From assembly GCA_017474455.1 (NCBI GenBank), contig JAFVHP010000028.1, positions 1 to 59,120 on the forward strand: a stretch of DNA of 59,120 nucleotides, read 5' to 3'. This document shows, in pieces, positions 1-59,120 of the stretch. The translations under genes and the position numbers were made by a program. The stretch's first letter is position 1, and the number at the start of each line of letters is the position of its first letter. The notes under the pieces are model-generated. The model was not told the origin of the DNA. It saw only the letters and a list, made by a program, of their open reading frames with translations, and ran no database searches. The stretch is from Lachnospiraceae bacterium (lineage in GTDB: Bacteria > Bacillota > Clostridia > Lachnospirales > Lachnospiraceae).

Positions 1-3000
1 AGGCAAGACGATCACCTTTACCCTTGCGGGCCAGGGCGGAACGCTGCCCGAGACGAAGACCGTAACACTGAGCGCGCCTGGAAAAGCTACATTCGGAGCC
101 ATCACATATGATGAATCCGATGCCGGCAAGACCTATACCTACACGATCAGTGAAGATGGTTTTGGAACTGGCTGGACAGGAACGCCTGCACAGATCACGG
201 CAACAGTAGAAGTCACAGACAAGGGTGACGGAACACTGGAAACGAAGGTGACCTATTCACCTGAAGATGCAACATTTACGAACACCTATGTTGCGAGCGG
301 CGAGATCGAACTGTTCGCAGGTAAGAAGCTGGATTCTGATGATGGCCTGAATGCGCCTGATGTTACCGGAAAGTATACTCTTATTCTGGAAGGTCAGGAC
401 GGCGCCCCGATGCCGGCCGGTGCCACGGATGGCCAGGTTAAGATCACGAATGTCGATGGCAACGGGACTATGTCAAGCTTCGGCAAGATCGCTTTCAATG
501 AAGCAGATGCCGGTAAGACATATATTTATAACGTAACAGAGGAAGGCACTGTTGCCGGTGTAATCAACGACACAAATAAATACACAGTATCTGTAGTGGT
601 CAAAGATAATGGCGATGGTACCCTTACTGCAACGGCGACTCCGAGTACGAATACTCTCTTTACCAATACATATAACGTAGAGAGTACCACGGTAGATGCA
701 CTCATTTTCAAGAAAGTTGAAGCGATCGGTACAGCCTGGGGTCCGAAGACCTTTGAATTCAGTATCAGCGGATCACCTCTTGGAAAAGCGGCAGATGGTT
801 CAGAAGTCACAGTAGGTAAAGCAACATTCAGCGCAGCCGGAACACAGAAAGTAGATTTCGGTACATTTACTTATACCGCTCCCGGGACATATAAGTATAC
901 GATCACGGAGATCACGCAGAGCGGAAACGGCTGGAAATGTGATAATGAAGAGAAGACAGTAACAGTAACAGTAAAGGATAACGGTGACGGAACACTTAGT
1001 GCTACAGTCGAACCGGAACAGTTAATTGTAACGAATGTTTACAACGCGGACGGCGAGATCGAACTGACAGGTACGAAGGAGCTGTACGGCAGTGACAAAG
1101 AAGTCACTCTGGAAGACGAGACGGCGATCAAGGCGACTCTTGAATCTGACGGCGAAGTTACCGAAGTACCTCTGAAGGTAGCGCTGACAGCAGCGGACGA
1201 AGAGACACAGCTTTCGATCGACAGTGAAGATATCATCATCGAAGAAGGCGGAGACGTGGCAGAGACGGAAGGCATCATCGAAGCAGATGCCCAGCAGACC
1301 GTACTGTTTGGCGCGATCACCTTCAAGAAAGCCGGTGTCTACACATTCGCGGCAGCGCAGGTCGTAGAGGAAGAGCTGGAAGGCTGGACCTACGATAAAG
1401 AAGAGAAGCTGATCACAGTAGAAGTAGTACCCGGAGACGGCCAGCTTGAAGCGACCGTAACGGATAACGATCCTCTGTTCGTCAACAAATATGTTGATCC
1501 TGATGAGGTGGCGGAAGTAAGCTTCCAGATCCCTGCAGAGATCATCACGAGGACCGAAGAAGATGCAGAGCCTGTAAGCCAGGCATTCACACTTAAGATC
1601 GCGTCCGAAGATGAAGAAGTAGTGATCGAGAATGCAGAAGTCACATCGGAAGAGATCGTTGCAGGCGAAAGCGGCAAGGTAGTATTCGATGTAACAGCGA
1701 AGGTACCGGTCAAGGCAGAAGAACTGCCGGTATACAGCTTCACAGTCTCCCAGATCGACGAGGAGATCGAAGGCTGGACGCTGAACGTCGAGAATGAAGA
1801 AGTACAGACCGTGGAAGTCAGGATCGTCAAGACAGAAGCGGAAGAAGAAGCAGAGGCAGAAGAAGCCGAAGCTAAATATGAAGCAGTCGTCGGAGACGCA
1901 CCTGTATTCGTAAATGCATACGCACCGGCAGTCGAAGAGGAAGCGGCAGAAGTAAGCTTCCGGATCCCTGCCGAGGTCATCACGAAGATCGCGGACGAAG
2001 TAGAACCTGTGAGCCAGGCATTCACCCTTACGATCGCATCGGGAGATGAAGGCGTAGCCATTGAGAACGCAGAGGTCACAACAGAAGAGATCCTTGCAGG
2101 CGAGAGCGGGCAGGCAGTATTCGATGTGACCGTGCAGGTACCTGCGGATGCAGAGGAGACAACAGTATACAGCTTCACAGTCGCCCAGAAGAGTGAGGAA
2201 GAGCTGGAAGGCTGGACACTGAACGTCGACAATGACAGCGAGCAGACCGTGACCGTCAGGATCAACAAGACGGAAACAGAAGCTACTGAAGAAGCAGAAG
2301 CAGAAGTTAAATATGAAGCAGTCGTAGAAGGCACACCGGTATTCGTAAACGCATACGGACTGGCAGCTGAAGACGATGAGACCCTCACAGAAGAAACAGA
2401 TGCACCTGAAGAAGGTGGTGAGGAGACCGGCGAAGAAGGTGCAGAGGAAGCTCCTGCAGCGGATGCCCCTGTAGAAGAGGCCCATGTAGAGGAAGCCCCT
2501 GCGGCAGACGCGCCTGTAGTTGAGACACCTGCGGAAGACGCACCTGTAGTAGACGCACCCGTAGTCGAGACACCTGCAGAAGAAGCACCCGCAGCAGATG
2601 CGCCTGTAGTTGAGACGCCTGCAGAGGAAACACCTGCAGAAGACGCACCTGTAGTTGAGACACCTGCAGAGGAGGCACCTGTAGTTGAAGCACCTGCAGC
2701 AGATGCGCCTGTAGACGAAACACCTGCAGAGGAAGCACCTGCAGCTGTAGAGGCAGTCGACGGAGCATCAGCCCTGTGGACAGCGGGCTATGCCAACAAG
2801 GTATACCTGGAAGGCACGGAGACGCTGGTTGCAAGGAAGCTCGATGGCGGAGAGTTCACGTTTGAAGTCTATTACGACGGAACCAAAGTTGCTTCCGGAA
2901 CAAACGGAGCAGCAGAAGCCGGCGAAAAGGCGGAGATCGTCTTCGAACCCGCTATCAAGTTCAGCACGGAAGCAAAGGATGGCTACATCAACGTAGTCAA

Positions 3001-4876
3001 AGACGGAAAGATAGTAGACGGTATCACCTTAACAGTGAAGGAAACTGGAACGACCATGAGCGGTATCCAGGAGAATAAGCAGACCTTTACTGTAAACCTT
3101 AAGTTCACCGACAACGGCGACGGAACACTGGACGTATCACCTGCGGAAGAAGTCGATATCGCATTTGTGAACTATTACATCACGGATGTAGCCAAGGTAT
3201 CGGTGAGCGGGACGAAGGAAATGGTCGGCAGGCCGCTGTTTGAAGATGAGTATACGTTCGATATCAGTGTCAGCCCTGAAGACGGACCGCTTCCGGAGAC
3301 TATTTCGGTCACCAACGACGCCAACGGCGGATTCAGCTTCGGTGAGATCACGTTCGGCCAGGCAGACCTTGATCCTGACGGAACAGCGAAGTATACCTAT
3401 ACGGTCACAGAGTCCGGAGATCATCCCGGAGTTACAAATGATCCTGAAAATCCTAAGACCTTCACGGTTGAGCTTTCGATCGAGAAGCAGGAAACAGGAC
3501 ACGACAAGATAGTGGCTAAAACGACAGGACTCGACGGAGGTATCAAGTTCATCAATACCTACGAGTCAAAGCCTGTAACGACGAAGATCACGATCCCTGT
3601 GACGAAGGAGCTGGTCGGCCGTGCACTGAAGGAAGGCGAGTTCACCTTCGAGCTGAAGGATAAGGACGGAAACATAAGGACCGCAAGCAATGACGCGAAC
3701 GGCAACGTAGATTTCGGCGAGTTCACATTTGATACGGTAGGTAACTACACTTACACGATCAGCGAGGTATCCGGATCGCTCGGCGGAGTCACATATGACA
3801 CCAACATCTTTGATGTGACCGCGAACGTGACGGAGAAGCTGGATGAGAACGGCAGATACCTGGGCGAGCTGGAATGCACATGGACGAACAGCGGCGGGCT
3901 TGAAGAGATCACATTCATCAACACGTATGTACCTTCACCTGTAAAGGTAAGCTTCAACGTAAGCAAGAAGCTGACAGGCCGCGCACTGAAGGATGGCGAG
4001 TTCACCTTCCAGATGACGGACAGCGAAGGCAAGGTAGAAACAGCGACCAACAAGGCAGACGGAACGATCACGTTCCCTGAGAAGACGTTCAAGGAGACCG
4101 GAACATATACCTTCACCATCACAGAGCTCAACGATGGCAAGGGCGGGATCACGTACGACGCGGATAAGGAAGTCATCACCGTAGTCGTAACGGACGACGA
4201 GCAGGGCCACCTGCTGGCAGAGGTAAGTCCTCAGAGCGTGACCTTTGAGAATACTTACTCGGCAGAGGGTACCGCAGCAGCGATCACAGCCAGGAAGGTA
4301 ATGGACGGCAGGACGCTTCAGGCCGGAGAGTTCACCTTCTACCTGAAGGACAGCAATGGAAACACAGTAGCGGAAGCGAAGAACGACGCAGCCGGAGACG
4401 TATCCTTCGGAACCCTGAAGTTCGATAAGGTGGGCGAGTACAAGTACACGATCACGGAGCAGACGGGCAGCGAAGCGAGGGTCATCTATGATACGAGCAC
4501 CAAGACAGTAACAGTCAAGGTCGTAGATAATGGTGACGGAACGATGACGGCGACAGTAACGGGTAACGGCCAGGTCTTCACGAACAGAGTAAGGTCGGAC
4601 GACAACCCGCCGCCGGATGAGCCTACACCGCCGACCCCTCCGATCATCATCCCTCCCACACCGGTACCGCAGACACCGCAGGTACTGGGAGCCCAGAGAG
4701 TACTGGGAGCGCAGAGGGTGCTTGGAGCCCAGCGCGGAGTCCTCGGAGCAGCAAGGACAGGAGATGATAAGAACATGCTGGCATGGCTCGGAGTAATGCT
4801 GAGCGGAATAGCGGCACTGGTCGGATACATCCTGTTCATGATGAGGAAGAGAAGGAACGGCAAAGCAGCTGAATAA
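1..4876 (+). CDS. Giant Spy0128-type repeat surface adhesin/pilin, 5' partial
   Basis: The reading frame is open from base 2 with no start codon, so the gene begins upstream; about 1,624 residues are visible. It is built from at least eleven copies of a beta-sandwich domain of the Spy0128/FctA pilin type. Each copy has an early Lys (for example VTKELVGRALKEGEFTF), a central YTYTITE-like strand with Glu, and a closing FTNTY, FVNAY or FINTY strand whose Asn would form the Lys-Asn isopeptide bond. Copies 4-6 are diverged and very acidic. A Glu/Ala/Pro/Val repeat (2452-2755) splits the protein into two arms. The C-terminus has a Pro-rich stalk, three VLGAQR units, ARTGD, a hydrophobic segment and an MMRKRR tail. 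This is a cell-wall sorting-signal layout, but without a canonical LPXTG. Role inferred: surface adhesion or fibre. Confidence 0.88.
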   Translation, partial: GKTITFTLAGQGGTLPETKTVTLSAPGKATFGAITYDESDAGKTYTYTISEDGFGTGWTGTPAQITATVEVTDKGDGTLETKVTYSPEDATFTNTYVASGEIELFAGKKLDSDDGLNAPDVTGKYTLILEGQDGAPMPAGATDGQVKITNVDGNGTMSSFGKIAFNEADAGKTYIYNVTEEGTVAGVINDTNKYTVSVVVKDNGDGTLTATATPSTNTLFTNTYNVESTTVDALIFKKVEAIGTAWGPKTFEFSISGSPLGKAADGSEVTVGKATFSAAGTQKVDFGTFTYTAPGTYKYTITEITQSGNGWKCDNEEKTVTVTVKDNGDGTLSATVEPEQLIVTNVYNADGEIELTGTKELYGSDKEVTLEDETAIKATLESDGEVTEVPLKVALTAADEETQLSIDSEDIIIEEGGDVAETEGIIEADAQQTVLFGAITFKKAGVYTFAAAQVVEEELEGWTYDKEEKLITVEVVPGDGQLEATVTDNDPLFVNKYVDPDEVAEVSFQIPAEIITRTEEDAEPVSQAFTLKIASEDEEVVIENAEVTSEEIVAGESGKVVFDVTAKVPVKAEELPVYSFTVSQIDEEIEGWTLNVENEEVQTVEVRIVKTEAEEEAEAEEAEAKYEAVVGDAPVFVNAYAPAVEEEAAEVSFRIPAEVITKIADEVEPVSQAFTLTIASGDEGVAIENAEVTTEEILAGESGQAVFDVTVQVPADAEETTVYSFTVAQKSEEELEGWTLNVDNDSEQTVTVRINKTETEATEEAEAEVKYEAVVEGTPVFVNAYGLAAEDDETLTEETDAPEEGGEETGEEGAEEAPAADAPVEEAHVEEAPAADAPVVETPAEDAPVVDAPVVETPAEEAPAADAPVVETPAEETPAEDAPVVETPAEEAPVVEAPAADAPVDETPAEEAPAAVEAVDGASALWTAGYANKVYLEGTETLVARKLDGGEFTFEVYYDGTKVASGTNGAAEAGEKAEIVFEPAIKFSTEAKDGYINVVKDGKIVDGITLTVKETGTTMSGIQENKQTFTVNLKFTDNGDGTLDVSPAEEVDIAFVNYYITDVAKVSVSGTKEMVGRPLFEDEYTFDISVSPEDGPLPETISVTNDANGGFSFGEITFGQADLDPDGTAKYTYTVTESGDHPGVTNDPENPKTFTVELSIEKQETGHDKIVAKTTGLDGGIKFINTYESKPVTTKITIPVTKELVGRALKEGEFTFELKDKDGNIRTASNDANGNVDFGEFTFDTVGNYTYTISEVSGSLGGVTYDTNIFDVTANVTEKLDENGRYLGELECTWTNSGGLEEITFINTYVPSPVKVSFNVSKKLTGRALKDGEFTFQMTDSEGKVETATNKADGTITFPEKTFKETGTYTFTITELNDGKGGITYDADKEVITVVVTDDEQGHLLAEVSPQSVTFENTYSAEGTAAAITARKVMDGRTLQAGEFTFYLKDSNGNTVAEAKNDAAGDVSFGTLKFDKVGEYKYTITEQTGSEARVIYDTSTKTVTVKVVDNGDGTMTATVTGNGQVFTNRVRSDDNPPPDEPTPPTPPIIIPPTPVPQTPQVLGAQRVLGAQRVLGAQRGVLGAARTGDDKNMLAWLGVMLSGIAALVGYILFMMRKRRNGKAAE
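2452..2755 (+). repeat. In-frame EAP/VET repeat tract in adhesin
   Basis: Degenerate tandem units encode patterns such as APVVETPAEEAPAADAPV. Unit boundaries vary by one to three codons, as expected of slippage or unequal exchange. It is an acidic, Pro-rich, probably extended linker between the two arms of isopeptide domains. Copy number is likely to differ between strains (inference). Confidence 0.85.
4681..4755 (+). repeat. VLGAQR hexapeptide repeats before the anchor
   Basis: Three near-identical 18-base units encode VLGAQR, followed by a diverged fourth (GVLGAAR) just before TGDDKN and the membrane segment. The same array recurs in the downstream duplicate at about 6832-6906. The last unit sits where a sortase signal would be expected. 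Confidence 0.75.
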
Positions 4877-4900
4877 GTAAGAACCGAAGTAAAGCAGTTG

Positions 4901-4937
4901 AACCTGCCGGATCCATGTGGTCCGGCAGGTTCTTTTT
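4901..4937 (+). terminator. Rho-independent terminator of the adhesin gene
   Basis: AACCTGCCGGA (4901-4911) pairs with TCCGGCAGGTT (4921-4931), followed by CTTTTT. It lies 25 bases after the adhesin stop. A near copy follows the duplicated fragment at 7051-7086. Confidence 0.9.
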
Positions 4938-4955
4938 CACAGAAGGAAGAAAAGA

Positions 4956-6188
4956 ATGGACCAGCACAGACAAAGAACAGCGGAAAGGAAGCGCAGGACC
5001 GCGACCATCCTGATCGTCCTGACATGCTTTCTGGCAGCCCTTATGCTGTCGGGGTGCAGTGAGAAGAAGAGCGGGACGGGAGGCTGGCGTGAAGCGGCCG
5101 AAGCCTTAAGCGCGGCAAACGACTGGGAGGAAGCCTTAATGGACGTCGAAGTGAAAACAGATGACGGGATGTATGCCTACAGCCTGCTGGATACACATGA
5201 AAAGAAGATCTACAACGTGATCCTGTCAGCCCTGGATGAGAGGCATACAGGGAAGTTGCCGCCGGACACGACGAAGGAGGTAATAGAGAAGGTCTACCTG
5301 AGTGTAATGGCGGATAACCCGGAACTGTTCTATGTCAGCGGCTATGAAATCAGAATGCTGGCGCAGCCTGCGGCAGAGGCAAAAACGGAAGAAACCGGTA
5401 CCCAGCCTCTCGAGTTTGTCATAAGCTTTGAAGGGAAGGAAGAGCTTTCGGCGGATGAGACCGCCCAGAGAAAGGAACGGCTCGAAACACTGAGGAGAGA
5501 GGTCCTGGAGGGGATAGCGGAAGATGCCGGGGATTATGAGAAGGCTAAACAGGTCTATGACTATGTGATCCTCCACACCATCTACGGCGGCAATGCGGGG
5601 AGCGGTCAGACTGCGGATGCAGCCCTGCTTGAGGGGAAAGCTGTCTGTACCGGGTATGCCCGTGCTGCCCAGTACCTGCTCCAGGGAGCCGGTATCGACA
5701 GCACGCTGATCACGGGAAGGAAAGGCGGCAGACCTCACGCCTGGCTGCTGGTCAGGCTGGACGGGGACTACTACTATATGGATCCGACCGAGGGGGACAA
5801 CCTTTTAGCGAATATGCCTTCCAACTACAGGCGGATCTTCGTGAACTATGCGTATTTCGCCATGACAACGGCAGACCTGGGGACCAAGTATACAGACGAC
5901 GGGCATCTGCCCCTGCCTGAGTGTACTGCACAGGCGGACAGCTATTTTGAACGAGAGGGCCGGTTCATCGGTACGGCAGCGGAAGCGGAACTGGAAGAGA
6001 TCCGGCAGCTGCCTGACTGGACAGCAGCTGAAGGGATCGCGTACCTGCAGTTCAGGAGTGAGAAAGGGTGCTATGAGGAAGCGACAGCGGGCCTGACAGA
6101 GGGAGGTCCGGCAGCTGCGAACGGCTGGATATGTATGAAGGGAGACGAGTTTTGCCTGCTGACCTTCTACCGTCCTGTCGGGAAATGA
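4956..6188 (+). CDS. Transglutaminase-like (peptidase-like) lipoprotein
   Basis: 410 residues. The ATG at 4956 follows an AGAAGGAAG ribosome binding site; an in-frame GTG at 4917 lies inside the terminator stem and is unlikely. A basic N-terminus and hydrophobic segment end in lipobox LSGC (Cys34), so it is probably a membrane-anchored lipoprotein. The central domain has the transglutaminase-core triad: Cys231 in GKAVCTGYARAAQYLL, His261 in PHAW and Asp276 in MDPTEGD. In bacteria this fold usually acts on peptide or protein amide bonds rather than being a classical cross-linker. Its position directly behind the giant isopeptide-repeat adhesin suggests a role in processing or attaching surface protein; that is inference. 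The C-terminal third (about 300-410) has no motif I recognise. Confidence 0.85.
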   Translation: MDQHRQRTAERKRRTATILIVLTCFLAALMLSGCSEKKSGTGGWREAAEALSAANDWEEALMDVEVKTDDGMYAYSLLDTHEKKIYNVILSALDERHTGKLPPDTTKEVIEKVYLSVMADNPELFYVSGYEIRMLAQPAAEAKTEETGTQPLEFVISFEGKEELSADETAQRKERLETLRREVLEGIAEDAGDYEKAKQVYDYVILHTIYGGNAGSGQTADAALLEGKAVCTGYARAAQYLLQGAGIDSTLITGRKGGRPHAWLLVRLDGDYYYMDPTEGDNLLANMPSNYRRIFVNYAYFAMTTADLGTKYTDDGHLPLPECTAQADSYFEREGRFIGTAAEAELEEIRQLPDWTAAEGIAYLQFRSEKGCYEEATAGLTEGGPAAANGWICMKGDEFCLLTFYRPVGK

Positions 6189-6248
6189 CGATCGAACATG
6201 TAAAAAGAGGGCAGGCAGGATCTTAAAGCACTGAAAACGAAAACATAC

Positions 6249-6282
6249 AGCCAGGACCGGGAACGGACCTGGCTATTTTAAT
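6249..6282 (+). terminator. Terminator after transglutaminase-like gene
   Basis: AGCCAGGACC (6249-6258) pairs with GGACCTGGCT (6265-6274) with one mismatch, followed by ATTTTAAT. It sits 60 bases after the stop. Confidence 0.7.
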
Positions 6283-6302
6283 TATAGTACTAGGCTTAAG
6301 AC

Positions 6303-6356
6303 TGTTTCGTACGGATCCACGAGTTTTTCAGAAGAATAACGAGTCCGTACGAAACA
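6303..6356. repeat. Perfect 13-bp inverted repeat
   Basis: TGTTTCGTACGGA (6303-6315) is exactly mirrored by TCCGTACGAAACA (6344-6356), with a 28-base loop that itself holds two ACGAG direct repeats. It has no T-run and no neighbouring transposase. It could be a protein-binding site, a recombination site or a relic of the event that created the duplicated adhesin fragment. The 157 bases that follow, up to 6513, show no gene. Confidence 0.7.
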
Positions 6357-6513
6357 ATAAGCCACTCGCTGTGCAGGTGAAGACGATTTGAAAGAATAAT
6401 ACGTCAACATTAGATGGAAGACTGTTCATGCCCGTAGACTAAGTCAGTCAATCTCTGCCAAGAGCACCAAACCCATTTCTCATAAAAGCGGCAAAATGAC
6501 ATGAATGTCATAA

Positions 6514-7026
6514 ATAGCGGAAGCGAAGAACGACGCGGCCGGAGACGTATCCTTCGGGACCCTGAAGTTCGATAAGGCGGGCGAGTACAAGTACACGATC
6601 ACAGAGCAGACGGGCAGCGAAGCGAGGGTCATCTATGATACGAGCACCAAGACAGTAACAGTCAAGGTCGTAGATAATGGTGACGGAACGATGACGGCGA
6701 CAGTAACGGGTAACGGTCAGGTCTTCACGAACAGAGTAAGGTCGGACGACAACCCGCCGCCGCCGGATGAGCCTACACCGCCGACCCCTCCGATCATCAT
6801 CCCTCCTACAACGGTACCGCAGACACCGCAGGTACTTGGAGCGCAGAGAGTACTGGGAGCGCAGAGGGTACTTGGAGCACAGCGCGGAGTCCTGGGAGCA
6901 GCAAGGACAGGAGACGATAAGAATATGCTGGCATGGCTCGGAGTAATGCTGAGCGGAATAGCGGCACTGGTCAGATACATCCTGTTCATGATGAAGAAGA
7001 GAAGGAACGGCAAAGCAGCTGAATAA
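6514..7026 (+). pseudogene. Silent duplicate of the adhesin 3' end
   Basis: From about 6516 the sequence is a near-identical copy of the adhesin from about 4371 to beyond its terminator. It covers most of the last Spy0128-like domain, the Pro-rich stalk, the VLGAQR units and the membrane anchor. Differences are few: FDKV to FDKA, one extra Pro codon, PTPV to PTTV, LVGY to LVRY and MMRK to MMKK. A stop (TAA, 6511-6513) lies directly upstream in frame, and the frame resumes with ATA, so there is no start or signal peptide and it should not make a surface protein. Internal ATG 6691 lacks a convincing RBS. The copy could serve as a recombination donor for the parent gene (inference). Confidence 0.85.
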
Positions 7027-7050
7027 GTAAGAACCGAAGTAAAGCAGTTG

Positions 7051-7086
7051 AACCTGCCGGATCCATGAGGTCCGGTAGGTTTCTTT
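7051..7086 (+). terminator. Copied terminator of the adhesin duplicate
   Basis: AACCTGCCGGA (7051-7061) and TCCGGTAGGTT (7071-7081), then TCTTTT. It is the same hairpin as at 4901 with a G-T wobble, showing that the duplication extended past the gene into its terminator. Confidence 0.8.
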
Positions 7087-7087
7087 T

Positions 7088-7258
7088 ATTCAGAAGCAGT
7101 AACGTGGACCATTTCAACCGGACCGCGGAAGCGGGACGGGGAACCCAGTGCGCCGGCACTGGGTTTCTATAGTATTATTCTGAAGCTGTAATGTGGATCA
7201 TTTCAACCGGACCGCGGAAGCGGGACGGGGAACCCAGTGCGCCGGCACTGGGTTTTTT
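7088..7258. repeat. Two direct repeats, each ending in a terminator hairpin
   Basis: A unit of about 78 bases at 7088-7165 recurs at 7177-7254 (offset 89). The last 50 bases of the units, from CATTTCAACCGG onward, are identical. Each ends in AACCCAGTGC-GCCG-GCACTGGGTT (7142-7165 and 7231-7254) followed by T-rich sequence. The part before the hairpin is as conserved as the hairpin, so this is more than a bare terminator. With the hairpin at 7051 it makes three stop signals in a row downstream of the adhesin region. Confidence 0.8.
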
Positions 7259-7370
7259 ATGTATAATATGGTTACATACCGATGAAATCTTTGCCTGAAG
7301 CCGGTTCTTTTCTTACGAATATGCCGGGATGGTCAGATAAGAAAAACGGTAAGGGGGAATATAAACAGGA

Positions 7371-8540
7371 ATGAAAACAAGCAAGATAATAGTGATCCTG
7401 ATGACTGTATGCATGACATTGGCGCTGGTCCTGACCGGCTGTGCCGGTTTGGGGCACGGAACCGGGAACGCAGCCGGCGATCCGTCGACCTGGCCTGACG
7501 GATGGGAGCCGATCGGTGAAGAGGCAGCTCCGCAGGCACAGGCAGGTAATGAGGATGCCGGAAGTCCTGCCGGAAATCCCGCCGGCGAGGCGCAGGTTGA
7601 GGCATCTGACGGAGCGCAGGCAGAAACAGCAGGCGGCCTTACCTTCGCGGACCTGCAGGATATCGACTTCAATTTCTCCAGCGGCGCGGGCGGCTGGGGC
7701 ACGGAGCTGCATATCGGCGCGGACGGTTCTTTTTCCGGCAGCTATCATGATTCCGAGATGGGCGAGGTCACGGAGGAGACTCCGCACGGGGCGTATTACT
7801 GCTGTGATTTCAAAGGGCAGTTCACCGAGCTGAAGAAGGTCAACGAGTATACTTACAGCACTTCGATCGCGCAGATGACCTATGAAAAAGAGGCCGGGAC
7901 CGAGGAAGTCAAAGACCAGATGATGTACAAATACACCGATCCCTATGGGCTTGACAGCGCGGAAACGCTTTATATTTACCTGCCGGAAGCGAAAGTGGTG
8001 GATCTGCCGGAGGCTTTTGTGGACTGGGTCCGGATGGCCATGAATTATGAAGACAGGCAGGAGCTCGGCTTTTACGGCCTCTACAATGAAGCCGGCGAAG
8101 CCGGGTTCTCCGGATTCCCGAAAGACGCGTTATCAGGCGGGGCAGACGGCGCTGCCGCGGCAGCGGGTGAAACGGTCTCCGATGGTGCCGCAGGCATAAA
8201 GTCCGCCCTTCAGAAGACAGAAGAGGCGGCGGCCGCCCTGCAGGCGGAGCTGGACAGCGATATCCCGCAGACGCAGATGAACCTGACGTCGGGTGAGCTT
8301 TATCAGGTATGGGACGACCAGCTGAACCTGATCTGGGCTTATCTGAAGGATACCCTGGATGCCGGTGCCATGAAGACGCTGACGGCTGAGCAGGTCAAAT
8401 GGATCGACAATAAGGAAAGTGAAGTGGCCAAAGCAGCCGCGGAATATGAAGGCGGCTCCATCGCTCCGCTGGTGGCCAATACGAAAGCCGCCGAGCTGAC
8501 CAGGGACAGGGTCTATGAGCTGATGGAGTACGTAAAATAA
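7371..8540 (+). CDS. Lipoprotein with C-terminal LprI-like domain
   Basis: 389 residues. The signal sequence ends with lipobox LTGC (Cys24). Residues about 25-90 are a low-complexity Ala/Gly/Glu linker. Residues about 90-250 form a domain with LTFADLQDIDFNFSSGAGGW and GSFSGSYHDSEMGE, a pattern seen in uncharacterised Clostridia lipoproteins. The C-terminal 100 residues match the LprI (DUF1311) pattern: paired Trp/Leu helices, LTAEQVKWIDNKESE, EGGSIAPL and a closing helix. LprI in Mycobacterium inhibits lysozyme, but most LprI-domain proteins are uncharacterised and the usual Cys pairs are absent here, so inhibition is only a possibility. RBS AACAGGA. The gene stands about 30 bases before the MalY-like gene, so cotranscription is likely. 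Confidence 0.75.
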   Translation: MKTSKIIVILMTVCMTLALVLTGCAGLGHGTGNAAGDPSTWPDGWEPIGEEAAPQAQAGNEDAGSPAGNPAGEAQVEASDGAQAETAGGLTFADLQDIDFNFSSGAGGWGTELHIGADGSFSGSYHDSEMGEVTEETPHGAYYCCDFKGQFTELKKVNEYTYSTSIAQMTYEKEAGTEEVKDQMMYKYTDPYGLDSAETLYIYLPEAKVVDLPEAFVDWVRMAMNYEDRQELGFYGLYNEAGEAGFSGFPKDALSGGADGAAAAAGETVSDGAAGIKSALQKTEEAAAALQAELDSDIPQTQMNLTSGELYQVWDDQLNLIWAYLKDTLDAGAMKTLTAEQVKWIDNKESEVAKAAAEYEGGSIAPLVANTKAAELTRDRVYELMEYVK

Positions 8541-8570
8541 GCATTACCGGCAGAAGGAGAGACGGCATCT

Positions 8571-9737
8571 ATGGGCAGATATGATTTTGATACGGTGATC
8601 GGGCGCAGGAGCACCTTCGCTTCCAAGTGGGACATCGGGGAGAATGAGATCGCCATGTCCATGGCGGATATGGAGTTTGCGGCGGCGCCGGAGATCCGGC
8701 AGGCGCTGCAGAAGCGCCTGGACAACGGTATCTACGGGTATACGGACGTACCGGGCGTCTGGTATGAAGCTTACCAGGGCTGGTGGGCAAGGCGGCACGG
8801 CCTGCAGATCGAGAAGGAGGAGCTGATTTTCGCTACGGGCGTTATCCCGGCTATCTCTACCGCTGTCCGCAAACTCACGTATCCAGCGGAAAAGGTCCTG
8901 GTACTGACGCCGATCTACAATATTTTCTTCAATTCCATCGTAAATAACGGCCGTTTTCCGATCGAATGCCGGATGCCGGTAAAAGACGGGGAGTACAACA
9001 TCGACTGGGAAGACCTGGAGGCAAAGGCCGCCGATCCGCAGACTTCGCTGATGCTTTTCTGCAACCCGCATAACCCGATCGGCAGGCTGTGGGACAAAGA
9101 AACACTGGCCAGGATCGGTGAGATCTGCGCCCGTTACCATGTGATCGTACTGTCCGATGAGATCCACTGCGACGTCGTGGATCCCGGAAAGAAGTACACT
9201 CCCTTTGCGTCCGCCTCCGAGACCTGCGCAAGGATCAGCGTGACCTGTTTCGCGCCGACGAAGGCTTTCAACCTGGCCGGCCTGCATACGGCCGCCGTTA
9301 TGGTCAAAGACCCGTTCCTGCGCCATAAGATGTGGCGCGGCCTGAATACGGACGAAGTGGCCGAGCCCGGCGCTTTTGCCGTCGAAGGGACGGTCGCGGC
9401 GTTCACCGAAGGGGAAGCCTGGCTGGAAGAGATGTGCAGCTATGTAAAGGAGAATAAGGACAGAGTGCGGCAGGTCGTCGCGGAGAAGATCCCGCAGGTC
9501 AGGATCACCCCCTCCGAAGGGACTTATCTCCTCTGGATGGACTGCAGCGCTGTTACAGACAGCGAGGAGGAGCTTGGTGATTTCATCAGGGAAAAGACCG
9601 GCCTCGTCCTGACGAAGGGAACGCTGTACGGGAAGGGCGGCGAAAAGTACCTTCGTATGAACTGCGCCTGCCCGAGAGCGCTGCTTGAAGACGGACTGGA
9701 AAGGTTCGTCCGCGGGGTGAAGCTGTATATGGGCTGA
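8571..9737 (+). CDS. MalY/PatB-type PLP-dependent C-S lyase
   Basis: 388 residues, the usual length for the family. The N-terminus YDFDTVIGRRSTFASKWD is the MalY/PatB signature. Other class I/II aminotransferase-fold motifs are NPHNPIGRLW, SDEIHCDVV and FAPTKAFNLAGL, where Lys231 is the expected PLP-binding lysine. Known family members split cystathionine or cysteine to pyruvate, ammonia and a thiol (or H2S); some are annotated as aminotransferases. Cytoplasmic. RBS AAGGAGAG lies 8 bases before ATG. Directly upstream of a probable cystine transporter, it fits a role in breaking down imported sulfur amino acids. Confidence 0.92.
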   Translation: MGRYDFDTVIGRRSTFASKWDIGENEIAMSMADMEFAAAPEIRQALQKRLDNGIYGYTDVPGVWYEAYQGWWARRHGLQIEKEELIFATGVIPAISTAVRKLTYPAEKVLVLTPIYNIFFNSIVNNGRFPIECRMPVKDGEYNIDWEDLEAKAADPQTSLMLFCNPHNPIGRLWDKETLARIGEICARYHVIVLSDEIHCDVVDPGKKYTPFASASETCARISVTCFAPTKAFNLAGLHTAAVMVKDPFLRHKMWRGLNTDEVAEPGAFAVEGTVAAFTEGEAWLEEMCSYVKENKDRVRQVVAEKIPQVRITPSEGTYLLWMDCSAVTDSEEELGDFIREKTGLVLTKGTLYGKGGEKYLRMNCACPRALLEDGLERFVRGVKLYMG

Positions 9738-9785
9738 GTCCCTGCAGTTTCCGTCGCCGGAGAGCGGTTGTACGCGGCAGATAAG

Positions 9786-9814
9786 ATGACTTATTATCTG
9801 TTTCATGTTATAAT
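9786..9814 (+). promoter_or_regulatory. Candidate promoter upstream of the ABC operon leader
   Basis: ATGACT (9786-9791), a 17-base spacer and TATAAT (9809-9814). Transcription from here would start just before the hairpin-rich leader at 9821. Confidence 0.5.
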
Positions 9815-9820
9815 TTTTCA

Positions 9821-9898
9821 CTGACAGCACTGTCAGGCCGGGAGGTCCAACAAGGTTATGAAAGCGAAAGCGCTCCCGGAAAGCCGGAGGCGCTTTTT
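9821..9898 (+). promoter_or_regulatory. Structured leader with mutually exclusive hairpins
   Basis: Three elements are visible. CTGACA-GCAC-TGTCAG (9821-9836) is a perfect hairpin. A strong terminator-type stem pairs 9867-9879 with 9884-9896 (AAAGCGC..CCGG with CCGG..GCGCTTT; one wobble, one mismatch) and ends in TTTTT. CCGGGAG (9838-9844) is perfectly complementary to CTCCCGG (9873-9879), the left arm of that terminator, so a competing antiterminator is possible. It could be an attenuator, a small RNA of about 80 nt, or simply the malY-side terminator. I recognise no riboswitch class. Confidence 0.5.
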
Positions 9899-9917
9899 GT
9901 ATAGCAGTGGTCTTAAC

Positions 9918-9946
9918 TTGACATGGAAGAACAGCCGCTGTATAGT
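9918..9946 (+). promoter_or_regulatory. Strong sigma-A-type promoter for the ABC transporter
   Basis: TTGACA (9918-9923), a 17-base spacer and TATAGT (9941-9946), close to consensus. It lies downstream of the terminator-like hairpin, so the transporter operon can be expressed independently of malY. Confidence 0.75.
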
Positions 9947-10030
9947 TACTGAAACATAGTAAGCATACTGATATAGTAGGAATAAAAATGCCGGCCAGGG
10001 GCCGGACAGGAGACATTCCGGGAGGAGCAA

Positions 10031-10936
10031 ATGAAAAAAAGAGTATTGTCCATGATCCTTGGCGCAGTCCTTGCCATGACCATGCTCAGCGCCTGCGCGG
10101 TACCTGCGGCGTCTTCAGCGCCTGCAGCCGGCGATGCGGCTGAAGCGGTCACGGAGGCAGCGGAAGCGGGCGGAGAAACTGCCGCTGAAGCAGCAGAGGC
10201 AGTGGAAGAAGTAGACGACCAGCTGGCGGCTATCCTGAACGCGGGCAAGTTCGTAGTCGGTATCGAAGGCACTTATCCGCCTTTTACCTATCATGATGAA
10301 AACGGCGACCTGGCCGGCTATGACGTGGAAGTCGCGCAGAAGATCGCTGAGAAACTGGGCGTGGAAGCCGAGTTCGTCGAGGCGGCATGGGATTCGCTCC
10401 TGATCGGCGTGGATACCGGCCGGTTCGATACCGTCATCAACCAGGTCTCCATCACACCGGAACGCCAGGAAAAATATGATTTTTCCGATCCGTACTACTT
10501 TAACGCGAGAACAGTCATCGTCAGGGGAGACGACGACCGTATCAAGTCCGAAGAAGACTTAAAGGGCATGAAGGTCGCGACTAACCTGACCAACGCCTAT
10601 ATCGGCTGGCTGGAAGAGCGCGGCGCCGAGATCGTCGGTGTCGATACCAGCGGTGAATCAGCGGAAATGCTGCTGTCCGGCAGGGTCGACTTTACGAACT
10701 TCAGCCAGGTCGTCCTGAACGATTATCTGAAAGAGCATCCCGATGCGGATCTGAGAGTCGCGTTCGTCATCCCGAATTCCGAAGCCCAGGTCGGCGTACC
10801 GATCCGCAAGGGCGAAGAGAGACTTCTTGCGAAAGTGAACGAGATCCTCCAGGAGCTCCGTGACGAAGGGACTCTTCAGGAACTTTCCATTAAATACTTC
10901 GGCGAGGATTTCACACATTCCGTCGAGAACAACTGA
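10031..10936 (+). CDS. Amino-acid (probably cystine) ABC transporter, binding lipoprotein
   Basis: 301 residues. The signal sequence ends with lipobox LSAC (Cys22), then an Ala/Glu linker (25-65). From about residue 72 it is a family 3 solute-binding protein: GIEGTYPPFTYHDENGDLAG, YDVEVAQKIAEKLG, a DTVINQVSITPERQEKYDFS block, and LKGMKVATNLTNAYIGWLE. The TYPPF...DENG pattern is typical of cystine-type binders (FliY/TcyJ/TcyA); substrate is inferred from that and from the neighbouring C-S lyase. RBS GGGAGGAG. Followed at 11018 by a hairpin and then by the permease and ATPase genes. Confidence 0.9.
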   Translation: MKKRVLSMILGAVLAMTMLSACAVPAASSAPAAGDAAEAVTEAAEAGGETAAEAAEAVEEVDDQLAAILNAGKFVVGIEGTYPPFTYHDENGDLAGYDVEVAQKIAEKLGVEAEFVEAAWDSLLIGVDTGRFDTVINQVSITPERQEKYDFSDPYYFNARTVIVRGDDDRIKSEEDLKGMKVATNLTNAYIGWLEERGAEIVGVDTSGESAEMLLSGRVDFTNFSQVVLNDYLKEHPDADLRVAFVIPNSEAQVGVPIRKGEERLLAKVNEILQELRDEGTLQELSIKYFGEDFTHSVENN

Positions 10937-11017
10937 TTGCGGGAATCGCATTATCAGCATGCCCATGCACATGACAGCAAAGGTTTGACATCATTGATTC
11001 GTGTGTGTGTATGCAAA

Positions 11018-11043
11018 GACCGGGGCCGGAAACGGTCCCGGTC
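11018..11043 (+). terminator. Intercistronic hairpin after binding-protein gene
   Basis: GACCGGGGCCG-GAAA-CGGTCCCGGTC: an 11-bp stem with one wobble and a GNRA tetraloop, followed by a weak GTAATTT. It probably stabilises the binding-protein mRNA or partially terminates transcription, giving more binding protein than permease. Confidence 0.6.
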
Positions 11044-11084
11044 GTAATTTGGTGACAATATTTTTCAGGATCGGAGACAGACAT

Positions 11085-11810
11085 ATGAATGAACGATTAT
11101 GGGGAATTCTGATCAACTCGTTCCCTCGTCTGCTGCTTTATCTGGTCAAGGTGACCATCCCCCTTACCGTCAGTATCTTCGCGATCAGCGTCGTGCTGGC
11201 CTTTATCCTGGCCATAGTACAGGTACTCAATATCAAGGGGCTTAAACAGCTGACCAGGATCTATGTATGGATCTTCAGAGGGACGCCGCTGATCGTTCAG
11301 ATGTACATCATATTCTACGGGCTGCCGTCGCTCGGGATAACGCTTCCCGCATTCCCGTCGGCGGTCATTGCGTTTTCCCTGAACTACGCGGCTTACATGT
11401 CCGAAACGATACGTGCCGCCATCCTGTCTGTCCCTGAGGGGCAGATCGAAGCCGGTTACATGATCGGCCTCACCTATGGTCAGATCATGCGCAGGATCGT
11501 GATCCCGCAGGCGGCGAGAGTCGCTTTCCCGACTATGTTCGGCTCCCTGATCGGACTCACCAAGGACAGCTCGCTGGCCGCTTCGATCACGGTCGTTGAA
11601 ATGTTCAAGACGGCCCAGCAGATCGCGTCCAAGTATTTCGAACCCTTTGCCCTTTACTGCGAGGCCGCCCTGATCTATCTGATGCTCAATACTTTGCTGA
11701 CGTTCCTGCAGTCGTTCCTGGAAAGGAGACTGGCCTGGAAGCAGCCAAAAGACGATGCCGGGGACAGTGACGCGTCCGGCGCCGGGATACCGGCTGCGGA
11801 AGGTGTATAA
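11085..11810 (+). CDS. Amino-acid ABC transporter permease
   Basis: 241 residues. ATG at 11085 is preferred because GGATCGGAGACAG lies just upstream; the open frame extends to GTG 11001, but that segment overlaps the intercistronic hairpin. Five or so membrane segments. The HisM/GlnP-family EAA loop appears as EAGYMIGLTYGQIMRRIVIPQA, and FRGTPLIVQMYIIFYGLPS is the typical family N-terminal motif. A short low-complexity tail (about 220-241). It works with the upstream binding protein and downstream ATPase. Confidence 0.92.
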   Translation: MNERLWGILINSFPRLLLYLVKVTIPLTVSIFAISVVLAFILAIVQVLNIKGLKQLTRIYVWIFRGTPLIVQMYIIFYGLPSLGITLPAFPSAVIAFSLNYAAYMSETIRAAILSVPEGQIEAGYMIGLTYGQIMRRIVIPQAARVAFPTMFGSLIGLTKDSSLAASITVVEMFKTAQQIASKYFEPFALYCEAALIYLMLNTLLTFLQSFLERRLAWKQPKDDAGDSDASGAGIPAAEGV

Positions 11811-11837
11811 CGAGAGACGGCAGGAGGATAGCAGTAC

Positions 11838-12587
11838 ATGCTGGAAGTAAAGGATCTGCATTGCAGTTACGGTAATACGGAGGTATTAAGGGGCGTCGAC
11901 TTCAGGGTCGACGACGGCGAAGTCGTTGCGGTCATCGGCAGCAGCGGCTCCGGCAAGACGACGCTGCTCCGGTGTCTGAGCTTTCTGAACAAAGCGGACA
12001 GCGGTACGATCCGTTTTGACGATTTTGAAAAGGATATCACCAGGCTCAAAAAGTCCGAGATCCGCCGCCTTCGCGCGAAAATGGGCTATGTATTCCAGAA
12101 TTTCAACCTGTTCCGGAACATGACCGTGCGTGAAAATGTACTGGAAGGGCTCACGACGGCGCGAAAGGTATCGAAGGAGGACGCGGAGAGGATCGCCGAT
12201 GAAATGCTGGAAAAAGTCGGCATGACACACCGCGCGAATTATTACCCCGACCATCTCTCCGGCGGCCAGCAGCAGAGGGCCGCGATCGCAAGATCCCTCG
12301 CCTACAGCCCGGAGATCATCCTATTTGACGAACCGACCTCGGCCCTGGATCCCGAGCTGACCAGGGAAGTCCTGGATGTCATGAAAAAGCTGGCGAAGGA
12401 AGGGACGACGATGGTCGTCGTGACTCACGAGATCGGCTTCGCAAAAGAAGTCGCACGCCGCGTGGTCTATATGGAGAACGGGAGAGTAGTCGAAGAAGGA
12501 ACGGCGGAGAAGATCTTCAGCGATCCCGGCGAGGAAAGCACAAAGAGGTTCCTGGCCGTATCCCTCGGCGAAGCGGGAAATGAATAA
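11838..12587 (+). CDS. Amino-acid ABC transporter ATP-binding protein
   Basis: 249 residues, full-length for the GlnQ/TcyC class. Walker [11 protein letters not shown]-loop VFQNFNLF, signature [16 protein letters not shown], Walker [16 protein letters not shown]-loop VTHEIGF. RBS GGCAGGAGG. Its last codons overlap the start of the M20 gene by 8 bases, so the two are translationally linked. Confidence 0.94.
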
Positions 12588-14025
12588 GCTGGATCAGGAA
12601 CGGGAACTGCATATAGAAGAACAGCATATGGAAGAATGGCAGACGAACAGGTTGCTGATGAAAGAGCCGCAGATGAAGGGGCTGCATATGGAAGAGCAGC
12701 AGATAAATGAGCTTGGGATCGACGCGGCACACCTTATCGAAATGCGGCGTTATCTGCACAGGCACCCGGAACTGTCGGGCTATGAAGAGAATACGCTGAA
12801 ATTCATTTCGGATAAACTGGATGCCCTGGGCATCCCTTTTCACGAAGTCGAGAAGGGCGGCATTATCGCCCTGATCACGGGTGAGGCCGAAGGCAAGGGA
12901 GTATTAAGCGGCACATTGGGCACTTTGGCAGACGGGGGAAACAGCGCGGCGGCCGGTACTTTACCCGGCGGCGGAGGCAGTTCGGCGGCCGGAACAGTAC
13001 GGAAGGTGCTTCTTCGCGCGGATATGGACGCACTGCCGATGGAGGAAGACCGGAACAACCTGAAACAGGAAAAGCAGGTCTTATCGGAAATGCCCGGCGC
13101 GGCGCACACCTGCGGGCACGACGCTCATACGGCAATGCTGCTGGCGGCAGCGAAAGTCCTGCAGGAGAAGAGAGGCTTATTTTCGGGCACAGTCATTCTT
13201 TGCTTTGAACGGGCGGAAGAGACCGGCGGCCCGGACCAGACTTATGGCTACGGCCGGCTGTTCCGGTACCTGGATGAGAACGGACTTTCCCCGGACACTT
13301 GCTTTGCCCTGCACGTGGATCCCGATCTGGGCTGCGGGCATATCTCAGCAGAACCCGACGGCGTCTATGCGGGCGGGTTTGGTTTTGGCGTCAGCATCAA
13401 AGGCAGCGGCGGACACGGCTCCAGGCCGGACAAGGCCAATAATCCGCTGGACTGCTTCCTTTCTTTTTACCAGACTCTGCAGGGCATGCCCATGCGGCAG
13501 CTGGATCCCTTTGCCATGCTGACGTTCAGCATTCCCTTTGTCCGGATGGGCGACACCGCCAACGTCATCTCGGAAGAGCTTTACTTTGAAGGCACGGCCC
13601 GGAGCCTCAGCAAAGCTACGCTTAATGCCTTTAAGGACCGTTTCTTTGAACTCCTGCAGGGCACCTGTGGGCTGTATGGCTGCAGTTATGAAGTAAAGAT
13701 GCAGTGGCTGACGGACCCTGTTGTCAACAGGGCTTCTGACGCGGAGCGGATCAGGGAACTGACAGTGCGTCATCTCGGCAAAGACAGCTATGAGGCGGCG
13801 CCGCCTACGCTGAGTTCGGAGACCTTCGCGCACTACACAGATCATTACGGCGGGGCGATCGCGTTTCTGGGTGTAAAGGACGAGGAACTGGGGAGCGGCG
13901 CGCCGATCCATTCCCCACAGTTCGACTTAAACGAAGAGGCGCTGACGGCCGGCGCCGCGCTGCACGTCCTGTTCGCGCTTGACGCCCTGGGCGCCCTCAA
14001 CGTTCTTGGCGGGCCGGAAGCATAG
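12580..14025 (+). CDS. M20-family amidohydrolase/deacetylase with low-complexity insertions
   Basis: 481 residues, longer than the roughly 390-400 usual for this family. Core motifs are [14 protein letters not shown] (59-72), [13 protein letters not shown] (144-155), [13 protein letters not shown] (176-188, metal ligands), FERAEETGG and [12 protein letters not shown]. The extra length comes from a Met/Glu/Gln-rich N-terminus with repeated HMEEQ-like units (about 1-45) and a Gly/Ala/Ser insert (about 109-141). The true start may be an internal ATG such as 12628 or 12673. M20 members near cystine transporters (for example SndA in Bacillus) deacetylate N-acetylated sulfur compounds; that role here is inference from context. 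Confidence 0.85.
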
Positions 14026-14485
14026 AGCGGAGGCTTAGCGGAGGCACTTCCATATTGTTCTGCGGTTTTTAGAGGCCCTGCCATTGGTTCTTGCGGTTCT
14101 TCCGGCGGAAAATCTGCGAGGATTTCGCGATGAGTACATATGGCGCAGCGGTTACTGATACTTTGATCGGTATAATATGTAAGCTGCGATGTAGAAAATA
14201 CATATTGAAACGACTTATTTTACCCTGCAATAGGTACCTGTGTGAGTTTTGTTCGCATCGGGCACAGATGGTGGGTTCACTTTTTTGTTATTGATCGGTA
14301 CCACTTCAGATCTTCAGTACATATTGAAACTCAGCTGCTTCAAATCCAGGGGGTATCTGCAGAAAACAAGAATAAATGAGGGACATATTGATGCATTAGA
14401 AATGAAGATGCAATATGTATCTCCAATCAAAAAAGATCGAATAGCTGCAGATTTAACAGGTAAAAGACGGATAATGGTATGTAAA
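14026..14485. other. AT-rich intergenic stretch without a recognisable gene
   Basis: Base composition drops sharply compared with flanking genes. Two short open frames (14091-14294 and 14249-14488) have no RBS or recognisable family and are probably chance. The sequence holds two copies of TTGATCGGTA followed by TACATATTGAAAC (14164/14209 and 14291/14318), and variants at 14382 and, inverted, at 14411. It looks like decayed inserted DNA leading into the terminal repeats at 14486. Confidence 0.55.
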
Positions 14486-14607
14486 TAACGCCAGCTCATA
14501 GTGCAACAAGGGCATAACGCCAACTCATAGTGCAACAGAGCATAACGCTAACTTATCATGCAACAGACTATAAAGCAGCAGATTCTAACGCCACCTCATA
14601 ATGCAAC
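14486..14607. repeat. Four 22-bp repeats resembling a transposon end
   Basis: TAACGCCARCTCATAGTGCAAC-like units at 14486-14507, 14515-14536, 14543-14564 and 14586-14607, spaced 29, 28 and 43 bases. The outermost is followed by TGACA, so read inward the end would be TGTCAGTTGCAT. Multiple internal copies of the terminal binding site are characteristic of IS21-type elements; no transposase or istB-like gene remains, so this is a solo end or remnant. The family call is tentative. Confidence 0.6.
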
Positions 14608-14638
14608 TGACATTTCCACCCTGCAGTGACAGGCCCTT

Positions 14639-15355
14639 TTATTTGCCTGTTTCATGCCCCAGCATTTCCAGGATATACTGCCAGACGGCGGCAGTGGGCC
14701 GAGGCAGGTAGTGTACTCCGTCGGCCGGATCCACGGTTATGCCGTTTGCCGGATCGCTGATAAAGGACCAGAGGTCGATCACCGGTACATTCCGGGCGGC
14801 CGCCCAGGATACAAGGTCCGTATTGAATTTTAGCATCAGTTCATTGGTGTAATTGACCTTATCGCTGTTCTTAAGGGCTGACTCGTCTGTCGGTCCGACT
14901 GTGCAGAGGATCAGCATTTTGCCGCTGTCCAGGACAGATCCGTATAAGACTTCATAACCGGAAAAATCACCCCGGTCATTCGCGCCCATCCATGAGATGA
15001 GCATATCGTAATCCCCGTTCTTATACAGATCCAGCACCTCTTCCAGAAATGTATGATTGCAGGCGTCCAGGGCAAAGACGGTGAAGCCGTCCCGTGTTCC
15101 GCCCGGGATCTCCCTTTCGCTGTCCGTAAACATATCCACAGTCCTGGAATCGCCCACGAAGAGGACGCGCTCGGGAAGCGGAGGAATGGGTACCGCAGCG
15201 TTCCCGGGGATATTTCCAGCGGCGGATAAAGACGAGTCTTTTTTGTCATCCCGGCCTCCACAGCCGCAGGTAAGGAGAATGACGAGCAGCAGGGAAAGGG
15301 CGGCAGCAAAAAGCCTGGCGAGGTGTTTTCTGATATCGGTCTTGTAATCGTTCAT
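14639..15355 (-). CDS. SGNH/GDSL-like hydrolase, membrane-anchored or lipoprotein
   Basis: 238 residues from ATG at 15355, chosen because GGAAGAA lies just upstream and a signal sequence starts right there; upstream in-frame ATGs at 15373 and 15454 lack these. The hydrophobic segment ends LLLVILLTCGCGG, a non-ideal lipobox. Block I is RVLFVGDSRTVDM (nucleophile Ser), a middle block is SWMGANDRG and block V is DGVHYLPR (Asp and His). This is the SGNH esterase/acetyltransferase fold; similar Clostridia proteins are unassigned. Likely acts on an envelope polymer. Transcribed alone, on the opposite strand to its neighbours. Confidence 0.75.
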   Translation of the reverse strand: MNDYKTDIRKHLARLFAAALSLLLVILLTCGCGGRDDKKDSSLSAAGNIPGNAAVPIPPLPERVLFVGDSRTVDMFTDSEREIPGGTRDGFTVFALDACNHTFLEEVLDLYKNGDYDMLISWMGANDRGDFSGYEVLYGSVLDSGKMLILCTVGPTDESALKNSDKVNYTNELMLKFNTDLVSWAAARNVPVIDLWSFISDPANGITVDPADGVHYLPRPTAAVWQYILEMLGHETGK

Positions 15356-15633
15356 GGCAGTTCTTCCGGTCATGTCAGTACAGTGAGGTCGTGTTTTCAG
15401 CGTTTCTTCATATTCCGCCGGGGCGGTTCCGGTTCCGGGTTCGGCGCTCTTCATATCAACATTCTATACCGCAAATAACAGTACAGTACAAGTTGTTTGT
15501 GATACGTCCTGCCGGCAGTATATTCCGCACGGCAGTGCAGATTTTTCTGTAGATATTTGATAAAAATCAAAAGCATAAATTTGTCAGTTCTCACCAAAGA
15601 TCGCCGGAAAAAGATTTTTCCCTGAAAACCGGG

Positions 15634-15662
15634 TTGATTTTTGGCGCGGCAGGTCAGATAAT
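15634..15662 (+). promoter_or_regulatory. Candidate promoter of the Tad operon
   Basis: TTGATT (15634-15639), a 17-base spacer and GATAAT (15657-15662), about 90 bases before the first tad gene. A short palindrome GGAAAAAGATTTTTCC lies at 15606-15621. The rest of 15356-15751 shows no gene. Confidence 0.5.
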
Positions 15663-15751
15663 GCGTATTACCGCAGCGGTGCCGGAAGGAGGTTCCAGGC
15701 TGCGGATCTGAACTGACATATCGTTTCTTTCACGACGGAGGTGAAGAAAAT

Positions 15752-16273
15752 GTGCCTCCTGCTTCTTCAGTAATCCTTATCATTCTTGTTACGGGAGCAA
15801 TGGCTTCCGACATCCACCGGGGCAGGATCTATAACCACTGGCTGGTTCCGGCATTCGTGACCGGGATCATGATGGATCTGTATACGTATATGCGATCCTT
15901 TGACGGCATCTGCGGTACGGCACCGGATGTCATGCCGTGCCCGGCACGGGTACCGGCGGTCTTTATCCTTATCTTCATCCCATATGTTATGGGCGGTCTC
16001 GGGGCAGGCGATGTAAAACTTGCCACGGCCGGTTCGGTCTTTATGACTTTCAGTGAAAACATCGTCTGCCTTGCGCAGGCATTTCTGCTGGCGGGTATTA
16101 TGGCTGTATTTATGCTGGCAGAGGAAGCGGTACAGGTATGCCGCCGGCGGGATGACCCTGCCCGCCGTCCGGGGAAGCGCGGTATTGGCGGGATCCCCTT
16201 TGCGGTTCCCTATGCCCTTTCCGTGATCTTAATGACAGGAGGTGTAACGGATATATTTTGGCAGCAGATCTGA
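15752..16273 (+). CDS. A24 prepilin peptidase, CpaA/TadV type (first copy)
   Basis: 173 residues from GTG 15752 with GGAGGTGAAG upstream. It is an integral membrane aspartyl peptidase of the Tad type: first Asp in MASDIHRGRIYNHW and the GxGD motif in GGLGAGDVKLATAG. Such enzymes cut the leader of Flp pilins and TadE/F-like pseudopilins at the cytoplasmic membrane face. First gene of the Tad operon; overlaps the next gene by 16 bases. A second A24-type gene follows at 23539. Confidence 0.88.
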   Translation: MPPASSVILIILVTGAMASDIHRGRIYNHWLVPAFVTGIMMDLYTYMRSFDGICGTAPDVMPCPARVPAVFILIFIPYVMGGLGAGDVKLATAGSVFMTFSENIVCLAQAFLLAGIMAVFMLAEEAVQVCRRRDDPARRPGKRGIGGIPFAVPYALSVILMTGGVTDIFWQQI

Positions 16274-17289
16274 AACCGGATATTGCCGCTCCCGCGGTGA
16301 AGAATTGTATCGCCATCGTCGACAGGGAGGTGGACTATGCCTGTCACCTGATGGAATTTTTGCTCAGGGAAACGGGCGGCCTGTATGACGTCAGGATCTT
16401 TACGTCGGCAGAATCATTTGAGAACGGTACGGACCGTGACAGGACTGCGCTCCTGATCATTTCCGGTTCCGTGCCGATGCCGGAAGGGGAATTTCCCGCC
16501 GTCCTCATATTGAATGAAAGCGGGCGGATACCGGACGGCAGGTTCCCCGCTGTCAGCAAATACCAGTCGGGAGAGAACATAATCGCCTTTATCCGGATGA
16601 ACGGACTGCTCTCCCATGCCGAAGTAGCGGATACGACGCGCCACGGGGAAGCCATGCGGGTGATCGGTATCTATTCCCCTGTGTCACGCTGCCTCAAGAC
16701 TACGTTCGCGCTGACCCTGGGACAGATACTGTCTGTCGAAAAGAGAGCACTGTATATGAATTTTGAGGCATTCCCGGGCTTCCTGCGTCCGGGACCCGGC
16801 CAGGGCACCGGCGCCGGCGCGTCCGTTTCCGACCTGCTCTACTATAACGAATGTGCGCGGGAAAAGGTGGTGCAGGCCCTGGCGGGAATGACCATATCCG
16901 CCAGAGGATTGGATATCGTTCCGCCGGCAAGGTCCTTCCAGGACCTGAAGGTAGTTGCCTGCTCGCAGTGGCTGGGGCTGATAAGGACGATCGCGGAAGG
17001 GACCGAGTATGGATACTGTATTCTGGATCTTTCCGAGCTCGCGGACGGCCTGACACAGATCCTCAGGAGTTGTTCGAAGATATTTACGATCTGGCGAAAG
17101 GACCGGACGGCACAGATGAGGCTCAAGGATTATGAGGATATGCTTGTCCGGACGGACTGCCAGGATATCTATGCCGCAACAGTCCGGCTGGAACTGCCTT
17201 TATTCACGGACATCCCGCAGGATCCGGAAATGCTCAAGAGCTGCGCGCTGGCTGATTATATCCGGCAGCACCTGAAAGAATGGCTGTAA
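16258..17289 (+). CDS. TadZ/CpaE-like Tad localisation ATPase
   Basis: 343 residues from TTG 16258, with AGGAGGTG about 13 bases upstream. Residues about 15-110 resemble the receiver-like N-terminal domain of CpaE. From about 130 a MinD/ParA-like domain begins (MRVIGIYSPVSRCLKTTFAL), a variant P-loop with KTT but a degenerate glycine pattern. YGYCILDLSELADGL is the Walker-B-like region. Known TadZ/CpaE proteins place the pilus machine at the cell pole. Position before tadA is the usual one. Confidence 0.82.
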   Translation: MAADLKPDIAAPAVKNCIAIVDREVDYACHLMEFLLRETGGLYDVRIFTSAESFENGTDRDRTALLIISGSVPMPEGEFPAVLILNESGRIPDGRFPAVSKYQSGENIIAFIRMNGLLSHAEVADTTRHGEAMRVIGIYSPVSRCLKTTFALTLGQILSVEKRALYMNFEAFPGFLRPGPGQGTGAGASVSDLLYYNECAREKVVQALAGMTISARGLDIVPPARSFQDLKVVACSQWLGLIRTIAEGTEYGYCILDLSELADGLTQILRSCSKIFTIWRKDRTAQMRLKDYEDMLVRTDCQDIYAATVRLELPLFTDIPQDPEMLKSCALADYIRQHLKEWL

Positions 17290-17327
17290 GACTGTGAAGA
17301 GGGAAGAAGAGGAGGAAGTACAGGACT

Positions 17328-18551
17328 ATGACAAAGATAATGAACGACCTGCAGGACAGGATACTGTCCCGGATCGACTATTCAAGGGAAAGCGACGACG
17401 CGGAGATCCTGTCTCTGATCGATACGGAGATCATTGCGGCTTCCCGCCAGGGGGAGACTTCTCTGTCTCAGATGGCAAAGATGCGTCGGGACCTGTTCCA
17501 TTCCATCCGGCGCCTGGACGTACTGCAGGACCTGATCGAAACAGAAGGGATAACGGAAGTCATGATAAACGGGGTAAACAGGATATTTGTGGAAAAGGAC
17601 GGGGAGGTCTTTCCGGTCAGGGACAGTTTTTCCTCTCCGGAGAAACTGGACGACGTCATACAGCAGGTGGTATCGGACTGCAACAGGATCGTCAATGAAT
17701 CTTCCCCCATCGTCGACTGCAGGCTGCAGGACGGGTCGAGGGTCAATGTCGTCCTGCCGCCTGTGGCGCTGGACGGGCCGGTCGTGACGATCAGGCGTTT
17801 CCCGAAGGAACCGGTCAGGATGGAAGACCTTATCGCGAATGAGTCAGTCAGCGAAGACGCGGCGGCCTTCCTGGGGAGGCTTGTGGCAGCAGGCTACAAC
17901 ATTTTTATCAGCGGCGGGACCGGTTCCGGGAAGACCACGTTCCTGAACGCGCTGTCGGAATATATCCCGAAGTCGGAAAGGATCATTACGATCGAAGATA
18001 ACGCCGAACTGCAGATCCGGCATATCCCCAACCTTGTCCGCCTGGAGGCGCGCAACGCGAATACGGAAGGTGTCGGCGAGATCCCGATCCGGGAGCTGAT
18101 CAGGACTTCTCTCAGGATGAGGCCGGACAGGATCATCGTCGGGGAGGTCAGAGGCGCCGAAGCCCTGGATATGCTGCAGGCCATGAATACGGGACATGAC
18201 GGCTCCATGTCGACGGGGCACGCCAACAGTGCCAGGGATATGCTTGCCAGGCTGGAGACTATGGTGCTTATGGGAATGGAACTGCCGGTCCCGGCCATCC
18301 GGTCGCAGATCGCGCATGGGATCGATATCCTGGTGCACCTTGGCAGGCTTAGGGACAGGTCGAGAAAGCTCCTGGAGATCTCCGAGATACTGGGGATGGA
18401 CGGAGACGGGATCGAAACAAGGGTGATCTGCCGCTTCCTGGAGGAAGGGGAAGAAGACGGCAGGATACAGGGGAGGTGGATCTTTGAAAACGGGCTGGAA
18501 CATACGGCAAAGCTTGCGATGGCCGGGATCCTGGACGGTCCGTGGCAGTAG
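17328..18551 (+). CDS. tadA: TadA/CpaF secretion ATPase
   Basis: 407 residues. Hexameric type II/IV secretion ATPase powering Tad pilus assembly. N-terminal domain has EGITEVMINGVNRIFVEKDG; Walker A is GGTGSGKTT (Lys202); Asp box ITIEDNAELQ; Walker B region DRIIVGEVRGAEALDML; His box MSTGHANS. ATG at 17328 with GAGGAGGAAG upstream. The gene overlaps tadB by 68 bases. Confidence 0.95.
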   Translation: MTKIMNDLQDRILSRIDYSRESDDAEILSLIDTEIIAASRQGETSLSQMAKMRRDLFHSIRRLDVLQDLIETEGITEVMINGVNRIFVEKDGEVFPVRDSFSSPEKLDDVIQQVVSDCNRIVNESSPIVDCRLQDGSRVNVVLPPVALDGPVVTIRRFPKEPVRMEDLIANESVSEDAAAFLGRLVAAGYNIFISGGTGSGKTTFLNALSEYIPKSERIITIEDNAELQIRHIPNLVRLEARNANTEGVGEIPIRELIRTSLRMRPDRIIVGEVRGAEALDMLQAMNTGHDGSMSTGHANSARDMLARLETMVLMGMELPVPAIRSQIAHGIDILVHLGRLRDRSRKLLEISEILGMDGDGIETRVICRFLEEGEEDGRIQGRWIFENGLEHTAKLAMAGILDGPWQ

Positions 18552-19299
18552 AGCAGGCCTGAAGGCGTCTGCCTTTTTGCGGGAACTGAAAGAAACAGAC
18601 ATAAGGAGCCTTGCTGAAAGCATGGGGATCATCGTTCTTCTCGCCCTGTTTTTTTACAGATCCTTCCTTGCCGCCGTGTTCTTGCTGCCGCTGCTGTTTC
18701 CTATCCTGAAAAGGAGAAAGCGGATCAGGGAACAAAAGCGGCGGCGGCAGCTGACAGTCAGTTTCCGTGAAGTCATGAACAGCCTTACGGCTTCCTTAAA
18801 AGCCGGATATTCCGCGGAGAACGCATTCCGGGACGCCTATTCGGACATGGTCATGCTGTTTGGCAGGACAAGCCCGATTGCGCAGGAACTGTACAGGATC
18901 AATACAGGCCTCGACGCGAATATCCCGGTCGAACGGCTGCTTACCTCTTTTGCGGAAAGGACTAAGGTGGAGGAGATCACGGAATTTGCCGAAGTATTCA
19001 GTATCGCGAAAAGGAGCGGGGGAAACATGGCAGGGATCCTGGAGAGGACGTCCGGCCTGATCCGTTCCCGTCTTGAAACAGAGGAGGAGATCGGTGTAAT
19101 GATCAGTGCGAAAAAGATGGAACAGAAGATCATGGATGTCGTCCCGTTTGGCATCGTCGTTTATATAGGGGCCACTTCCAGGGGCTTTTTCGATACGCTT
19201 TATCACAACCCGGCGGGGATCGCGGTCATGACCGCATGTATGTGCGTCTATCTTGCTGCCTTTGCCATGTCCGAAAAGATCGTTGAGATAAGGATATGA
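18484..19299 (+). CDS. tadB: TadB-like inner membrane platform protein
   Basis: 271 residues from TTG 18484. A near-perfect RBS, GGGGAGGTGGA (18470-18480), lies just before this TTG, which decides the start despite the long overlap with tadA. Two membrane segments near 50-80, a type II secretion F domain (about 90-240) with FREVMNSLTASLKAGYS and IAKRSGGNMAGIL, and C-terminal membrane segments. The stop overlaps the tadC start by 4 bases (ATGA). Confidence 0.88.
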   Translation: MKTGWNIRQSLRWPGSWTVRGSRAGLKASAFLRELKETDIRSLAESMGIIVLLALFFYRSFLAAVFLLPLLFPILKRRKRIREQKRRRQLTVSFREVMNSLTASLKAGYSAENAFRDAYSDMVMLFGRTSPIAQELYRINTGLDANIPVERLLTSFAERTKVEEITEFAEVFSIAKRSGGNMAGILERTSGLIRSRLETEEEIGVMISAKKMEQKIMDVVPFGIVVYIGATSRGFFDTLYHNPAGIAVMTACMCVYLAAFAMSEKIVEIRI

Positions 19300-20831
19300 A
19301 ATACAGACTGTGCTTTTACGTATCTATACTGGCCGCGGAAGTGCTGATGATGATCCTGTGCAGGCATGAATGCCTGTTCACGGACGATGAGCCGTCCGTT
19401 CTCATCCGGCCGTTCAGGAAGATCGCTGTCCGTCTTTACAGGTACGGCCATATGAAGGCGGCGGGCGGCAGACCGGGGTACCTGCGAAAATGGGGCAGAA
19501 AGAGCGAGGACAGGATCGGACTTGACCTGGTGACGCTTTACCCCGGGAACGATCATTCCCTGCGCCTGATGGATCATGAAGTCACCAAACTGACGAATTT
19601 TCTGCTTTTCGTCTTTATGGCCGCCTTTATGTCCATATGCGCGGAAGCGGCAGCCCTTTCGGCGGAAGAAGATTTCGTCGGAGGGAGGCTGTTCAGGAAC
19701 GGATACAGCGAAAGCGCCAAAAGCATCAGAGTATCGGAAGAGAACCACGGGGATTTTGTCATCGAAGTAGCCCCGCGGGAATATACACAGGAGGAAGCGG
19801 AGCTGCTTTCGCGGGAAGTATTCGGACAGCTTCCTGCGCTGATGACGGGGCAGCAGGAAGCGGCCGGAAAGGATACGGTAACGGTTTCTTCATCGCTTTC
19901 TTTCCCGTCCCGGATACCGGAGCTCCCGTTCCTTATCAGCTGGGACAGCTCCCGGTACGGAGTTATCGAAGCGGACGGGACGGTGCATCCGCCCCCGGAA
20001 GGAGAGGAAAAGGTGACCGTTACGGCAGCCCTGCACTATGCCGGGATGAAGTTTGAAAAAGAATACACGGTCCTGGTCATCCCTCCGGTGCCGGATGAGG
20101 CGGAGGCGGAAAGAGCCGTCATAGAGGCGGCCATATCCGCCGCGGAACAGGACAGCCGGGAGCAGGAAAGCTTCGAAATACCGGAACGGGCCGGAGGCAT
20201 GGAACTTGTCTGGAGCAGGAAGAAGGATGACCCCAGTATGCTGCTTTTCATATGCATGCTGGCGGCCGGTATAGCCGCGTATTTCGGCGCCGACAGGGAT
20301 ATATACCGCAGGATCCGGGACAGGGAGCGGGAAATGGCCATGGATTATCCGCAGATCCTGTCCAAACTGGTACTTTACATCGGCGCCGGGATGAGTGTGC
20401 GGAACGCCTTTGTAAAACTGGGGCAGGATTATCTGGCGGGGCAGGCAAAGGCTGTAAGCGTCGGGACGCGTTCCGGCGGTACCGGGACTTTCCGCAGAAG
20501 GTACGCGTATGAGGAGATCCTGCTGGTCTGCCGTGAGCTGGAGAGCGGCGTTCCGGAGACAAAGGCATATGCCCACTTCGGGAAAAGGTGCCGGATGAAG
20601 CAATATTCCAAACTGGCGGCGCTCCTGTCCCAGAACCTGAGGAAGGGAGGAGGTGTTTTGATCCGTTCCCTCGAAGAAGAGGCGCAGACGGCATTTGAAG
20701 AACGAAAGAACCTAGCCAGGCAGCTGGGCGAAGAAGCGGGCACAAAGCTTCTTTTCCCGATGGTGCTGATGCTGGCGGTAACCATGGTCATGATCATCAT
20801 TCCCGTTTACCTGGGGATGGGGATCCGCTGA
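19296..20831 (+). CDS. TadC-like platform protein with a large extracytoplasmic domain
   Basis: 511 residues, much longer than a usual TadC of about 300. Order: N-terminal segment near 7-22, membrane segment 100-118, a soluble region 120-312, membrane segment 314-332, type II secretion F domain about 340-480 (MDYPQILSKLVLYIGAGMS, QNLRKGGG) and a final membrane segment 490-510. The inserted region contains an Ig-like pattern: ELPFLISWDSSRYGVIEADG, then KVTVTAALHYAGMKFEKEYT, as in atrophied bacterial Ig (aBig) domains. Function of the insert is unknown; it would face outward. Translationally coupled to tadB. Confidence 0.82.
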   Translation: MKYRLCFYVSILAAEVLMMILCRHECLFTDDEPSVLIRPFRKIAVRLYRYGHMKAAGGRPGYLRKWGRKSEDRIGLDLVTLYPGNDHSLRLMDHEVTKLTNFLLFVFMAAFMSICAEAAALSAEEDFVGGRLFRNGYSESAKSIRVSEENHGDFVIEVAPREYTQEEAELLSREVFGQLPALMTGQQEAAGKDTVTVSSSLSFPSRIPELPFLISWDSSRYGVIEADGTVHPPPEGEEKVTVTAALHYAGMKFEKEYTVLVIPPVPDEAEAERAVIEAAISAAEQDSREQESFEIPERAGGMELVWSRKKDDPSMLLFICMLAAGIAAYFGADRDIYRRIRDREREMAMDYPQILSKLVLYIGAGMSVRNAFVKLGQDYLAGQAKAVSVGTRSGGTGTFRRRYAYEEILLVCRELESGVPETKAYAHFGKRCRMKQYSKLAALLSQNLRKGGGVLIRSLEEEAQTAFEERKNLARQLGEEAGTKLLFPMVLMLAVTMVMIIIPVYLGMGIR

Positions 20832-20861
20832 AGCTGTTGTTTTGCATGAACAGGAGGTCAA

Positions 20862-21077
20862 ATGAAGATCGAAGTTATGGGGAAAAAGCCCTTTGGCAGA
20901 ATAGGCCGGGGGCTCAGGAGATTTTTCAAAGACGAGAGCGGTATGGGGACAGTAGAGATGATCCTGATCATCGTCGTCCTGATCGGGCTCGTGATCATTT
21001 TCAAGAACAACATAACGAAGCTTGCAGCCGGTATTTTCGACACGATCTCAGAGAAAGCCAGTGTCGTTACGGGCTGA
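20862..21077 (+). CDS. Flp-type major pilin
   Basis: 71 residues, typical of Flp1-like pilins. A basic leader ends at DESGMGTVEMILIIVVLIGL: Gly-Met cleavage context followed by Glu at mature position 5 and a hydrophobic helix. The prepilin peptidases in this operon are the expected processing enzymes. RBS AGGAGG at 20850-20856. Short mature C-terminus (TKLAAGIFDTISEKASVV). Overlaps the next gene by up to 17 bases. Confidence 0.9.
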   Translation: MKIEVMGKKPFGRIGRGLRRFFKDESGMGTVEMILIIVVLIGLVIIFKNNITKLAAGIFDTISEKASVVTG

Positions 21078-22524
21078 GCCGGGACGCGGGCTGTACGCCG
21101 GAGGGTATCTGACGCTGTATCTTGCGCTGACGCTGGCCGTCATGCTTTCTTTTCTGCTGGCGGTCATTAACGGGGCGAGGGTCAGTTCGTCACGCCTGAA
21201 GGCTGAGATCACTGTCGATACGGCACTCAATTCCGTGCTGGGGGAATTTTCCCGTGCTCTGCTGGAACAGTATGACCTGTTTTTTGCAGATGCCTCCTAT
21301 GGAAGCGGGAATGCCTCCGTACAGCGGGTAAGTGACAGACTCCGGATGTACGCGGAAAAGAATCTGGAACCCGCAGGCATGCTGCACCCCGGCCTGCGGG
21401 ACTTCCGGGGCCTTCACCTGGAAGAGTGTGAGGTCACATCCGCGCGTTTTGCGGCGGACGAGGACGGCAGGGCCCTGAAAGAACAGATCTATGCCTATAT
21501 GACGGCGGATCCGGCCGGCGCGCTGTTTGGTGAACTGCTGACGATGGTGGAAGGGTACGATGCTTCCGCTGCGGAAGAGGATACCTGGAGCAGCCAGTGG
21601 GAGGAAAACTGGTCGGCGTTTACCGGGAGTGAGATCAGTGAGGAAAATGAAGATTCTCTGTATGCGGAGCAGGGGGAGACCATTGCTTCTTTCAGTGCGC
21701 TGAACGAGTTCAGGCTGCTGCCTGTATTGTGGCAGGTGCTTGGGTCCGGTGCGGAGGTCTCGGAAGCTGACATAAAAGGGGCGGGCGATCCGCTCAGCCG
21801 GCGCCGGGTCCATTACGGCCAGGCAACGGTCATGGAGAGCAGCCACGGATATCCTCCTGCCGACGCATTCCTTATGGATATGTATATCTGTGAAAAGTGC
21901 GGCAGTTACAGGGAGCCTCTTGAAAAAGGCCTGCTGAAATACCAGCAGGAATACATCGTTTTCGGCAAGGATACCGACAGGGCAAACCTGGAATCCATGG
22001 CAAGGCGGCTTCTTATCATCCGTACGGCAGCCAACCTTGCGTATATTTATACAGACGCGGAAAAGACCGGGATCGCGGATGCCATCGGAGCAGTCTTTGC
22101 TTTCCTTACCGCGCTCCCTGAGCTTCAGCCCGTCGTCAAAAACCTGGTGCTTCTGGGGTGGAGCTATATGGAAAGCATCCAGGATGTCAGGACACTGTTC
22201 GACGGCGGGAAAGTGCCGCCGTTAAAAACAAAAGCTGCATGGAAGACTTCTCTGATGAGCCTTCTGTTTCCCGAAGCGAGAGATACTGCCGGATCGGAAA
22301 GCGGGCTCACATATGAGAATTACCTGCAGATATTCCTGTTCATCATGGATGGTCACAGCAGGACATTCAGGCTGATGGATATCATGGAGTCGGACATCAG
22401 GACCGGTACGGGCTGCAGCGGATTCTGCATGGACTGGTGCCTGGATACACTGACGGCGGAATTCGATTTTGGCAGCGGCTTCGGCAAAGGCGTCAGGATC
22501 AGCCGTACGGCAGGTTATAACTGA
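21061..22524 (+). CDS. DUF5702-like Tad-locus protein
   Basis: 487 residues if GTG 21061 is the start; the frame is open to TTG 21022 and the true start is uncertain because no strong RBS is visible. The N-terminal hydrophobic helix is TLYLALTLAVMLSFLLAVI, then NGARVSSSRLKAEITVDTALNSVLGEFS, the pattern I associate with DUF5702 proteins found only in Tad loci of Firmicutes. The remainder is a soluble, acidic extracytoplasmic domain. It is probably a pilus-associated or assembly-stabilising pseudopilin-like protein (inference). Confidence 0.72.
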   Translation: MSLRAEPGRGLYAGGYLTLYLALTLAVMLSFLLAVINGARVSSSRLKAEITVDTALNSVLGEFSRALLEQYDLFFADASYGSGNASVQRVSDRLRMYAEKNLEPAGMLHPGLRDFRGLHLEECEVTSARFAADEDGRALKEQIYAYMTADPAGALFGELLTMVEGYDASAAEEDTWSSQWEENWSAFTGSEISEENEDSLYAEQGETIASFSALNEFRLLPVLWQVLGSGAEVSEADIKGAGDPLSRRRVHYGQATVMESSHGYPPADAFLMDMYICEKCGSYREPLEKGLLKYQQEYIVFGKDTDRANLESMARRLLIIRTAANLAYIYTDAEKTGIADAIGAVFAFLTALPELQPVVKNLVLLGWSYMESIQDVRTLFDGGKVPPLKTKAAWKTSLMSLLFPEARDTAGSESGLTYENYLQIFLFIMDGHSRTFRLMDIMESDIRTGTGCSGFCMDWCLDTLTAEFDFGSGFGKGVRISRTAGYN

Positions 22525-22595
22525 CAAAGGTCCGCGGAAGGAGGTGCGGGCAGACTATCGTTTATCAAATCAGAAAAAAGCTCTCCGGGCAGGAT

Positions 22596-23522
22596 GTGTC
22601 TGTCCGGCGCTTCCTTAAAAAGGAGATCGCGGCCGGAATGGCCCTGGAAGCCGCTGCCGCGGTCCCGCTCTTCCTGTTTTTCGTCGTCAACATGATCTGG
22701 ATCATCGAGATCATCAGGCTCCAGGACCGGATCGGCAGCGCCCTGCACCAGGCGGGGAACCAGGCTGCTTACTATGCCTATTACTACCGATACGGACTAA
22801 AGGACGGCATTCCGGAAGAGGGCGGTGAAGAACAGGGTGCGGGTGCGGTATCGGAAAGTCCGGGCAGCGGCGGCGCGGGGATAACGGCCGCGGCAGTGTC
22901 CTTTGCGCTTTCCCAGACCTTTGTCAGGAATATGGTACTGGAGCTGGCCGGGACGGAGTATCTGGACAAAAGCCCGCTGCGGGGAGGGAGCGGAAGCATT
23001 TCTTACCTGAGAAGTTCCATCCTGTCAGGCAGCGGGCCGGAATCGGATATCATTTCACTGGTGGCGGATTACAGGGCAGGTCCGCTGATCCCATGGCTGG
23101 CATATACGGATATTTCCCTGCAGAACCGTTATTACGGGCACGCCTTTGTGGGATTTGCGCCGGGAAGCGGGGACAGTGCCGGGGAAAACGGCAGTATAGA
23201 AGAAGAGGAGATCGTTTATGTGACGGAAACAGGCACTGTCTATCACAGGAATCCTGAATGCAGCTACCTGAAACTGTCGGTAGAGGCAGTGGGCAGAGGG
23301 CAGGTGTCTGCCTTAAGGAACAACAGCGGGGCAAAGTATTATCCGTGCGAGATCTGCAGGGCAGCCTCCGATACTTCCGGAATGGTCTATATTACGGACG
23401 ACGGCAACCGCTATCACTGCAGCAGGCAGTGCAGCGGATTAAAGAGGACGATTCGTGCTGTCCCGCTATCTTCTGCCGCGCAAAATTACGGGCCATGTTC
23501 ACGATGCGGACTGGCACATTAG
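22596..23522 (+). CDS. TadE-like protein with two Cys/His clusters
   Basis: 308 residues from GTG 22596. A stronger RBS (GGAAGGAGGTG, 22535-22545) lies further upstream but has no standard start in frame except ATC 22557, so a non-canonical start is possible. The N-terminus GMALEAAAAVPLFLFFVVNM is a pseudopilin-type leader and helix. Residues 60-200 are a low-complexity extracytoplasmic region. The C-terminus holds two copies of a YVTxxGxxYH..C..L....PCxxC unit: His217, Cys222, Cys251, Cys254 and His274, Cys275/279, Cys301, Cys304. This resembles the zinc-ribbon-like tail seen on some secreted nucleases; here a metal or disulfide role is unknown. Confidence 0.75.
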   Translation: MSVRRFLKKEIAAGMALEAAAAVPLFLFFVVNMIWIIEIIRLQDRIGSALHQAGNQAAYYAYYYRYGLKDGIPEEGGEEQGAGAVSESPGSGGAGITAAAVSFALSQTFVRNMVLELAGTEYLDKSPLRGGSGSISYLRSSILSGSGPESDIISLVADYRAGPLIPWLAYTDISLQNRYYGHAFVGFAPGSGDSAGENGSIEEEEIVYVTETGTVYHRNPECSYLKLSVEAVGRGQVSALRNNSGAKYYPCEICRAASDTSGMVYITDDGNRYHCSRQCSGLKRTIRAVPLSSAAQNYGPCSRCGLAH

Positions 23523-23538
23523 AGAGGAGAACTGAGAT

Positions 23539-24000
23539 TTGAATGCAGAAGCTGCCGTTATACTTCCTCTTGTCATCACAGCAGTCTGGCTGGCCGCCGC
23601 GTCCATATATGATATCCGTAAAAAGGCGCTGCCTGTCCCGCTGGCGGCCGTCATCCTGATCCTTGCCGCCATATGGGATGTTTATCTTGCTGTGCGCGGT
23701 GAGGCTGTTCTGTATGAGAGGATCTTTTCGCTCCTGCCAGGCGTATTCTTTATCGCCCTCAGCCTGCTGTCCGCGGACAAAGTCGGTCTGGGAGACGGAT
23801 TGAGCATGATCGGGACAGGACAGCTGACCGGGGCGGCAGTCATATTCTGTACGATGTGCGCTGCCGTACTGCTCTGCGCGGTATATGCCGTCATCCTGAT
23901 CGCGGCTGGGAAAGCTTCGGTAAAGAGAAGGATCGCATTCATTCCGTTCCTGCTGGCCGGATTTGTTATCGTTCTTACATTCAGGGGTGGTATGCAGTGA
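23539..24000 (+). CDS. A24 prepilin peptidase-like membrane protein (second copy)
   Basis: 153 residues from TTG 23539 with AGAGGAGA upstream. Hydrophobic throughout. Both aspartates of the family are present: SIYDIRKKALPVPL and the GxGD motif in KVGLGDGLSM. It differs strongly from the first copy at 15752. The two may process different substrates (Flp pilin versus pseudopilins), as proposed for other Tad loci; that division is inference. Overlaps the next gene by 4 bases. Confidence 0.8.
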   Translation: MNAEAAVILPLVITAVWLAAASIYDIRKKALPVPLAAVILILAAIWDVYLAVRGEAVLYERIFSLLPGVFFIALSLLSADKVGLGDGLSMIGTGQLTGAAVIFCTMCAAVLLCAVYAVILIAAGKASVKRRIAFIPFLLAGFVIVLTFRGGMQ

Positions 24001-24440
24001 TAAAGAAAATGCAGAATGGCAGCCTGGACGCGTATCTTTCCCTGGAAGCGTCACTGGTGATCCCGTTCGTCCTTTTACTCATTTTTACCCTGGTCATGAC
24101 AGCCCTGTTCTCATACGGCAGGGCAGGACTGAACGCGGATGCCTATCTGCTATTGTTCAGGGAAAGCGTCCGGAAGAATGATGTTGATGTTGCCGCGGAT
24201 ATCCGGTCCGGATACGCCGGCCAGGCTGCCGAACGGTTTCCGGGGCTTTCGCAGCCGGAGTTTTCAGTGAGCGAAAACGGCAGGAGACTGATGCTGGATG
24301 CGGAAGCAGAGTCTGCAGGATATGGTTTCGCCGTTAAACAGACGGCATACCGTTATGATCCTGCAGGAGATGTCCGGAAATACAGACGGCTGCTTCATAT
24401 AGCCCGGAAGATCGGGAGCAAAGTCTCCGGGGACGGTTGA
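23997..24440 (+). CDS. TadE/TadF-like pseudopilin
   Basis: 147 residues from GTG 23997 (GTGA overlap with the previous stop; AGGGGTGG upstream supports it; ATG 24009 is an alternative). The leader contains NGSLDAYLSLEASLVIPFVL with Glu before the hydrophobic helix, then a small extracytoplasmic domain with no recognised family. Typical late-operon minor pilin of Tad systems. Confidence 0.75.
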   Translation: MIKKMQNGSLDAYLSLEASLVIPFVLLLIFTLVMTALFSYGRAGLNADAYLLLFRESVRKNDVDVAADIRSGYAGQAAERFPGLSQPEFSVSENGRRLMLDAEAESAGYGFAVKQTAYRYDPAGDVRKYRRLLHIARKIGSKVSGDG

Positions 24441-24442
24441 GA

Positions 24443-25897
24443 ATGAAACTGGAAAAGACCTTTTATACGGATTCGATGAAAAGCTATATGATACTCAAAG
24501 GTCCGGCGGATGAGAAGAACCCGGGCTACCAGTACCGCATGCTGTCCGCCAATACCATAGGGAGGATGCTTTCCTGCAGCGTTCGGTTCATCGATAATAC
24601 GTGCCTGTTCTATTATGATGTGACCTCCATGCAGTCGATGGCAGTCCTGTATGAATGCAGGGGCATGGACCGGACAGCTGTCAGGGAGCTGCTGTACGGC
24701 GTGCTCAGTGCGCAGCAGAAGCTGGCGGCGTTTTTGCTGGACGCGAGACGGATGATATTCGATCCGGAATGCATTTTCTATGATTTTGAAAAGAAGGAGT
24801 ACCTGTTCGCGTATTATCCGGAAGACCTGGAGGGAAATGACTGCTCCGTTCTTTATAGCTACCTTGCGGAACACGCCGATCCGCTGGATGAGCCTGCTGT
24901 CCGTATCGCCTATGAACTTTCCGACATTGCCATGGCACAGGACGGCTTTCTTTTGACGGAGAGCTATCTGGACAGCCTGGTCATCGGCACGTCAGGGCAC
25001 GAAGAAAAGGCGTCAGGGCACGGGGAAAAAGCGTCAGCAATCGAGGCAAAAGCATCCGGACGCGAGGCAGCAGCAGGGCCGGAAGAGGAGGACCGGACGA
25101 AAACGGAAAGGGATCTTTCTGTTGACAGCATCCGGTACAAAGAACTGGAAAACAAACCACGGGAGCCCCGGGCAGATGTTCCGTACCGCAGGGCCCCGGG
25201 GAAGTCGGACAGTGCACGGAGCCTTGGCGGAACCAGCGGTATCGCGGCGGCCGGGATCTTTACAGCCGGAATGATCCTGTTCGTTTTAAGACTCGCGCTG
25301 AAGACGGAAGGACAGGCGGATTCACTGATCAGGTCGGCGGTCGTCTCTCTGATGATCACCTCTGTTATCCTTTTCCTGTACACGCTGGCCGGATGTTTTA
25401 AAGAGGATGCGGCTAAAATGAGGCGGGAAGAAGAAAGCATTGCCGAAGCACAGTGGCGCAGGGCACAGAAAGCAAGGAGGGAGGAACTTTTGATCGAATT
25501 CGGAGAATCCGGAGCTGATGCTGAAGAAACTATCCTGCAGGGCGGGGGGGACCGCGACAGGGAAAACCTTCCGGGATATCAGGTACAGGCAGAAACCGCG
25601 GCGCGAAGATGCAGGCTGTACGGCCTGGGGGACGCCAGGCGCTATCACATCCACCTGGATGAGCTCCCGTGCACAGTAGGAAGCCTCGCGCAGTTTTCTG
25701 ACGTGGTGCTAAGCGACCAGAGCATCAGCCCGCTGCACGTACGGTTCATGCAGGACGGAGAAGACATTACGCTCATGGACCTGAACAGTATGTTCGGAAC
25801 ATACCTGAACGGAGAGAGGGCAGAGCCGGGAATCAGGCTGAAACTGGAGCCCTGCGACGAGATCCGGATCGGCAGGCTTGAGTTCTGCTACCGGTGA
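24443..25897 (+). CDS. DUF6382 and FHA domain membrane protein
   Basis: 484 residues from ATG 24443. Residues 1-180 match the DUF6382 pattern (YMILKGPAD, MLSCSVRFIDNTCLFYYDVT, LLDARRMIFDPECIFYDF). Then comes a charged linker with AEKASGHE-type repeats (about 185-210), two membrane segments (about 255-280 and 292-312), and a C-terminal FHA domain (about 400-484) with TVGSLAQFSDVVLSDQSISP and DLNSMFGTYLNG. FHA domains bind phosphothreonine peptides, so this may regulate the Tad machine through a Ser/Thr kinase elsewhere in the genome (inference). Last gene of the Tad operon. Confidence 0.8.
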   Translation: MKLEKTFYTDSMKSYMILKGPADEKNPGYQYRMLSANTIGRMLSCSVRFIDNTCLFYYDVTSMQSMAVLYECRGMDRTAVRELLYGVLSAQQKLAAFLLDARRMIFDPECIFYDFEKKEYLFAYYPEDLEGNDCSVLYSYLAEHADPLDEPAVRIAYELSDIAMAQDGFLLTESYLDSLVIGTSGHEEKASGHGEKASAIEAKASGREAAAGPEEEDRTKTERDLSVDSIRYKELENKPREPRADVPYRRAPGKSDSARSLGGTSGIAAAGIFTAGMILFVLRLALKTEGQADSLIRSAVVSLMITSVILFLYTLAGCFKEDAAKMRREEESIAEAQWRRAQKARREELLIEFGESGADAEETILQGGGDRDRENLPGYQVQAETAARRCRLYGLGDARRYHIHLDELPCTVGSLAQFSDVVLSDQSISPLHVRFMQDGEDITLMDLNSMFGTYLNGERAEPGIRLKLEPCDEIRIGRLEFCYR

Positions 25898-26003
25898 CGG
25901 CAGCAGGTCGAAACTTAACGGCGGACCGCTGTAATTTGTGATAGGATATAGATATATCGCAGACAGTCTTCGGGAGTATTTTTCTGTGAAAAGGAGGCCG
26001 GAT

Positions 26004-26888
26004 ATGTCAATATTCAGAGGCTCGGGCGTCGCGCTCATCACGCCTATGAAGGAAAATGAAGAAATCAATTATGACGTAATGGATGAAATGATCGAGGCAC
26101 AGATAGCCGGTGGTACGGATGCGCTCGTCGTCTGCGGCACTTCGGGTGAAGCGCCGACGCTGGATGACCCCGAGCACCTGGAAGCCATCCGCTTTGCTGT
26201 CGAAAGGACAAAAGGCCGCATTCCGGTCGTTGCGGGCACCGGCTCCAACAATACCGCCCATGCCGTAATGATGTCGGAAGAATCCGAAAAAAGGGGTGCG
26301 GACGGGCTGCTGCTGGTCACGCCTTATTATAACAAAGCCACCCAAGACGGACTCTATGTGCATTACCGCAAGATAGCGGGCGCCACGAAGCTTCCGTGCA
26401 TTATTTACAACGTACCGTCCAGAACAGGTACGAATATCCTGCCGGATACGATGGCCAGGCTGGCCAGGGACACGGAGAATATCGTGGCGATCAAGGAAGC
26501 GTCCGGGAACCTCTCCCAGGTCGCGAAACTGGCATACCTGACGGACGGGAAACTGGATATCTATTCCGGCAATGACGACCAGATCGTACCCGTCTGTTCG
26601 CTCGGCGGCATCGGCGTTATTTCCGTGCTGGCCAATGTGGCGCCGAGGCAGACGCATGATATGGTCGAGTACTGCCTCCAGGGCAGATATGACGAAGCGC
26701 GCGCCCTCCAGCTCAAAGCACTCCCGCTGGTGGAGCAGCTGTTCATCGAAGTGAATCCGATCCCCTGCAAGGCGGCGCTGAATATGCAGGGATTTGCCGT
26801 CGGACTGCCCAGGCTTCCCCTGACGGAGCTTACGGAAGCGCACAAGGCGACGCTCCGCAAGGCGATGGAAGATTTCGGGTGCCTGTAA
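26004..26888 (+). CDS. dapA: 4-hydroxy-tetrahydrodipicolinate synthase
   Basis: 294 residues from ATG 26004 with AAAAGGAGG upstream; the frame extends further upstream without an RBS. Condenses pyruvate with aspartate semialdehyde in the lysine/meso-diaminopimelate pathway. Motifs: GTSGEAPTLDDPEHL, LLVTPYYNKATQDGLYVHY, IIYNVPSRTG with the catalytic Tyr, and VAIKEASGN with Schiff-base Lys164. Single-gene transcript, closed by a terminator at 26920. Confidence 0.95.
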   Translation: MSIFRGSGVALITPMKENEEINYDVMDEMIEAQIAGGTDALVVCGTSGEAPTLDDPEHLEAIRFAVERTKGRIPVVAGTGSNNTAHAVMMSEESEKRGADGLLLVTPYYNKATQDGLYVHYRKIAGATKLPCIIYNVPSRTGTNILPDTMARLARDTENIVAIKEASGNLSQVAKLAYLTDGKLDIYSGNDDQIVPVCSLGGIGVISVLANVAPRQTHDMVEYCLQGRYDEARALQLKALPLVEQLFIEVNPIPCKAALNMQGFAVGLPRLPLTELTEAHKATLRKAMEDFGCL

Positions 26889-26919
26889 TACCCGGCAGAA
26901 CAGTTAATAAAATTAAAAA

Positions 26920-26952
26920 GGTGGCCGCGGGATAAGCGGCCACCTGTCTTTT
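26920..26952 (+). terminator. Terminator of dapA
   Basis: GGTGGCCGC (26920-26928) and GCGGCCACC (26936-26944) with a 7-base loop, followed by TGTCTTTT. It lies between convergent genes and may serve both. Confidence 0.9.
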
Positions 26953-26987
26953 AGAAGCTGCGTGGTGTTGAAGAGCGCTATACCGGA

Positions 26988-27425
26988 TCAGTTGTCGACC
27001 AGCGTTTTCGCCAGTTCCATGGCGGGCTTTTCGATCAGCACGGAGGTGATGAAGCCGACGATATGAAGGATCGGATAGGTCTTGATCCAGATCCCGAAGA
27101 TCCCCGGCACCGGGCCCGCATTGATCAGCGCGATCGTAAAGCTGATGATCGTAACAAAGATCGCGTTGATGACAAAGATACGGATAAGCTTGTGAGCAAA
27201 GCTCCCCGCCTTAAGTCCGATCAGATCCGCGGCTTTCGTACCGATCGTGTTGACGGGAATGATCAGTCCTGCAATGTAATTGATGCTGAACGCTTCGAAC
27301 ATGCCGACCAGATATACCCAGGTGTCCGTAAAACCGCCGTTCAGGATCGTGGCGGTGGAGTTGATCACAAATGCCAGGACAAGATCCTGGATCAGGACCA
27401 TCATTTCAGCTTGTTTCTTTGTCAT
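26988..27425 (-). CDS. Small multi-pass membrane protein
   Basis: 145 residues from ATG 27425, chosen because AAGGATAA lies upstream; longer in-frame starts lack this. About four hydrophobic helices (QDLVLAFVINSTATILNGGF, FEAFSINYIAGLIIPV, FVINAIFVTIISFTIALI, TYPILHIVGFITSVLI). It is weakly reminiscent of DUF2798-type small membrane proteins, but I do not assign a family. Stands alone between dapA and a divergent LtaS-like gene. Confidence 0.65.
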   Translation of the reverse strand: MTKKQAEMMVLIQDLVLAFVINSTATILNGGFTDTWVYLVGMFEAFSINYIAGLIIPVNTIGTKAADLIGLKAGSFAHKLIRIFVINAIFVTIISFTIALINAGPVPGIFGIWIKTYPILHIVGFITSVLIEKPAMELAKTLVDN

Positions 27426-27561
27426 AATTATCCTTCCATTCTTTAGATACAGTGTGTGAACAGTTGTCCCGCCGCCCGCATGCGGCAAGTTTATTGTAAG
27501 CGATGGACCGGAGATTCTCAATGATTTGCAGTTTAGGCAGGGAAAATCTAAAATAAACATC

Positions 27562-29895
27562 ATGGTAAAAACAAAGAAAGCACTGATCTTTGATGAATTT
27601 CTTCTGGCGGCGGCGTTTATCCTTGCCTGTGGTATCCGCTTTCGTTTTGTGCTGGAGATCTGGCAGAAAAAGTCCTATTATTTCGGGATCCTGACAGAGA
27701 TGGCTGTTTATGCCCTGGTCAGCCTGCTGCTTCTGGTGATCGTCAGCCGGCTTAAGCTTAAGGAACTCCATAAACCGTCATTCCTGTCAGGAATACCGGG
27801 AACGGTCATCGAAACGGCGGCGATACAGCTCGCGGTATTCGCCATTTCTTTTGTTATCCTTAAAGTTACCGGCTATTGGACGGTGATATCGAGGATCTTT
27901 ATCCTTATCCTGTTTATCCTGAATGTTCTGCTCCTGACGCTTAGCCATCTGTATCTTACTTCTTTCGCGGAACGCTTTTCGGATATTTTCATGGAGTTCA
28001 CAGTACCTTACCGCGGAACGGCCGTATTTCTTGCAGCGGCCGCCGTATCGGCAGTGATCATCCGGTTCGAGATGGAGATGGCGCTGGTATCCTATACACA
28101 GTACAGCGCAGTCAGAAAAGCGCAGTGGCCGGGGTATGCTATCGCGAATATGCTGACGATATTTGCTTTTATGCTCCTGATGCAGGCACTGTTGTCGAAC
28201 TGGACGGTCAGTCTGTTCCTTACTTCGCTTCTGCTGGAACTGTACGCGCTGACAACATACTATGTGATCCAGTTCCACGGAACAGTCATGACAATAGAGG
28301 ATGTCCGGAACATTGAAACGGTCAATAATGTGATCGGATCCTACCATCTGGAGCCTTCGCCGGCAGTCTGGGGCATCGTACTGCGTTTTACGGCCACGAT
28401 CCTGATCGTAGCCGCGGCCACAGTGCTTGTCTGGAAGAAAAAATGGATCGGGAAGGACCGGAAAGGACGGATAGGAAGGGCCATCGCGGCTGTGGCCGTC
28501 CTTCTGTTCCTGTACAGCAGGACCGGGAATATTGCGAATGCTGCGAAAGATATTTGGGATTGGGGAAACCTTTACTGTAAGGTCGGCCTGACGGCCGGCA
28601 CTATTGAATCGACCATTGCCAATCTGGGAGAGATTGTGGACATGCCGGGAAATTACTCGGATAAGGCGGCAAGGCAGGTCATGGAGGGCAGGATGACCCC
28701 CGCACCGGCTGTTCCTGCCGCCAATGATCCTTCCGCCCAGGATTATCCTGACATTATTATGATCCTGAACGAGTCCTGGTACGATATGGAAACGTTCCGG
28801 GATGACCTTGATCCTGACGGGACGTGGATGGATCATTTCAACAGTCTCGACGCAGTCAAAGGCAGGGCAGTTGTACCCTATGTGGGCGGGGGAACGAACG
28901 CTACGGAGTATGAGCTCCTGACGGCCAATTCCATGCAGCTGATCAATGCCTATGCGCCTTTTAACCGGATCAATATGACGGGCAGCCATACTGCAGTGGA
29001 TTACCTTGAGGACCTGGGTTATTCGACGATGGCAGCGCATTGCCACAACGCGGCGAACTATCACCGCAGCATTTCCTGGGAACAGATGGGATTTGATACA
29101 GTGCACTTCATCGAAGACTTTACGGACCTGCAGTTTTACGGGAAGCGGACCAATGACCACAGGGCTACCGATATCAGCGTGTTCGATAATTTTACCAGGT
29201 TCTACGAAGATATGCCGGAGGAAGGCCCCAGGTTCGGTTACCTTCTTACGATGCAGAACCACGGCGGATGGGATACCAATCCGGAGGAAGAAGACCTGAT
29301 CCGCATTACAGGCGGGGATCTTCCGGAAGCTTCTGCCAGCCAGACGAACGAATTCATTTCCTGTGTTTCCCTGACGGATGATATGATCCCGGTGATGGAG
29401 GAGTATTTCAACTCTCTTTATGAAAGGGAAGGACGCAGGGTCGTCGTATGTATGGTGGGCGACCACGCGCCAAGCTTCATCGGGGAACTGTCGGATAACA
29501 GATATGACCTGCTGGAGGAGAACGTACGGATGAGGTCGACGCCGTTCTTTATCTGGAGAAACTATACGGATGAAGAGAATGGCTCACCCTATGGCGGCGA
29601 ACTGATCGATGCCTGTTCGCTCCTGCCGGGGGTGGTGTCCTTCGCGGGGCTTCCGCTGTCAGGCTATTTTTCCTATATCCTGGACATGCAGCAGCAGGTG
29701 GCGGCTTATACCAACATCGTCTGGACGGACGGCGCGGAGGGGGATCCGGTATCCGGTTTCCTGGATGCGGACGGGACTTTCCGCAGTTTTGATGAAGGAT
29801 CGGAACTTGCCGGCATGGTGAGCTATTACTTTATTCTGGAGTACAACAATAACGGGGAAAGCGCCAAAAGGTATGAAGAGGTGTTTGCGCCATGA
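27562..29895 (+). CDS. LtaS-like phosphoglycerol transferase (sulfatase fold)
   Basis: 777 residues from ATG 27562 (weak RBS; TTG 27526 also in frame). The N-terminal half has about eight membrane helices, more than the five of LtaS. The extracellular domain (about 390-730) has alkaline phosphatase/sulfatase features: DIIMILNESWYDME at the first metal site, GGGTNATEYELLTANS with the likely Thr nucleophile, MQNHGGWD and MVGDHAPSF. Enzymes of this fold transfer glycerol-phosphate from phosphatidylglycerol onto teichoic acids or other glycans, leaving diacylglycerol. Overlaps the lipid-kinase gene by 4 bases, which fits recycling of that by-product. Confidence 0.85.
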   Translation: MVKTKKALIFDEFLLAAAFILACGIRFRFVLEIWQKKSYYFGILTEMAVYALVSLLLLVIVSRLKLKELHKPSFLSGIPGTVIETAAIQLAVFAISFVILKVTGYWTVISRIFILILFILNVLLLTLSHLYLTSFAERFSDIFMEFTVPYRGTAVFLAAAAVSAVIIRFEMEMALVSYTQYSAVRKAQWPGYAIANMLTIFAFMLLMQALLSNWTVSLFLTSLLLELYALTTYYVIQFHGTVMTIEDVRNIETVNNVIGSYHLEPSPAVWGIVLRFTATILIVAAATVLVWKKKWIGKDRKGRIGRAIAAVAVLLFLYSRTGNIANAAKDIWDWGNLYCKVGLTAGTIESTIANLGEIVDMPGNYSDKAARQVMEGRMTPAPAVPAANDPSAQDYPDIIMILNESWYDMETFRDDLDPDGTWMDHFNSLDAVKGRAVVPYVGGGTNATEYELLTANSMQLINAYAPFNRINMTGSHTAVDYLEDLGYSTMAAHCHNAANYHRSISWEQMGFDTVHFIEDFTDLQFYGKRTNDHRATDISVFDNFTRFYEDMPEEGPRFGYLLTMQNHGGWDTNPEEEDLIRITGGDLPEASASQTNEFISCVSLTDDMIPVMEEYFNSLYEREGRRVVVCMVGDHAPSFIGELSDNRYDLLEENVRMRSTPFFIWRNYTDEENGSPYGGELIDACSLLPGVVSFAGLPLSGYFSYILDMQQQVAAYTNIVWTDGAEGDPVSGFLDADGTFRSFDEGSELAGMVSYYFILEYNNNGESAKRYEEVFAP

Positions 29896-30818
29896 GACGT
29901 GTCCTTATGCTTGCAAATGTGGTGTCGGGAACAGCATCTGCCGGGCATCACGCCTTTAAGATCGTGGAACTGCTGTCAAGGCAGGATTGTATCGTGACGC
30001 TATATCCGATCGATCCGCGCCATGACCTGACCGCGGAAAAGGCGATCAGCGAAACAAAAGGGCTGTTCGATACAGTCGTCTGCTACGGCGGCGACGGGAC
30101 CATGAACCATGTCGTTAATACGCTGATCAATGAAAAGCTCCAGGTACCGATCTGCTATATTCCCGGCGGCAGCACCAACGATTTCGCAAAGAGTATCTAT
30201 AACGGGACCGTCCCCTCACTGGAGAAGATCTGCCGGACGCTTACGGACGGAAAGCTCTTTTATTATGACATCGGCAGCCTCAATGATACGTATTTCAATT
30301 ATGTCGCGGCCTTCGGCGCCTTTACCCACGTCAGCTACAGTACTTCCCAGAACGTCAAGAACGCGATCGGTTACGGCGCCTACATTCTGGGCGTGCTGGC
30401 CGCCATCCCTGAAAGCATCGGCTACAGGACCCATGTCAGACTGGAGTATGATGACGGAGTGCTTGAGAACGACTGTTTTATCGGCGCGGTATCGAATACC
30501 ACCGCGGTCGGAGGAATGAAACCGGTAGTCCTGAATAATGCGGAACTCAACGATGGCCTTTTTGAGATCCTGCTGATCAAGACCCCCGCCGATATCGCTG
30601 AACTGAACGATACGCTGACCCAGCTGACCCGCGGAAACACGGACAATAATCTGGTCACAGTGGTCCAGACGAAGAAAGCCAGGTTCACTTTTGATTCCGA
30701 AGTCAGCTGGACCCTGGACGGTGAGGACGGCGGAAGCTGGTCCGAGGTGGAATTCAGTGTCCATCCGGGCGCGATACCGATCCTGCTGCCGGATGGCGGA
30801 AGCGGAAAGAAAGCGTGA
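29892..30818 (+). CDS. Diacylglycerol kinase-family lipid kinase
   Basis: 308 residues, full-length for the YegS/DgkB family. Nucleotide-binding motif VVCYGGDGTMNHVVNTLI and GGSTNDFAKS near the N-terminus; the C-terminal beta domain includes WTLDGEDGG. Phosphorylates diacylglycerol or a related lipid at the cytoplasmic membrane face. Start ATG overlaps the stop of the LtaS-like gene (ATGA), implying coupled expression. The C-terminus points at the convergent glycosyltransferase gene 10 bases away. Confidence 0.9.
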   Translation: MRRVLMLANVVSGTASAGHHAFKIVELLSRQDCIVTLYPIDPRHDLTAEKAISETKGLFDTVVCYGGDGTMNHVVNTLINEKLQVPICYIPGGSTNDFAKSIYNGTVPSLEKICRTLTDGKLFYYDIGSLNDTYFNYVAAFGAFTHVSYSTSQNVKNAIGYGAYILGVLAAIPESIGYRTHVRLEYDDGVLENDCFIGAVSNTTAVGGMKPVVLNNAELNDGLFEILLIKTPADIAELNDTLTQLTRGNTDNNLVTVVQTKKARFTFDSEVSWTLDGEDGGSWSEVEFSVHPGAIPILLPDGGSGKKA

Positions 30819-30828
30819 ACAGAAATCT

Positions 30829-31869
30829 TCAGTGCCTGCTGAGCCCTTTCCTGAGATTCCTGTAGCCCCAGAGGAGTTTGTAATATATGAAGAACCGCAG
30901 AGGGGAAGAGCAGGACATGTCGATCAGCTTTTTTTCTTCGGCGTTGGTCTTCTCACGGTAATAGGCATTCTCCCTGAATCCGGGGAAGGTCTCCTTCATC
31001 TCGGCCGCCAGCTTTTTGACGAACGCAGGCCTTGCCGGCTTTACCCGCGGCATATATGTGAACAGTGTATTTACAAAGAAAAGCTGTGTGAACGTGAACT
31101 CGATCTCGGGCAGGAACTCGTCGTAGAACCCCAGCCGCTTTGCTTCGCTTATGATCATCCGGCCGGCAGCCATGCGGTCTTCGCACCTCTGCTCGGAGAA
31201 AGAGTGCACGGTGGAACCTTCGTGCTGGTAGTAGTAGTACATCGGCCGCGGGATATAGGCGTATCTTTCCGCCGTTAGCAGGTAGGAATTGCTCATGGCG
31301 TTGTCTTCATAGAAGATGTTTTCCGGGAAAAAGAGCTCGTTTTTGAGGACAGTCTCCCGGCGGAAGATCTTCAGCACCAGCCGCCCGCCGTCCAGAATAA
31401 GCAGCTTTTTCTTCTCGTGGTCAAGGACGCCGGTCTGCTCTTTTGTACCGTTTATTTCTATGGCGTCGCTCACTTCGTAGGTATGATGATCCACAAGCGT
31501 CAGGTCGCAGCCAACCATGTCGGCTCCGGTCTCTTCCGCCTTTTCCAGCATGCATTCGTACATGTCGGGGCAGATCCAGTCGTCCGCGTCGATAAAACCG
31601 ATCCAGTCGCCTTTTGCGGTACGGATGCCCAGGTTCTTGGCCCCGCCCTGGTGCCGGTTGACTTCGCTCAGGATCACCCTGACCCTGCCCGGGTATTCTT
31701 TTTCATACCGCTTCAGGATCGACGGGGAATCATCCGTTGAACAGTCATCTACGGCGATGATCTCATAGTCCTCTTTGGCCAGTGTCTGGGCAAGGAGCGA
31801 ATCCAGGCAGAAAGTAAGCCTGTTGTCTGCGGCCATATTGTATACGGGAACGATGATACTCAGCTTCAT
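30829..31869 (-). CDS. Family 2 glycosyltransferase
   Basis: 346 residues from ATG 31869 with AGGAAAAAAC directly upstream. GT-A fold: SIIVPVYNMA, AVDDCSTDDSPSIL, GFIDADDW (DxD-like metal/nucleotide site). The C-terminal region has basic and aromatic stretches typical of capsule or teichoic-acid glycosyltransferases. Donor and acceptor cannot be read from sequence. Downstream of the sialyltransferase-like gene on the same strand, separated by a long palindrome. Confidence 0.9.
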   Translation of the reverse strand: MKLSIIVPVYNMAADNRLTFCLDSLLAQTLAKEDYEIIAVDDCSTDDSPSILKRYEKEYPGRVRVILSEVNRHQGGAKNLGIRTAKGDWIGFIDADDWICPDMYECMLEKAEETGADMVGCDLTLVDHHTYEVSDAIEINGTKEQTGVLDHEKKKLLILDGGRLVLKIFRRETVLKNELFFPENIFYEDNAMSNSYLLTAERYAYIPRPMYYYYQHEGSTVHSFSEQRCEDRMAAGRMIISEAKRLGFYDEFLPEIEFTFTQLFFVNTLFTYMPRVKPARPAFVKKLAAEMKETFPGFRENAYYREKTNAEEKKLIDMSCSSPLRFFIYYKLLWGYRNLRKGLSRH

Positions 31870-31905
31870 GTTTTTTCCTGATTTATTATTCTGTGATCGT
31901 AAGGA

Positions 31906-32057
31906 CTGCGGAAATATGCAGGGCATCCCGGTACCTTAGCGAGCGGTCGGTACTTGGGCGGCGTGTAGCGGAAGCTTCAGCTGACGCTGGCGCCCTAGTA
32001 CCGTTACCAGCGAGGTTAGAGCGGGAGCGTGTCCGGGATGTCTGCATATTTTCGCAG
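31906..32057. repeat. Long imperfect palindrome (about 150 bp)
   Basis: The two halves are inverted copies around about 31981. Outer arms: CTGCGGAAATATGCAGGGCA with TCTGCATATTTTCGCAG (with neighbouring CATCCCGG and CCGGGATG). Inner arms: GGTACTTGGGCG with CGCCCTAGTACC. It fills most of the gap between two minus-strand glycosyltransferase genes. No transposase is present. It could be a MITE-like insertion, a structured RNA or a strong intercistronic hairpin. Confidence 0.75.
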
Positions 32058-32074
32058 CCCGGATACGCGGAATA

Positions 32075-33160
32075 TTATGAATCCAACAGTTCCGTTTTCC
32101 TGTGCAGCTTCGGGTCCTCATACCTGTCCATAAAGTCCAGGCCGAGGTAAACGATGCTGTCCGCGAAACGGATATTGTCCACCTGGGTGATGACGGAGAC
32201 CAGCTTCTCCACGCGGAAGCCTTCTATATCGCCCAGCACTTCCATGGGGAAACGGTCCCGGATGACCAGCACGTCCGGAAACGCGGCAGCGTAGTCCAGG
32301 ATGTCCCTCGGGTGCGGCTTGATGATGATCTTGTATTCGTCTTTGTACATGTCAATGACGTCGCCGAACAGCTTTTCCCTGACGTCGAGTTCGCAGAGCG
32401 GCTCCGTCAGGATCATGACAGCCGGCTTGGCCGCGGTCAGTTCCCTGACGAGGCGGTCCGCCTCAGGCAGGAAGATCCTGACCAGGATGGCATGGTCTTC
32501 CCGGGTCAGCTGCGCGTCCAGGGCGTCCCTCGGGACCTCCACTGTGTTCTTCGGAGGCTTGTGGTTGGCGCTGATGTCGTTGACTTCATAGTCGATGCAG
32601 TACCGGCTGTAGCCGCTTTCGATGAAGATCAGGCCCATCTTTGCCATGAGGCACTTCAGCCCAAACGCGCCGCGGTTGGCGTTCCTTGCCTGGTCGTCGA
32701 GCTTTCCGGAGTTGAGTCCGTCCTCGACGGCATGGTAGGGGATCTTTTTATAGTTCAGATAGTATCCGATGGGATCGGAATCGCAGAACACATAGACATC
32801 CCCGTAGGCGGAAAGGTCCGCCGGAACGTACGGTTCCTGGAGCTTTCCCAGGAGCTTCGTATATCTGATCCGCTGCAGGAGGTTCAGGACGAGGTTCCCG
32901 CGGTCCCTGTGATACCGCATGACTTCTTCGGAAGTATCGTCTTTCTTTTCGTCATACATGAAGACACTGCCGAAGATGCCGGATTCTTCCAGCCGCTCCT
33001 TCAGGGAGCCGAAATCGTTGGACATGGTGCTGAGGATGATATCCGCGGTACCGTTTCCGCTGTGGCGAAAGACCAGCTCTTTTACGCAGGCGATATACGC
33101 GTGATAAAAAGTATGGCAGATATAGACCCTGCTTTTTTCGGGGTTCCGGTTCTTCTTCAA
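32075..33160 (-). CDS. Sialyltransferase-like protein (GT52-like)
   Basis: 361 residues from TTG 33160, with GGTGAGG upstream. N-terminus VYICHTFYHAYIACVKEL resembles the first strand and helix of bacterial GT52 and polysialyltransferase-type enzymes. VFCDSDPIGYYLN is followed by YHAVEDGLNSG, the position of the acidic catalytic (E/D)DG motif, and KIIIKPHPRD is the KPHP nucleotide-sugar motif (CMP-binding in sialyltransferases). The family may transfer sialic acid or another nonulosonate. The gene next door (33350) encodes a PseA-like enzyme, consistent with nonulosonate chemistry. Exact sugar unknown. Confidence 0.68.
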   Translation of the reverse strand: MKKNRNPEKSRVYICHTFYHAYIACVKELVFRHSGNGTADIILSTMSNDFGSLKERLEESGIFGSVFMYDEKKDDTSEEVMRYHRDRGNLVLNLLQRIRYTKLLGKLQEPYVPADLSAYGDVYVFCDSDPIGYYLNYKKIPYHAVEDGLNSGKLDDQARNANRGAFGLKCLMAKMGLIFIESGYSRYCIDYEVNDISANHKPPKNTVEVPRDALDAQLTREDHAILVRIFLPEADRLVRELTAAKPAVMILTEPLCELDVREKLFGDVIDMYKDEYKIIIKPHPRDILDYAAAFPDVLVIRDRFPMEVLGDIEGFRVEKLVSVITQVDNIRFADSIVYLGLDFMDRYEDPKLHRKTELLDS

Positions 33161-33251
33161 GTGCCCTCACCTTTCCGGCGGAATAAGTAGTTCACGCTCT
33201 TTATTAAGTATATCTGATGCGGGGTGAAATAATACTTCTTTTTCCGGGAAA

Positions 33252-33280
33252 TATACAGATGTATTTTTTTTGGATATAAT
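33252..33280 (+). promoter_or_regulatory. Candidate promoter for the amidotransferase gene
   Basis: TATACA (33252-33257), a 17-base spacer that includes a T-tract, and a perfect TATAAT (33275-33280), about 70 bases before the ATG. The intergenic region is markedly AT-rich. Confidence 0.6.
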
Positions 33281-33349
33281 CAGAATGACTTTTTGAAAGA
33301 TAAATATACCGGTTAATACGGGAAAACTGTATGGCAGGAGGATCAGAAT

Positions 33350-34495
33350 ATGAAGATGCGTTACTGCAGGCGCTGTTTGCAGCCGGATACCAGGCCCGGC
33401 ATTGTTTTTGACGATGAGCAGGTGTGCTTTGCCTGCCGCTACGAGGAGTCGAAGGCCAGGATCGACTGGGCGGCAAGGGAAGCCGAACTGAAGGCATTCG
33501 CCGATGAGGCAAAGGCGGAATCGGCAAAGCGCGGGAATATCTACGACTGTATCGTCGGCGTTTCCGGAGGCAAGGATTCCACTTTCCAGGCGGTGTACGC
33601 GAAAGAGAAGCTTGGCCTGAATCCCCTCCTGATCAACTGCATGCCGGATGAGATCACGGAGATCGGGCAGAAGAATATCGACAACCTGAACAGGCTGGGG
33701 TTCGATATCATCTCCATCCGTCCGAACCCTGTCGTAGCCAAAAAGCTGGCCAGGAAGTCCTTCTTTGAACGCGGGAACATCATTGCCGCGTCGGAATACT
33801 GTCTCTGGGCTTCGGCTTATATCATGGCGGTCAAGTTCAATATCCCTCTGATCATCCAGGGCGAGAACGCGGCCCTGACACTGGGGACAGCCAAAAACCA
33901 GGAGGCGACGGGAAACGCTTTCTCCGTAACGCAGCTGGAGACCATCCGCGGCGCCAGCGTGGACAGCTTCATAGATCTCTCCAACAATATCACGGAGAAG
34001 GACCTGTTCTTCTATAAGATCCCTTCTGTGGAGGAAATGCAGGCAAGGGGCATAAAGGCGATCTTCCTGCAGTATTACACGAAGGAATGGTCCCAGGTGG
34101 GGAATGCCGATTTTGCCGTTGCCAGAGGGCTGACCGGCAGGAGCGACGACCTGCATGACCTGGGCAGGTACAGGAGATATACGGCGCTGGACTCCGACCT
34201 GCAGATTCCCAACCAGATGATCAAATACCTGAAGTTCGGCTTCGGCTACGCGACCGACGAGATCTGCTACGATATCCGGGAAGGCCGCTTCACCAGGGAA
34301 GAAGGAAAGTGGTATGTAAAAGAATACGACGGCCTCTGCGGTGAAAAGTATATTGAGAAAGCCTGCAGATATCTGTCCATTACCAAAGAAGAATTCTGGG
34401 AGGTCGTGGACCGGTACGTCAACAGGGACCTGTTTGAGAAAGTCGATGGAAGATGGGTGCCGAAGTTCACGGTCGGTGAAGATTACGAATCATGA
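33350..34495 (+). CDS. N-acetyl sugar amidotransferase (PseA/WbpG-like)
   Basis: 381 residues. Begins with a zinc-like cluster YCRRCLQPDTRPG...VCFACRYEE, then a PP-loop ATPase motif VGVSGGKDSTFQ. QGENAALTLGTAKNQEATGN is typical of the family. Members such as PseA and WbpG use ammonia or glutamine to convert an acetamido sugar to an acetamidino sugar on pseudaminic acid, legionaminic acid or mannuronic-acid-type residues. RBS GGCAGGAGG. With the divergent sialyltransferase-like gene it suggests a modified nonulosonate on the cell surface, though the biosynthetic genes (PseB/C or similar) are not in this window. Confidence 0.85.
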   Translation: MKMRYCRRCLQPDTRPGIVFDDEQVCFACRYEESKARIDWAAREAELKAFADEAKAESAKRGNIYDCIVGVSGGKDSTFQAVYAKEKLGLNPLLINCMPDEITEIGQKNIDNLNRLGFDIISIRPNPVVAKKLARKSFFERGNIIAASEYCLWASAYIMAVKFNIPLIIQGENAALTLGTAKNQEATGNAFSVTQLETIRGASVDSFIDLSNNITEKDLFFYKIPSVEEMQARGIKAIFLQYYTKEWSQVGNADFAVARGLTGRSDDLHDLGRYRRYTALDSDLQIPNQMIKYLKFGFGYATDEICYDIREGRFTREEGKWYVKEYDGLCGEKYIEKACRYLSITKEEFWEVVDRYVNRDLFEKVDGRWVPKFTVGEDYES

Positions 34496-34519
34496 TCCGG
34501 GCCATCCGCCCGCGGGCGG

Positions 34520-36397
34520 GTGCCGGTGCGGAATAAGAAGATGAAAAAGACGGTTTCCAGTATCAGACAAAAATGGTATCTGTATCTGACGGGGGTACTG
34601 CTGCTTTTACAGGCGGCAGTATTCCTTGTTTTCCGCGGGGAAAGCTACATACAGGTGCATGACAACCTGGATCTTTTCATGGCGCATTACGAGATGCTCA
34701 AAAAGGCGGGACTGTGGTTCGCCCACGGGAAGGACGCGCCGATCCTGCACGGCATCACCAGGGACCTGTTCGGATCGGAATTCATCCTCTATAACTTTTT
34801 CTATATACTGCTGCCCGGAGTGTGGGCGTACCTGGCCGGGTACGCGGCCAAGATCGCGATAGGGATCTTCTCGTTCATACTCCTGGCTAAAGATGTTTAC
34901 AAAGAAAAGTATGACAGGTACCGGCCCATGATCATCTGCATTGCCGTGGCGTTCGGCCTCATACCGGTGTTTCCGGCCTACGGGATCGCCTTTACTTCCG
35001 TACCTCTGATCGTCTGGCTGCTGCGGAGGCTTTACTTCGCGGGGACCTTCAGGAAGAGGCTGCCGTATTATGTTGGTGTCTTTCTTTATCCCGTCCTGTC
35101 TTATTTTTCCTATCATGGCTTCTTTATCCTGTGCTACATGTGCGCCGCCGTCATTATCCTGTGGATAAAGGACAGGAAATTCCCGAAGAGCACTTTCGCG
35201 TCGGTCATCGTGCTCTCCCTCGGGTATATGGCGATCGAATACAGGCTGTTCAAGGCCATGCTTTTCGACAGTACGGTCACGATCCGGACCACCATGGCCC
35301 ACGGCGAGATCTCATTCGGGGAGGCGCTGAGAACGGCTTTTTCGGAGTTCGTCAACGCGTCGTTCCACTCGGAGGACGCGCATACATACATCATCTTCTG
35401 GGTCGTGCTGGCGGCCGTAATACTGATCAATGCCGGCTATATCCGGCGCAGGGAAGCAGCGCGGATCCTGAAGGATCCGGTCAACCTTGTTTTCCTGTGG
35501 ATGATCTTCAACGTGCTGATCTTCGGATTCTACCAGTTCGCGCCTTTCAGGGAACTGTTTGAGAGACTGGTGCCGCCCCTGACCGGATTCGAGTTTGCCA
35601 GGACGGCTTTCTTCAATACATTCCTGTGGTACGCGGAGCTCCTGCTGGTCTGCGTCAGGATGTACGACTATGCGGACCGTGCGGACTGCATTGGCTGCGC
35701 GGATCGTGCAGGCCAGACGGATCACGCGGACCCTGCGGCCTTGCAGCCGGCGAAGGCCGGGAATAGGGCCGATAGTAAGGGTGGCCGTCTGAAGATCTGT
35801 GCCAACGTGATCGCGGCGCTTTCGCTTCTGGCCGTCATGTTCGCCCCGCAGGTCTATAACGATTTCTACAACACCTGCTATAACCATGCCTATAAGATCC
35901 TGCTGAAAAAGGACACCAGCACGGTCAATTACAACGAATTCTATTCCGTCCCCCTGTTCGGGAAGATCATGGACGATATAGGCTATGACGGGGAATGGTC
36001 GGCAGCCTACGGCATGCATCCGGCGGTACTCAACTACAACGGCATCGCTACGGTGGACGGGTACCTGGGCATGTATTCCCAGGCATATAAGGATGAATGG
36101 GGGAAGGTGATCGCGCCGGCCCTGGAGGGCTCGCCCTTCTTCAAGAGCTACTATGACAGCTGGGGCGCCAGGTGCTACCTGTACTCCGGCTCTGACGAGA
36201 ATACCTATGCACACCAGCGGATCATGGATCCGGAAGACAAGCGCCTGATGGCTGATACGGACGAACTCCGGAAGCTGGACTGCCGCTATATTTTCTCCCG
36301 CGTGGAATTCTCCAACGCGGATGAAAGGCGAATCACTCTGATCGGTACATATACGGACGAAAACAGCCCGTACACGATCTGGGTGTACGAGCTGTAG
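34520..36397 (+). CDS. DUF6044/YkoS-like multi-pass membrane protein
   Basis: 625 residues from GTG 34520; GTG 34526 and ATG 34541 are alternatives. Around ten or more hydrophobic helices with an early conserved-looking block RGESYIQVHDNLDLFMAHYE. The C-terminal 200 residues are extracytoplasmic. Resembles the B. subtilis YkoS/DUF6044 group, which has no known biochemical role but often sits in glycan clusters. A Cys/Asp/Ala-rich insert (DYADRADCIGCADRAGQTDH, about 380-415) breaks the membrane domain and looks like a recent short-repeat expansion. Ends 20 bases before a bidirectional terminator. Confidence 0.7.
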   Translation: MPVRNKKMKKTVSSIRQKWYLYLTGVLLLLQAAVFLVFRGESYIQVHDNLDLFMAHYEMLKKAGLWFAHGKDAPILHGITRDLFGSEFILYNFFYILLPGVWAYLAGYAAKIAIGIFSFILLAKDVYKEKYDRYRPMIICIAVAFGLIPVFPAYGIAFTSVPLIVWLLRRLYFAGTFRKRLPYYVGVFLYPVLSYFSYHGFFILCYMCAAVIILWIKDRKFPKSTFASVIVLSLGYMAIEYRLFKAMLFDSTVTIRTTMAHGEISFGEALRTAFSEFVNASFHSEDAHTYIIFWVVLAAVILINAGYIRRREAARILKDPVNLVFLWMIFNVLIFGFYQFAPFRELFERLVPPLTGFEFARTAFFNTFLWYAELLLVCVRMYDYADRADCIGCADRAGQTDHADPAALQPAKAGNRADSKGGRLKICANVIAALSLLAVMFAPQVYNDFYNTCYNHAYKILLKKDTSTVNYNEFYSVPLFGKIMDDIGYDGEWSAAYGMHPAVLNYNGIATVDGYLGMYSQAYKDEWGKVIAPALEGSPFFKSYYDSWGARCYLYSGSDENTYAHQRIMDPEDKRLMADTDELRKLDCRYIFSRVEFSNADERRITLIGTYTDENSPYTIWVYEL

Positions 36398-36416
36398 AAA
36401 AGCCAGCTGGGCAAGT

Positions 36417-36457
36417 AAAACCGGCCTGCCGCGCCAATGTGCGGCAGGCCGGTTCTT
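36417..36457 (+). terminator. Terminator of the glycan operon
   Basis: AACCGGCCTGCCGC (36419-36432) pairs with GCGGCAGGCCGGTT (36441-36454), followed by CTTTAT; preceded by AAA, so it could work on both strands. About 150 bases to the next gene contain two copies of TTTCCTATGCC. Confidence 0.9.
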
Positions 36458-36603
36458 TATATCTATGCTTATTACTTCTTATCATCAGCTGGTCTGCAAA
36501 CAGATATTTCCTATGCCAGCTAATCATTCTCAGCCCGGGCGGCGGCCATCGGAATCCTGTAAAACCTTTGTTTCCTATGCCGCCTGCTCTCTATAAGCCT
36601 GGC

Positions 36604-37470
36604 TCAGATCCGGTCCGGTATATACACCAGGTTCGCGCTCTTTCCGTCGATCCTCTTCATACCGTGTTCAAAGTCCATCGCTTTGGCCAGAATGCCGGGA
36701 CGGCCCGGCACGGATATGTTATCCGCGGTCCTGGCCATGATCTCGTCGCATACTTCTATCATTTCATCAATGATCTCCGGACCGCCGAAGTTATGCGGGT
36801 GGGAGTAGAGGACCCGGAGCGCGCCGGTGTCCGGGACGGCGGCGGCCAGTTTATCTTTAAAGCGGACCAGGGAATCCCTGTATTCATGTACCGTAAGGCA
36901 GCCGTCCAGCGACAGGAGCGTCATGGAGTTGACTGCGTCGCCTGTCAGAAGCAGACCGGCCTCTTTGAAGAGGACTGCCATGCTTCCGGGCGTATGGCCG
37001 GTCAGGGAAAGGACTTTCAGGGTCATCCCGCCAAGGTCGAATTCCTGTCCGTCTTCCAGAGGCAGATAGGCGTCCAGGGGACGGGCTTCGAGCAGGCTTT
37101 CGGGACCGGGAGCTTCTTTGCCGTTCTCCTGCGGGCTTCCCTGCAGGAAATCGATCCTCATCTGCTTGGTCGTATGCTCTTTAGCGATGGGCAGGTCCCG
37201 CAGGTCCATGAAGACCGTATCAAACTCGGCGGCGCCGCCGGCGTGGTCCACATGTCCGTGCGTAAGCAGGACGTCGTATGGCTTGTCTGTAAGTTTTTCA
37301 ACCAACGGCCTGAAAGCGCCGATACCGTATCCCGTATCGATCAGCATGGCCCTCTCTGCTCCGACGGCAAGATAAGCATAGACGTCGCCCGGCATCAGGA
37401 TACGCAGCAGGCCTTCCGTGATTTCCGTTACTTTAAACTGTTCGTGATTTTCGATTATAATATCTTCCAT
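36604..37470 (-). CDS. Metallo-beta-lactamase-fold hydrolase
   Basis: 288 residues from ATG 37470 (GAGGTG just upstream; ATG 37482 is further from it). Canonical LLTHGHVDHAGG metal motif, LIDTGYGIG strand before it, LSLTGHTPGSMAVLF and LLTGDAVNS for the other ligands. Typical of small-molecule or thioester hydrolases of the glyoxalase II/MBL superfamily; the substrate cannot be named. Cytoplasmic, single gene. Confidence 0.88.
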   Translation of the reverse strand: MEDIIIENHEQFKVTEITEGLLRILMPGDVYAYLAVGAERAMLIDTGYGIGAFRPLVEKLTDKPYDVLLTHGHVDHAGGAAEFDTVFMDLRDLPIAKEHTTKQMRIDFLQGSPQENGKEAPGPESLLEARPLDAYLPLEDGQEFDLGGMTLKVLSLTGHTPGSMAVLFKEAGLLLTGDAVNSMTLLSLDGCLTVHEYRDSLVRFKDKLAAAVPDTGALRVLYSHPHNFGGPEIIDEMIEVCDEIMARTADNISVPGRPGILAKAMDFEHGMKRIDGKSANLVYIPDRI

Positions 37471-37589
37471 AGAGCACCTCATTGATCTGAAATGCAGTTT
37501 CTGATATCTGCGGACAGATCTATTTTAGCACAGCGGACCGGGAGTTTTAGCGCGGCATGGCCGCGGGCGGTCCCGGACGGAGAATGACG

Positions 37590-38081
37590 ATGGGATTTGA
37601 TCAGAGTTATGATGAAATGAAAAAGCGCCGGACGATGGGGATCATAGTAGCGCTGGCCGTCATTGTACTGTTTACTGTATTCACCAGGATCAGGGGAGGA
37701 AACAGTGCGCCGCTTATGCCGGTGAATGACGGGCTTGTCCTGTCGGGCAGAGGCGGTGAAGCGCAGACATTCATCCGGTACGACAATATCCGGGAAATGG
37801 AGCTGCGGACGGAGTTTGAGCCGGGAAGCCTCGTCGGCGAAGAAGGCAGTATGGGCAGCAATTACCACTACGGCCTGTACGAAAACGCTGAGCTGGGCAG
37901 TTATATGTTTTACCGGTACGACAGGAACAGCCGGTTCATCGTAGTGGAACTAATTGATGAGATCTACGGTGCGGACGGGACGGGATACCGGTATGTGGTC
38001 TTCAATTACGGAAGCGAAACAGATACGGAGGAAGCCTGCAGGGCGTTCCGGGAGGCGTGGCAGAAATACACGGCGCAGTAA
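37590..38081 (+). CDS. Single-pass membrane protein of unknown function
   Basis: 163 residues from ATG 37590 (GGAG 7 bases upstream); ATG 37584 and 37557 are possible. Short cytoplasmic N-terminus, one membrane helix (MGIIVALAVIVLFTVFTRI), then a soluble domain of about 120 residues with alternating strands (MELRTEFEPGSLVGEEGSMG, FIVVELIDEIYG), which suggests a PH-like beta fold. No family recognised. Convergent with the MATE gene. Confidence 0.7.
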   Translation: MGFDQSYDEMKKRRTMGIIVALAVIVLFTVFTRIRGGNSAPLMPVNDGLVLSGRGGEAQTFIRYDNIREMELRTEFEPGSLVGEEGSMGSNYHYGLYENAELGSYMFYRYDRNSRFIVVELIDEIYGADGTGYRYVVFNYGSETDTEEACRAFREAWQKYTAQ

Positions 38082-38113
38082 GCAGGGACCGGCAGGAAAA
38101 GCGCCAACGCCCA

Positions 38114-39474
38114 TCAGGCGCCGCTCATGTCCTTTGAAAAAGCGCCTTTCCTGTTAAAGACGATATATGCCGCGACGCAGATGACAGCAGACAAAAGCGA
38201 GCCCGCAGGCGCGGCGAAGCCCATGGGGAAAAGCGTTTCGGGAAATGTTACTGAAGTCAGCTTTGCCAGCGGGATGCGGACAAGGACCGCGGACGTGATG
38301 TTGTGGATGAACGGGATCATGGCCATGGAGTAGGCGCAGAAGTAGCCGCTGAAGCAGAAATGGATCCCGGCCAGGATCGTATCGAAGGCATAGGAACGCA
38401 GGTACTGGCCGCCGTAGACCGAGACCATGCCGCTTTCTCCCGACAGGATGGAAACGATGCCTTCCGCGCCAAACTGACAGAGCACGGAGATGAGGATACC
38501 GTACGTTATACATACGGTAAGCGCATAGTACAGCGTCTTTTTTCCCCGCTCATGGAACCCTGCGCCGGCGTTCTGGGCAGCGATGGCGGAGACGGACGCG
38601 CTCATCGCGCTGGGGACAAGGAAAACAAAACTGATAAACTTTTCAACGACGCCCACGGAGGCTGCCATTTCCAGCCCGCGGGCGTTTGCTATTGCCGTAA
38701 TGACCAGGAAGGAGATCTGGATCAGGCCGTCCTGCAGCGCGATCGGGACGCCGATCCTAGTGATCGCTCCGAAGGTGCTGCCGTTGTAGCGCATGCCGGC
38801 CTTACCCGGGACCAGCAGGGCGCTGCCGGCGCTCTTTTTCAGGTAAGCCAGGGAAAGGATCACGGCGATGATCTGGGAAACAGTGGTCGCAGCTGCCGCA
38901 CCTGCCGCTTTCAGGCCGAGCGGCCCGACGAGGAGATAGTCCAGGGCGATATTGATAATGCCGGCGGCTGTGACAAAGAGCAGGGGAGACCTGGTATCCC
39001 CGATGCCCCGAAGATGCCGGCGATCACATTGTAGGCGACGATAAAAGGGAGCCCCGCAAAGCAGATAAGGATATACTGCCTGGCCTGCGGGAAGGCTTCC
39101 TGCGGCGTGGAAAGGGCTTTCAGGATCAGACTTGCGCAAAAGAGCAGGAGGACCGTCGCACAGGCGGCGAACCCTGCGAACAGCCGGATGGTATTGCCGA
39201 CCGCTCTTTTGACCCCGGCTTCATCTTCCGCGCCCACGGCATGCGCCACCGTGACCGTGGTCCCGGTCGAAAGGCCGATGATGATGACTGTGAGCATATG
39301 CATGATCTGGCTGCCGACCGATACGGCGGAGATGGAATCGGCCCCGTTGAACCTGCCCACGATAAAAAGATCCGCCAGCCCGTAAAAGGACTGCAGGAAG
39401 CAGGAGAGCAGATAGGGAAGGGAAAATACGATCAGGGAGCCGAATACACTGCCCTTCGTCATGTCTTTTTTCAT
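38114..39474 (-). pseudogene. MATE-family multidrug exporter with a single frameshift
   Basis: The protein starts MKKDMTKGSVFGSLIVFSLP at ATG 39474 (AGGAAAG upstream) and reads through YNVIAGIF, then shifts frame near 39010. The next frame continues RGIGDTRSPLLFVTAAGIIN to the stop at 38114. Restoring one base (one C in coding sense, TTCCGGGG instead of TTCGGGG) gives an uninterrupted exporter of about 450 residues with twelve helices. MATE proteins export cationic drugs using Na+ or H+ gradients. Either a recent inactivation or a sequencing error; everything else is intact. Confidence 0.85.
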
Positions 39475-39499
39475 CCGGTCAGTCTTTCCTGTAAACGTC

Positions 39500-39615
39500 C
39501 GGTCATCTGTGAGTTGTGCCGCAAGTGATCGCGCCAATTGTGAGCTGTGCCGCCGGCAATTGTGTGTGCCGCCAGCGGTCGTGTCGTCAGCGATCGTGCC
39601 ACCAGTGATTGTACC
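39500..39615. repeat. Degenerate repeats upstream of the MATE gene
   Basis: About five imperfect units of the form GTGCCGCCAGYGRTCGTG, period about 20 bases, fill the leader of the minus-strand MATE gene. They contain several GATCG and CAATTG palindromic cores. Function not evident; similar short-repeat expansions occur inside several genes of this window. Confidence 0.55.
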
Positions 39616-39753
39616 ACGTATCGTAAATGCGGATGACAAAGACTTCTTAAATATAAGGCTTGATATGATAAAATATATATATAATTACGGCTGTCCGTAA
39701 AATACGGCTGCCGGTGATCAGTCTGTTTTGATTCAGAGAATGGGGAGGTTTAA

Positions 39754-40716
39754 ATGAAGGTATTAGGTATTTCCATGGGCCGCAAGAACGAACGCAGCGA
39801 TATCTACTGCAAGCAGGTCCTCATGGGTGTGGAAGCGGCGGCAAAGGCTTCCGGCAAAGACGTTGAAGTGGAATTCATCAACACAGTGACTATGAATATC
39901 GGTCAGTGCAGGGGCTGCGGGGCCTGCAACCAGGCGCCGGACGGCAAGATCAAATGCGTCCTTCCGGATGATTACCTGAAACTGGAAGAAAAAGTCCTGG
40001 ATGCCGACGGCATCGTTATCGCCGCTCCTGTATATTCGGTAGGTATCGTTGGCCAGCTGAAGAATTTCCTGGACCGCTTCGGCGCCGCGCATGACCGCGC
40101 GAGCATGCTCGACGAGCAGGAACAGCGCAAAAAAGACGGCCGCCCGCTCCTGGATGAAAGGTACTTTAAGGACCGTTACTGCAGTTTCGTTGCTGTAGGC
40201 GGTGCCTGGACGGAAGACTGGACCAGCTTCGGCCTGCCCATGATGCATCTCTTCAGCTGTTCCCAGGCCATGAAGGTCGTCGGCCAGATCAATGCCAATG
40301 ACCAGGGCCGCAAGGCCAGCCCGTTCCTTGACCCGCCAATGATGGACAAAATGTTCGCGATGGGCGAGAACCTTACCGCGAATCTCGGCGTGCCCTATGA
40401 CGAGACGACATGGTACGGCGAAGAAGGGACCTGCCCTGTCTGCCACCTCAACATGCTGCTGGTGGACGGCTCGACGACCGTGACCTGCCCTGTCTGCGGC
40501 ATCCACGGAAGCGCAGCAGTAGAAGACGGCCGTCTGAAGATCACGTTCCCTCATGACGAGATCAAGCGCGCCCGCAACACCCTGATCGGCCTCGGAGAGC
40601 ACCACGCGGAGATCGGCGAGATGATGCGCGTCTGCATCCCGCTCCTCCAGGAACACAAGGATTTCCTGGCCGAAAAGAAAAAGGAATACGCGGCGTACAA
40701 GCCTACATGGTCATGA
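39754..40716 (+). CDS. Flavodoxin-fold NAD(P)H-dependent reductase with Zn-ribbon tail
   Basis: 320 residues. The N-terminal flavodoxin-like domain has the family phosphate loop region (MKVLGISMGRKNERSD), a CRGCGACNQAPDGKIKC cluster like that of iron-sulfur flavoproteins, and IVIAAPVYSVGIVGQLKNFLDRF. The C-terminus adds CPVCHLN and CPVCGIHG pairs, a zinc ribbon. Relatives reduce FMN or quinones or carry electrons; the partner is unknown here. RBS GGGGAGG. An AT-rich region with TATAAT (39680-39685) precedes it. Confidence 0.85.
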   Translation: MKVLGISMGRKNERSDIYCKQVLMGVEAAAKASGKDVEVEFINTVTMNIGQCRGCGACNQAPDGKIKCVLPDDYLKLEEKVLDADGIVIAAPVYSVGIVGQLKNFLDRFGAAHDRASMLDEQEQRKKDGRPLLDERYFKDRYCSFVAVGGAWTEDWTSFGLPMMHLFSCSQAMKVVGQINANDQGRKASPFLDPPMMDKMFAMGENLTANLGVPYDETTWYGEEGTCPVCHLNMLLVDGSTTVTCPVCGIHGSAAVEDGRLKITFPHDEIKRARNTLIGLGEHHAEIGEMMRVCIPLLQEHKDFLAEKKKEYAAYKPTWS

Positions 40717-40764
40717 GGCTGACGCCTCAAGCCCAGGTCATAAGGCTGACGCCTCAAGCCCAGG
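40711..40764. repeat. Tandem 27-bp duplication at the end of the reductase gene
   Basis: TCATGAGGCTGACGCCTCAA plus GCCCAGG (40711-40737) is repeated with one change at 40738-40764. Each contains the small palindrome AGGC-TGAC-GCCT. The first copy covers the stop codon of the reductase gene. Confidence 0.8.
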
Positions 40765-40842
40765 TCATAGGACCGCTCTTGCGGCGCGGATCACAGGATC
40801 CGTACCGCAGGCATTTATAAGAGTTAAAATATCCAGAATCAG

Positions 40843-40871
40843 GACCCTGCCGGTTTCCGGCAGGGTCTTTT
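40843..40871 (+). terminator. Terminator after the reductase gene
   Basis: GACCCTGCCGG-TTT-CCGGCAGGGTC (40843-40867), perfect 11-bp stem, followed by TTTTC. Confidence 0.92.
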
Positions 40872-41007
40872 CTGTGGCGGAAATGCCGCGCAGGACGGAG
40901 GATATTTCTGTATTGAATTTCACTGCCGGAAGTTGTAAAGTTACTTTAATTCAGCTTTTGCGCGTTGCCGCGCTAAACTGCTGGAAAGAAAGGAGGACGT
41001 ATATTCG

Positions 41008-41295
41008 ATGATCCATTATGTGCTTCTTACATTTGCACCCGGCACGGACCTGGATGCCGCAGAGGAAAAGATCAGGAGTGTGTATGCGGAGCTGAACGAC
41101 GCGCTGCCCTTCCTGAACGATCCGAAGGTATACAGGAACTGCGTTGACCGTGACTCGAACGCGGATATCATGGTTTCGGTCACGATCGATTCTCCGGATA
41201 TGCTGCAGGCATATCTGACACATCCGCTGCATGTGCAGATGGGGCAGGGATTTAAGGATATCCTTATCGGCAGGACGTCTTTTGATCATCCGTAA
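41008..41295 (+). CDS. Dabb-domain (stress-responsive A/B barrel) protein
   Basis: 95 residues, the usual length. MIHYVLLTFAPGTD begins the ferredoxin-like barrel, and HPLHVQMGQGFKDILIGRTSFDH is the conserved C-terminal part with the HP..H pattern. Dimeric alpha/beta barrels of this family have varied or unknown functions. RBS AAAGGAGG. Precedes the YkvI-like permease by about 45 bases. Confidence 0.88.
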   Translation: MIHYVLLTFAPGTDLDAAEEKIRSVYAELNDALPFLNDPKVYRNCVDRDSNADIMVSVTIDSPDMLQAYLTHPLHVQMGQGFKDILIGRTSFDHP

Positions 41296-41340
41296 ATTGC
41301 CCGGACAGCTGTAGTCGTAGTTCTTATGAGAGGGGAAATT

Positions 41341-42468
41341 ATGAAAAAAGCAACAATATTCTCGGCAACTTATCTCGGCGTAGCGGCCGTTTGGCTCGGC
41401 GGGCATTTCGGCCCCGGCTTCGCCACCGGCGCGTTCAGCGTCACTTACTATGTTAAATACGGGCCGATCGGTCTGATCATGCCGCTTCTGGCAATGCTGG
41501 TCACCGGCGGCGTCATGTTCTATATGACAGAATATGCCCGCAGCCACGGTACGACCAACTACCGTCCGTTCGTCCTTTCCTGTTACGGGGATAAATTCGG
41601 TCCGGTCATGGGCGTCGTTTATGACATCCTGTTCATCGCGACCGTCATGTGCGCCGGCGGCCTTGCCTTCTCCGGCGAAGCGAACGTTCTGATGAATTAC
41701 GGGTTTTCCTACTGGGGAGCAGCCATTCCCACCATCATCATTTCAGCGCTGCTCTGCCTCTATGGCTCAAAGCTCCTTTCCCTCGCGTCCAAGTACATGA
41801 TGTACGCGATCATCGCCGTCGTGCTGCTGATCGCCATCCTGAGCTTTGCGAAGGGAGATTACGATCTTGCTGCCGCGTTCGCGGCTCCGCCGGTCAGCAC
41901 GGCTACGCCCAATTTCCTGCGCGCGATCTTCAGCGCGATCCTGTACGGCTGTTTCCAGTCCACGATCGCGTTCAACGTCATGTCGGTCGCGGATATCCTG
42001 GAATCCAGGGAAGAGACCAAAAAAGCCATTATCGCCGGTTATATCATCACGGTCGTCCTGATGATCGCCATCGCGTTCACGCTGTTCGCCTATGTTACTG
42101 TCATTCCTGACCTGTGCAATCCCGGCGTCGTGGCCGTCCCGATCATGGCTGTCCTCGGCAGACTCGGTATGCCCTGGCTCAGCATGCTCTTCGTCATCCT
42201 CATGACGCTGGCCGTCCTGACCAGTGCAGCAGGCCTCGCGAACGCAGGATGCCGCCGTTTTGACAAGCTTTTCAGCTTCATTAACAACCTGCAGCTCCGC
42301 CGCGCAGTCATCACCGTCATCATGCTGGGCATCGCTGCCATCGGCGCTTCCTTCGGCATGAAGGCCCTCCTGCAGAAAGGCACGACCTACGTCGGCTATA
42401 TCGGCATCGTCGTGCTGGTCATTCCCGCGTTTACGATCGTTCGCGCGAAACTTGCGAAAGAAAAGTGA
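41341..42468 (+). CDS. YkvI-like membrane protein (transporter fold)
   Basis: 375 residues from ATG 41341 with GAGAGGGGAAA upstream; ATG 41326 lies within the RBS region. About ten membrane helices. The first helix has the broken-helix pattern GGHFGPGFATGAFSV, typical of the APC/NSS-like superfamily, where backbone atoms bind substrate and Na+. Resembles the uncharacterised B. subtilis YkvI. Substrate unknown; possibly an amino acid or amine. Confidence 0.78.
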   Translation: MKKATIFSATYLGVAAVWLGGHFGPGFATGAFSVTYYVKYGPIGLIMPLLAMLVTGGVMFYMTEYARSHGTTNYRPFVLSCYGDKFGPVMGVVYDILFIATVMCAGGLAFSGEANVLMNYGFSYWGAAIPTIIISALLCLYGSKLLSLASKYMMYAIIAVVLLIAILSFAKGDYDLAAAFAAPPVSTATPNFLRAIFSAILYGCFQSTIAFNVMSVADILESREETKKAIIAGYIITVVLMIAIAFTLFAYVTVIPDLCNPGVVAVPIMAVLGRLGMPWLSMLFVILMTLAVLTSAAGLANAGCRRFDKLFSFINNLQLRRAVITVIMLGIAAIGASFGMKALLQKGTTYVGYIGIVVLVIPAFTIVRAKLAKEK

Positions 42469-42551
42469 CCATTTGGAGTATAATGTTTTATATGGACCGG
42501 TAAACGGTTATTTGCAGCAGTAAACAACATGTATGGCAAAAGGGGGTCATG

Positions 42552-44312
42552 ATGAAAAAGAGAGTGATCGGTATCGTTCTGTCTCTGATTCTGGCTGTCA
42601 GCAGCGCGATGATCGTTAGCGTTCCCGCAATGGCGGATGACGAGCCGGAAGCAGTCGAAGCAGAAGAAGCGGAAGCCGCAGAAGAAACTGCGGAGGAAGA
42701 GGAAACAGTGACCGGATTCAGTATTGTTTGCGGGGAAAACGAACTGACTGCGGATGATGCCTTTGTACAGGGCTATCAGCCCATGGTGGCGGCTGACAAG
42801 GCAGCGGAACTGCTGGGCCTTGCGGCTGAAGACGTGGAGATCGCCGAAAACGAGGAAGGCATTGCCACAGTCGCATATACTCTCGACGGAAAGAAAGTAT
42901 GCTTCACTGTCGACAGCATGAAGGCACAGGTCCTCTATGACGATGAGACCGAAAAATCCATGTATCTCGAAGCCACACCGTTCCAGCCGGACGGGGATGT
43001 TATCTATATCCCGCTTCACTATCTGGCTGTTAACGTGGGCTTCAACGGCGAATGGGACACAGACGATGCCGGCACACAGTATGTCCTGACAGAGAGGGAG
43101 AGCGATGAGCCCGACATGGTCATCTACCTGACCCGTCACGGCAAGACCCTGTTCAACACGGTCGGCCGTGTACAGGGCTGGTGCGATACTCCCCTGACCG
43201 AGGCTGGCATCGAAGTGGCGGAAGACCTTGGCGTCGGCCTTGCATCTGACGGTATCGCGTTCGCTGCCGCTTATTCCAGCGACCTTGGCCGCCAGAGACA
43301 GACCGCCCGCGTCGTCCTCGACATCATGGGACAGACAGACCTGGAAGTTGAAGAGCTCTTCGGACTGCGTGAGACATTCTTCGGCGACTGGGAAGGCGAG
43401 AAGGAAAGCGTAAGGGATGAAGTCTACTGCGATATCGCAGGTGTGGAAAACATCGGTCAGGTCTATGCCATGGGCAACCGTTTCAACGAGATCACACTGG
43501 AGACAGATGAGAGCGGCACAGCCGAGTCAAGTGATGAATCCTTCGAACGTATCTATGAAGCGCTGGGCCAGATCCAGGAAGAGAACCGTGACGCAGGCGG
43601 TGCGAATATCCTCGTCGTGTCCAGCGGCGGTATCACGACCAACCTGCTCGGACACTTCACGACCGTCAGGGGCGGTATCGCCAATGCCGCGATCTGCTAC
43701 TTTGACAGTATTGACGGCGTCCTCCTGCTCGGCAAGGCAGGCGATACTTCCTACGCTGAAAAAGGCGCCGAGATAAGGGCGGCCGAAGCCGGCGAAGCTG
43801 AAGAAGCGGAACCTGAAGAAGGCGAAGAACCTGCGGAAGAAGCAGAGGAAGCGGAAGGGGCAGAAGCACCCGCGATCGGAATGCCCAATCCCTGGACAGA
43901 CACCACAGTGGAAGATGCCGTGCAGGAACTCGGCTTTGAGCTTGGCATTCCGGAGGGCGCCGAGATCGCTGCCTGCCGCGTGCTGGGCGAAGAACAGCTC
44001 CTTGAAGTGGACTTTGCGCTCGACGGTATGGACTATACAGCCAGGATGAAACCTTCGGCTGTCGTTGATGAGATCGAAGATATCTCCGGCCTGTATTATA
44101 CGTGGGAACACGAAGAAGAGTGCGAGATCGGCTACGCGAAGGGCCTGATCAGATTAGCCAAAGACGGCGATCAGACCATTGAGAACTGCATCTGGCTCGA
44201 TGTGGTTCCCGGCTTTGTCTATTCCCTCTGCACTTCCGGTGAGGACCTCGACGGATTTGACCTCATCGCGATAGCGGAGCAGGTCTTCAAACCCATGCAG
44301 GGAGAGAATTGA
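42552..44312 (+). CDS. Secreted histidine phosphatase fused to stalk-like and DUF4367-like domains
   Basis: 586 residues; ATG 42549 or 42552 with AAAAGGGGG upstream. Sec signal peptide (about 1-27, cut near SVPAMA-DD), an acidic linker, then a copper amine oxidase-like N-terminal (stalk-type) domain (about 55-180: QPMVAADKAAELLGL, VIYIPLHYLAVNVGF). Next is a phosphoglycerate-mutase/histidine-phosphatase domain (about 190-400): IYLTRHGKTLFN with His196 and LRETFFGDWEGE. Another acidic linker leads to a C-terminal domain (about 440-586) beginning NPWTDTTVEDAVQELGF, which resembles the DUF4367-like domain of Clostridia lipoproteins. No anchor is visible, so it may be released. Extracellular phosphatase or non-enzymatic role; substrate unknown. 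Confidence 0.82.
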   Translation: MKKRVIGIVLSLILAVSSAMIVSVPAMADDEPEAVEAEEAEAAEETAEEEETVTGFSIVCGENELTADDAFVQGYQPMVAADKAAELLGLAAEDVEIAENEEGIATVAYTLDGKKVCFTVDSMKAQVLYDDETEKSMYLEATPFQPDGDVIYIPLHYLAVNVGFNGEWDTDDAGTQYVLTERESDEPDMVIYLTRHGKTLFNTVGRVQGWCDTPLTEAGIEVAEDLGVGLASDGIAFAAAYSSDLGRQRQTARVVLDIMGQTDLEVEELFGLRETFFGDWEGEKESVRDEVYCDIAGVENIGQVYAMGNRFNEITLETDESGTAESSDESFERIYEALGQIQEENRDAGGANILVVSSGGITTNLLGHFTTVRGGIANAAICYFDSIDGVLLLGKAGDTSYAEKGAEIRAAEAGEAEEAEPEEGEEPAEEAEEAEGAEAPAIGMPNPWTDTTVEDAVQELGFELGIPEGAEIAACRVLGEEQLLEVDFALDGMDYTARMKPSAVVDEIEDISGLYYTWEHEEECEIGYAKGLIRLAKDGDQTIENCIWLDVVPGFVYSLCTSGEDLDGFDLIAIAEQVFKPMQGEN

Positions 44313-44370
44313 ATAATTAATGAATGAAAAGCAGGGGCGCTTTATATCCCCTGAAGCAAAAGAAATGCAG

Positions 44371-44405
44371 AAGGCCGGAAGGAAGATTTTCCTTCCGGCC
44401 TTTTT
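44371..44405 (+). terminator. Terminator of the secreted phosphatase gene
   Basis: AAGGCCGGAAGGAA (44371-44384) and TTCCTTCCGGCCTT (44389-44402), perfect 14-bp stem with a 4-base loop and TTT. The 316 bases that follow (44406-44721) show no gene; they contain short repeated phrases such as AACACCAGG. Confidence 0.93.
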
Positions 44406-44721
44406 GTGTCGTTTACGGCTGTTCTGCCGGCTTTGCTTCGGCTTTACTTCTGAGCTGTTCCATGCATGTCTATCGCCGGTCTCCGGCCGGTCTTTACCTG
44501 GTCCGGAGACTCTTTCAGATACGATTCCGCCTTTTCAAACAATTTATCTGAATTTGAACAGCGCTGTTTTCCTGCAGTTGGCAAACAGACGCTTTTAGAT
44601 CAGATACTTTCTTATGGATCAGGAGAATTGATCTGAACGTCAGGCTGAAAGGATCAACACCAGGTGTAAGGAAGAACACCAGGCTGTAATGAAAAAGACA
44701 AGAACTATTTAGTTAGGTACC

Positions 44722-44750
44722 TTGACAAAGCAAACAGACCGGATTATTAT
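44722..44750 (+). promoter_or_regulatory. Strong promoter of the His-rich MarR gene, with flanking repeats
   Basis: TTGACA (44722-44727), 17-base spacer, TATTAT (44745-44750). The phrase ATTTAG plus (TT)AGGT occurs just before the -35 (44707-44718) and again across the end of the -10 (44748-44756), and AGGTACCT (44715-44722) is palindromic. These could be operator half-sites for autoregulation. Confidence 0.7.
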
Positions 44751-44836
44751 TTAGGTGCATAAACAATGCAGACAGATATTATTCATAGAATTACAGGCGC
44801 CTGGCAATATACTTACAGGCGGAAAGAGAGGAAAGA

Positions 44837-45709
44837 TTGACAGATTTTTGCACACAGTGTCCCAATAATTGCCCTGCCGATGATCTGCAGTGCGGGAAAG
44901 GCAGGAGGTATTTTGAAGAGCTGAATGGGGAAAAACAGCCTGAAAATGAAGGGTTCATCCTGTCAGACGAGGACAGGGACGACCTGCAGGACGGACATTT
45001 CAGACATGGCGGCCCGCACGGACATGACAGACAGGAGCATGATTCGTATGAACGAAGCATGCATGATGGCGGACCTCACGGACATGACAGACATGGACAT
45101 GGCCGGCAGGAACATGGCGCATTTGAGCGAGGCATGCATGATCATGGCCCGCACGACAATGGTGCGCACGATCATGGCCTGCACGGCAATGGCATGCGAG
45201 GCCATGGGCCGCATGAGCATGACCGTGAACCAAACGAACACGACGGCCCGGGCCGCATAGCCCGCCGCATGACGAAGGAACAGATCGAGCAGACTCAAGA
45301 TCCCGAAATACTCCTGCGCGCCTGCGGGCATGAACTGCATCACGGAAGGCGCAATTCCGCGGATTCCCAGCAGAGGATCCTCGGGATACTCGCACAGGCG
45401 GCAGAGGACGGGCACACGGTCGTCTCCCAGCGAAGGCTCCAGGAAATGCTGCATATTCAGCCCGGGTCCATGAGCGAGATCCTGACAAAACTGGAAAACA
45501 AGGGCTTTATCCGCAGGGAACGGGACGAAGAGGATAAAAGGAGAGTAGGGATCAGGCTTCTTGGCGCTCCGGATAAGACCGCAGCCGAAGATGAAACGGA
45601 AGCAGGGCAGACAGACGGACATCACGGGACGGCATTCGATGTCCTGTCGGATGAGGAAAAGGATTCCCTGGTCATTATCCTGAGGAAATTGCTGATCGGT
45701 TGGTTATAA
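44837..45709 (+). CDS. MarR-type regulator with Cys cluster and His-rich domain
   Basis: 290 residues from TTG 44837 (AGAGGAAAGA upstream). Residues 5-19 hold four cysteines, CTQCPNNCPADDLQC, followed by GKGRRYF. Residues 54-135 contain about 21 His in HGHDRHGHG and HDHGPHDNG type repeats with many Asp. Residues 140-290 are a MarR winged helix: QQRILGILAQA, QPGSMSEILTKLENKGFI, RRERDEEDKRR (wing). The layout suggests metal sensing (Ni, Zn or Cu) or metal storage combined with DNA binding, and possibly a redox or Fe-S switch at the Cys cluster. That is inference; no such function is proven. The next genes are a second MarR and an ABC exporter. Confidence 0.85.
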   Translation: MTDFCTQCPNNCPADDLQCGKGRRYFEELNGEKQPENEGFILSDEDRDDLQDGHFRHGGPHGHDRQEHDSYERSMHDGGPHGHDRHGHGRQEHGAFERGMHDHGPHDNGAHDHGLHGNGMRGHGPHEHDREPNEHDGPGRIARRMTKEQIEQTQDPEILLRACGHELHHGRRNSADSQQRILGILAQAAEDGHTVVSQRRLQEMLHIQPGSMSEILTKLENKGFIRRERDEEDKRRVGIRLLGAPDKTAAEDETEAGQTDGHHGTAFDVLSDEEKDSLVIILRKLLIGWL

Positions 45710-45756
45710 ATTCATTTTTCCCTATTCAATTGCCCATCAGCGTGTTAATATAAGAA

Positions 45757-45815
45757 ATGTTATAATAAGATAGCTGATTATAAGTGCCTCTTATAATAAA
45801 GCAATCTTATAATGC
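45757..45815. promoter_or_regulatory. Operator/promoter of the MarR-ABC operon
   Basis: A perfect inverted repeat ATTATAAG-TGCCT-CTTATAAT (45777-45797) is flanked by two related half-sites, GTTATAATAAG (45759-45769) and CTTATAATGC (45806-45815). Each includes a TATAAT that can serve as a -10, so binding by the MarR protein encoded 80 bases downstream would block transcription. Classic MarR autoregulation layout. Confidence 0.7.
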
Positions 45816-45893
45816 TGAAAAGCAGTTTTACGGAAATGCCCTGTCCGGCTGCAGGAACGGGACAGTTCTGTAAGGGAGGATGCGTGACAGGAA

Positions 45894-46361
45894 ATGAATG
45901 AACTGGATATTATTCATGCAACGATGAAAGTCGGCGCGATGTTCCGCAGGAAACGCTATATCATCGCGGAGTCGCTGGCCGCAGAGGGTACGGAAGCGCA
46001 TGTCTTGCTGGGTCACGGCAGGATACTGGCTATGCTGGCCAAGATGGGTGAGACACCCCAGAATGAGCTGGCCGAAAAGATGGGGATCCGCCCCCAGTCC
46101 CTTACTGTCGCCATGACCAAGATGGAGGAAAGAGGAGATATCGTAAGGCGCCGCAACCCCGACGACAAGCGGCAGATCCTGGTTTCCCTGACAGAAAAGG
46201 GGAGCGACCGCGCCCGCGTGATCGAGGCCAGCCGCCTCGAGACAGCGAAATCGCTTCTGGACGATGTGCTTGACGACCGGGAGAAAGAAACACTTTACAC
46301 GCTTCTGATGAAGGTCATCGATAAACAGATGGAAGAAGAAGCAAAAGAAGGAAAAGACTGA
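45894..46361 (+). CDS. MarR-family transcriptional regulator
   Basis: 155 residues, standard size. Winged helix: HGRILAMLAKMGETPQNELA, IRPQSLTVAMTKMEERGDI as recognition helix, RRRNPDDKRQILVSLTEKG as wing. Helical ends for dimerisation. ATG 45894 with GACAGGA upstream. Seven bases before the ABC exporter gene, so it probably controls that operon and itself through the TTATAA sites at 45757-45815. The inducer cannot be read from sequence. Confidence 0.92.
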   Translation: MNELDIIHATMKVGAMFRRKRYIIAESLAAEGTEAHVLLGHGRILAMLAKMGETPQNELAEKMGIRPQSLTVAMTKMEERGDIVRRRNPDDKRQILVSLTEKGSDRARVIEASRLETAKSLLDDVLDDREKETLYTLLMKVIDKQMEEEAKEGKD

Positions 46362-46368
46362 CTGACTT

Positions 46369-48219
46369 ATGAAAACGATGCTTAAATACATGAGAGCCGC
46401 TCACTGGCGGCTCTTTGCGCTTACAGCCCTGTTCATGTTCATACAGACATGGCTCGACCTTAAGCTCCCGGATTATATGTCCGATATCACCGAACTCGTC
46501 CAGACAGGAAAGGCAACGACAGGCGCGCTCCTGCATCTGGGTGCCTACATGCTGTTATGTGCGGTCGGCACCACGCTGATGGCGATCACTTCGAACTATA
46601 CTTCCGCCAGGATGGCGGCGTCATTCTCACGGGATCTGCGTTCTTCCATCTTCCATAAAGTGCAGACGTTCTCCAAGGAAGAGATCGACCGCTTTTCAAC
46701 AGCGTCCCTGATCACCCGGTCCACCAACGACGTGGTGCAGATCCAGAACTTTGTATCAAGGGGTCTCAGGATGCTGGTCCGCGTACCGATCATCGTCGGA
46801 CTGGCGCTCGTCAAGATCTCGACCCGCTACTGGCAGTGGACAGCGGTCACGGGGCTGACAGTCCTCCTTGTTCTTTCCGTCATCGTTATTCTGATCAAAT
46901 ACGCACACCCCAGATTCCGCAGGATGCAGAGACTGACCGATGAAGTCAACCGCACGATGCAGGAGAACATGACGGGCATGCGGGTCATCAGGGCGTACAA
47001 TGCCGAAGAATATCAGATGAACGCCTTTGAAACGGCCAATTTCAATCTGATGGACAATGAGCGCAAGGCCAGGAGCGTCATGCTGCTGATGCCTTCGACG
47101 AACCAGTTCGCCAACAATGCCCTGACCGTTGCGATCTACTGCATCGGCGCGTACCCGATCATGAAAGCCGGGTCGCCGGGCGAGCAGCTCCTTATCTTCA
47201 CCGACATGGTCGTTTTCTCCACATATGCGTCCAAGATGCTCATGGGCGTAAGCTCGCTGGAAATGATCTTCAACATGCTGCCCAGGGCCAGCACGTCGGC
47301 GGAACGTATCGCCGAGATTCTGAATACGGATTCCACGATCGTCGGCGGCGGCTACAGGGGCACCGAAGCGGACGCGGACAGGAAGGGCGGGAGCATCGAA
47401 TTCAGGAATGTCTCCTTCTCTTATCCCGGGACCGCAGCCACTGCGCTTAAGGATGTATCCTTCAGGGCGGACAGCGGCGAGACCATCGGTATCATCGGAT
47501 CGACCGCCAGCGGCAAGACCTCCCTCGTCAGCCTTATCCCGAGACTCTATGACGCCACGGAAGGCGAAGTCCTCGTGGATGGGAAAAACGTCAGGGATTA
47601 CGATACGGACGTGCTCCGCAGCAAACTGAGTTATGTGACCCAGGGCGCGGTGCTTTTCACGGGCACTGTGGCCAGTAATGTTTCCTATGGCAAGAAGACC
47701 GGGTTCAGCGCAGGCGCATCTGACGCCGGCGGGACCGGTACTGCATCTGCGGCAGGTCCCGCTTCCGGCACGGACGCGGCCGAAGATCCGGAGAAGACAA
47801 GGCGCATATGGAACGCCATCGACATAGCCCAGGCCAGGGAATTCGTGGAAAAGATGGGCGGAAAACTCAAAGGTGTGGTCAACCGCGGAGGCAGCAACAT
47901 TTCCGGCGGTCAGAAGCAGAGACTCGCGATCGCGAGGGGCGTCTACAGGGATCCGGAGATCTATATCTTTGACGACGCGTTCTCCGCGCTGGACTATAAG
48001 ACCGACCGGACCTTAAGGGAAGCGCTGAAGGATAACTTCGAAGGCGCGACCGTACTGATCGTCGCATCCAGGATCGCCACGATCCGCAACGCAGACAGGA
48101 TCATCGTCCTGGACGGCGGAAGCATCGTCGGCGAAGGCTCTCACGAAGAACTGATGAAGAACTGTAACGTATACCGTGAGATCGCCTATACGCAGCTTTC
48201 GGAGGAGGAACTTAAGTAA
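46369..48219 (+). CDS. Heterodimeric ABC exporter subunit with degenerate catalytic site
   Basis: 616 residues: six-helix exporter membrane domain (1-330) and nucleotide-binding domain. Walker A GSTASGKTSL, signature NISGGQKQRLAIARG, Walker B IYIFDDAFSALD, in which the catalytic Glu is Asp (Asp536); the H-loop His is also replaced (IVASRIATIRN). This is the degenerate half expected of BmrC/TM287-type heterodimers. A Gly/Ala/Ser insert (SAGASDAGGTGTASAAGPAS, about 445-468) interrupts the NBD between the Q-loop and signature. Exports drugs or lipids. Stop and next ATG overlap by one base. Confidence 0.93.
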   Translation: MKTMLKYMRAAHWRLFALTALFMFIQTWLDLKLPDYMSDITELVQTGKATTGALLHLGAYMLLCAVGTTLMAITSNYTSARMAASFSRDLRSSIFHKVQTFSKEEIDRFSTASLITRSTNDVVQIQNFVSRGLRMLVRVPIIVGLALVKISTRYWQWTAVTGLTVLLVLSVIVILIKYAHPRFRRMQRLTDEVNRTMQENMTGMRVIRAYNAEEYQMNAFETANFNLMDNERKARSVMLLMPSTNQFANNALTVAIYCIGAYPIMKAGSPGEQLLIFTDMVVFSTYASKMLMGVSSLEMIFNMLPRASTSAERIAEILNTDSTIVGGGYRGTEADADRKGGSIEFRNVSFSYPGTAATALKDVSFRADSGETIGIIGSTASGKTSLVSLIPRLYDATEGEVLVDGKNVRDYDTDVLRSKLSYVTQGAVLFTGTVASNVSYGKKTGFSAGASDAGGTGTASAAGPASGTDAAEDPEKTRRIWNAIDIAQAREFVEKMGGKLKGVVNRGGSNISGGQKQRLAIARGVYRDPEIYIFDDAFSALDYKTDRTLREALKDNFEGATVLIVASRIATIRNADRIIVLDGGSIVGEGSHEELMKNCNVYREIAYTQLSEEELK

Positions 48220-50054
48220 TGGCTAAAGATCAATACTCTCTCGGACAGGTCACCATGCGTACAGGCGGCATGCGCGGCGGCAGGGCAATGGAAAAGCCGC
48301 ACGATTTCAAGAGCGCCTGGAAACAGATACTGCAGTACGGAAGGGCTTACCGGCTCCAGATCTTCGTGATCCTCTTCAGTGCGACCACAGCAGTCCTTCT
48401 GAACCTTTTTGGCCCCAACAGGCTGAAATATATCACCGATGAAGTCGTAAAGGGCATGGATACCGGCAGTATGAACATGCCGGCTGTCATCCGCACCGGG
48501 ATCCTGGTCGCGGGCATGTACCTTCTCAGCGCGGGCCTGATGTATCTCCAGAGCTTTCTGACCACCAGGACGAGCACCGGTATTACCCACGACATGCGCA
48601 GGGATATTTCCCGCAAGATCAACAGTATTCCCCTGAGCAGGCTGGATTCATCATCTTTTGGGGACCTGCTCAGCCGTGTGACGAACGACGTCGACACGAT
48701 CAGTGAATCCTTAAGCATGAGCGCCATGCAGATGATCAGGGGCATCGTGACATTCATCGGCTGCACGGTCGCGATGATGATCACCCACGTGCCGCTGGCC
48801 ATCGTCGCGCTGGGCTCAAGCATACTCGGATTCCTTTTCATGAACGTGATCATCCGCCGCTCGCAGAAATACTTCGTCCTGCGGCAGCGCTATCTCGGCG
48901 AGATGAACGGCCATATCGAGGAGATGTACGCCGGCCATATCATCGTCAAATCCTATAACGGCGAAGACGATTCCGTGGAGCGGTTCGAAGATATCAACGA
49001 GAAGCTCTACGTCAACAACTACATGAGCCAGTTCCTTTCGGGCATGATGATGCCGTTCATGGAACTGGTCGCGAACCTCGGCTACCTTGCCGTCTGCGTG
49101 GCAGGCGCCATGATGACGGCACGCGGCATGATCAGTTTCGGTACGATCATTGCTTTCATCGTATATGTAAAGATATTTACCCAGCCCCTGGGCATGGTGG
49201 CCCAGGCCGTTACAGCCCTGCAGTCGGGCGCCGCGGCCGCGGAAAGAGTCTTTATGTTCCTGGGTGAAGAGGAGATGGATCCCGAGACCGGGAAACAGAA
49301 GGACTTTACGGCGGAGAAGGGCGAAGTTGCCTTCGATCACATCCGTTTCGGCTATACGCCCGAGCGCACGATCATCCACGACTTCTCATTTACCGCCAGA
49401 CCCGGCATGAAAGTCGCGATCGTCGGCCCCACCGGCGCGGGCAAGACAACGATCGTCAACCTGCTGATGCGCTTCTATGAGGTCGACAGCGGCAGCATCT
49501 CCATCGACGGTACAAAGATCACCGACATGACGCGGGCCAATGTCCGCGACCTGTTCGGCATGGTCCTGCAGGATACATGGCTGTTCGAAGGCAGCATCCG
49601 AGACAACCTTATCTACGGCAACCAGGATGCGACGGACCAGGATGTCGTGAACGCCTGCAAGAAAGTAGGCCTGCACAGGTTCATATCCTCCCTGAGGGAC
49701 GGATATGATACCGTGATCAACGACGCGTTCTCCCTTTCTTCCGGGCAGAGACAGCTGATGACCATTGCCAGGGCGATGATCAGCAACAGGCCGCTCCTGA
49801 TTCTGGACGAAGCCACCAGTTCGGTCGATACGCGTACCGAGCAGATCGTACAGGACGCGATGGACGACCTGACGAAGGGACGAACTTCCTTCACCATCGC
49901 CCACAGGCTTTCCACTATCCGCGGCGCGGATGTCATCCTGGTCATGCAGGACGGCGATATCGTGGAACAGGGCGACCACGAATCCCTGCTGAAGAAGGGC
50001 GGCTTCTACGCGGAACTGTGGAATTCGCAGTTCGTGAACGCCCAGGCGATATGA
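48219..50054 (+). CDS. Heterodimeric ABC exporter subunit with canonical catalytic site
   Basis: 611 residues. Membrane domain (about 35-340) then NBD: Walker A GPTGAGKTT, Q-loop VLQDTWLF, signature SLSSGQRQLMTIARAM (the second signature Gly is Ser, as usual in this subunit type), Walker B LLILDEATSSVD with Glu531, and H-loop IAHRLSTIR. It supplies the catalytic Glu; its partner is the upstream degenerate subunit. A short N-terminal extension (about 1-35, basic and Gly/Met-rich) is typical. Operon ends with a terminator at 50072. Confidence 0.94.
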   Translation: MAKDQYSLGQVTMRTGGMRGGRAMEKPHDFKSAWKQILQYGRAYRLQIFVILFSATTAVLLNLFGPNRLKYITDEVVKGMDTGSMNMPAVIRTGILVAGMYLLSAGLMYLQSFLTTRTSTGITHDMRRDISRKINSIPLSRLDSSSFGDLLSRVTNDVDTISESLSMSAMQMIRGIVTFIGCTVAMMITHVPLAIVALGSSILGFLFMNVIIRRSQKYFVLRQRYLGEMNGHIEEMYAGHIIVKSYNGEDDSVERFEDINEKLYVNNYMSQFLSGMMMPFMELVANLGYLAVCVAGAMMTARGMISFGTIIAFIVYVKIFTQPLGMVAQAVTALQSGAAAAERVFMFLGEEEMDPETGKQKDFTAEKGEVAFDHIRFGYTPERTIIHDFSFTARPGMKVAIVGPTGAGKTTIVNLLMRFYEVDSGSISIDGTKITDMTRANVRDLFGMVLQDTWLFEGSIRDNLIYGNQDATDQDVVNACKKVGLHRFISSLRDGYDTVINDAFSLSSGQRQLMTIARAMISNRPLLILDEATSSVDTRTEQIVQDAMDDLTKGRTSFTIAHRLSTIRGADVILVMQDGDIVEQGDHESLLKKGGFYAELWNSQFVNAQAI

Positions 50055-50071
50055 TACAGACAAACAGTAAG

Positions 50072-50108
50072 AGGGATGCGGTAGAGTATATCTTCCGCAT
50101 CCCTTTTT
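50072..50108 (+). terminator. Terminator of the MarR-ABC operon
   Basis: AGGGATGCGG (50072-50081) and CCGCATCCCT (50095-50104) with a 13-base loop, then TTTT. Confidence 0.9.
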
Positions 50109-50211
50109 AGTTTATTCAACGGTTTACCCGGTGGCCGCTTGTCAGCTTTGTCAGGAGCTTTCATTTCCGAGGCGGATGTGACCGGATGCAGGCATTAAGT
50201 ACACTGCCTGA

Positions 50212-51123
50212 TCACACAGCCAGATTCACTGCCACCCCGCACAGGAAAGAAAACAGCATCACAAAAAGGATGTACAGCGCGAAACGTTTCCAACCCATAG
50301 CGATCTTCAGCGCTCCAAGGTTCGTGATCTTTGTGGCCGGTCCGGTGATCATGAAAGCTGCCGCACTCCCCATGCTCATGCCTTCCCGAAGCCATTGCTG
50401 CAGCAGCGGTATCGTTCCTCCGCCGCAGGCATAGAGAGGCACGCCGATGGTCGCCGCCATCAGGACGCCCCAGGCTTCATTTCCGCCGAATACCTTCGTC
50501 ATAAGGTCCTGCGGGACATAGCGCTGGAACAGGGCGGAGAGCAGAATGCCGAAGAGAAAATACAGTCCGGTTGCCTTTATGTTTCTCCAGACGTTCAGCA
50601 GGTACCTGATCAGCAGGTCCGGATGTGTGTCGTGGCTGGCCTTTTCTTCAAAACTGCTGAAATCAAAGAAATCCCGCTTTCTGAAAAACAGGAAAACCAG
50701 AAGGCCGGCGGCACAGCCGCACAGGAAACATGTGACGATACGCACGGTCAAGGCTGTCGTGCCCAGCGCCGCGCTGTAAATGATCAGCTGGGGATTCAGC
50801 AGGATGGAGGCCATCATGAAGGCCGCCAGCCAGTCCTCCCGCATCCCCTGTTTCCGGAAAGATGCCGCGATCGGGATCGTGCCGTACATGCAGAGCGGAG
50901 AAGCAATGCCAAGGAGACAGGCCGGAATGATGCCGAACAGGCCCCACTTCTTATCCTTCATACCGGCGAAGATGCCGTGGATCTTATCCTTTGCAAAAAC
51001 AGAAATGAAAGACCCGATCAGCATGCCGAGGATCCAGTACCAGCATATCTGCCGGAACTGGATCTCGAAATAGTACCAGATATAAATGATCTCTCTTCTG
51101 AGAACTGCAAAAAGCTCAGTCAT
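50212..51123 (-). CDS. DUF318/ArsP-like permease
   Basis: 303 residues, eight or more helices. Two related halves: GIIPACLLGIASPLCMYGTI and ATIGVPLYACGGGTIPLLQQ, with helix-breaking Pro/Cys/Gly as in PF03773 permeases. FMITGPATKITNLGALKIA is also characteristic. Some members (ArsP) export methylated or aromatic arsenicals and others are unassigned. Overlaps the DUF362 gene by 8 bases on the same strand, so the two are probably one transcript. Confidence 0.85.
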   Translation of the reverse strand: MTELFAVLRREIIYIWYYFEIQFRQICWYWILGMLIGSFISVFAKDKIHGIFAGMKDKKWGLFGIIPACLLGIASPLCMYGTIPIAASFRKQGMREDWLAAFMMASILLNPQLIIYSAALGTTALTVRIVTCFLCGCAAGLLVFLFFRKRDFFDFSSFEEKASHDTHPDLLIRYLLNVWRNIKATGLYFLFGILLSALFQRYVPQDLMTKVFGGNEAWGVLMAATIGVPLYACGGGTIPLLQQWLREGMSMGSAAAFMITGPATKITNLGALKIAMGWKRFALYILFVMLFSFLCGVAVNLAV

Positions 51124-52192
51124 CGATGCTTACTAATTCGTAGGTTCGGCTGCCGAGACCGATCTCTTCCGCATGTTCCAGGGTGTGAACGGCATGAAGA
51201 GACTCCATCCGCTTAACCAGTGAAGCGTTCCCCTCCGCCTGATAAATGAGGTCAACACAGGCTTGATCCAGTGCAACGGGATCGGTACTTGCCAGAATGC
51301 CGATATCATGGATATCGGGCTCCGCCGGATGCCCGTCGCAGTCGCAGTCCACGGAGAGCCGGTTCATCACATTGATGTAGATGATGTGCTCTTTGCCCAC
51401 ATGACTGCTGAAGCCGGAGACCATTTCCGCCAGCGCTTCCAGCCAGGCGTCCTGGTCGCTGTACCAGATGCTGCCGCTGGTCTTTGTACCTGCTGTATGG
51501 ACGTACACTTTCCCGCTCGGGGAGGAGATGCCGATGCCTACATTTTTGATGGCGCCGCCGAAGCCGGCCATCGCATGTCCTTTGAAATGTGAGAGGATCA
51601 CCCAGTCGCTGTAGTTCTCCGCATGGCTGCCGACGATGACTCTGTCAAGTCTTGTTCCGCCGGTCATGGGCCATTCGACTTCGCCCTCTTCATCCATCAG
51701 GTCAAAATCGGCGATTTTTGTAAATCCATGATCTTCCGCGACCTGCCTGTGCATGGCGGAACTCGCGCGGGACCCGCCGTAGGCTGTGTTGCACTCTACG
51801 ATCGTGCCGTCCACTTTCTTTACCAGATCACCGATCAGTTCCGGACGAAGATAATTGCTGGCCGGAGGTTCGCCGGTCGAGATCTTGACGGCCACCCTGC
51901 CTTCCGGTGTCCACCCGAGTGCCTCATAGATCCTTACCAGACCTTCTGCAGAGATATCGGATGTGAAATATACGGCCGGTGCTTCGGAAGCGTCAGCATC
52001 TGCGGTTTTTTCAGTTTCCGCGGCATTTGCAGCTGCCTCAGATTGGGAATCTTTTGTTTCCGCCTCCGATGAGGCGGTCTGCTGTTCGACATGCTGCGTG
52101 CTGTTTCCTGTTCCTGCAGGGCTCTCTGCGCATCCGGCCGGAAGGAGGCACATGGCCAGGCATACTGCAATCAAACTGAAATACTTTTTCAC
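51116..52192 (-). CDS. DUF362-family lipoprotein
   Basis: 358 residues from GTG 52192 with GGGAGGAG upstream. Lipobox LPAGC (Cys21), then a Ser/Ala/Glu linker to about 68. The DUF362 domain follows: VAVKISTGEPPASNYLRPEL, GTIVECNTAYGGSR, LSHFKGHAMAGFGGAIKNVG and an acidic CDCDGHPAEPDIHDIGILAS block, ending VALDQACVDL. Many DUF362 proteins carry ferredoxin domains; this secreted form does not, though the CDCDGH segment could bind a metal. Function unknown. Upstream of the permease gene. Confidence 0.85.
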   Translation of the reverse strand: MKKYFSLIAVCLAMCLLPAGCAESPAGTGNSTQHVEQQTASSEAETKDSQSEAAANAAETEKTADADASEAPAVYFTSDISAEGLVRIYEALGWTPEGRVAVKISTGEPPASNYLRPELIGDLVKKVDGTIVECNTAYGGSRASSAMHRQVAEDHGFTKIADFDLMDEEGEVEWPMTGGTRLDRVIVGSHAENYSDWVILSHFKGHAMAGFGGAIKNVGIGISSPSGKVYVHTAGTKTSGSIWYSDQDAWLEALAEMVSGFSSHVGKEHIIYINVMNRLSVDCDCDGHPAEPDIHDIGILASTDPVALDQACVDLIYQAEGNASLVKRMESLHAVHTLEHAEEIGLGSRTYELVSIDD

Positions 52193-52290
52193 TTCTTATA
52201 AACTCCTCCCTAACAGATACTAAGCACAATGATCTTCATCTGAATCTCCGCTTACCGGGTGATACCGTTTTCTGAAGCCAGGATGTCACA

Positions 52291-52947
52291 TCACCTGAGA
52301 ACGCGGACCCTCCTGAGTAATGTACCGATATTCCCGAAGAGGGACAGCATCAGTAGGTTTTCAAGGAATACCAGCCATCCGGCTTTCTCATAATCCAGGA
52401 ACGCGAACGGTACGCGGAAGAAGAGATAATTCAGCATTCCGCTCCGGAGAAACAGCCACAGGCCGATGCCGCCGATGCAGGTGAAGATACAGGTCAGAAG
52501 CGCTCTTGTCCGATCTTTCAGCTTCAGTCCTGCCGTCATGGCCGGGATATGCAGTCCCAGATGCAGCCCCATCAGCACAAAGGCCCAGTGGGACATGGAA
52601 AGATGCATCCGGCGGACGAAGGAAAGCGGGGCCATCCCGTAGAGGAACGGTACAGCATGGCTGCTCATGGACATTCCGCAGAAGGCGGTCAGCGCAAAAG
52701 AGCAAAGCAGCAGGATGTTGACAGCAGCAGTAAGCACACGGTACGCGTTATATCTACCTTTAAACAGTGCGCCATACCATTTCCGGTTCAGGAGCTGGTG
52801 GAAGATGACGAGCACCGTCATGCTCAGGCCGATCCATTCGTGCAGCACTTCCTCTGTGACCTGGTAGGCCATCAGAAGCAGCAGAAGGACGGTCATGGCC
52901 GCATCCGCGATCCGTCTGGTCATATGATTCGTTTTTGCCCCGGACAT
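52291..52947 (-). CDS. DUF4405 membrane protein (cytochrome b-like)
   Basis: 218 residues from ATG 52947 with AAGGACGG upstream. About four to six helices. His pairs in helices, VTEEVLHEWIGLSMTVLVIFHQ and LSMSHWAFVLMGLHLGLHIP, are the pattern of PF14358 and resemble haem-b ligands of small membrane cytochromes. Located between the DUF362 and flavodoxin lipoprotein genes, it may pass electrons across the membrane to the flavodoxin (inference). Confidence 0.78.
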   Translation of the reverse strand: MSGAKTNHMTRRIADAAMTVLLLLLMAYQVTEEVLHEWIGLSMTVLVIFHQLLNRKWYGALFKGRYNAYRVLTAAVNILLLCSFALTAFCGMSMSSHAVPFLYGMAPLSFVRRMHLSMSHWAFVLMGLHLGLHIPAMTAGLKLKDRTRALLTCIFTCIGGIGLWLFLRSGMLNYLFFRVPFAFLDYEKAGWLVFLENLLMLSLFGNIGTLLRRVRVLR

Positions 52948-52972
52948 GGTTCCGTCCTTTCTGCGGATCATT

Positions 52973-53683
52973 TTACTTCAGGCTTTCGATCCAGGACTGA
53001 AGGTCCGCTTCCGATACATTGCCGCCAAAGCGCTTTCCATCCAGCCAGTTCCCGCTGCCTGCAAGCGCTTCCATATTCGGGCCGCTGCGGCCGATACCGC
53101 TGCTGGAAGACGTGCAGAACGGGACCACCGTGATCCCTTCAAAGCTGTATTTCTCGACAAAGGTATCCAGTATACGCGGCTCTTCGCCCCACCAGATGGG
53201 GAAGCCAAGATAAACAGTCGTATAGCCCTCCAGTGAAATATCCTCACTTCCGATCTCTGGACGGACACTCTTATCATTTTGTTCTTTCGTGGAGCGGCTG
53301 TTTCGATCATTCCAGTTCAGGTCCGCATCCGAATACGGCTCTGCCGGAAGGATCTCGTACAGATCGCCGCCGGTGATCGCAGCGATCTTTTCGGCAACGC
53401 CCTTTGTGGTACCGGTGGCGGAGAAATAGGCCACCAGGACATCCGAATGAGCCGTTGTGCCGCCGCTCTCGGAATCTGTGTCATTCGATGAGGTATCGGA
53501 AGATGCCTCTGTATCCGCAGACACGCTTTCCGATCCTGCAGTATCTGTGTTTTCTGCTGTTTCTTTCTCTCCCTCTGTTACAGCCTGTGCCTCTTTCATT
53601 TCTGCCTTTGCATTATTTCCGCAGGCCGCAAGAGAAGTAAGCAGAAGAGCAGCCATCATAATAATTGAAAGGATTCTTTTCAT
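52973..53683 (-). CDS. Membrane-anchored flavodoxin-like lipoprotein
   Basis: 236 residues. Lipobox SLAAC (Cys21), a Ser/Thr/Glu-rich linker (about 25-78), then a flavodoxin fold: VLVAYFSATGTTKGVAEKIA (phosphate loop SATGTT), VYLGFPIWWGEEPRILDTF and a C-terminal TSSSSGIGRSGPN loop. Close to the flavodoxins often found beside aldo/keto reductases and DUF4405 proteins in gut Clostridia. Sits outside the membrane, which is unusual for a flavodoxin. RBS GGAGGTTTG. Confidence 0.88.
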   Translation of the reverse strand: MKRILSIIMMAALLLTSLAACGNNAKAEMKEAQAVTEGEKETAENTDTAGSESVSADTEASSDTSSNDTDSESGGTTAHSDVLVAYFSATGTTKGVAEKIAAITGGDLYEILPAEPYSDADLNWNDRNSRSTKEQNDKSVRPEIGSEDISLEGYTTVYLGFPIWWGEEPRILDTFVEKYSFEGITVVPFCTSSSSGIGRSGPNMEALAGSGNWLDGKRFGGNVSEADLQSWIESLK

Positions 53684-53709
53684 TGATCTTTTTCAAACCT
53701 CCGTTTATT

Positions 53710-54758
53710 TCAGTTAGCTGTTATCTTCTGGTCGCCTGTGGACCAGACGTGTTTTTCTTTTGCGGCGGCGGGCTTATTTTGCGCCATAACGCCCGCTAAC
53801 GGATGCGGCACGTATGGCTCTTCCAACCAGGCAATTTCGTCACTGGTCAGCTCCAGTTCCACTGCCTTTGCCGCGCCTTCGATATGGTGAAGCTTCGTCG
53901 CGCCGACGACAGGGGATGTTACCTTGGTGAGCAGCCAGGCGAGAGAGACCTCCGTCATGCTCACGCCGTGCTTTTCTGCCAGTTCTGCAACACGGGCGAT
54001 GATCACGTTATCCTGCGCGGCCGTGGCGTCATATTTGAATTTTGCATAGGCATCTTCCTCGGCACGCTTCGTCCCGCCTTCTCCGGGGAGTCTTGAAAGC
54101 CTGCCGGATGCCAGGGCGCTGTAGGGCGTAAGAGCGATATTCTCTTCATTGCAGTAAGGAACCATTTCCCGTTCTTCTTCGCGGAAGATCAGGTTGTAAT
54201 GCCCCTGGATGGAGACGAACTTTGCAAAGCCTTCCTTTTACGCCAGGGCATTGGCCTTGGCGAGCTGCCAGGCAAAGCAGTTGGAAATGCCGATATATCT
54301 GGCTTTCCCTGCCTTCACGATACGGTTCAGGCCCTCCATGATATCTTCGATGGGCGTCTGCCAGTCCCACATGTGGTAGATATACAGATCCACATAGTCC
54401 ATGCCGAGATTCTTAAGGCTTGTGTCGATCATGTTCCCGATGTGCTGCTGGCCGCTCACGCCTTTTTCGATCTCATCCTGCGTTCTCGGCAGGAACTTGG
54501 TGGCAACGACCACTTCGTCACGCTTCGCAAAATCCCTCAGGGCACGGCCTACATACTGCTCGCTGGTGCCGCTCTGATAAGCGATGGCCGTATCATAGAA
54601 GTTGACGCCGAGCTCCAGCCCCGCTTGATGATCTCTCTTGAATGCTCCTCGTCAATAGTCCAGCTGTGCTGGCCTCGCCCGGCATCCCCGAATCCCATGC
54701 AGCCCATGCAGATCCGGGATACGGTCAGGTCTGAATTGCCAAGTTTCGTATATTTCAT
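53710..54758 (-). pseudogene. Aldo/keto reductase, broken by a frameshift and a stop
   Basis: Intact N-terminus from ATG 54758 (KYTKLGNSDLTVSRICMGC) to REIIKR, where one base is missing in a G-run near 54629; restoring it reads GLELGVNFYDTAIAYQSGTS. The frame then runs through VVVATKFLPRTQDE and YVDLYIYHMWDWQTPIEDIM until an in-frame TAA at 54236-54238, after which KEGFAKFVSIQGHYN continues in the same frame to 53710. So there are two lesions in an otherwise complete NADPH-dependent AKR of about 350 residues. Most likely non-functional. Confidence 0.88.
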
Positions 54759-54811
54759 AAGACAGTTATTCCTTTCTTTTACTGTAATTGATATCGATCG
54801 CTGTCCGTCTT

Positions 54812-55435
54812 TTACCTGCCCAGCAGCCGGATCAGGCAGCTGTAGGTGAGTTCATAAATACTTTGATATATGTAGTCGATCCCTGCTTCCTTCATGGCGG
54901 CCCTCTGTTTTTCTGTGACTGCTGTATACGGGTATATCCCAAACATGAAAGGGTAGAAGGTATAAATGAAGTTCCGGATCTCTGCCGCACTCATGTCCGG
55001 ACAGAACTTTGTGAGAAGCATGCGCATAAGCTGCATGGAACGTCCGTATGATTGTTTGAAGTCTGTCAGCAGCTCCTGGCGGCTGTTTGCTTCCATATCG
55101 TAATTGTTCATGGAAAGAAGTTTTAAGAGCTGTTCCCGTCCTGATAGAGACGAAGCGATCTTGTCTGATAACTCTGCTTTCGTCATCTGCTCATTGCCAT
55201 TCAGTATGGCAGTCAGGTCTTCATTCCAGCGGTCGTATTCCCTTTGAAAGAGTCCCAGAAAGATCTCTTCCTTTGTTTCAAAGTAGTTATAGATGGTGGG
55301 ACGGGAAAAGGACGTGAGATTTCCGATCTCCTTCAGCGTGATCTCCCGGAAACTCATCGTCTGATAGAGCTGCTCACAGGCATTGATGATCTCTTCCCGC
55401 TTCTGCGTGATCTGTTCCAGTGTAACTTTTCTCAT
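54812..55435 (-). CDS. TetR-family regulator
   Basis: 207 residues. N-terminal helix-turn-helix: REEIINACEQLYQTMSF, EITLKEIGNLTSFSRPTIYN with YFETKEEIF after it. The C-terminal helical domain has no recognised ligand class. First gene of the minus-strand redox cluster. Two copies of CTGACAnCGTGTCA lie in its promoter (55466-55516), so it is very probably autoregulated and controls the AKR-flavodoxin genes downstream. Confidence 0.92.
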   Translation of the reverse strand: MRKVTLEQITQKREEIINACEQLYQTMSFREITLKEIGNLTSFSRPTIYNYFETKEEIFLGLFQREYDRWNEDLTAILNGNEQMTKAELSDKIASSLSGREQLLKLLSMNNYDMEANSRQELLTDFKQSYGRSMQLMRMLLTKFCPDMSAAEIRNFIYTFYPFMFGIYPYTAVTEKQRAAMKEAGIDYIYQSIYELTYSCLIRLLGR

Positions 55436-55465
55436 GATTCAAGACCTCATCACTGTTCACATATG

Positions 55466-55516
55466 CTGACATCGTGTCAGTATCCTTATTATGCGTGCAC
55501 TCTGACACCGTGTCAA
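55466..55516 (-). promoter_or_regulatory. TetR promoter with two palindromic operators
   Basis: On the minus strand: TTGACA (55516-55511), 17-base spacer, CATAAT (55493-55488). Operator 1, CTGACACCGTGTCAA (55502-55516), covers the -35. Operator 2, CTGACATCGTGTCAG (55466-55480), lies just past the -10. The two share TGACAnCGTGTCA, an odd-length palindrome with centre spacing of 36 bases. Confidence 0.85.
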
Positions 55517-56151
55517 TATGTTTCGAATACTTATTTCCTGCTCATTGTGCAAATATGTACAAAGTCACAAAAGGGTTGGTGAATAAATACGGATTTATTC
55601 ACCTGCCCGGAGACGCGCATATCAGTTCTGATCGACATACACATATTGAATACTTCATTATTGACAGCCTATATGTACTGTTTTGATCCTTGCTGGAAAG
55701 AATATACATATTGAAGACCTTTAATAGGGAAATCAGTATTGGGTGCCCGATGACAGTATTGCCGTGATATACATATATAGTAGAGAAGAAGTGTGCTTCA
55801 ATATGTGAATCATCAGGTCAGCCTGCAGCCTGAGAACCGATCGACCTGTGTAATGCCGTCTTATCATATGTATTATTCGGATACGTATTGATCAGTGGTA
55901 CAGACATGATACTTATTCTATAATTATTAATATGTATTTTGGGCTTCCGGGACAGAAAACCGTACATATCAGGTTTTCAATTTTATGGATTCAGGCTGTA
56001 TAAAGACCCCGAGGCCAGGGCGGCAGCCATAACCGCAGCAACAATTCTCAACAAAGGCAGCAGCAACGACCGCAGCATTACCGAAGCAAAGACCGCAGTA
56101 AAAACAGCAGTAACAGTGACAGCATTGATGAAAGACATGAGGGCACGAAAA
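55517..56151. other. AT-rich intergenic region with ACATATTGAA motifs
   Basis: Composition changes abruptly to AT-rich between about 55530 and 55940. Copies of ACATATTGAA occur at 55641 and 55706 and inverted at about 55798, with TTGATC or TGATCG phrases 15-25 bases before. The same motif pair occurs at 14164-14420. From about 56010 to 56120 the sequence becomes a GCAGYAAC-type degenerate repeat. The open frame from 55939 into the next gene is not supported by an RBS. Confidence 0.55.
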
Positions 56152-56655
56152 ATGAGCGGAAATAATCAGATCCAGATGCCGCAGATGCCGAAGGAAGCGG
56201 CCTACGGCCTTGTGGAACAGTTCAGGACGCTGGGAAAGCGTGTTGCCTTCCCGGGGCATGATATCGTCCTTGACCCGGAGAACGGATGCCTGCAGTTTGA
56301 GCTCAGGGATCCGTGGTATACCAATATCCCGGTAGCATGTGTGGAAGACATCAAACTTACGCTGGACGGCAGGGAGATACCCGCGGACAGCATCGAATTC
56401 GTGATCAGGGATATGGCCATTCCCTTCCGGTACGCAGTGAATCTTCACGAGCTCATCTGGAGCATGGGCGAGATCGCTGTTATACGGGCGAAAACAGACG
56501 TTTCCGGACTGAAGGCCGGCAGCAGCTGCCGGATGGAACTGGAGTTTGAGATCCGGACACCCTTTGAGGGATACCATCTTCCGAACAACCGGATACGGTA
56601 TCTGTTTGACGAGACAATGACGTTTGTCGGGAAAGAAGGGGGGATGCAGTCATGA
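56152..56655 (+). CDS. C-glycoside deglycosidase beta-subunit-like protein (DUF6379)
   Basis: 167 residues from ATG 56152 (GAGGG 9 bases upstream); longer in-frame starts would add a low-complexity Ala/Thr extension. Beta-sandwich pattern of the CGDB/DUF6379 domain: FELRDPWYTNIPVACVEDIK, LTLDGREIPADSIEFVIRD, LIWSMGEIAVIRAK, GLKAGSSCRMELEFEIRTP and a closing strand. In characterised enzymes this small subunit forms a complex with a TIM-barrel alpha subunit and together they cleave the C-C bond of 3-oxo-C-glycosides. The next gene, overlapping by 4 bases, is such a TIM barrel. Family call is by pattern; substrate unknown. Confidence 0.75.
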   Translation: MSGNNQIQMPQMPKEAAYGLVEQFRTLGKRVAFPGHDIVLDPENGCLQFELRDPWYTNIPVACVEDIKLTLDGREIPADSIEFVIRDMAIPFRYAVNLHELIWSMGEIAVIRAKTDVSGLKAGSSCRMELEFEIRTPFEGYHLPNNRIRYLFDETMTFVGKEGGMQS

Positions 56656-57452
56656 AAAGAGGGATAAGCCTTTACAGCTTCAGCGGAGACATCCAGACCG
56701 GCGCCATGACTGTGGAAGACGCGATCCGGTACAGCGCGGAGCTGGGAGCCGACGGTATAGAGATCGTAGCCGAACAGCACCTGCCCGGCTGGCCCAACGT
56801 GAGCGCGGACAGGCTGCTTTCCATCAGAAGGCTCTGCAGCGAGCTCGGACTGGAGATATTCTGCTTCAGTATTTACCTGAATTCACTCAACCGTTCCGAC
56901 AGGCCGGCGACCGACGACGAATACGTGGAAATGATGAGAAGGGGCATCGCCGCCTGCATGGTCCTCGGAACAAAGATCATAAGGCCCGCGTATTTCCCCA
57001 AGTCGCCCGAACACCTGGCTTCGCTGGTCGAACGCTGCATTCCCATGCTGAAAGACGCGGGAGTCGTCTGGGCAGTGGAACTGCACGCCCCGTTCCCGCC
57101 GGCGTTTTATACGCAGACACTGGAAGCGGTCGATTCACCCTGGTTCCGGCTGATCCCGGATTTCTCCTGCTGGCAGAAAGCAGGCGCGGCGGGACACTTC
57201 CAGGCGAACGACCCGTCCACGCTGATCCCGCTCCTCAAATGGACGGTGCACATCCATGCCAAAGGGCATACCTTCGATGAAAACGGCGAAGAACCCAACA
57301 CGCCTTATAAAGAGCTGATCGCCATCCTGAAGGAACACGGTTACGAAGGCAGCATCGTGGCGGAGAGCGAAGGCTGGATCTTCAATTACCATCCGACGAA
57401 AGAAGTGACGAAGACGCACTTCGAGCTGCTGAAAAGATACATAGACGCATAG
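56652..57452 (+). CDS. TIM-barrel sugar isomerase/epimerase-like protein, probable C-deglycosidase alpha subunit
   Basis: 266 residues, AP endonuclease 2/xylose isomerase-like barrel. Predicted divalent-metal ligands: Glu143 (WAVELHAP), Asp170 (LIPDFSCW), His202 (VHIHAKGH) and Glu238 or Glu240 (VAESEGW). His145 near Glu143 is a candidate acid/base. Start ATG overlaps the beta-like gene stop (ATGA). Alone it would be annotated as a sugar phosphate isomerase/epimerase, but paired with a DUF6379 gene it fits the alpha subunit of C-glycoside deglycosidases. No oxidoreductase making the 3-oxo sugar and no transporter lie in the window. Confidence 0.8.
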   Translation: MKRGISLYSFSGDIQTGAMTVEDAIRYSAELGADGIEIVAEQHLPGWPNVSADRLLSIRRLCSELGLEIFCFSIYLNSLNRSDRPATDDEYVEMMRRGIAACMVLGTKIIRPAYFPKSPEHLASLVERCIPMLKDAGVVWAVELHAPFPPAFYTQTLEAVDSPWFRLIPDFSCWQKAGAAGHFQANDPSTLIPLLKWTVHIHAKGHTFDENGEEPNTPYKELIAILKEHGYEGSIVAESEGWIFNYHPTKEVTKTHFELLKRYIDA

Positions 57453-57464
57453 TACTGAGGACAG

Positions 57465-58091
57465 ATGGGAGAAGGGGAACAGAAACTTTACCCGGCGGTG
57501 ACGGCTCTGACAGCCGTTAACGTGGTTATATTCTTCGCAGGGCTTATCATCCGGCCGCTGGGTGATCTGTTTTATACAAAAGGGATCCTGGACAGTGCCG
57601 CGCTGTTTGCCGGCGGCGAGTGGTACAGGCTCATTACCTCCATGTTCCTGCATGCAGATATGAACCATCTGGTATCCAACATGCTGGTGCTGTTCTTTGC
57701 GGGCGGCGAGGTTGAAAAAAGGACGGGGACCTTCTCCTTCGTCATCCTGTATTTCCTGACCGGCCTGTGCGGCAATCTGCTTTCTGTCCTGAACAGTGTC
57801 CGGCTTGCGGAGCGTCACATGTCCCTTGGCGCGAGCGGGGCGGTATTCGGAATGCTTGGCGCCCTCGCCCTGTTCACGTTCCTGAACAGGAAGAACCTGC
57901 AGAGGGGATCGCTTATGAGGCTCGGGTTCGGCATCGCGCTCAGCCTGTATGCCGGAAGCGTGACCCCGGCTAACGACCAGACAGCACACATCGGCGGCTT
58001 CATAAGCGGTATAATATATGCGGCGGCAATAAGCCTGATCCCCGGGCAGCGCAGCCCGCGGGACGGGGACCGTGACAGGACATACAGATAA
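57465..58091 (+). CDS. Rhomboid-family intramembrane serine protease
   Basis: 208 residues, six helices. WYRLITSMFLHADMNHLVSN contains the L1-loop and HxxxN motif of helix 2, SLGASGAVFGMLGAL holds catalytic Ser124 (GASG) and AHIGGFISG holds His175, so the Ser-His dyad is intact. Cleaves membrane-protein substrates within the bilayer. Starts 13 bases after the C-deglycosidase alpha gene, so it may be cotranscribed although unrelated in function. Confidence 0.92.
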   Translation: MGEGEQKLYPAVTALTAVNVVIFFAGLIIRPLGDLFYTKGILDSAALFAGGEWYRLITSMFLHADMNHLVSNMLVLFFAGGEVEKRTGTFSFVILYFLTGLCGNLLSVLNSVRLAERHMSLGASGAVFGMLGALALFTFLNRKNLQRGSLMRLGFGIALSLYAGSVTPANDQTAHIGGFISGIIYAAAISLIPGQRSPRDGDRDRTYR

Positions 58092-58127
58092 TAGAAGCAC
58101 GATAATAATGAAAAAAGGAGCAGTGAA

Positions 58128-58538
58128 ATGAAAAAAGACGACTGCATTTTCTGCAGGATAGCAAACGGTGAGATCCCTTCGCGTACGGTATATGAAGACT
58201 ATGCCGTCAGAGTCATCCTTGACCTTTCCCCGTCGACCAGGGGCCATGCCCTGATCCTCCCCAAAGACCATTTCGATGACCTGTATGAGATCTCGGATGA
58301 ATATCTGATCCATATAGCGGCAGTGTCGAAAAAGGTCGCGCTTCTCATGAAGGAAAGGCTTGGGACCGATGGTCTCAACATCATCCAGAACAACGGGGAA
58401 ACAGCCGGCCAGACGGTAAGGCATTATCACATGCACTGCATTCCCAGATACCAGGGAGACGGCCAGGAAATGCTCTGGGAGCCGCACACCCTTCCGGACG
58501 GGGAAATGGATGAGATCCTTAAAAAGCTGACTGATTGA
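58128..58538 (+). CDS. HIT-family hydrolase
   Basis: 136 residues. N-terminus DCIFCRIANGEIPSRTVYED is typical of the HinT/HIT branch. The catalytic histidine triad is HYHMHCIP. Hydrolyses nucleoside phosphoramidates or dinucleotide substrates. RBS AAAGGAGCAG. Confidence 0.95.
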   Translation: MKKDDCIFCRIANGEIPSRTVYEDYAVRVILDLSPSTRGHALILPKDHFDDLYEISDEYLIHIAAVSKKVALLMKERLGTDGLNIIQNNGETAGQTVRHYHMHCIPRYQGDGQEMLWEPHTLPDGEMDEILKKLTD

Positions 58539-58624
58539 CAAACCGGAGGTGCTTAAGTATAATCTTAATGCTTACAGAAGATATGTAGGCGAATGAACTG
58601 AATATTATCAATTGGTTCAGGCGA

Positions 58625-58712
58625 GGAGAAATACTCAAGAGGCTGAAGAGGCGCCCCTGCTAAGGGTGTAGGTCGGGAGACCGGCGCGCGGGTTCAAATC
58701 CCGCTTTCTCCG
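58625..58712 (+). tRNA. tRNA-Ser(GCU)
   Basis: Acceptor stem GGAGAAA (58625-58631) pairs with TTTCTCC (58705-58711), discriminator G58712. The anticodon loop CTGCTAA (58657-58663) carries GCT. The long variable arm GTCGGGAGACCGGC and T-loop GGTTCAAATCC complete a class II serine tRNA. CCA is not encoded. An ACCGGCAG...CTGCCGG hairpin follows. Confidence 0.95.
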
Positions 58713-58724
58713 GAAGGCAAAAGA

Positions 58725-58757
58725 CCGGCAGGTATCCACTACTGCCGGCCTTAGTTT
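58725..58757 (+). terminator. Terminator after tRNA-Ser
   Basis: CCGGCAG (58725-58731) and CTGCCGG (58742-58748), followed by CCTTAGTTTT. Confidence 0.75.
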
Positions 58758-58906
58758 TCAAAAGAGCACCTTAAGAACAGAATACAGCGACGGATTTCCG
58801 AAAGAAATTTTCAACAAGATGTTGGGGTCGGAAAAGGTTTTTTGACGGTTCGGTACCATATCTGGTCCGGGTGAAAAAAAGTCCTGAAAAAGTTTAAAAA
58901 CAGGGC

Positions 58907-58935
58907 TTGACTTCAAAATCAAAGCGTTGTATGAT
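58907..58935 (+). promoter_or_regulatory. Strong promoter, probably of an rRNA operon
   Basis: TTGACT (58907-58912), 17-base spacer, TATGAT (58930-58935), preceded by an A/T-rich UP-like tract (GAAAAAGTTTAAAAAC, 58887-58902). Confidence 0.8.
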
Positions 58936-59120
58936 GTCAAAGTTGCTTCCCACGGAAGCAGCCCTGAAGGGAAGAAAAACCCGGAAGGGAGAGCACATTC
59001 AAAAGAGAATTAAAGATAACCAGACAGAAATGCAACCCTGAAAATATTCTTTAAAAAGAAGCCTCAAAAGAGGCAGCAGCGAAAGCTGCAAGAGAGTATC
59101 TTTCAGAGAACAGAATCCAG
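58936..59120 (+). other. Structured leader, probable rRNA operon 5' region
   Basis: No ORF. Hairpins GCTTCC-CAC-GGAAGC (58945-58959), GCCTC-AAAA-GAGGC (59061-59074) and GCAGC-GAAA-GCTGC (59076-59089, GNRA loop) stack closely, with a boxA-like ATTCTTTAAAA (59046-59056) before them. This, together with the strong promoter and the adjacent tRNA gene, is the usual architecture upstream of a 16S rRNA gene, which would start just past the window edge. Confidence 0.65.

Follow-up and report, generated by a model that had tools for sequence, protein, structure and literature searches.

A divergent, lidless gene pair of the C-glycoside deglycosidase family in a Lachnospiraceae genome with 33 CGDB loci

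At positions 56152 to 57452 of the window (the whole stretch of 59,120 nucleotides of Lachnospiraceae DNA that was analysed), two overlapping genes raise the question of what a pair of apparent C-glycoside deglycosidase (CGD) subunits could act upon with no sugar-oxidizing enzyme encoded alongside. The first-pass annotation had described a DUF6379-like protein and a metal-binding TIM barrel overlapping by four bases, had likened them to CGD beta and alpha subunits, and had proposed a profile search for the former. The genes are where it placed them, with the stop codon of the first and the start codon of the second contained in a common ATGA (56652..56655, + strand), and the search was significant: the 167-residue beta protein matches Pfam family PF19906, "C-glycoside deglycosidase beta subunit" (CGDB/DUF6379), with 36.9 bits against a cut-off of 27.6 (E 3.5e-9). 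The 266-residue alpha protein matches PF01261 with 86.8 bits and is a metal-dependent xylose-isomerase-like TIM barrel. NCBIfam names neither protein, beta having no match and alpha 17.9 bits against a cut-off of 200. Neither frame is interrupted, and both are rated as coding by a score trained on the window and further stretches of the genome. The beta start codon at 56152 is a guess, since the frame is already open from 55939, and the predicted structure of beta has low confidence over its first 40 residues; that of alpha is a confident model. The features of the locus are as follows.

54812..55435, - strand: TetR-type regulator (PF17929/PF00440), divergent from the pair
56152..56655, + strand: CGD beta subunit (PF19906); Tyr56 codon at 56317-56319
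56652..57452, + strand: CGD alpha subunit, a TIM barrel without a lid domain (PF01261)
57078..57086, + strand: motif ELH of alpha, with E143 (metal ligand) and H145 (catalytic base); E and H in 70/70 other aligned CGD alphas, roles from PMC8563793
57159..57161, + strand: D170 of alpha, metal ligand; 70/70
57255..57263, + strand: motif HAK of alpha, with metal ligands H202 and K204; 70/70 each
57363..57371, + strand: E238 (metal ligand), S239 and E240 (partner of the catalytic His) of alpha, from the alignment of CGD alphas
57465..58091, + strand: rhomboid protease gene (PF01694), beginning 13 bases past alpha

The rhomboid gene, which the first-pass annotation had also seen, is a neighbour outside the pair's system, and the TetR-type product is a possible regulator of the pair. 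The AT-rich region reported upstream is real (GC about 0.39 over 55400-55999, compared with 0.543 for the whole window), but it is mostly intergenic DNA separating the divergent TetR gene from beta, and the pair itself is not AT-rich (GC 0.563). Acquisition is not shown by this stretch. A consensus scan of 54700-58700 yielded seven promoter-like sites (4.4 expected) and nine terminator-like sites (3.4 expected), none attributable to the pair. An inverted repeat (55463-55483) adjoins a promoter-like site (TTGACA-17-CATAAT, - strand) upstream of the TetR gene, the two lying within 55463-55516, and is a possible TetR operator. Another site, TTGACA-17-TATAAT (58535-58563, + strand), matches the consensus at 12/12 positions and is located at the end of a HIT gene. 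An aldo/keto reductase gene on the - strand is apparently broken: the frame at 53710-54165 matches the C-terminal part of PF00248 only, and that at 54238-54513 resembles a more N-terminal portion of it.

Whether the pair was gained can be addressed through its relatives. No orthologue of the window alpha was found by single-sequence search in a library of genome contigs or in 60 congeners, nor in 396 genomes of the family (at least one congener recurring among them), where at most six candidates were scored per genome and a CGD-rich genome could hide one. The best values across both sets are 37% identity over 176 residues and about 30% over the full length. A search with a three-row alignment reached at least 60 loci in Enterococcus, Lachnospiraceae, Sphingomonadales and others, with 22-36% identity over the best segment, the exception among the matches listed being a fragment (L109) with 55% identity over 53 residues. 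The HIT gene located downstream of the pair was found in nine congener loci with no alpha or beta within a flank of up to 1.5 kb (less in some), and in one of these congeners' loci (L141) the rhomboid gene adjoins the HIT gene without alpha or beta. That the pair was gained here is more probable than that the other genomes lost it; it is the want of an orthologue in congeners that makes acquisition likely.

The closest kin of the alpha protein are CGDs, with epimerases behind them in both sequence and fold. By sequence search against solved structures, alpha matches DgpC (1.3e-32), the Deinococcus CGD (5.2e-26) and DfgA (8.7e-24), and of the ten distinct solved sequences found, just two are not CGDs: 4ovx (3.6e-5), which was deposited under the name of a xylose isomerase domain protein, and a D-tagatose 3-epimerase (0.0066). 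All six distinct sequences matched by beta, at E up to 1, are CGD beta subunits. The top 13 entries for the predicted fold of alpha are CGDs, by a small margin over 4ovx (30.4 vs 29.1). In an unrooted tree of 78 alpha rows, the window alpha and 70 CGD alphas split from seven other barrels with support 100/96, in agreement with the earlier expectation that the barrel does not belong among ordinary epimerases. The 25 'ext' rows and seven outgroup rows of this tree are the authors' selection, and its 'cong' label takes in two G053 rows from the same order but another genus. A barrel weakly caught by the alpha profile (L015:10836-11756) was used as an outgroup and not as a CGD row; the rows L042-L047, L048 and L049-L052 were left out of later counts and trees, and so was a partly duplicated G025 gene. 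Within the tree, the window alpha falls outside the 70 other CGDs (95/93) and adjoins the outgroups, but a basal position is not claimed, because the outgroup end branches are long (1.1-2.7) and topology tests rejected neither its placement with DfgA-like rows (p-AU 0.276) nor that with DgpC-like rows (p-AU 0.352). The beta tree and the alpha tree without outgroups give the window pair no supported position and have long branches.

The active site is intact. AgCGD2 coordinates Mn through Glu147, Asp179, His269, Lys271 and Glu305; His149 serves as the base, partnered by Glu307 (PMC8563793). The first-pass annotation had counted four ligands as preserved; all five are present in the window alpha (E143, D170, H202, K204, E238), together with catalytic H145 and E240. 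These seven residues occur in 46/46 alphas, 34 of them from the genome of the window and 12 from elsewhere, and in 70/70 of a larger alignment. As a control, seven outgroup barrels were inspected: one (L111) has all seven as well as R111, and the other six each miss at least two of these eight. The exceptional protein is an Armatimonadetes TIM barrel of 256 residues (L111:7001-7771) with 21% identity to the window alpha; no beta gene was detected in its 14.7-kb locus, and it is a candidate single-chain eliminase. The seven catalytic residues are therefore not sufficient proof of a CGD. In the beta subunit of PuCGE, Tyr39 is needed for C-glycoside cleavage and matters little for O-glycosides (PMC10628242). 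By alignment, this residue, the second Tyr of YYRG in DgpB, corresponds to Tyr56 of the window beta, which is invariant in alignments of 17 and 27 rows; Trp103 is also kept in the window pair. Two pocket positions of alpha have changed: S239, between two active-site Glu residues, is aromatic (Y, F or W) in 70/70 other aligned CGDs, and G205 is F or Y in 60/70. From sequence, these substitutions point to an altered pocket and are not evidence for other chemistry.

The lid domain that is common among CGDs, yet does not define them, is absent from the window alpha. The segment from D170 to H202 spans 32 residues, compared with 80-111 in rows that have a lid and 34-41 in 11 further rows that lack one. 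In PuCGD, truncation of the lid abolishes activity (PMC8563793). The loop from R111 to V138 is intermediate in length, with 27 residues in the window alpha versus 32 in 11/11 DfgA-like rows and 22 in 48/59 others, and an EuCGD-type beta7-beta8 insertion is missing, as judged by eye.

The larger find lies beyond the window: what stands out is a 33-fold CGD repertoire in the same genome (2.62 Mb, 96.55% complete, 1.3% contaminated). It has 33 PF19906 matches, of which the window's is the weakest; by our own gene calls and profiles, it has 33 beta and 34 alpha domains, in about 28 groups on 14 contigs (C6, C10, C11, C16, C17, C19, C21, C23, C26, C30, C39, C41, C42 and C46). The 34 alphas are mostly distant paralogues (median pairwise identity 0.288, highest 0.774). 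Three alpha-beta fusions in a single frame (L010:11428-12843, L016:15572-17029, L022:10017-11462) and one beta-alpha fusion (L016:7440-8852), the latter in the order of the solved Microbacterium testaceum CGD (8qrz), make four natural fusions in both orders, which lend indirect support to the predicted alpha-beta complex of the window pair. At L029:8492-11210 (C41:49491-52209), a single beta is located between two alphas that are 68.7% identical, as if they shared it. Near CGD loci there are also five related proteins, L023:11545-14112 and four others of its cluster; a domain scan of one of them showed both an AraC-type DNA-binding domain and a GH39-like region. That the 33 copies stem from a chimeric assembly was considered and rejected, given contamination of 1.3%, the divergence of the alphas, and a GC content of 0.49-0.55 in the genome's own stretches (L009-L032).

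Among 62 genomes of the genus, CGDB was found in seven, with counts of 33 (the window's genome), 9, 5, 2, 2, 1 and 1. When 391 other genomes from the order were sampled evenly, 15 had a match (14 above the cut-off), at most two each, and three of 397 other genomes of the phylum had one; the two draws overlap, and candidates of rich genomes were scored in part, such that the window's genome yields 11 by that procedure. The next highest count in 20 genomes picked for earlier matches is 14, and 14 control genomes had no CGDB. Big sets occur in the Lachnospiraceae G505 (14), G025 (9) and G539 (8); eight of the nine in G025 lie within about 46 kb on one contig, in contrast to the scattered set described here.

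The first-pass annotation had remarked that the pair lacks a neighbouring oxidoreductase and had suggested oxidation by an enzyme encoded elsewhere. The search for such an oxidase covered the PF01408 (Gfo/Idh/MocA) family. The genome has 15 PF01408 matches, none of them on the window's contig. Around the 33 CGDB loci, some of which are close to contig ends, a PF01408 match occurs at 0/33 within 2 kb, 2/33 within 5 kb and 6/33 within 10 kb. When four of the 15 proteins were compared with solved structures, three DgpA-like proteins were recognized on contigs C21, C26 and C51, each with DgpA or DgpA1 as its best match (8.4e-27, 1.9e-21 and 5e-25, respectively) and 45-48% identical among themselves; DgpA is likewise the best, though weaker, match of the fourth (C11; 9.1e-17). 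Since DgpA oxidizes various C- and O-glycosides (PMC11239390), it is plausible that such oxidases are shared in trans, much as had been suggested. A separation of dgpA from dgpBC has already been described in Catenibacillus (PMC11170127). The absence of an adjacent oxidoreductase of this family is thus the rule in this genome, with a precedent in Catenibacillus, and the isolation of the window pair, though correctly observed, is not special.

Sugar import offers another genomic lead. The genome has 21 matches to DUF3502, which we take to be the sugar-binding protein of ABC importers; one is in a short frame of 87 residues. Twelve of them have a CGDB match no more than 5 kb away, compared with a mean of 2.3 and a maximum of 8 in 5000 draws of random placement, a model that ignores genome structure. 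Viewed from the other side, 13/33 CGDB loci have a DUF3502 match within 5 kb. The window's contig has none.

The best explanation, with a probability of about three in four, is that the pair forms a heteromeric, Mn2+-type CGD (CGD/CGE family) working as a 3-keto-glycoside beta-eliminase with an oxidase in trans. A DgpA-like dehydrogenase encoded elsewhere would oxidize C3 of the glycoside's sugar; the metal of the alpha barrel (E143, D170, H202, K204, E238) would bind the 3-keto sugar, H145 would take the C2 proton with the assistance of E240, and beta-elimination would break the bond to the aglycone, the phenolate of which would be held by Tyr56 of beta. To judge from its sequence, this divergent lidless CGD-type pair is probably active in that manner, and its aglycone probably differs from that of DgpBC given the missing lid and the altered pocket (S239, G205). 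Its substrates may include O-glycosides in addition to C-glycosides. Several points weigh against this reading: the beta match is the weakest of the 33, NCBIfam names neither protein, the lid is absent and two pocket aromatics are replaced, the fold margin over 4ovx is narrow, the trees have long branches with the window alpha lying between the other CGDs and the outgroups, and L111 shares the catalytic residues.

A reading that deserves serious consideration, even if the odds are somewhat against it, goes further: the pair would act on 3-keto O-glycosides, either plant O-glucosides or the ends of oligosaccharides, instead of C-glycosides, "C-glycoside deglycosidase" would be no more than the name of the family, and the 33 loci would be an oxidize-then-eliminate route for ordinary glycosides. 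Both kinds of glycoside are cleaved by PuCGE, and Bitter et al. ask how the wide occurrence of CGEs can be squared with the scarcity of C-glycosides (PMC10628242); to this may be added the resemblance to AtOGE in lacking a lid, the change of two pocket aromatics, and the DUF3502 matches near 13 of the CGDB loci. However, the Tyr39 equivalent that matters for C-glycosides but little for O-glycosides has been kept, the pair includes a beta subunit, while AtOGE lacks one and uses His as its first ligand (PMC10628242), and DUF3502 is missing from the window's contig.

The two remaining alternatives question whether the pair is a working CGD. That it is a decaying copy with its function lost is improbable: it is the most divergent copy in the genome, with changed pocket residues, no orthologue found in 60 congeners and a broken aldo/keto reductase nearby, but the open frames of both genes receive coding scores, the seven catalytic residues, Tyr56 and Trp103 are kept, the ATGA coupling is intact, and the alpha model is confident. 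Even less credence is given to an ordinary sugar epimerase or isomerase that a beta-like protein adjoins by chance. The PF01261 score of alpha, the fourth-highest in the genome and above those of other CGD alphas, would suit such an enzyme, as would its branch towards the outgroups in the unrooted tree and the occurrence of the same catalytic residues in an outgroup barrel without beta (L111). Against it, epimerases are much more distant in sequence than CGDs, which also lead the fold comparison, and the overlapping beta subunit scores above the cut-off.

A broader and more speculative picture can be drawn, which is doubtful as a whole: glycoside catabolism may have been rebuilt on oxidation and beta-elimination, with a few broad 3-dehydrogenases feeding some 33 scattered eliminases with different pockets, some tied to ABC sugar importers, and with the window pair as a deep, minimal, lidless branch having its own substrate class. 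CGDs are widespread though C-glycosides are scarce, for reasons discussed by Bitter et al. (PMC10628242). The 33 CGDB loci, with catalytic residues intact in 34/34 alphas, constitute a natural panel for distinguishing specialists on polyphenol C-glycosides from a general alternative to glycoside hydrolases, and the window pair, which is short and divergent but retains its active site, lends itself to asking what the lid and the pocket aromatics contribute.

Among known systems, DgpB-DgpC of strain PUE (PuCGD/PuCGE) shares with the window pair the alpha/beta arrangement, the best sequence match of alpha, the metal and catalytic residues and the Tyr39 equivalent of beta; the window pair differs in having no lid domain, no dgpA beside it, and, as counted from the alignment, W242 for Tyr303 and S239 for Tyr300. 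The Deinococcus aerius CGD (8qvc/8umc), with an alpha of 347 residues, has 58 residues between two aligned stretches that are separated by 5 in the window, and is taken as lidded. EuCGD (DfgA-DfgB of Eubacterium cellulosolvens) is also lidless, with longer loops instead, and the loop of the window alpha is shorter; seven DfgA-like alphas have 26-29% identity to the window alpha, which falls outside their clade, although the AU test (p 0.276) does not reject their union. The Agrobacterium O-glycoside beta-eliminase AtOGE resembles the window alpha in its lidless barrel, catalytic His, Mn site and the kind of chemistry proposed, but is described as having no beta, a His as first ligand where the window has E143, and no sequence relationship to CGE (PMC10628242); with its Glu ligand and its beta subunit, the window pair is not an eliminase of AtOGE type. 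The closest parallel in genomic arrangement is Catenibacillus, with several dgpBC clusters per genome separate from dgpA (PMC11170127). No genome with more CGD loci than Catenibacillus decagia was reported in the literature searched; its six dgpBC clusters, DfgAB homologues and 11 DgpA homologues (PMC11170127) compare with 33 CGDB matches here and with three DgpA-like proteins and a weaker fourth among the four of 15 that were compared.
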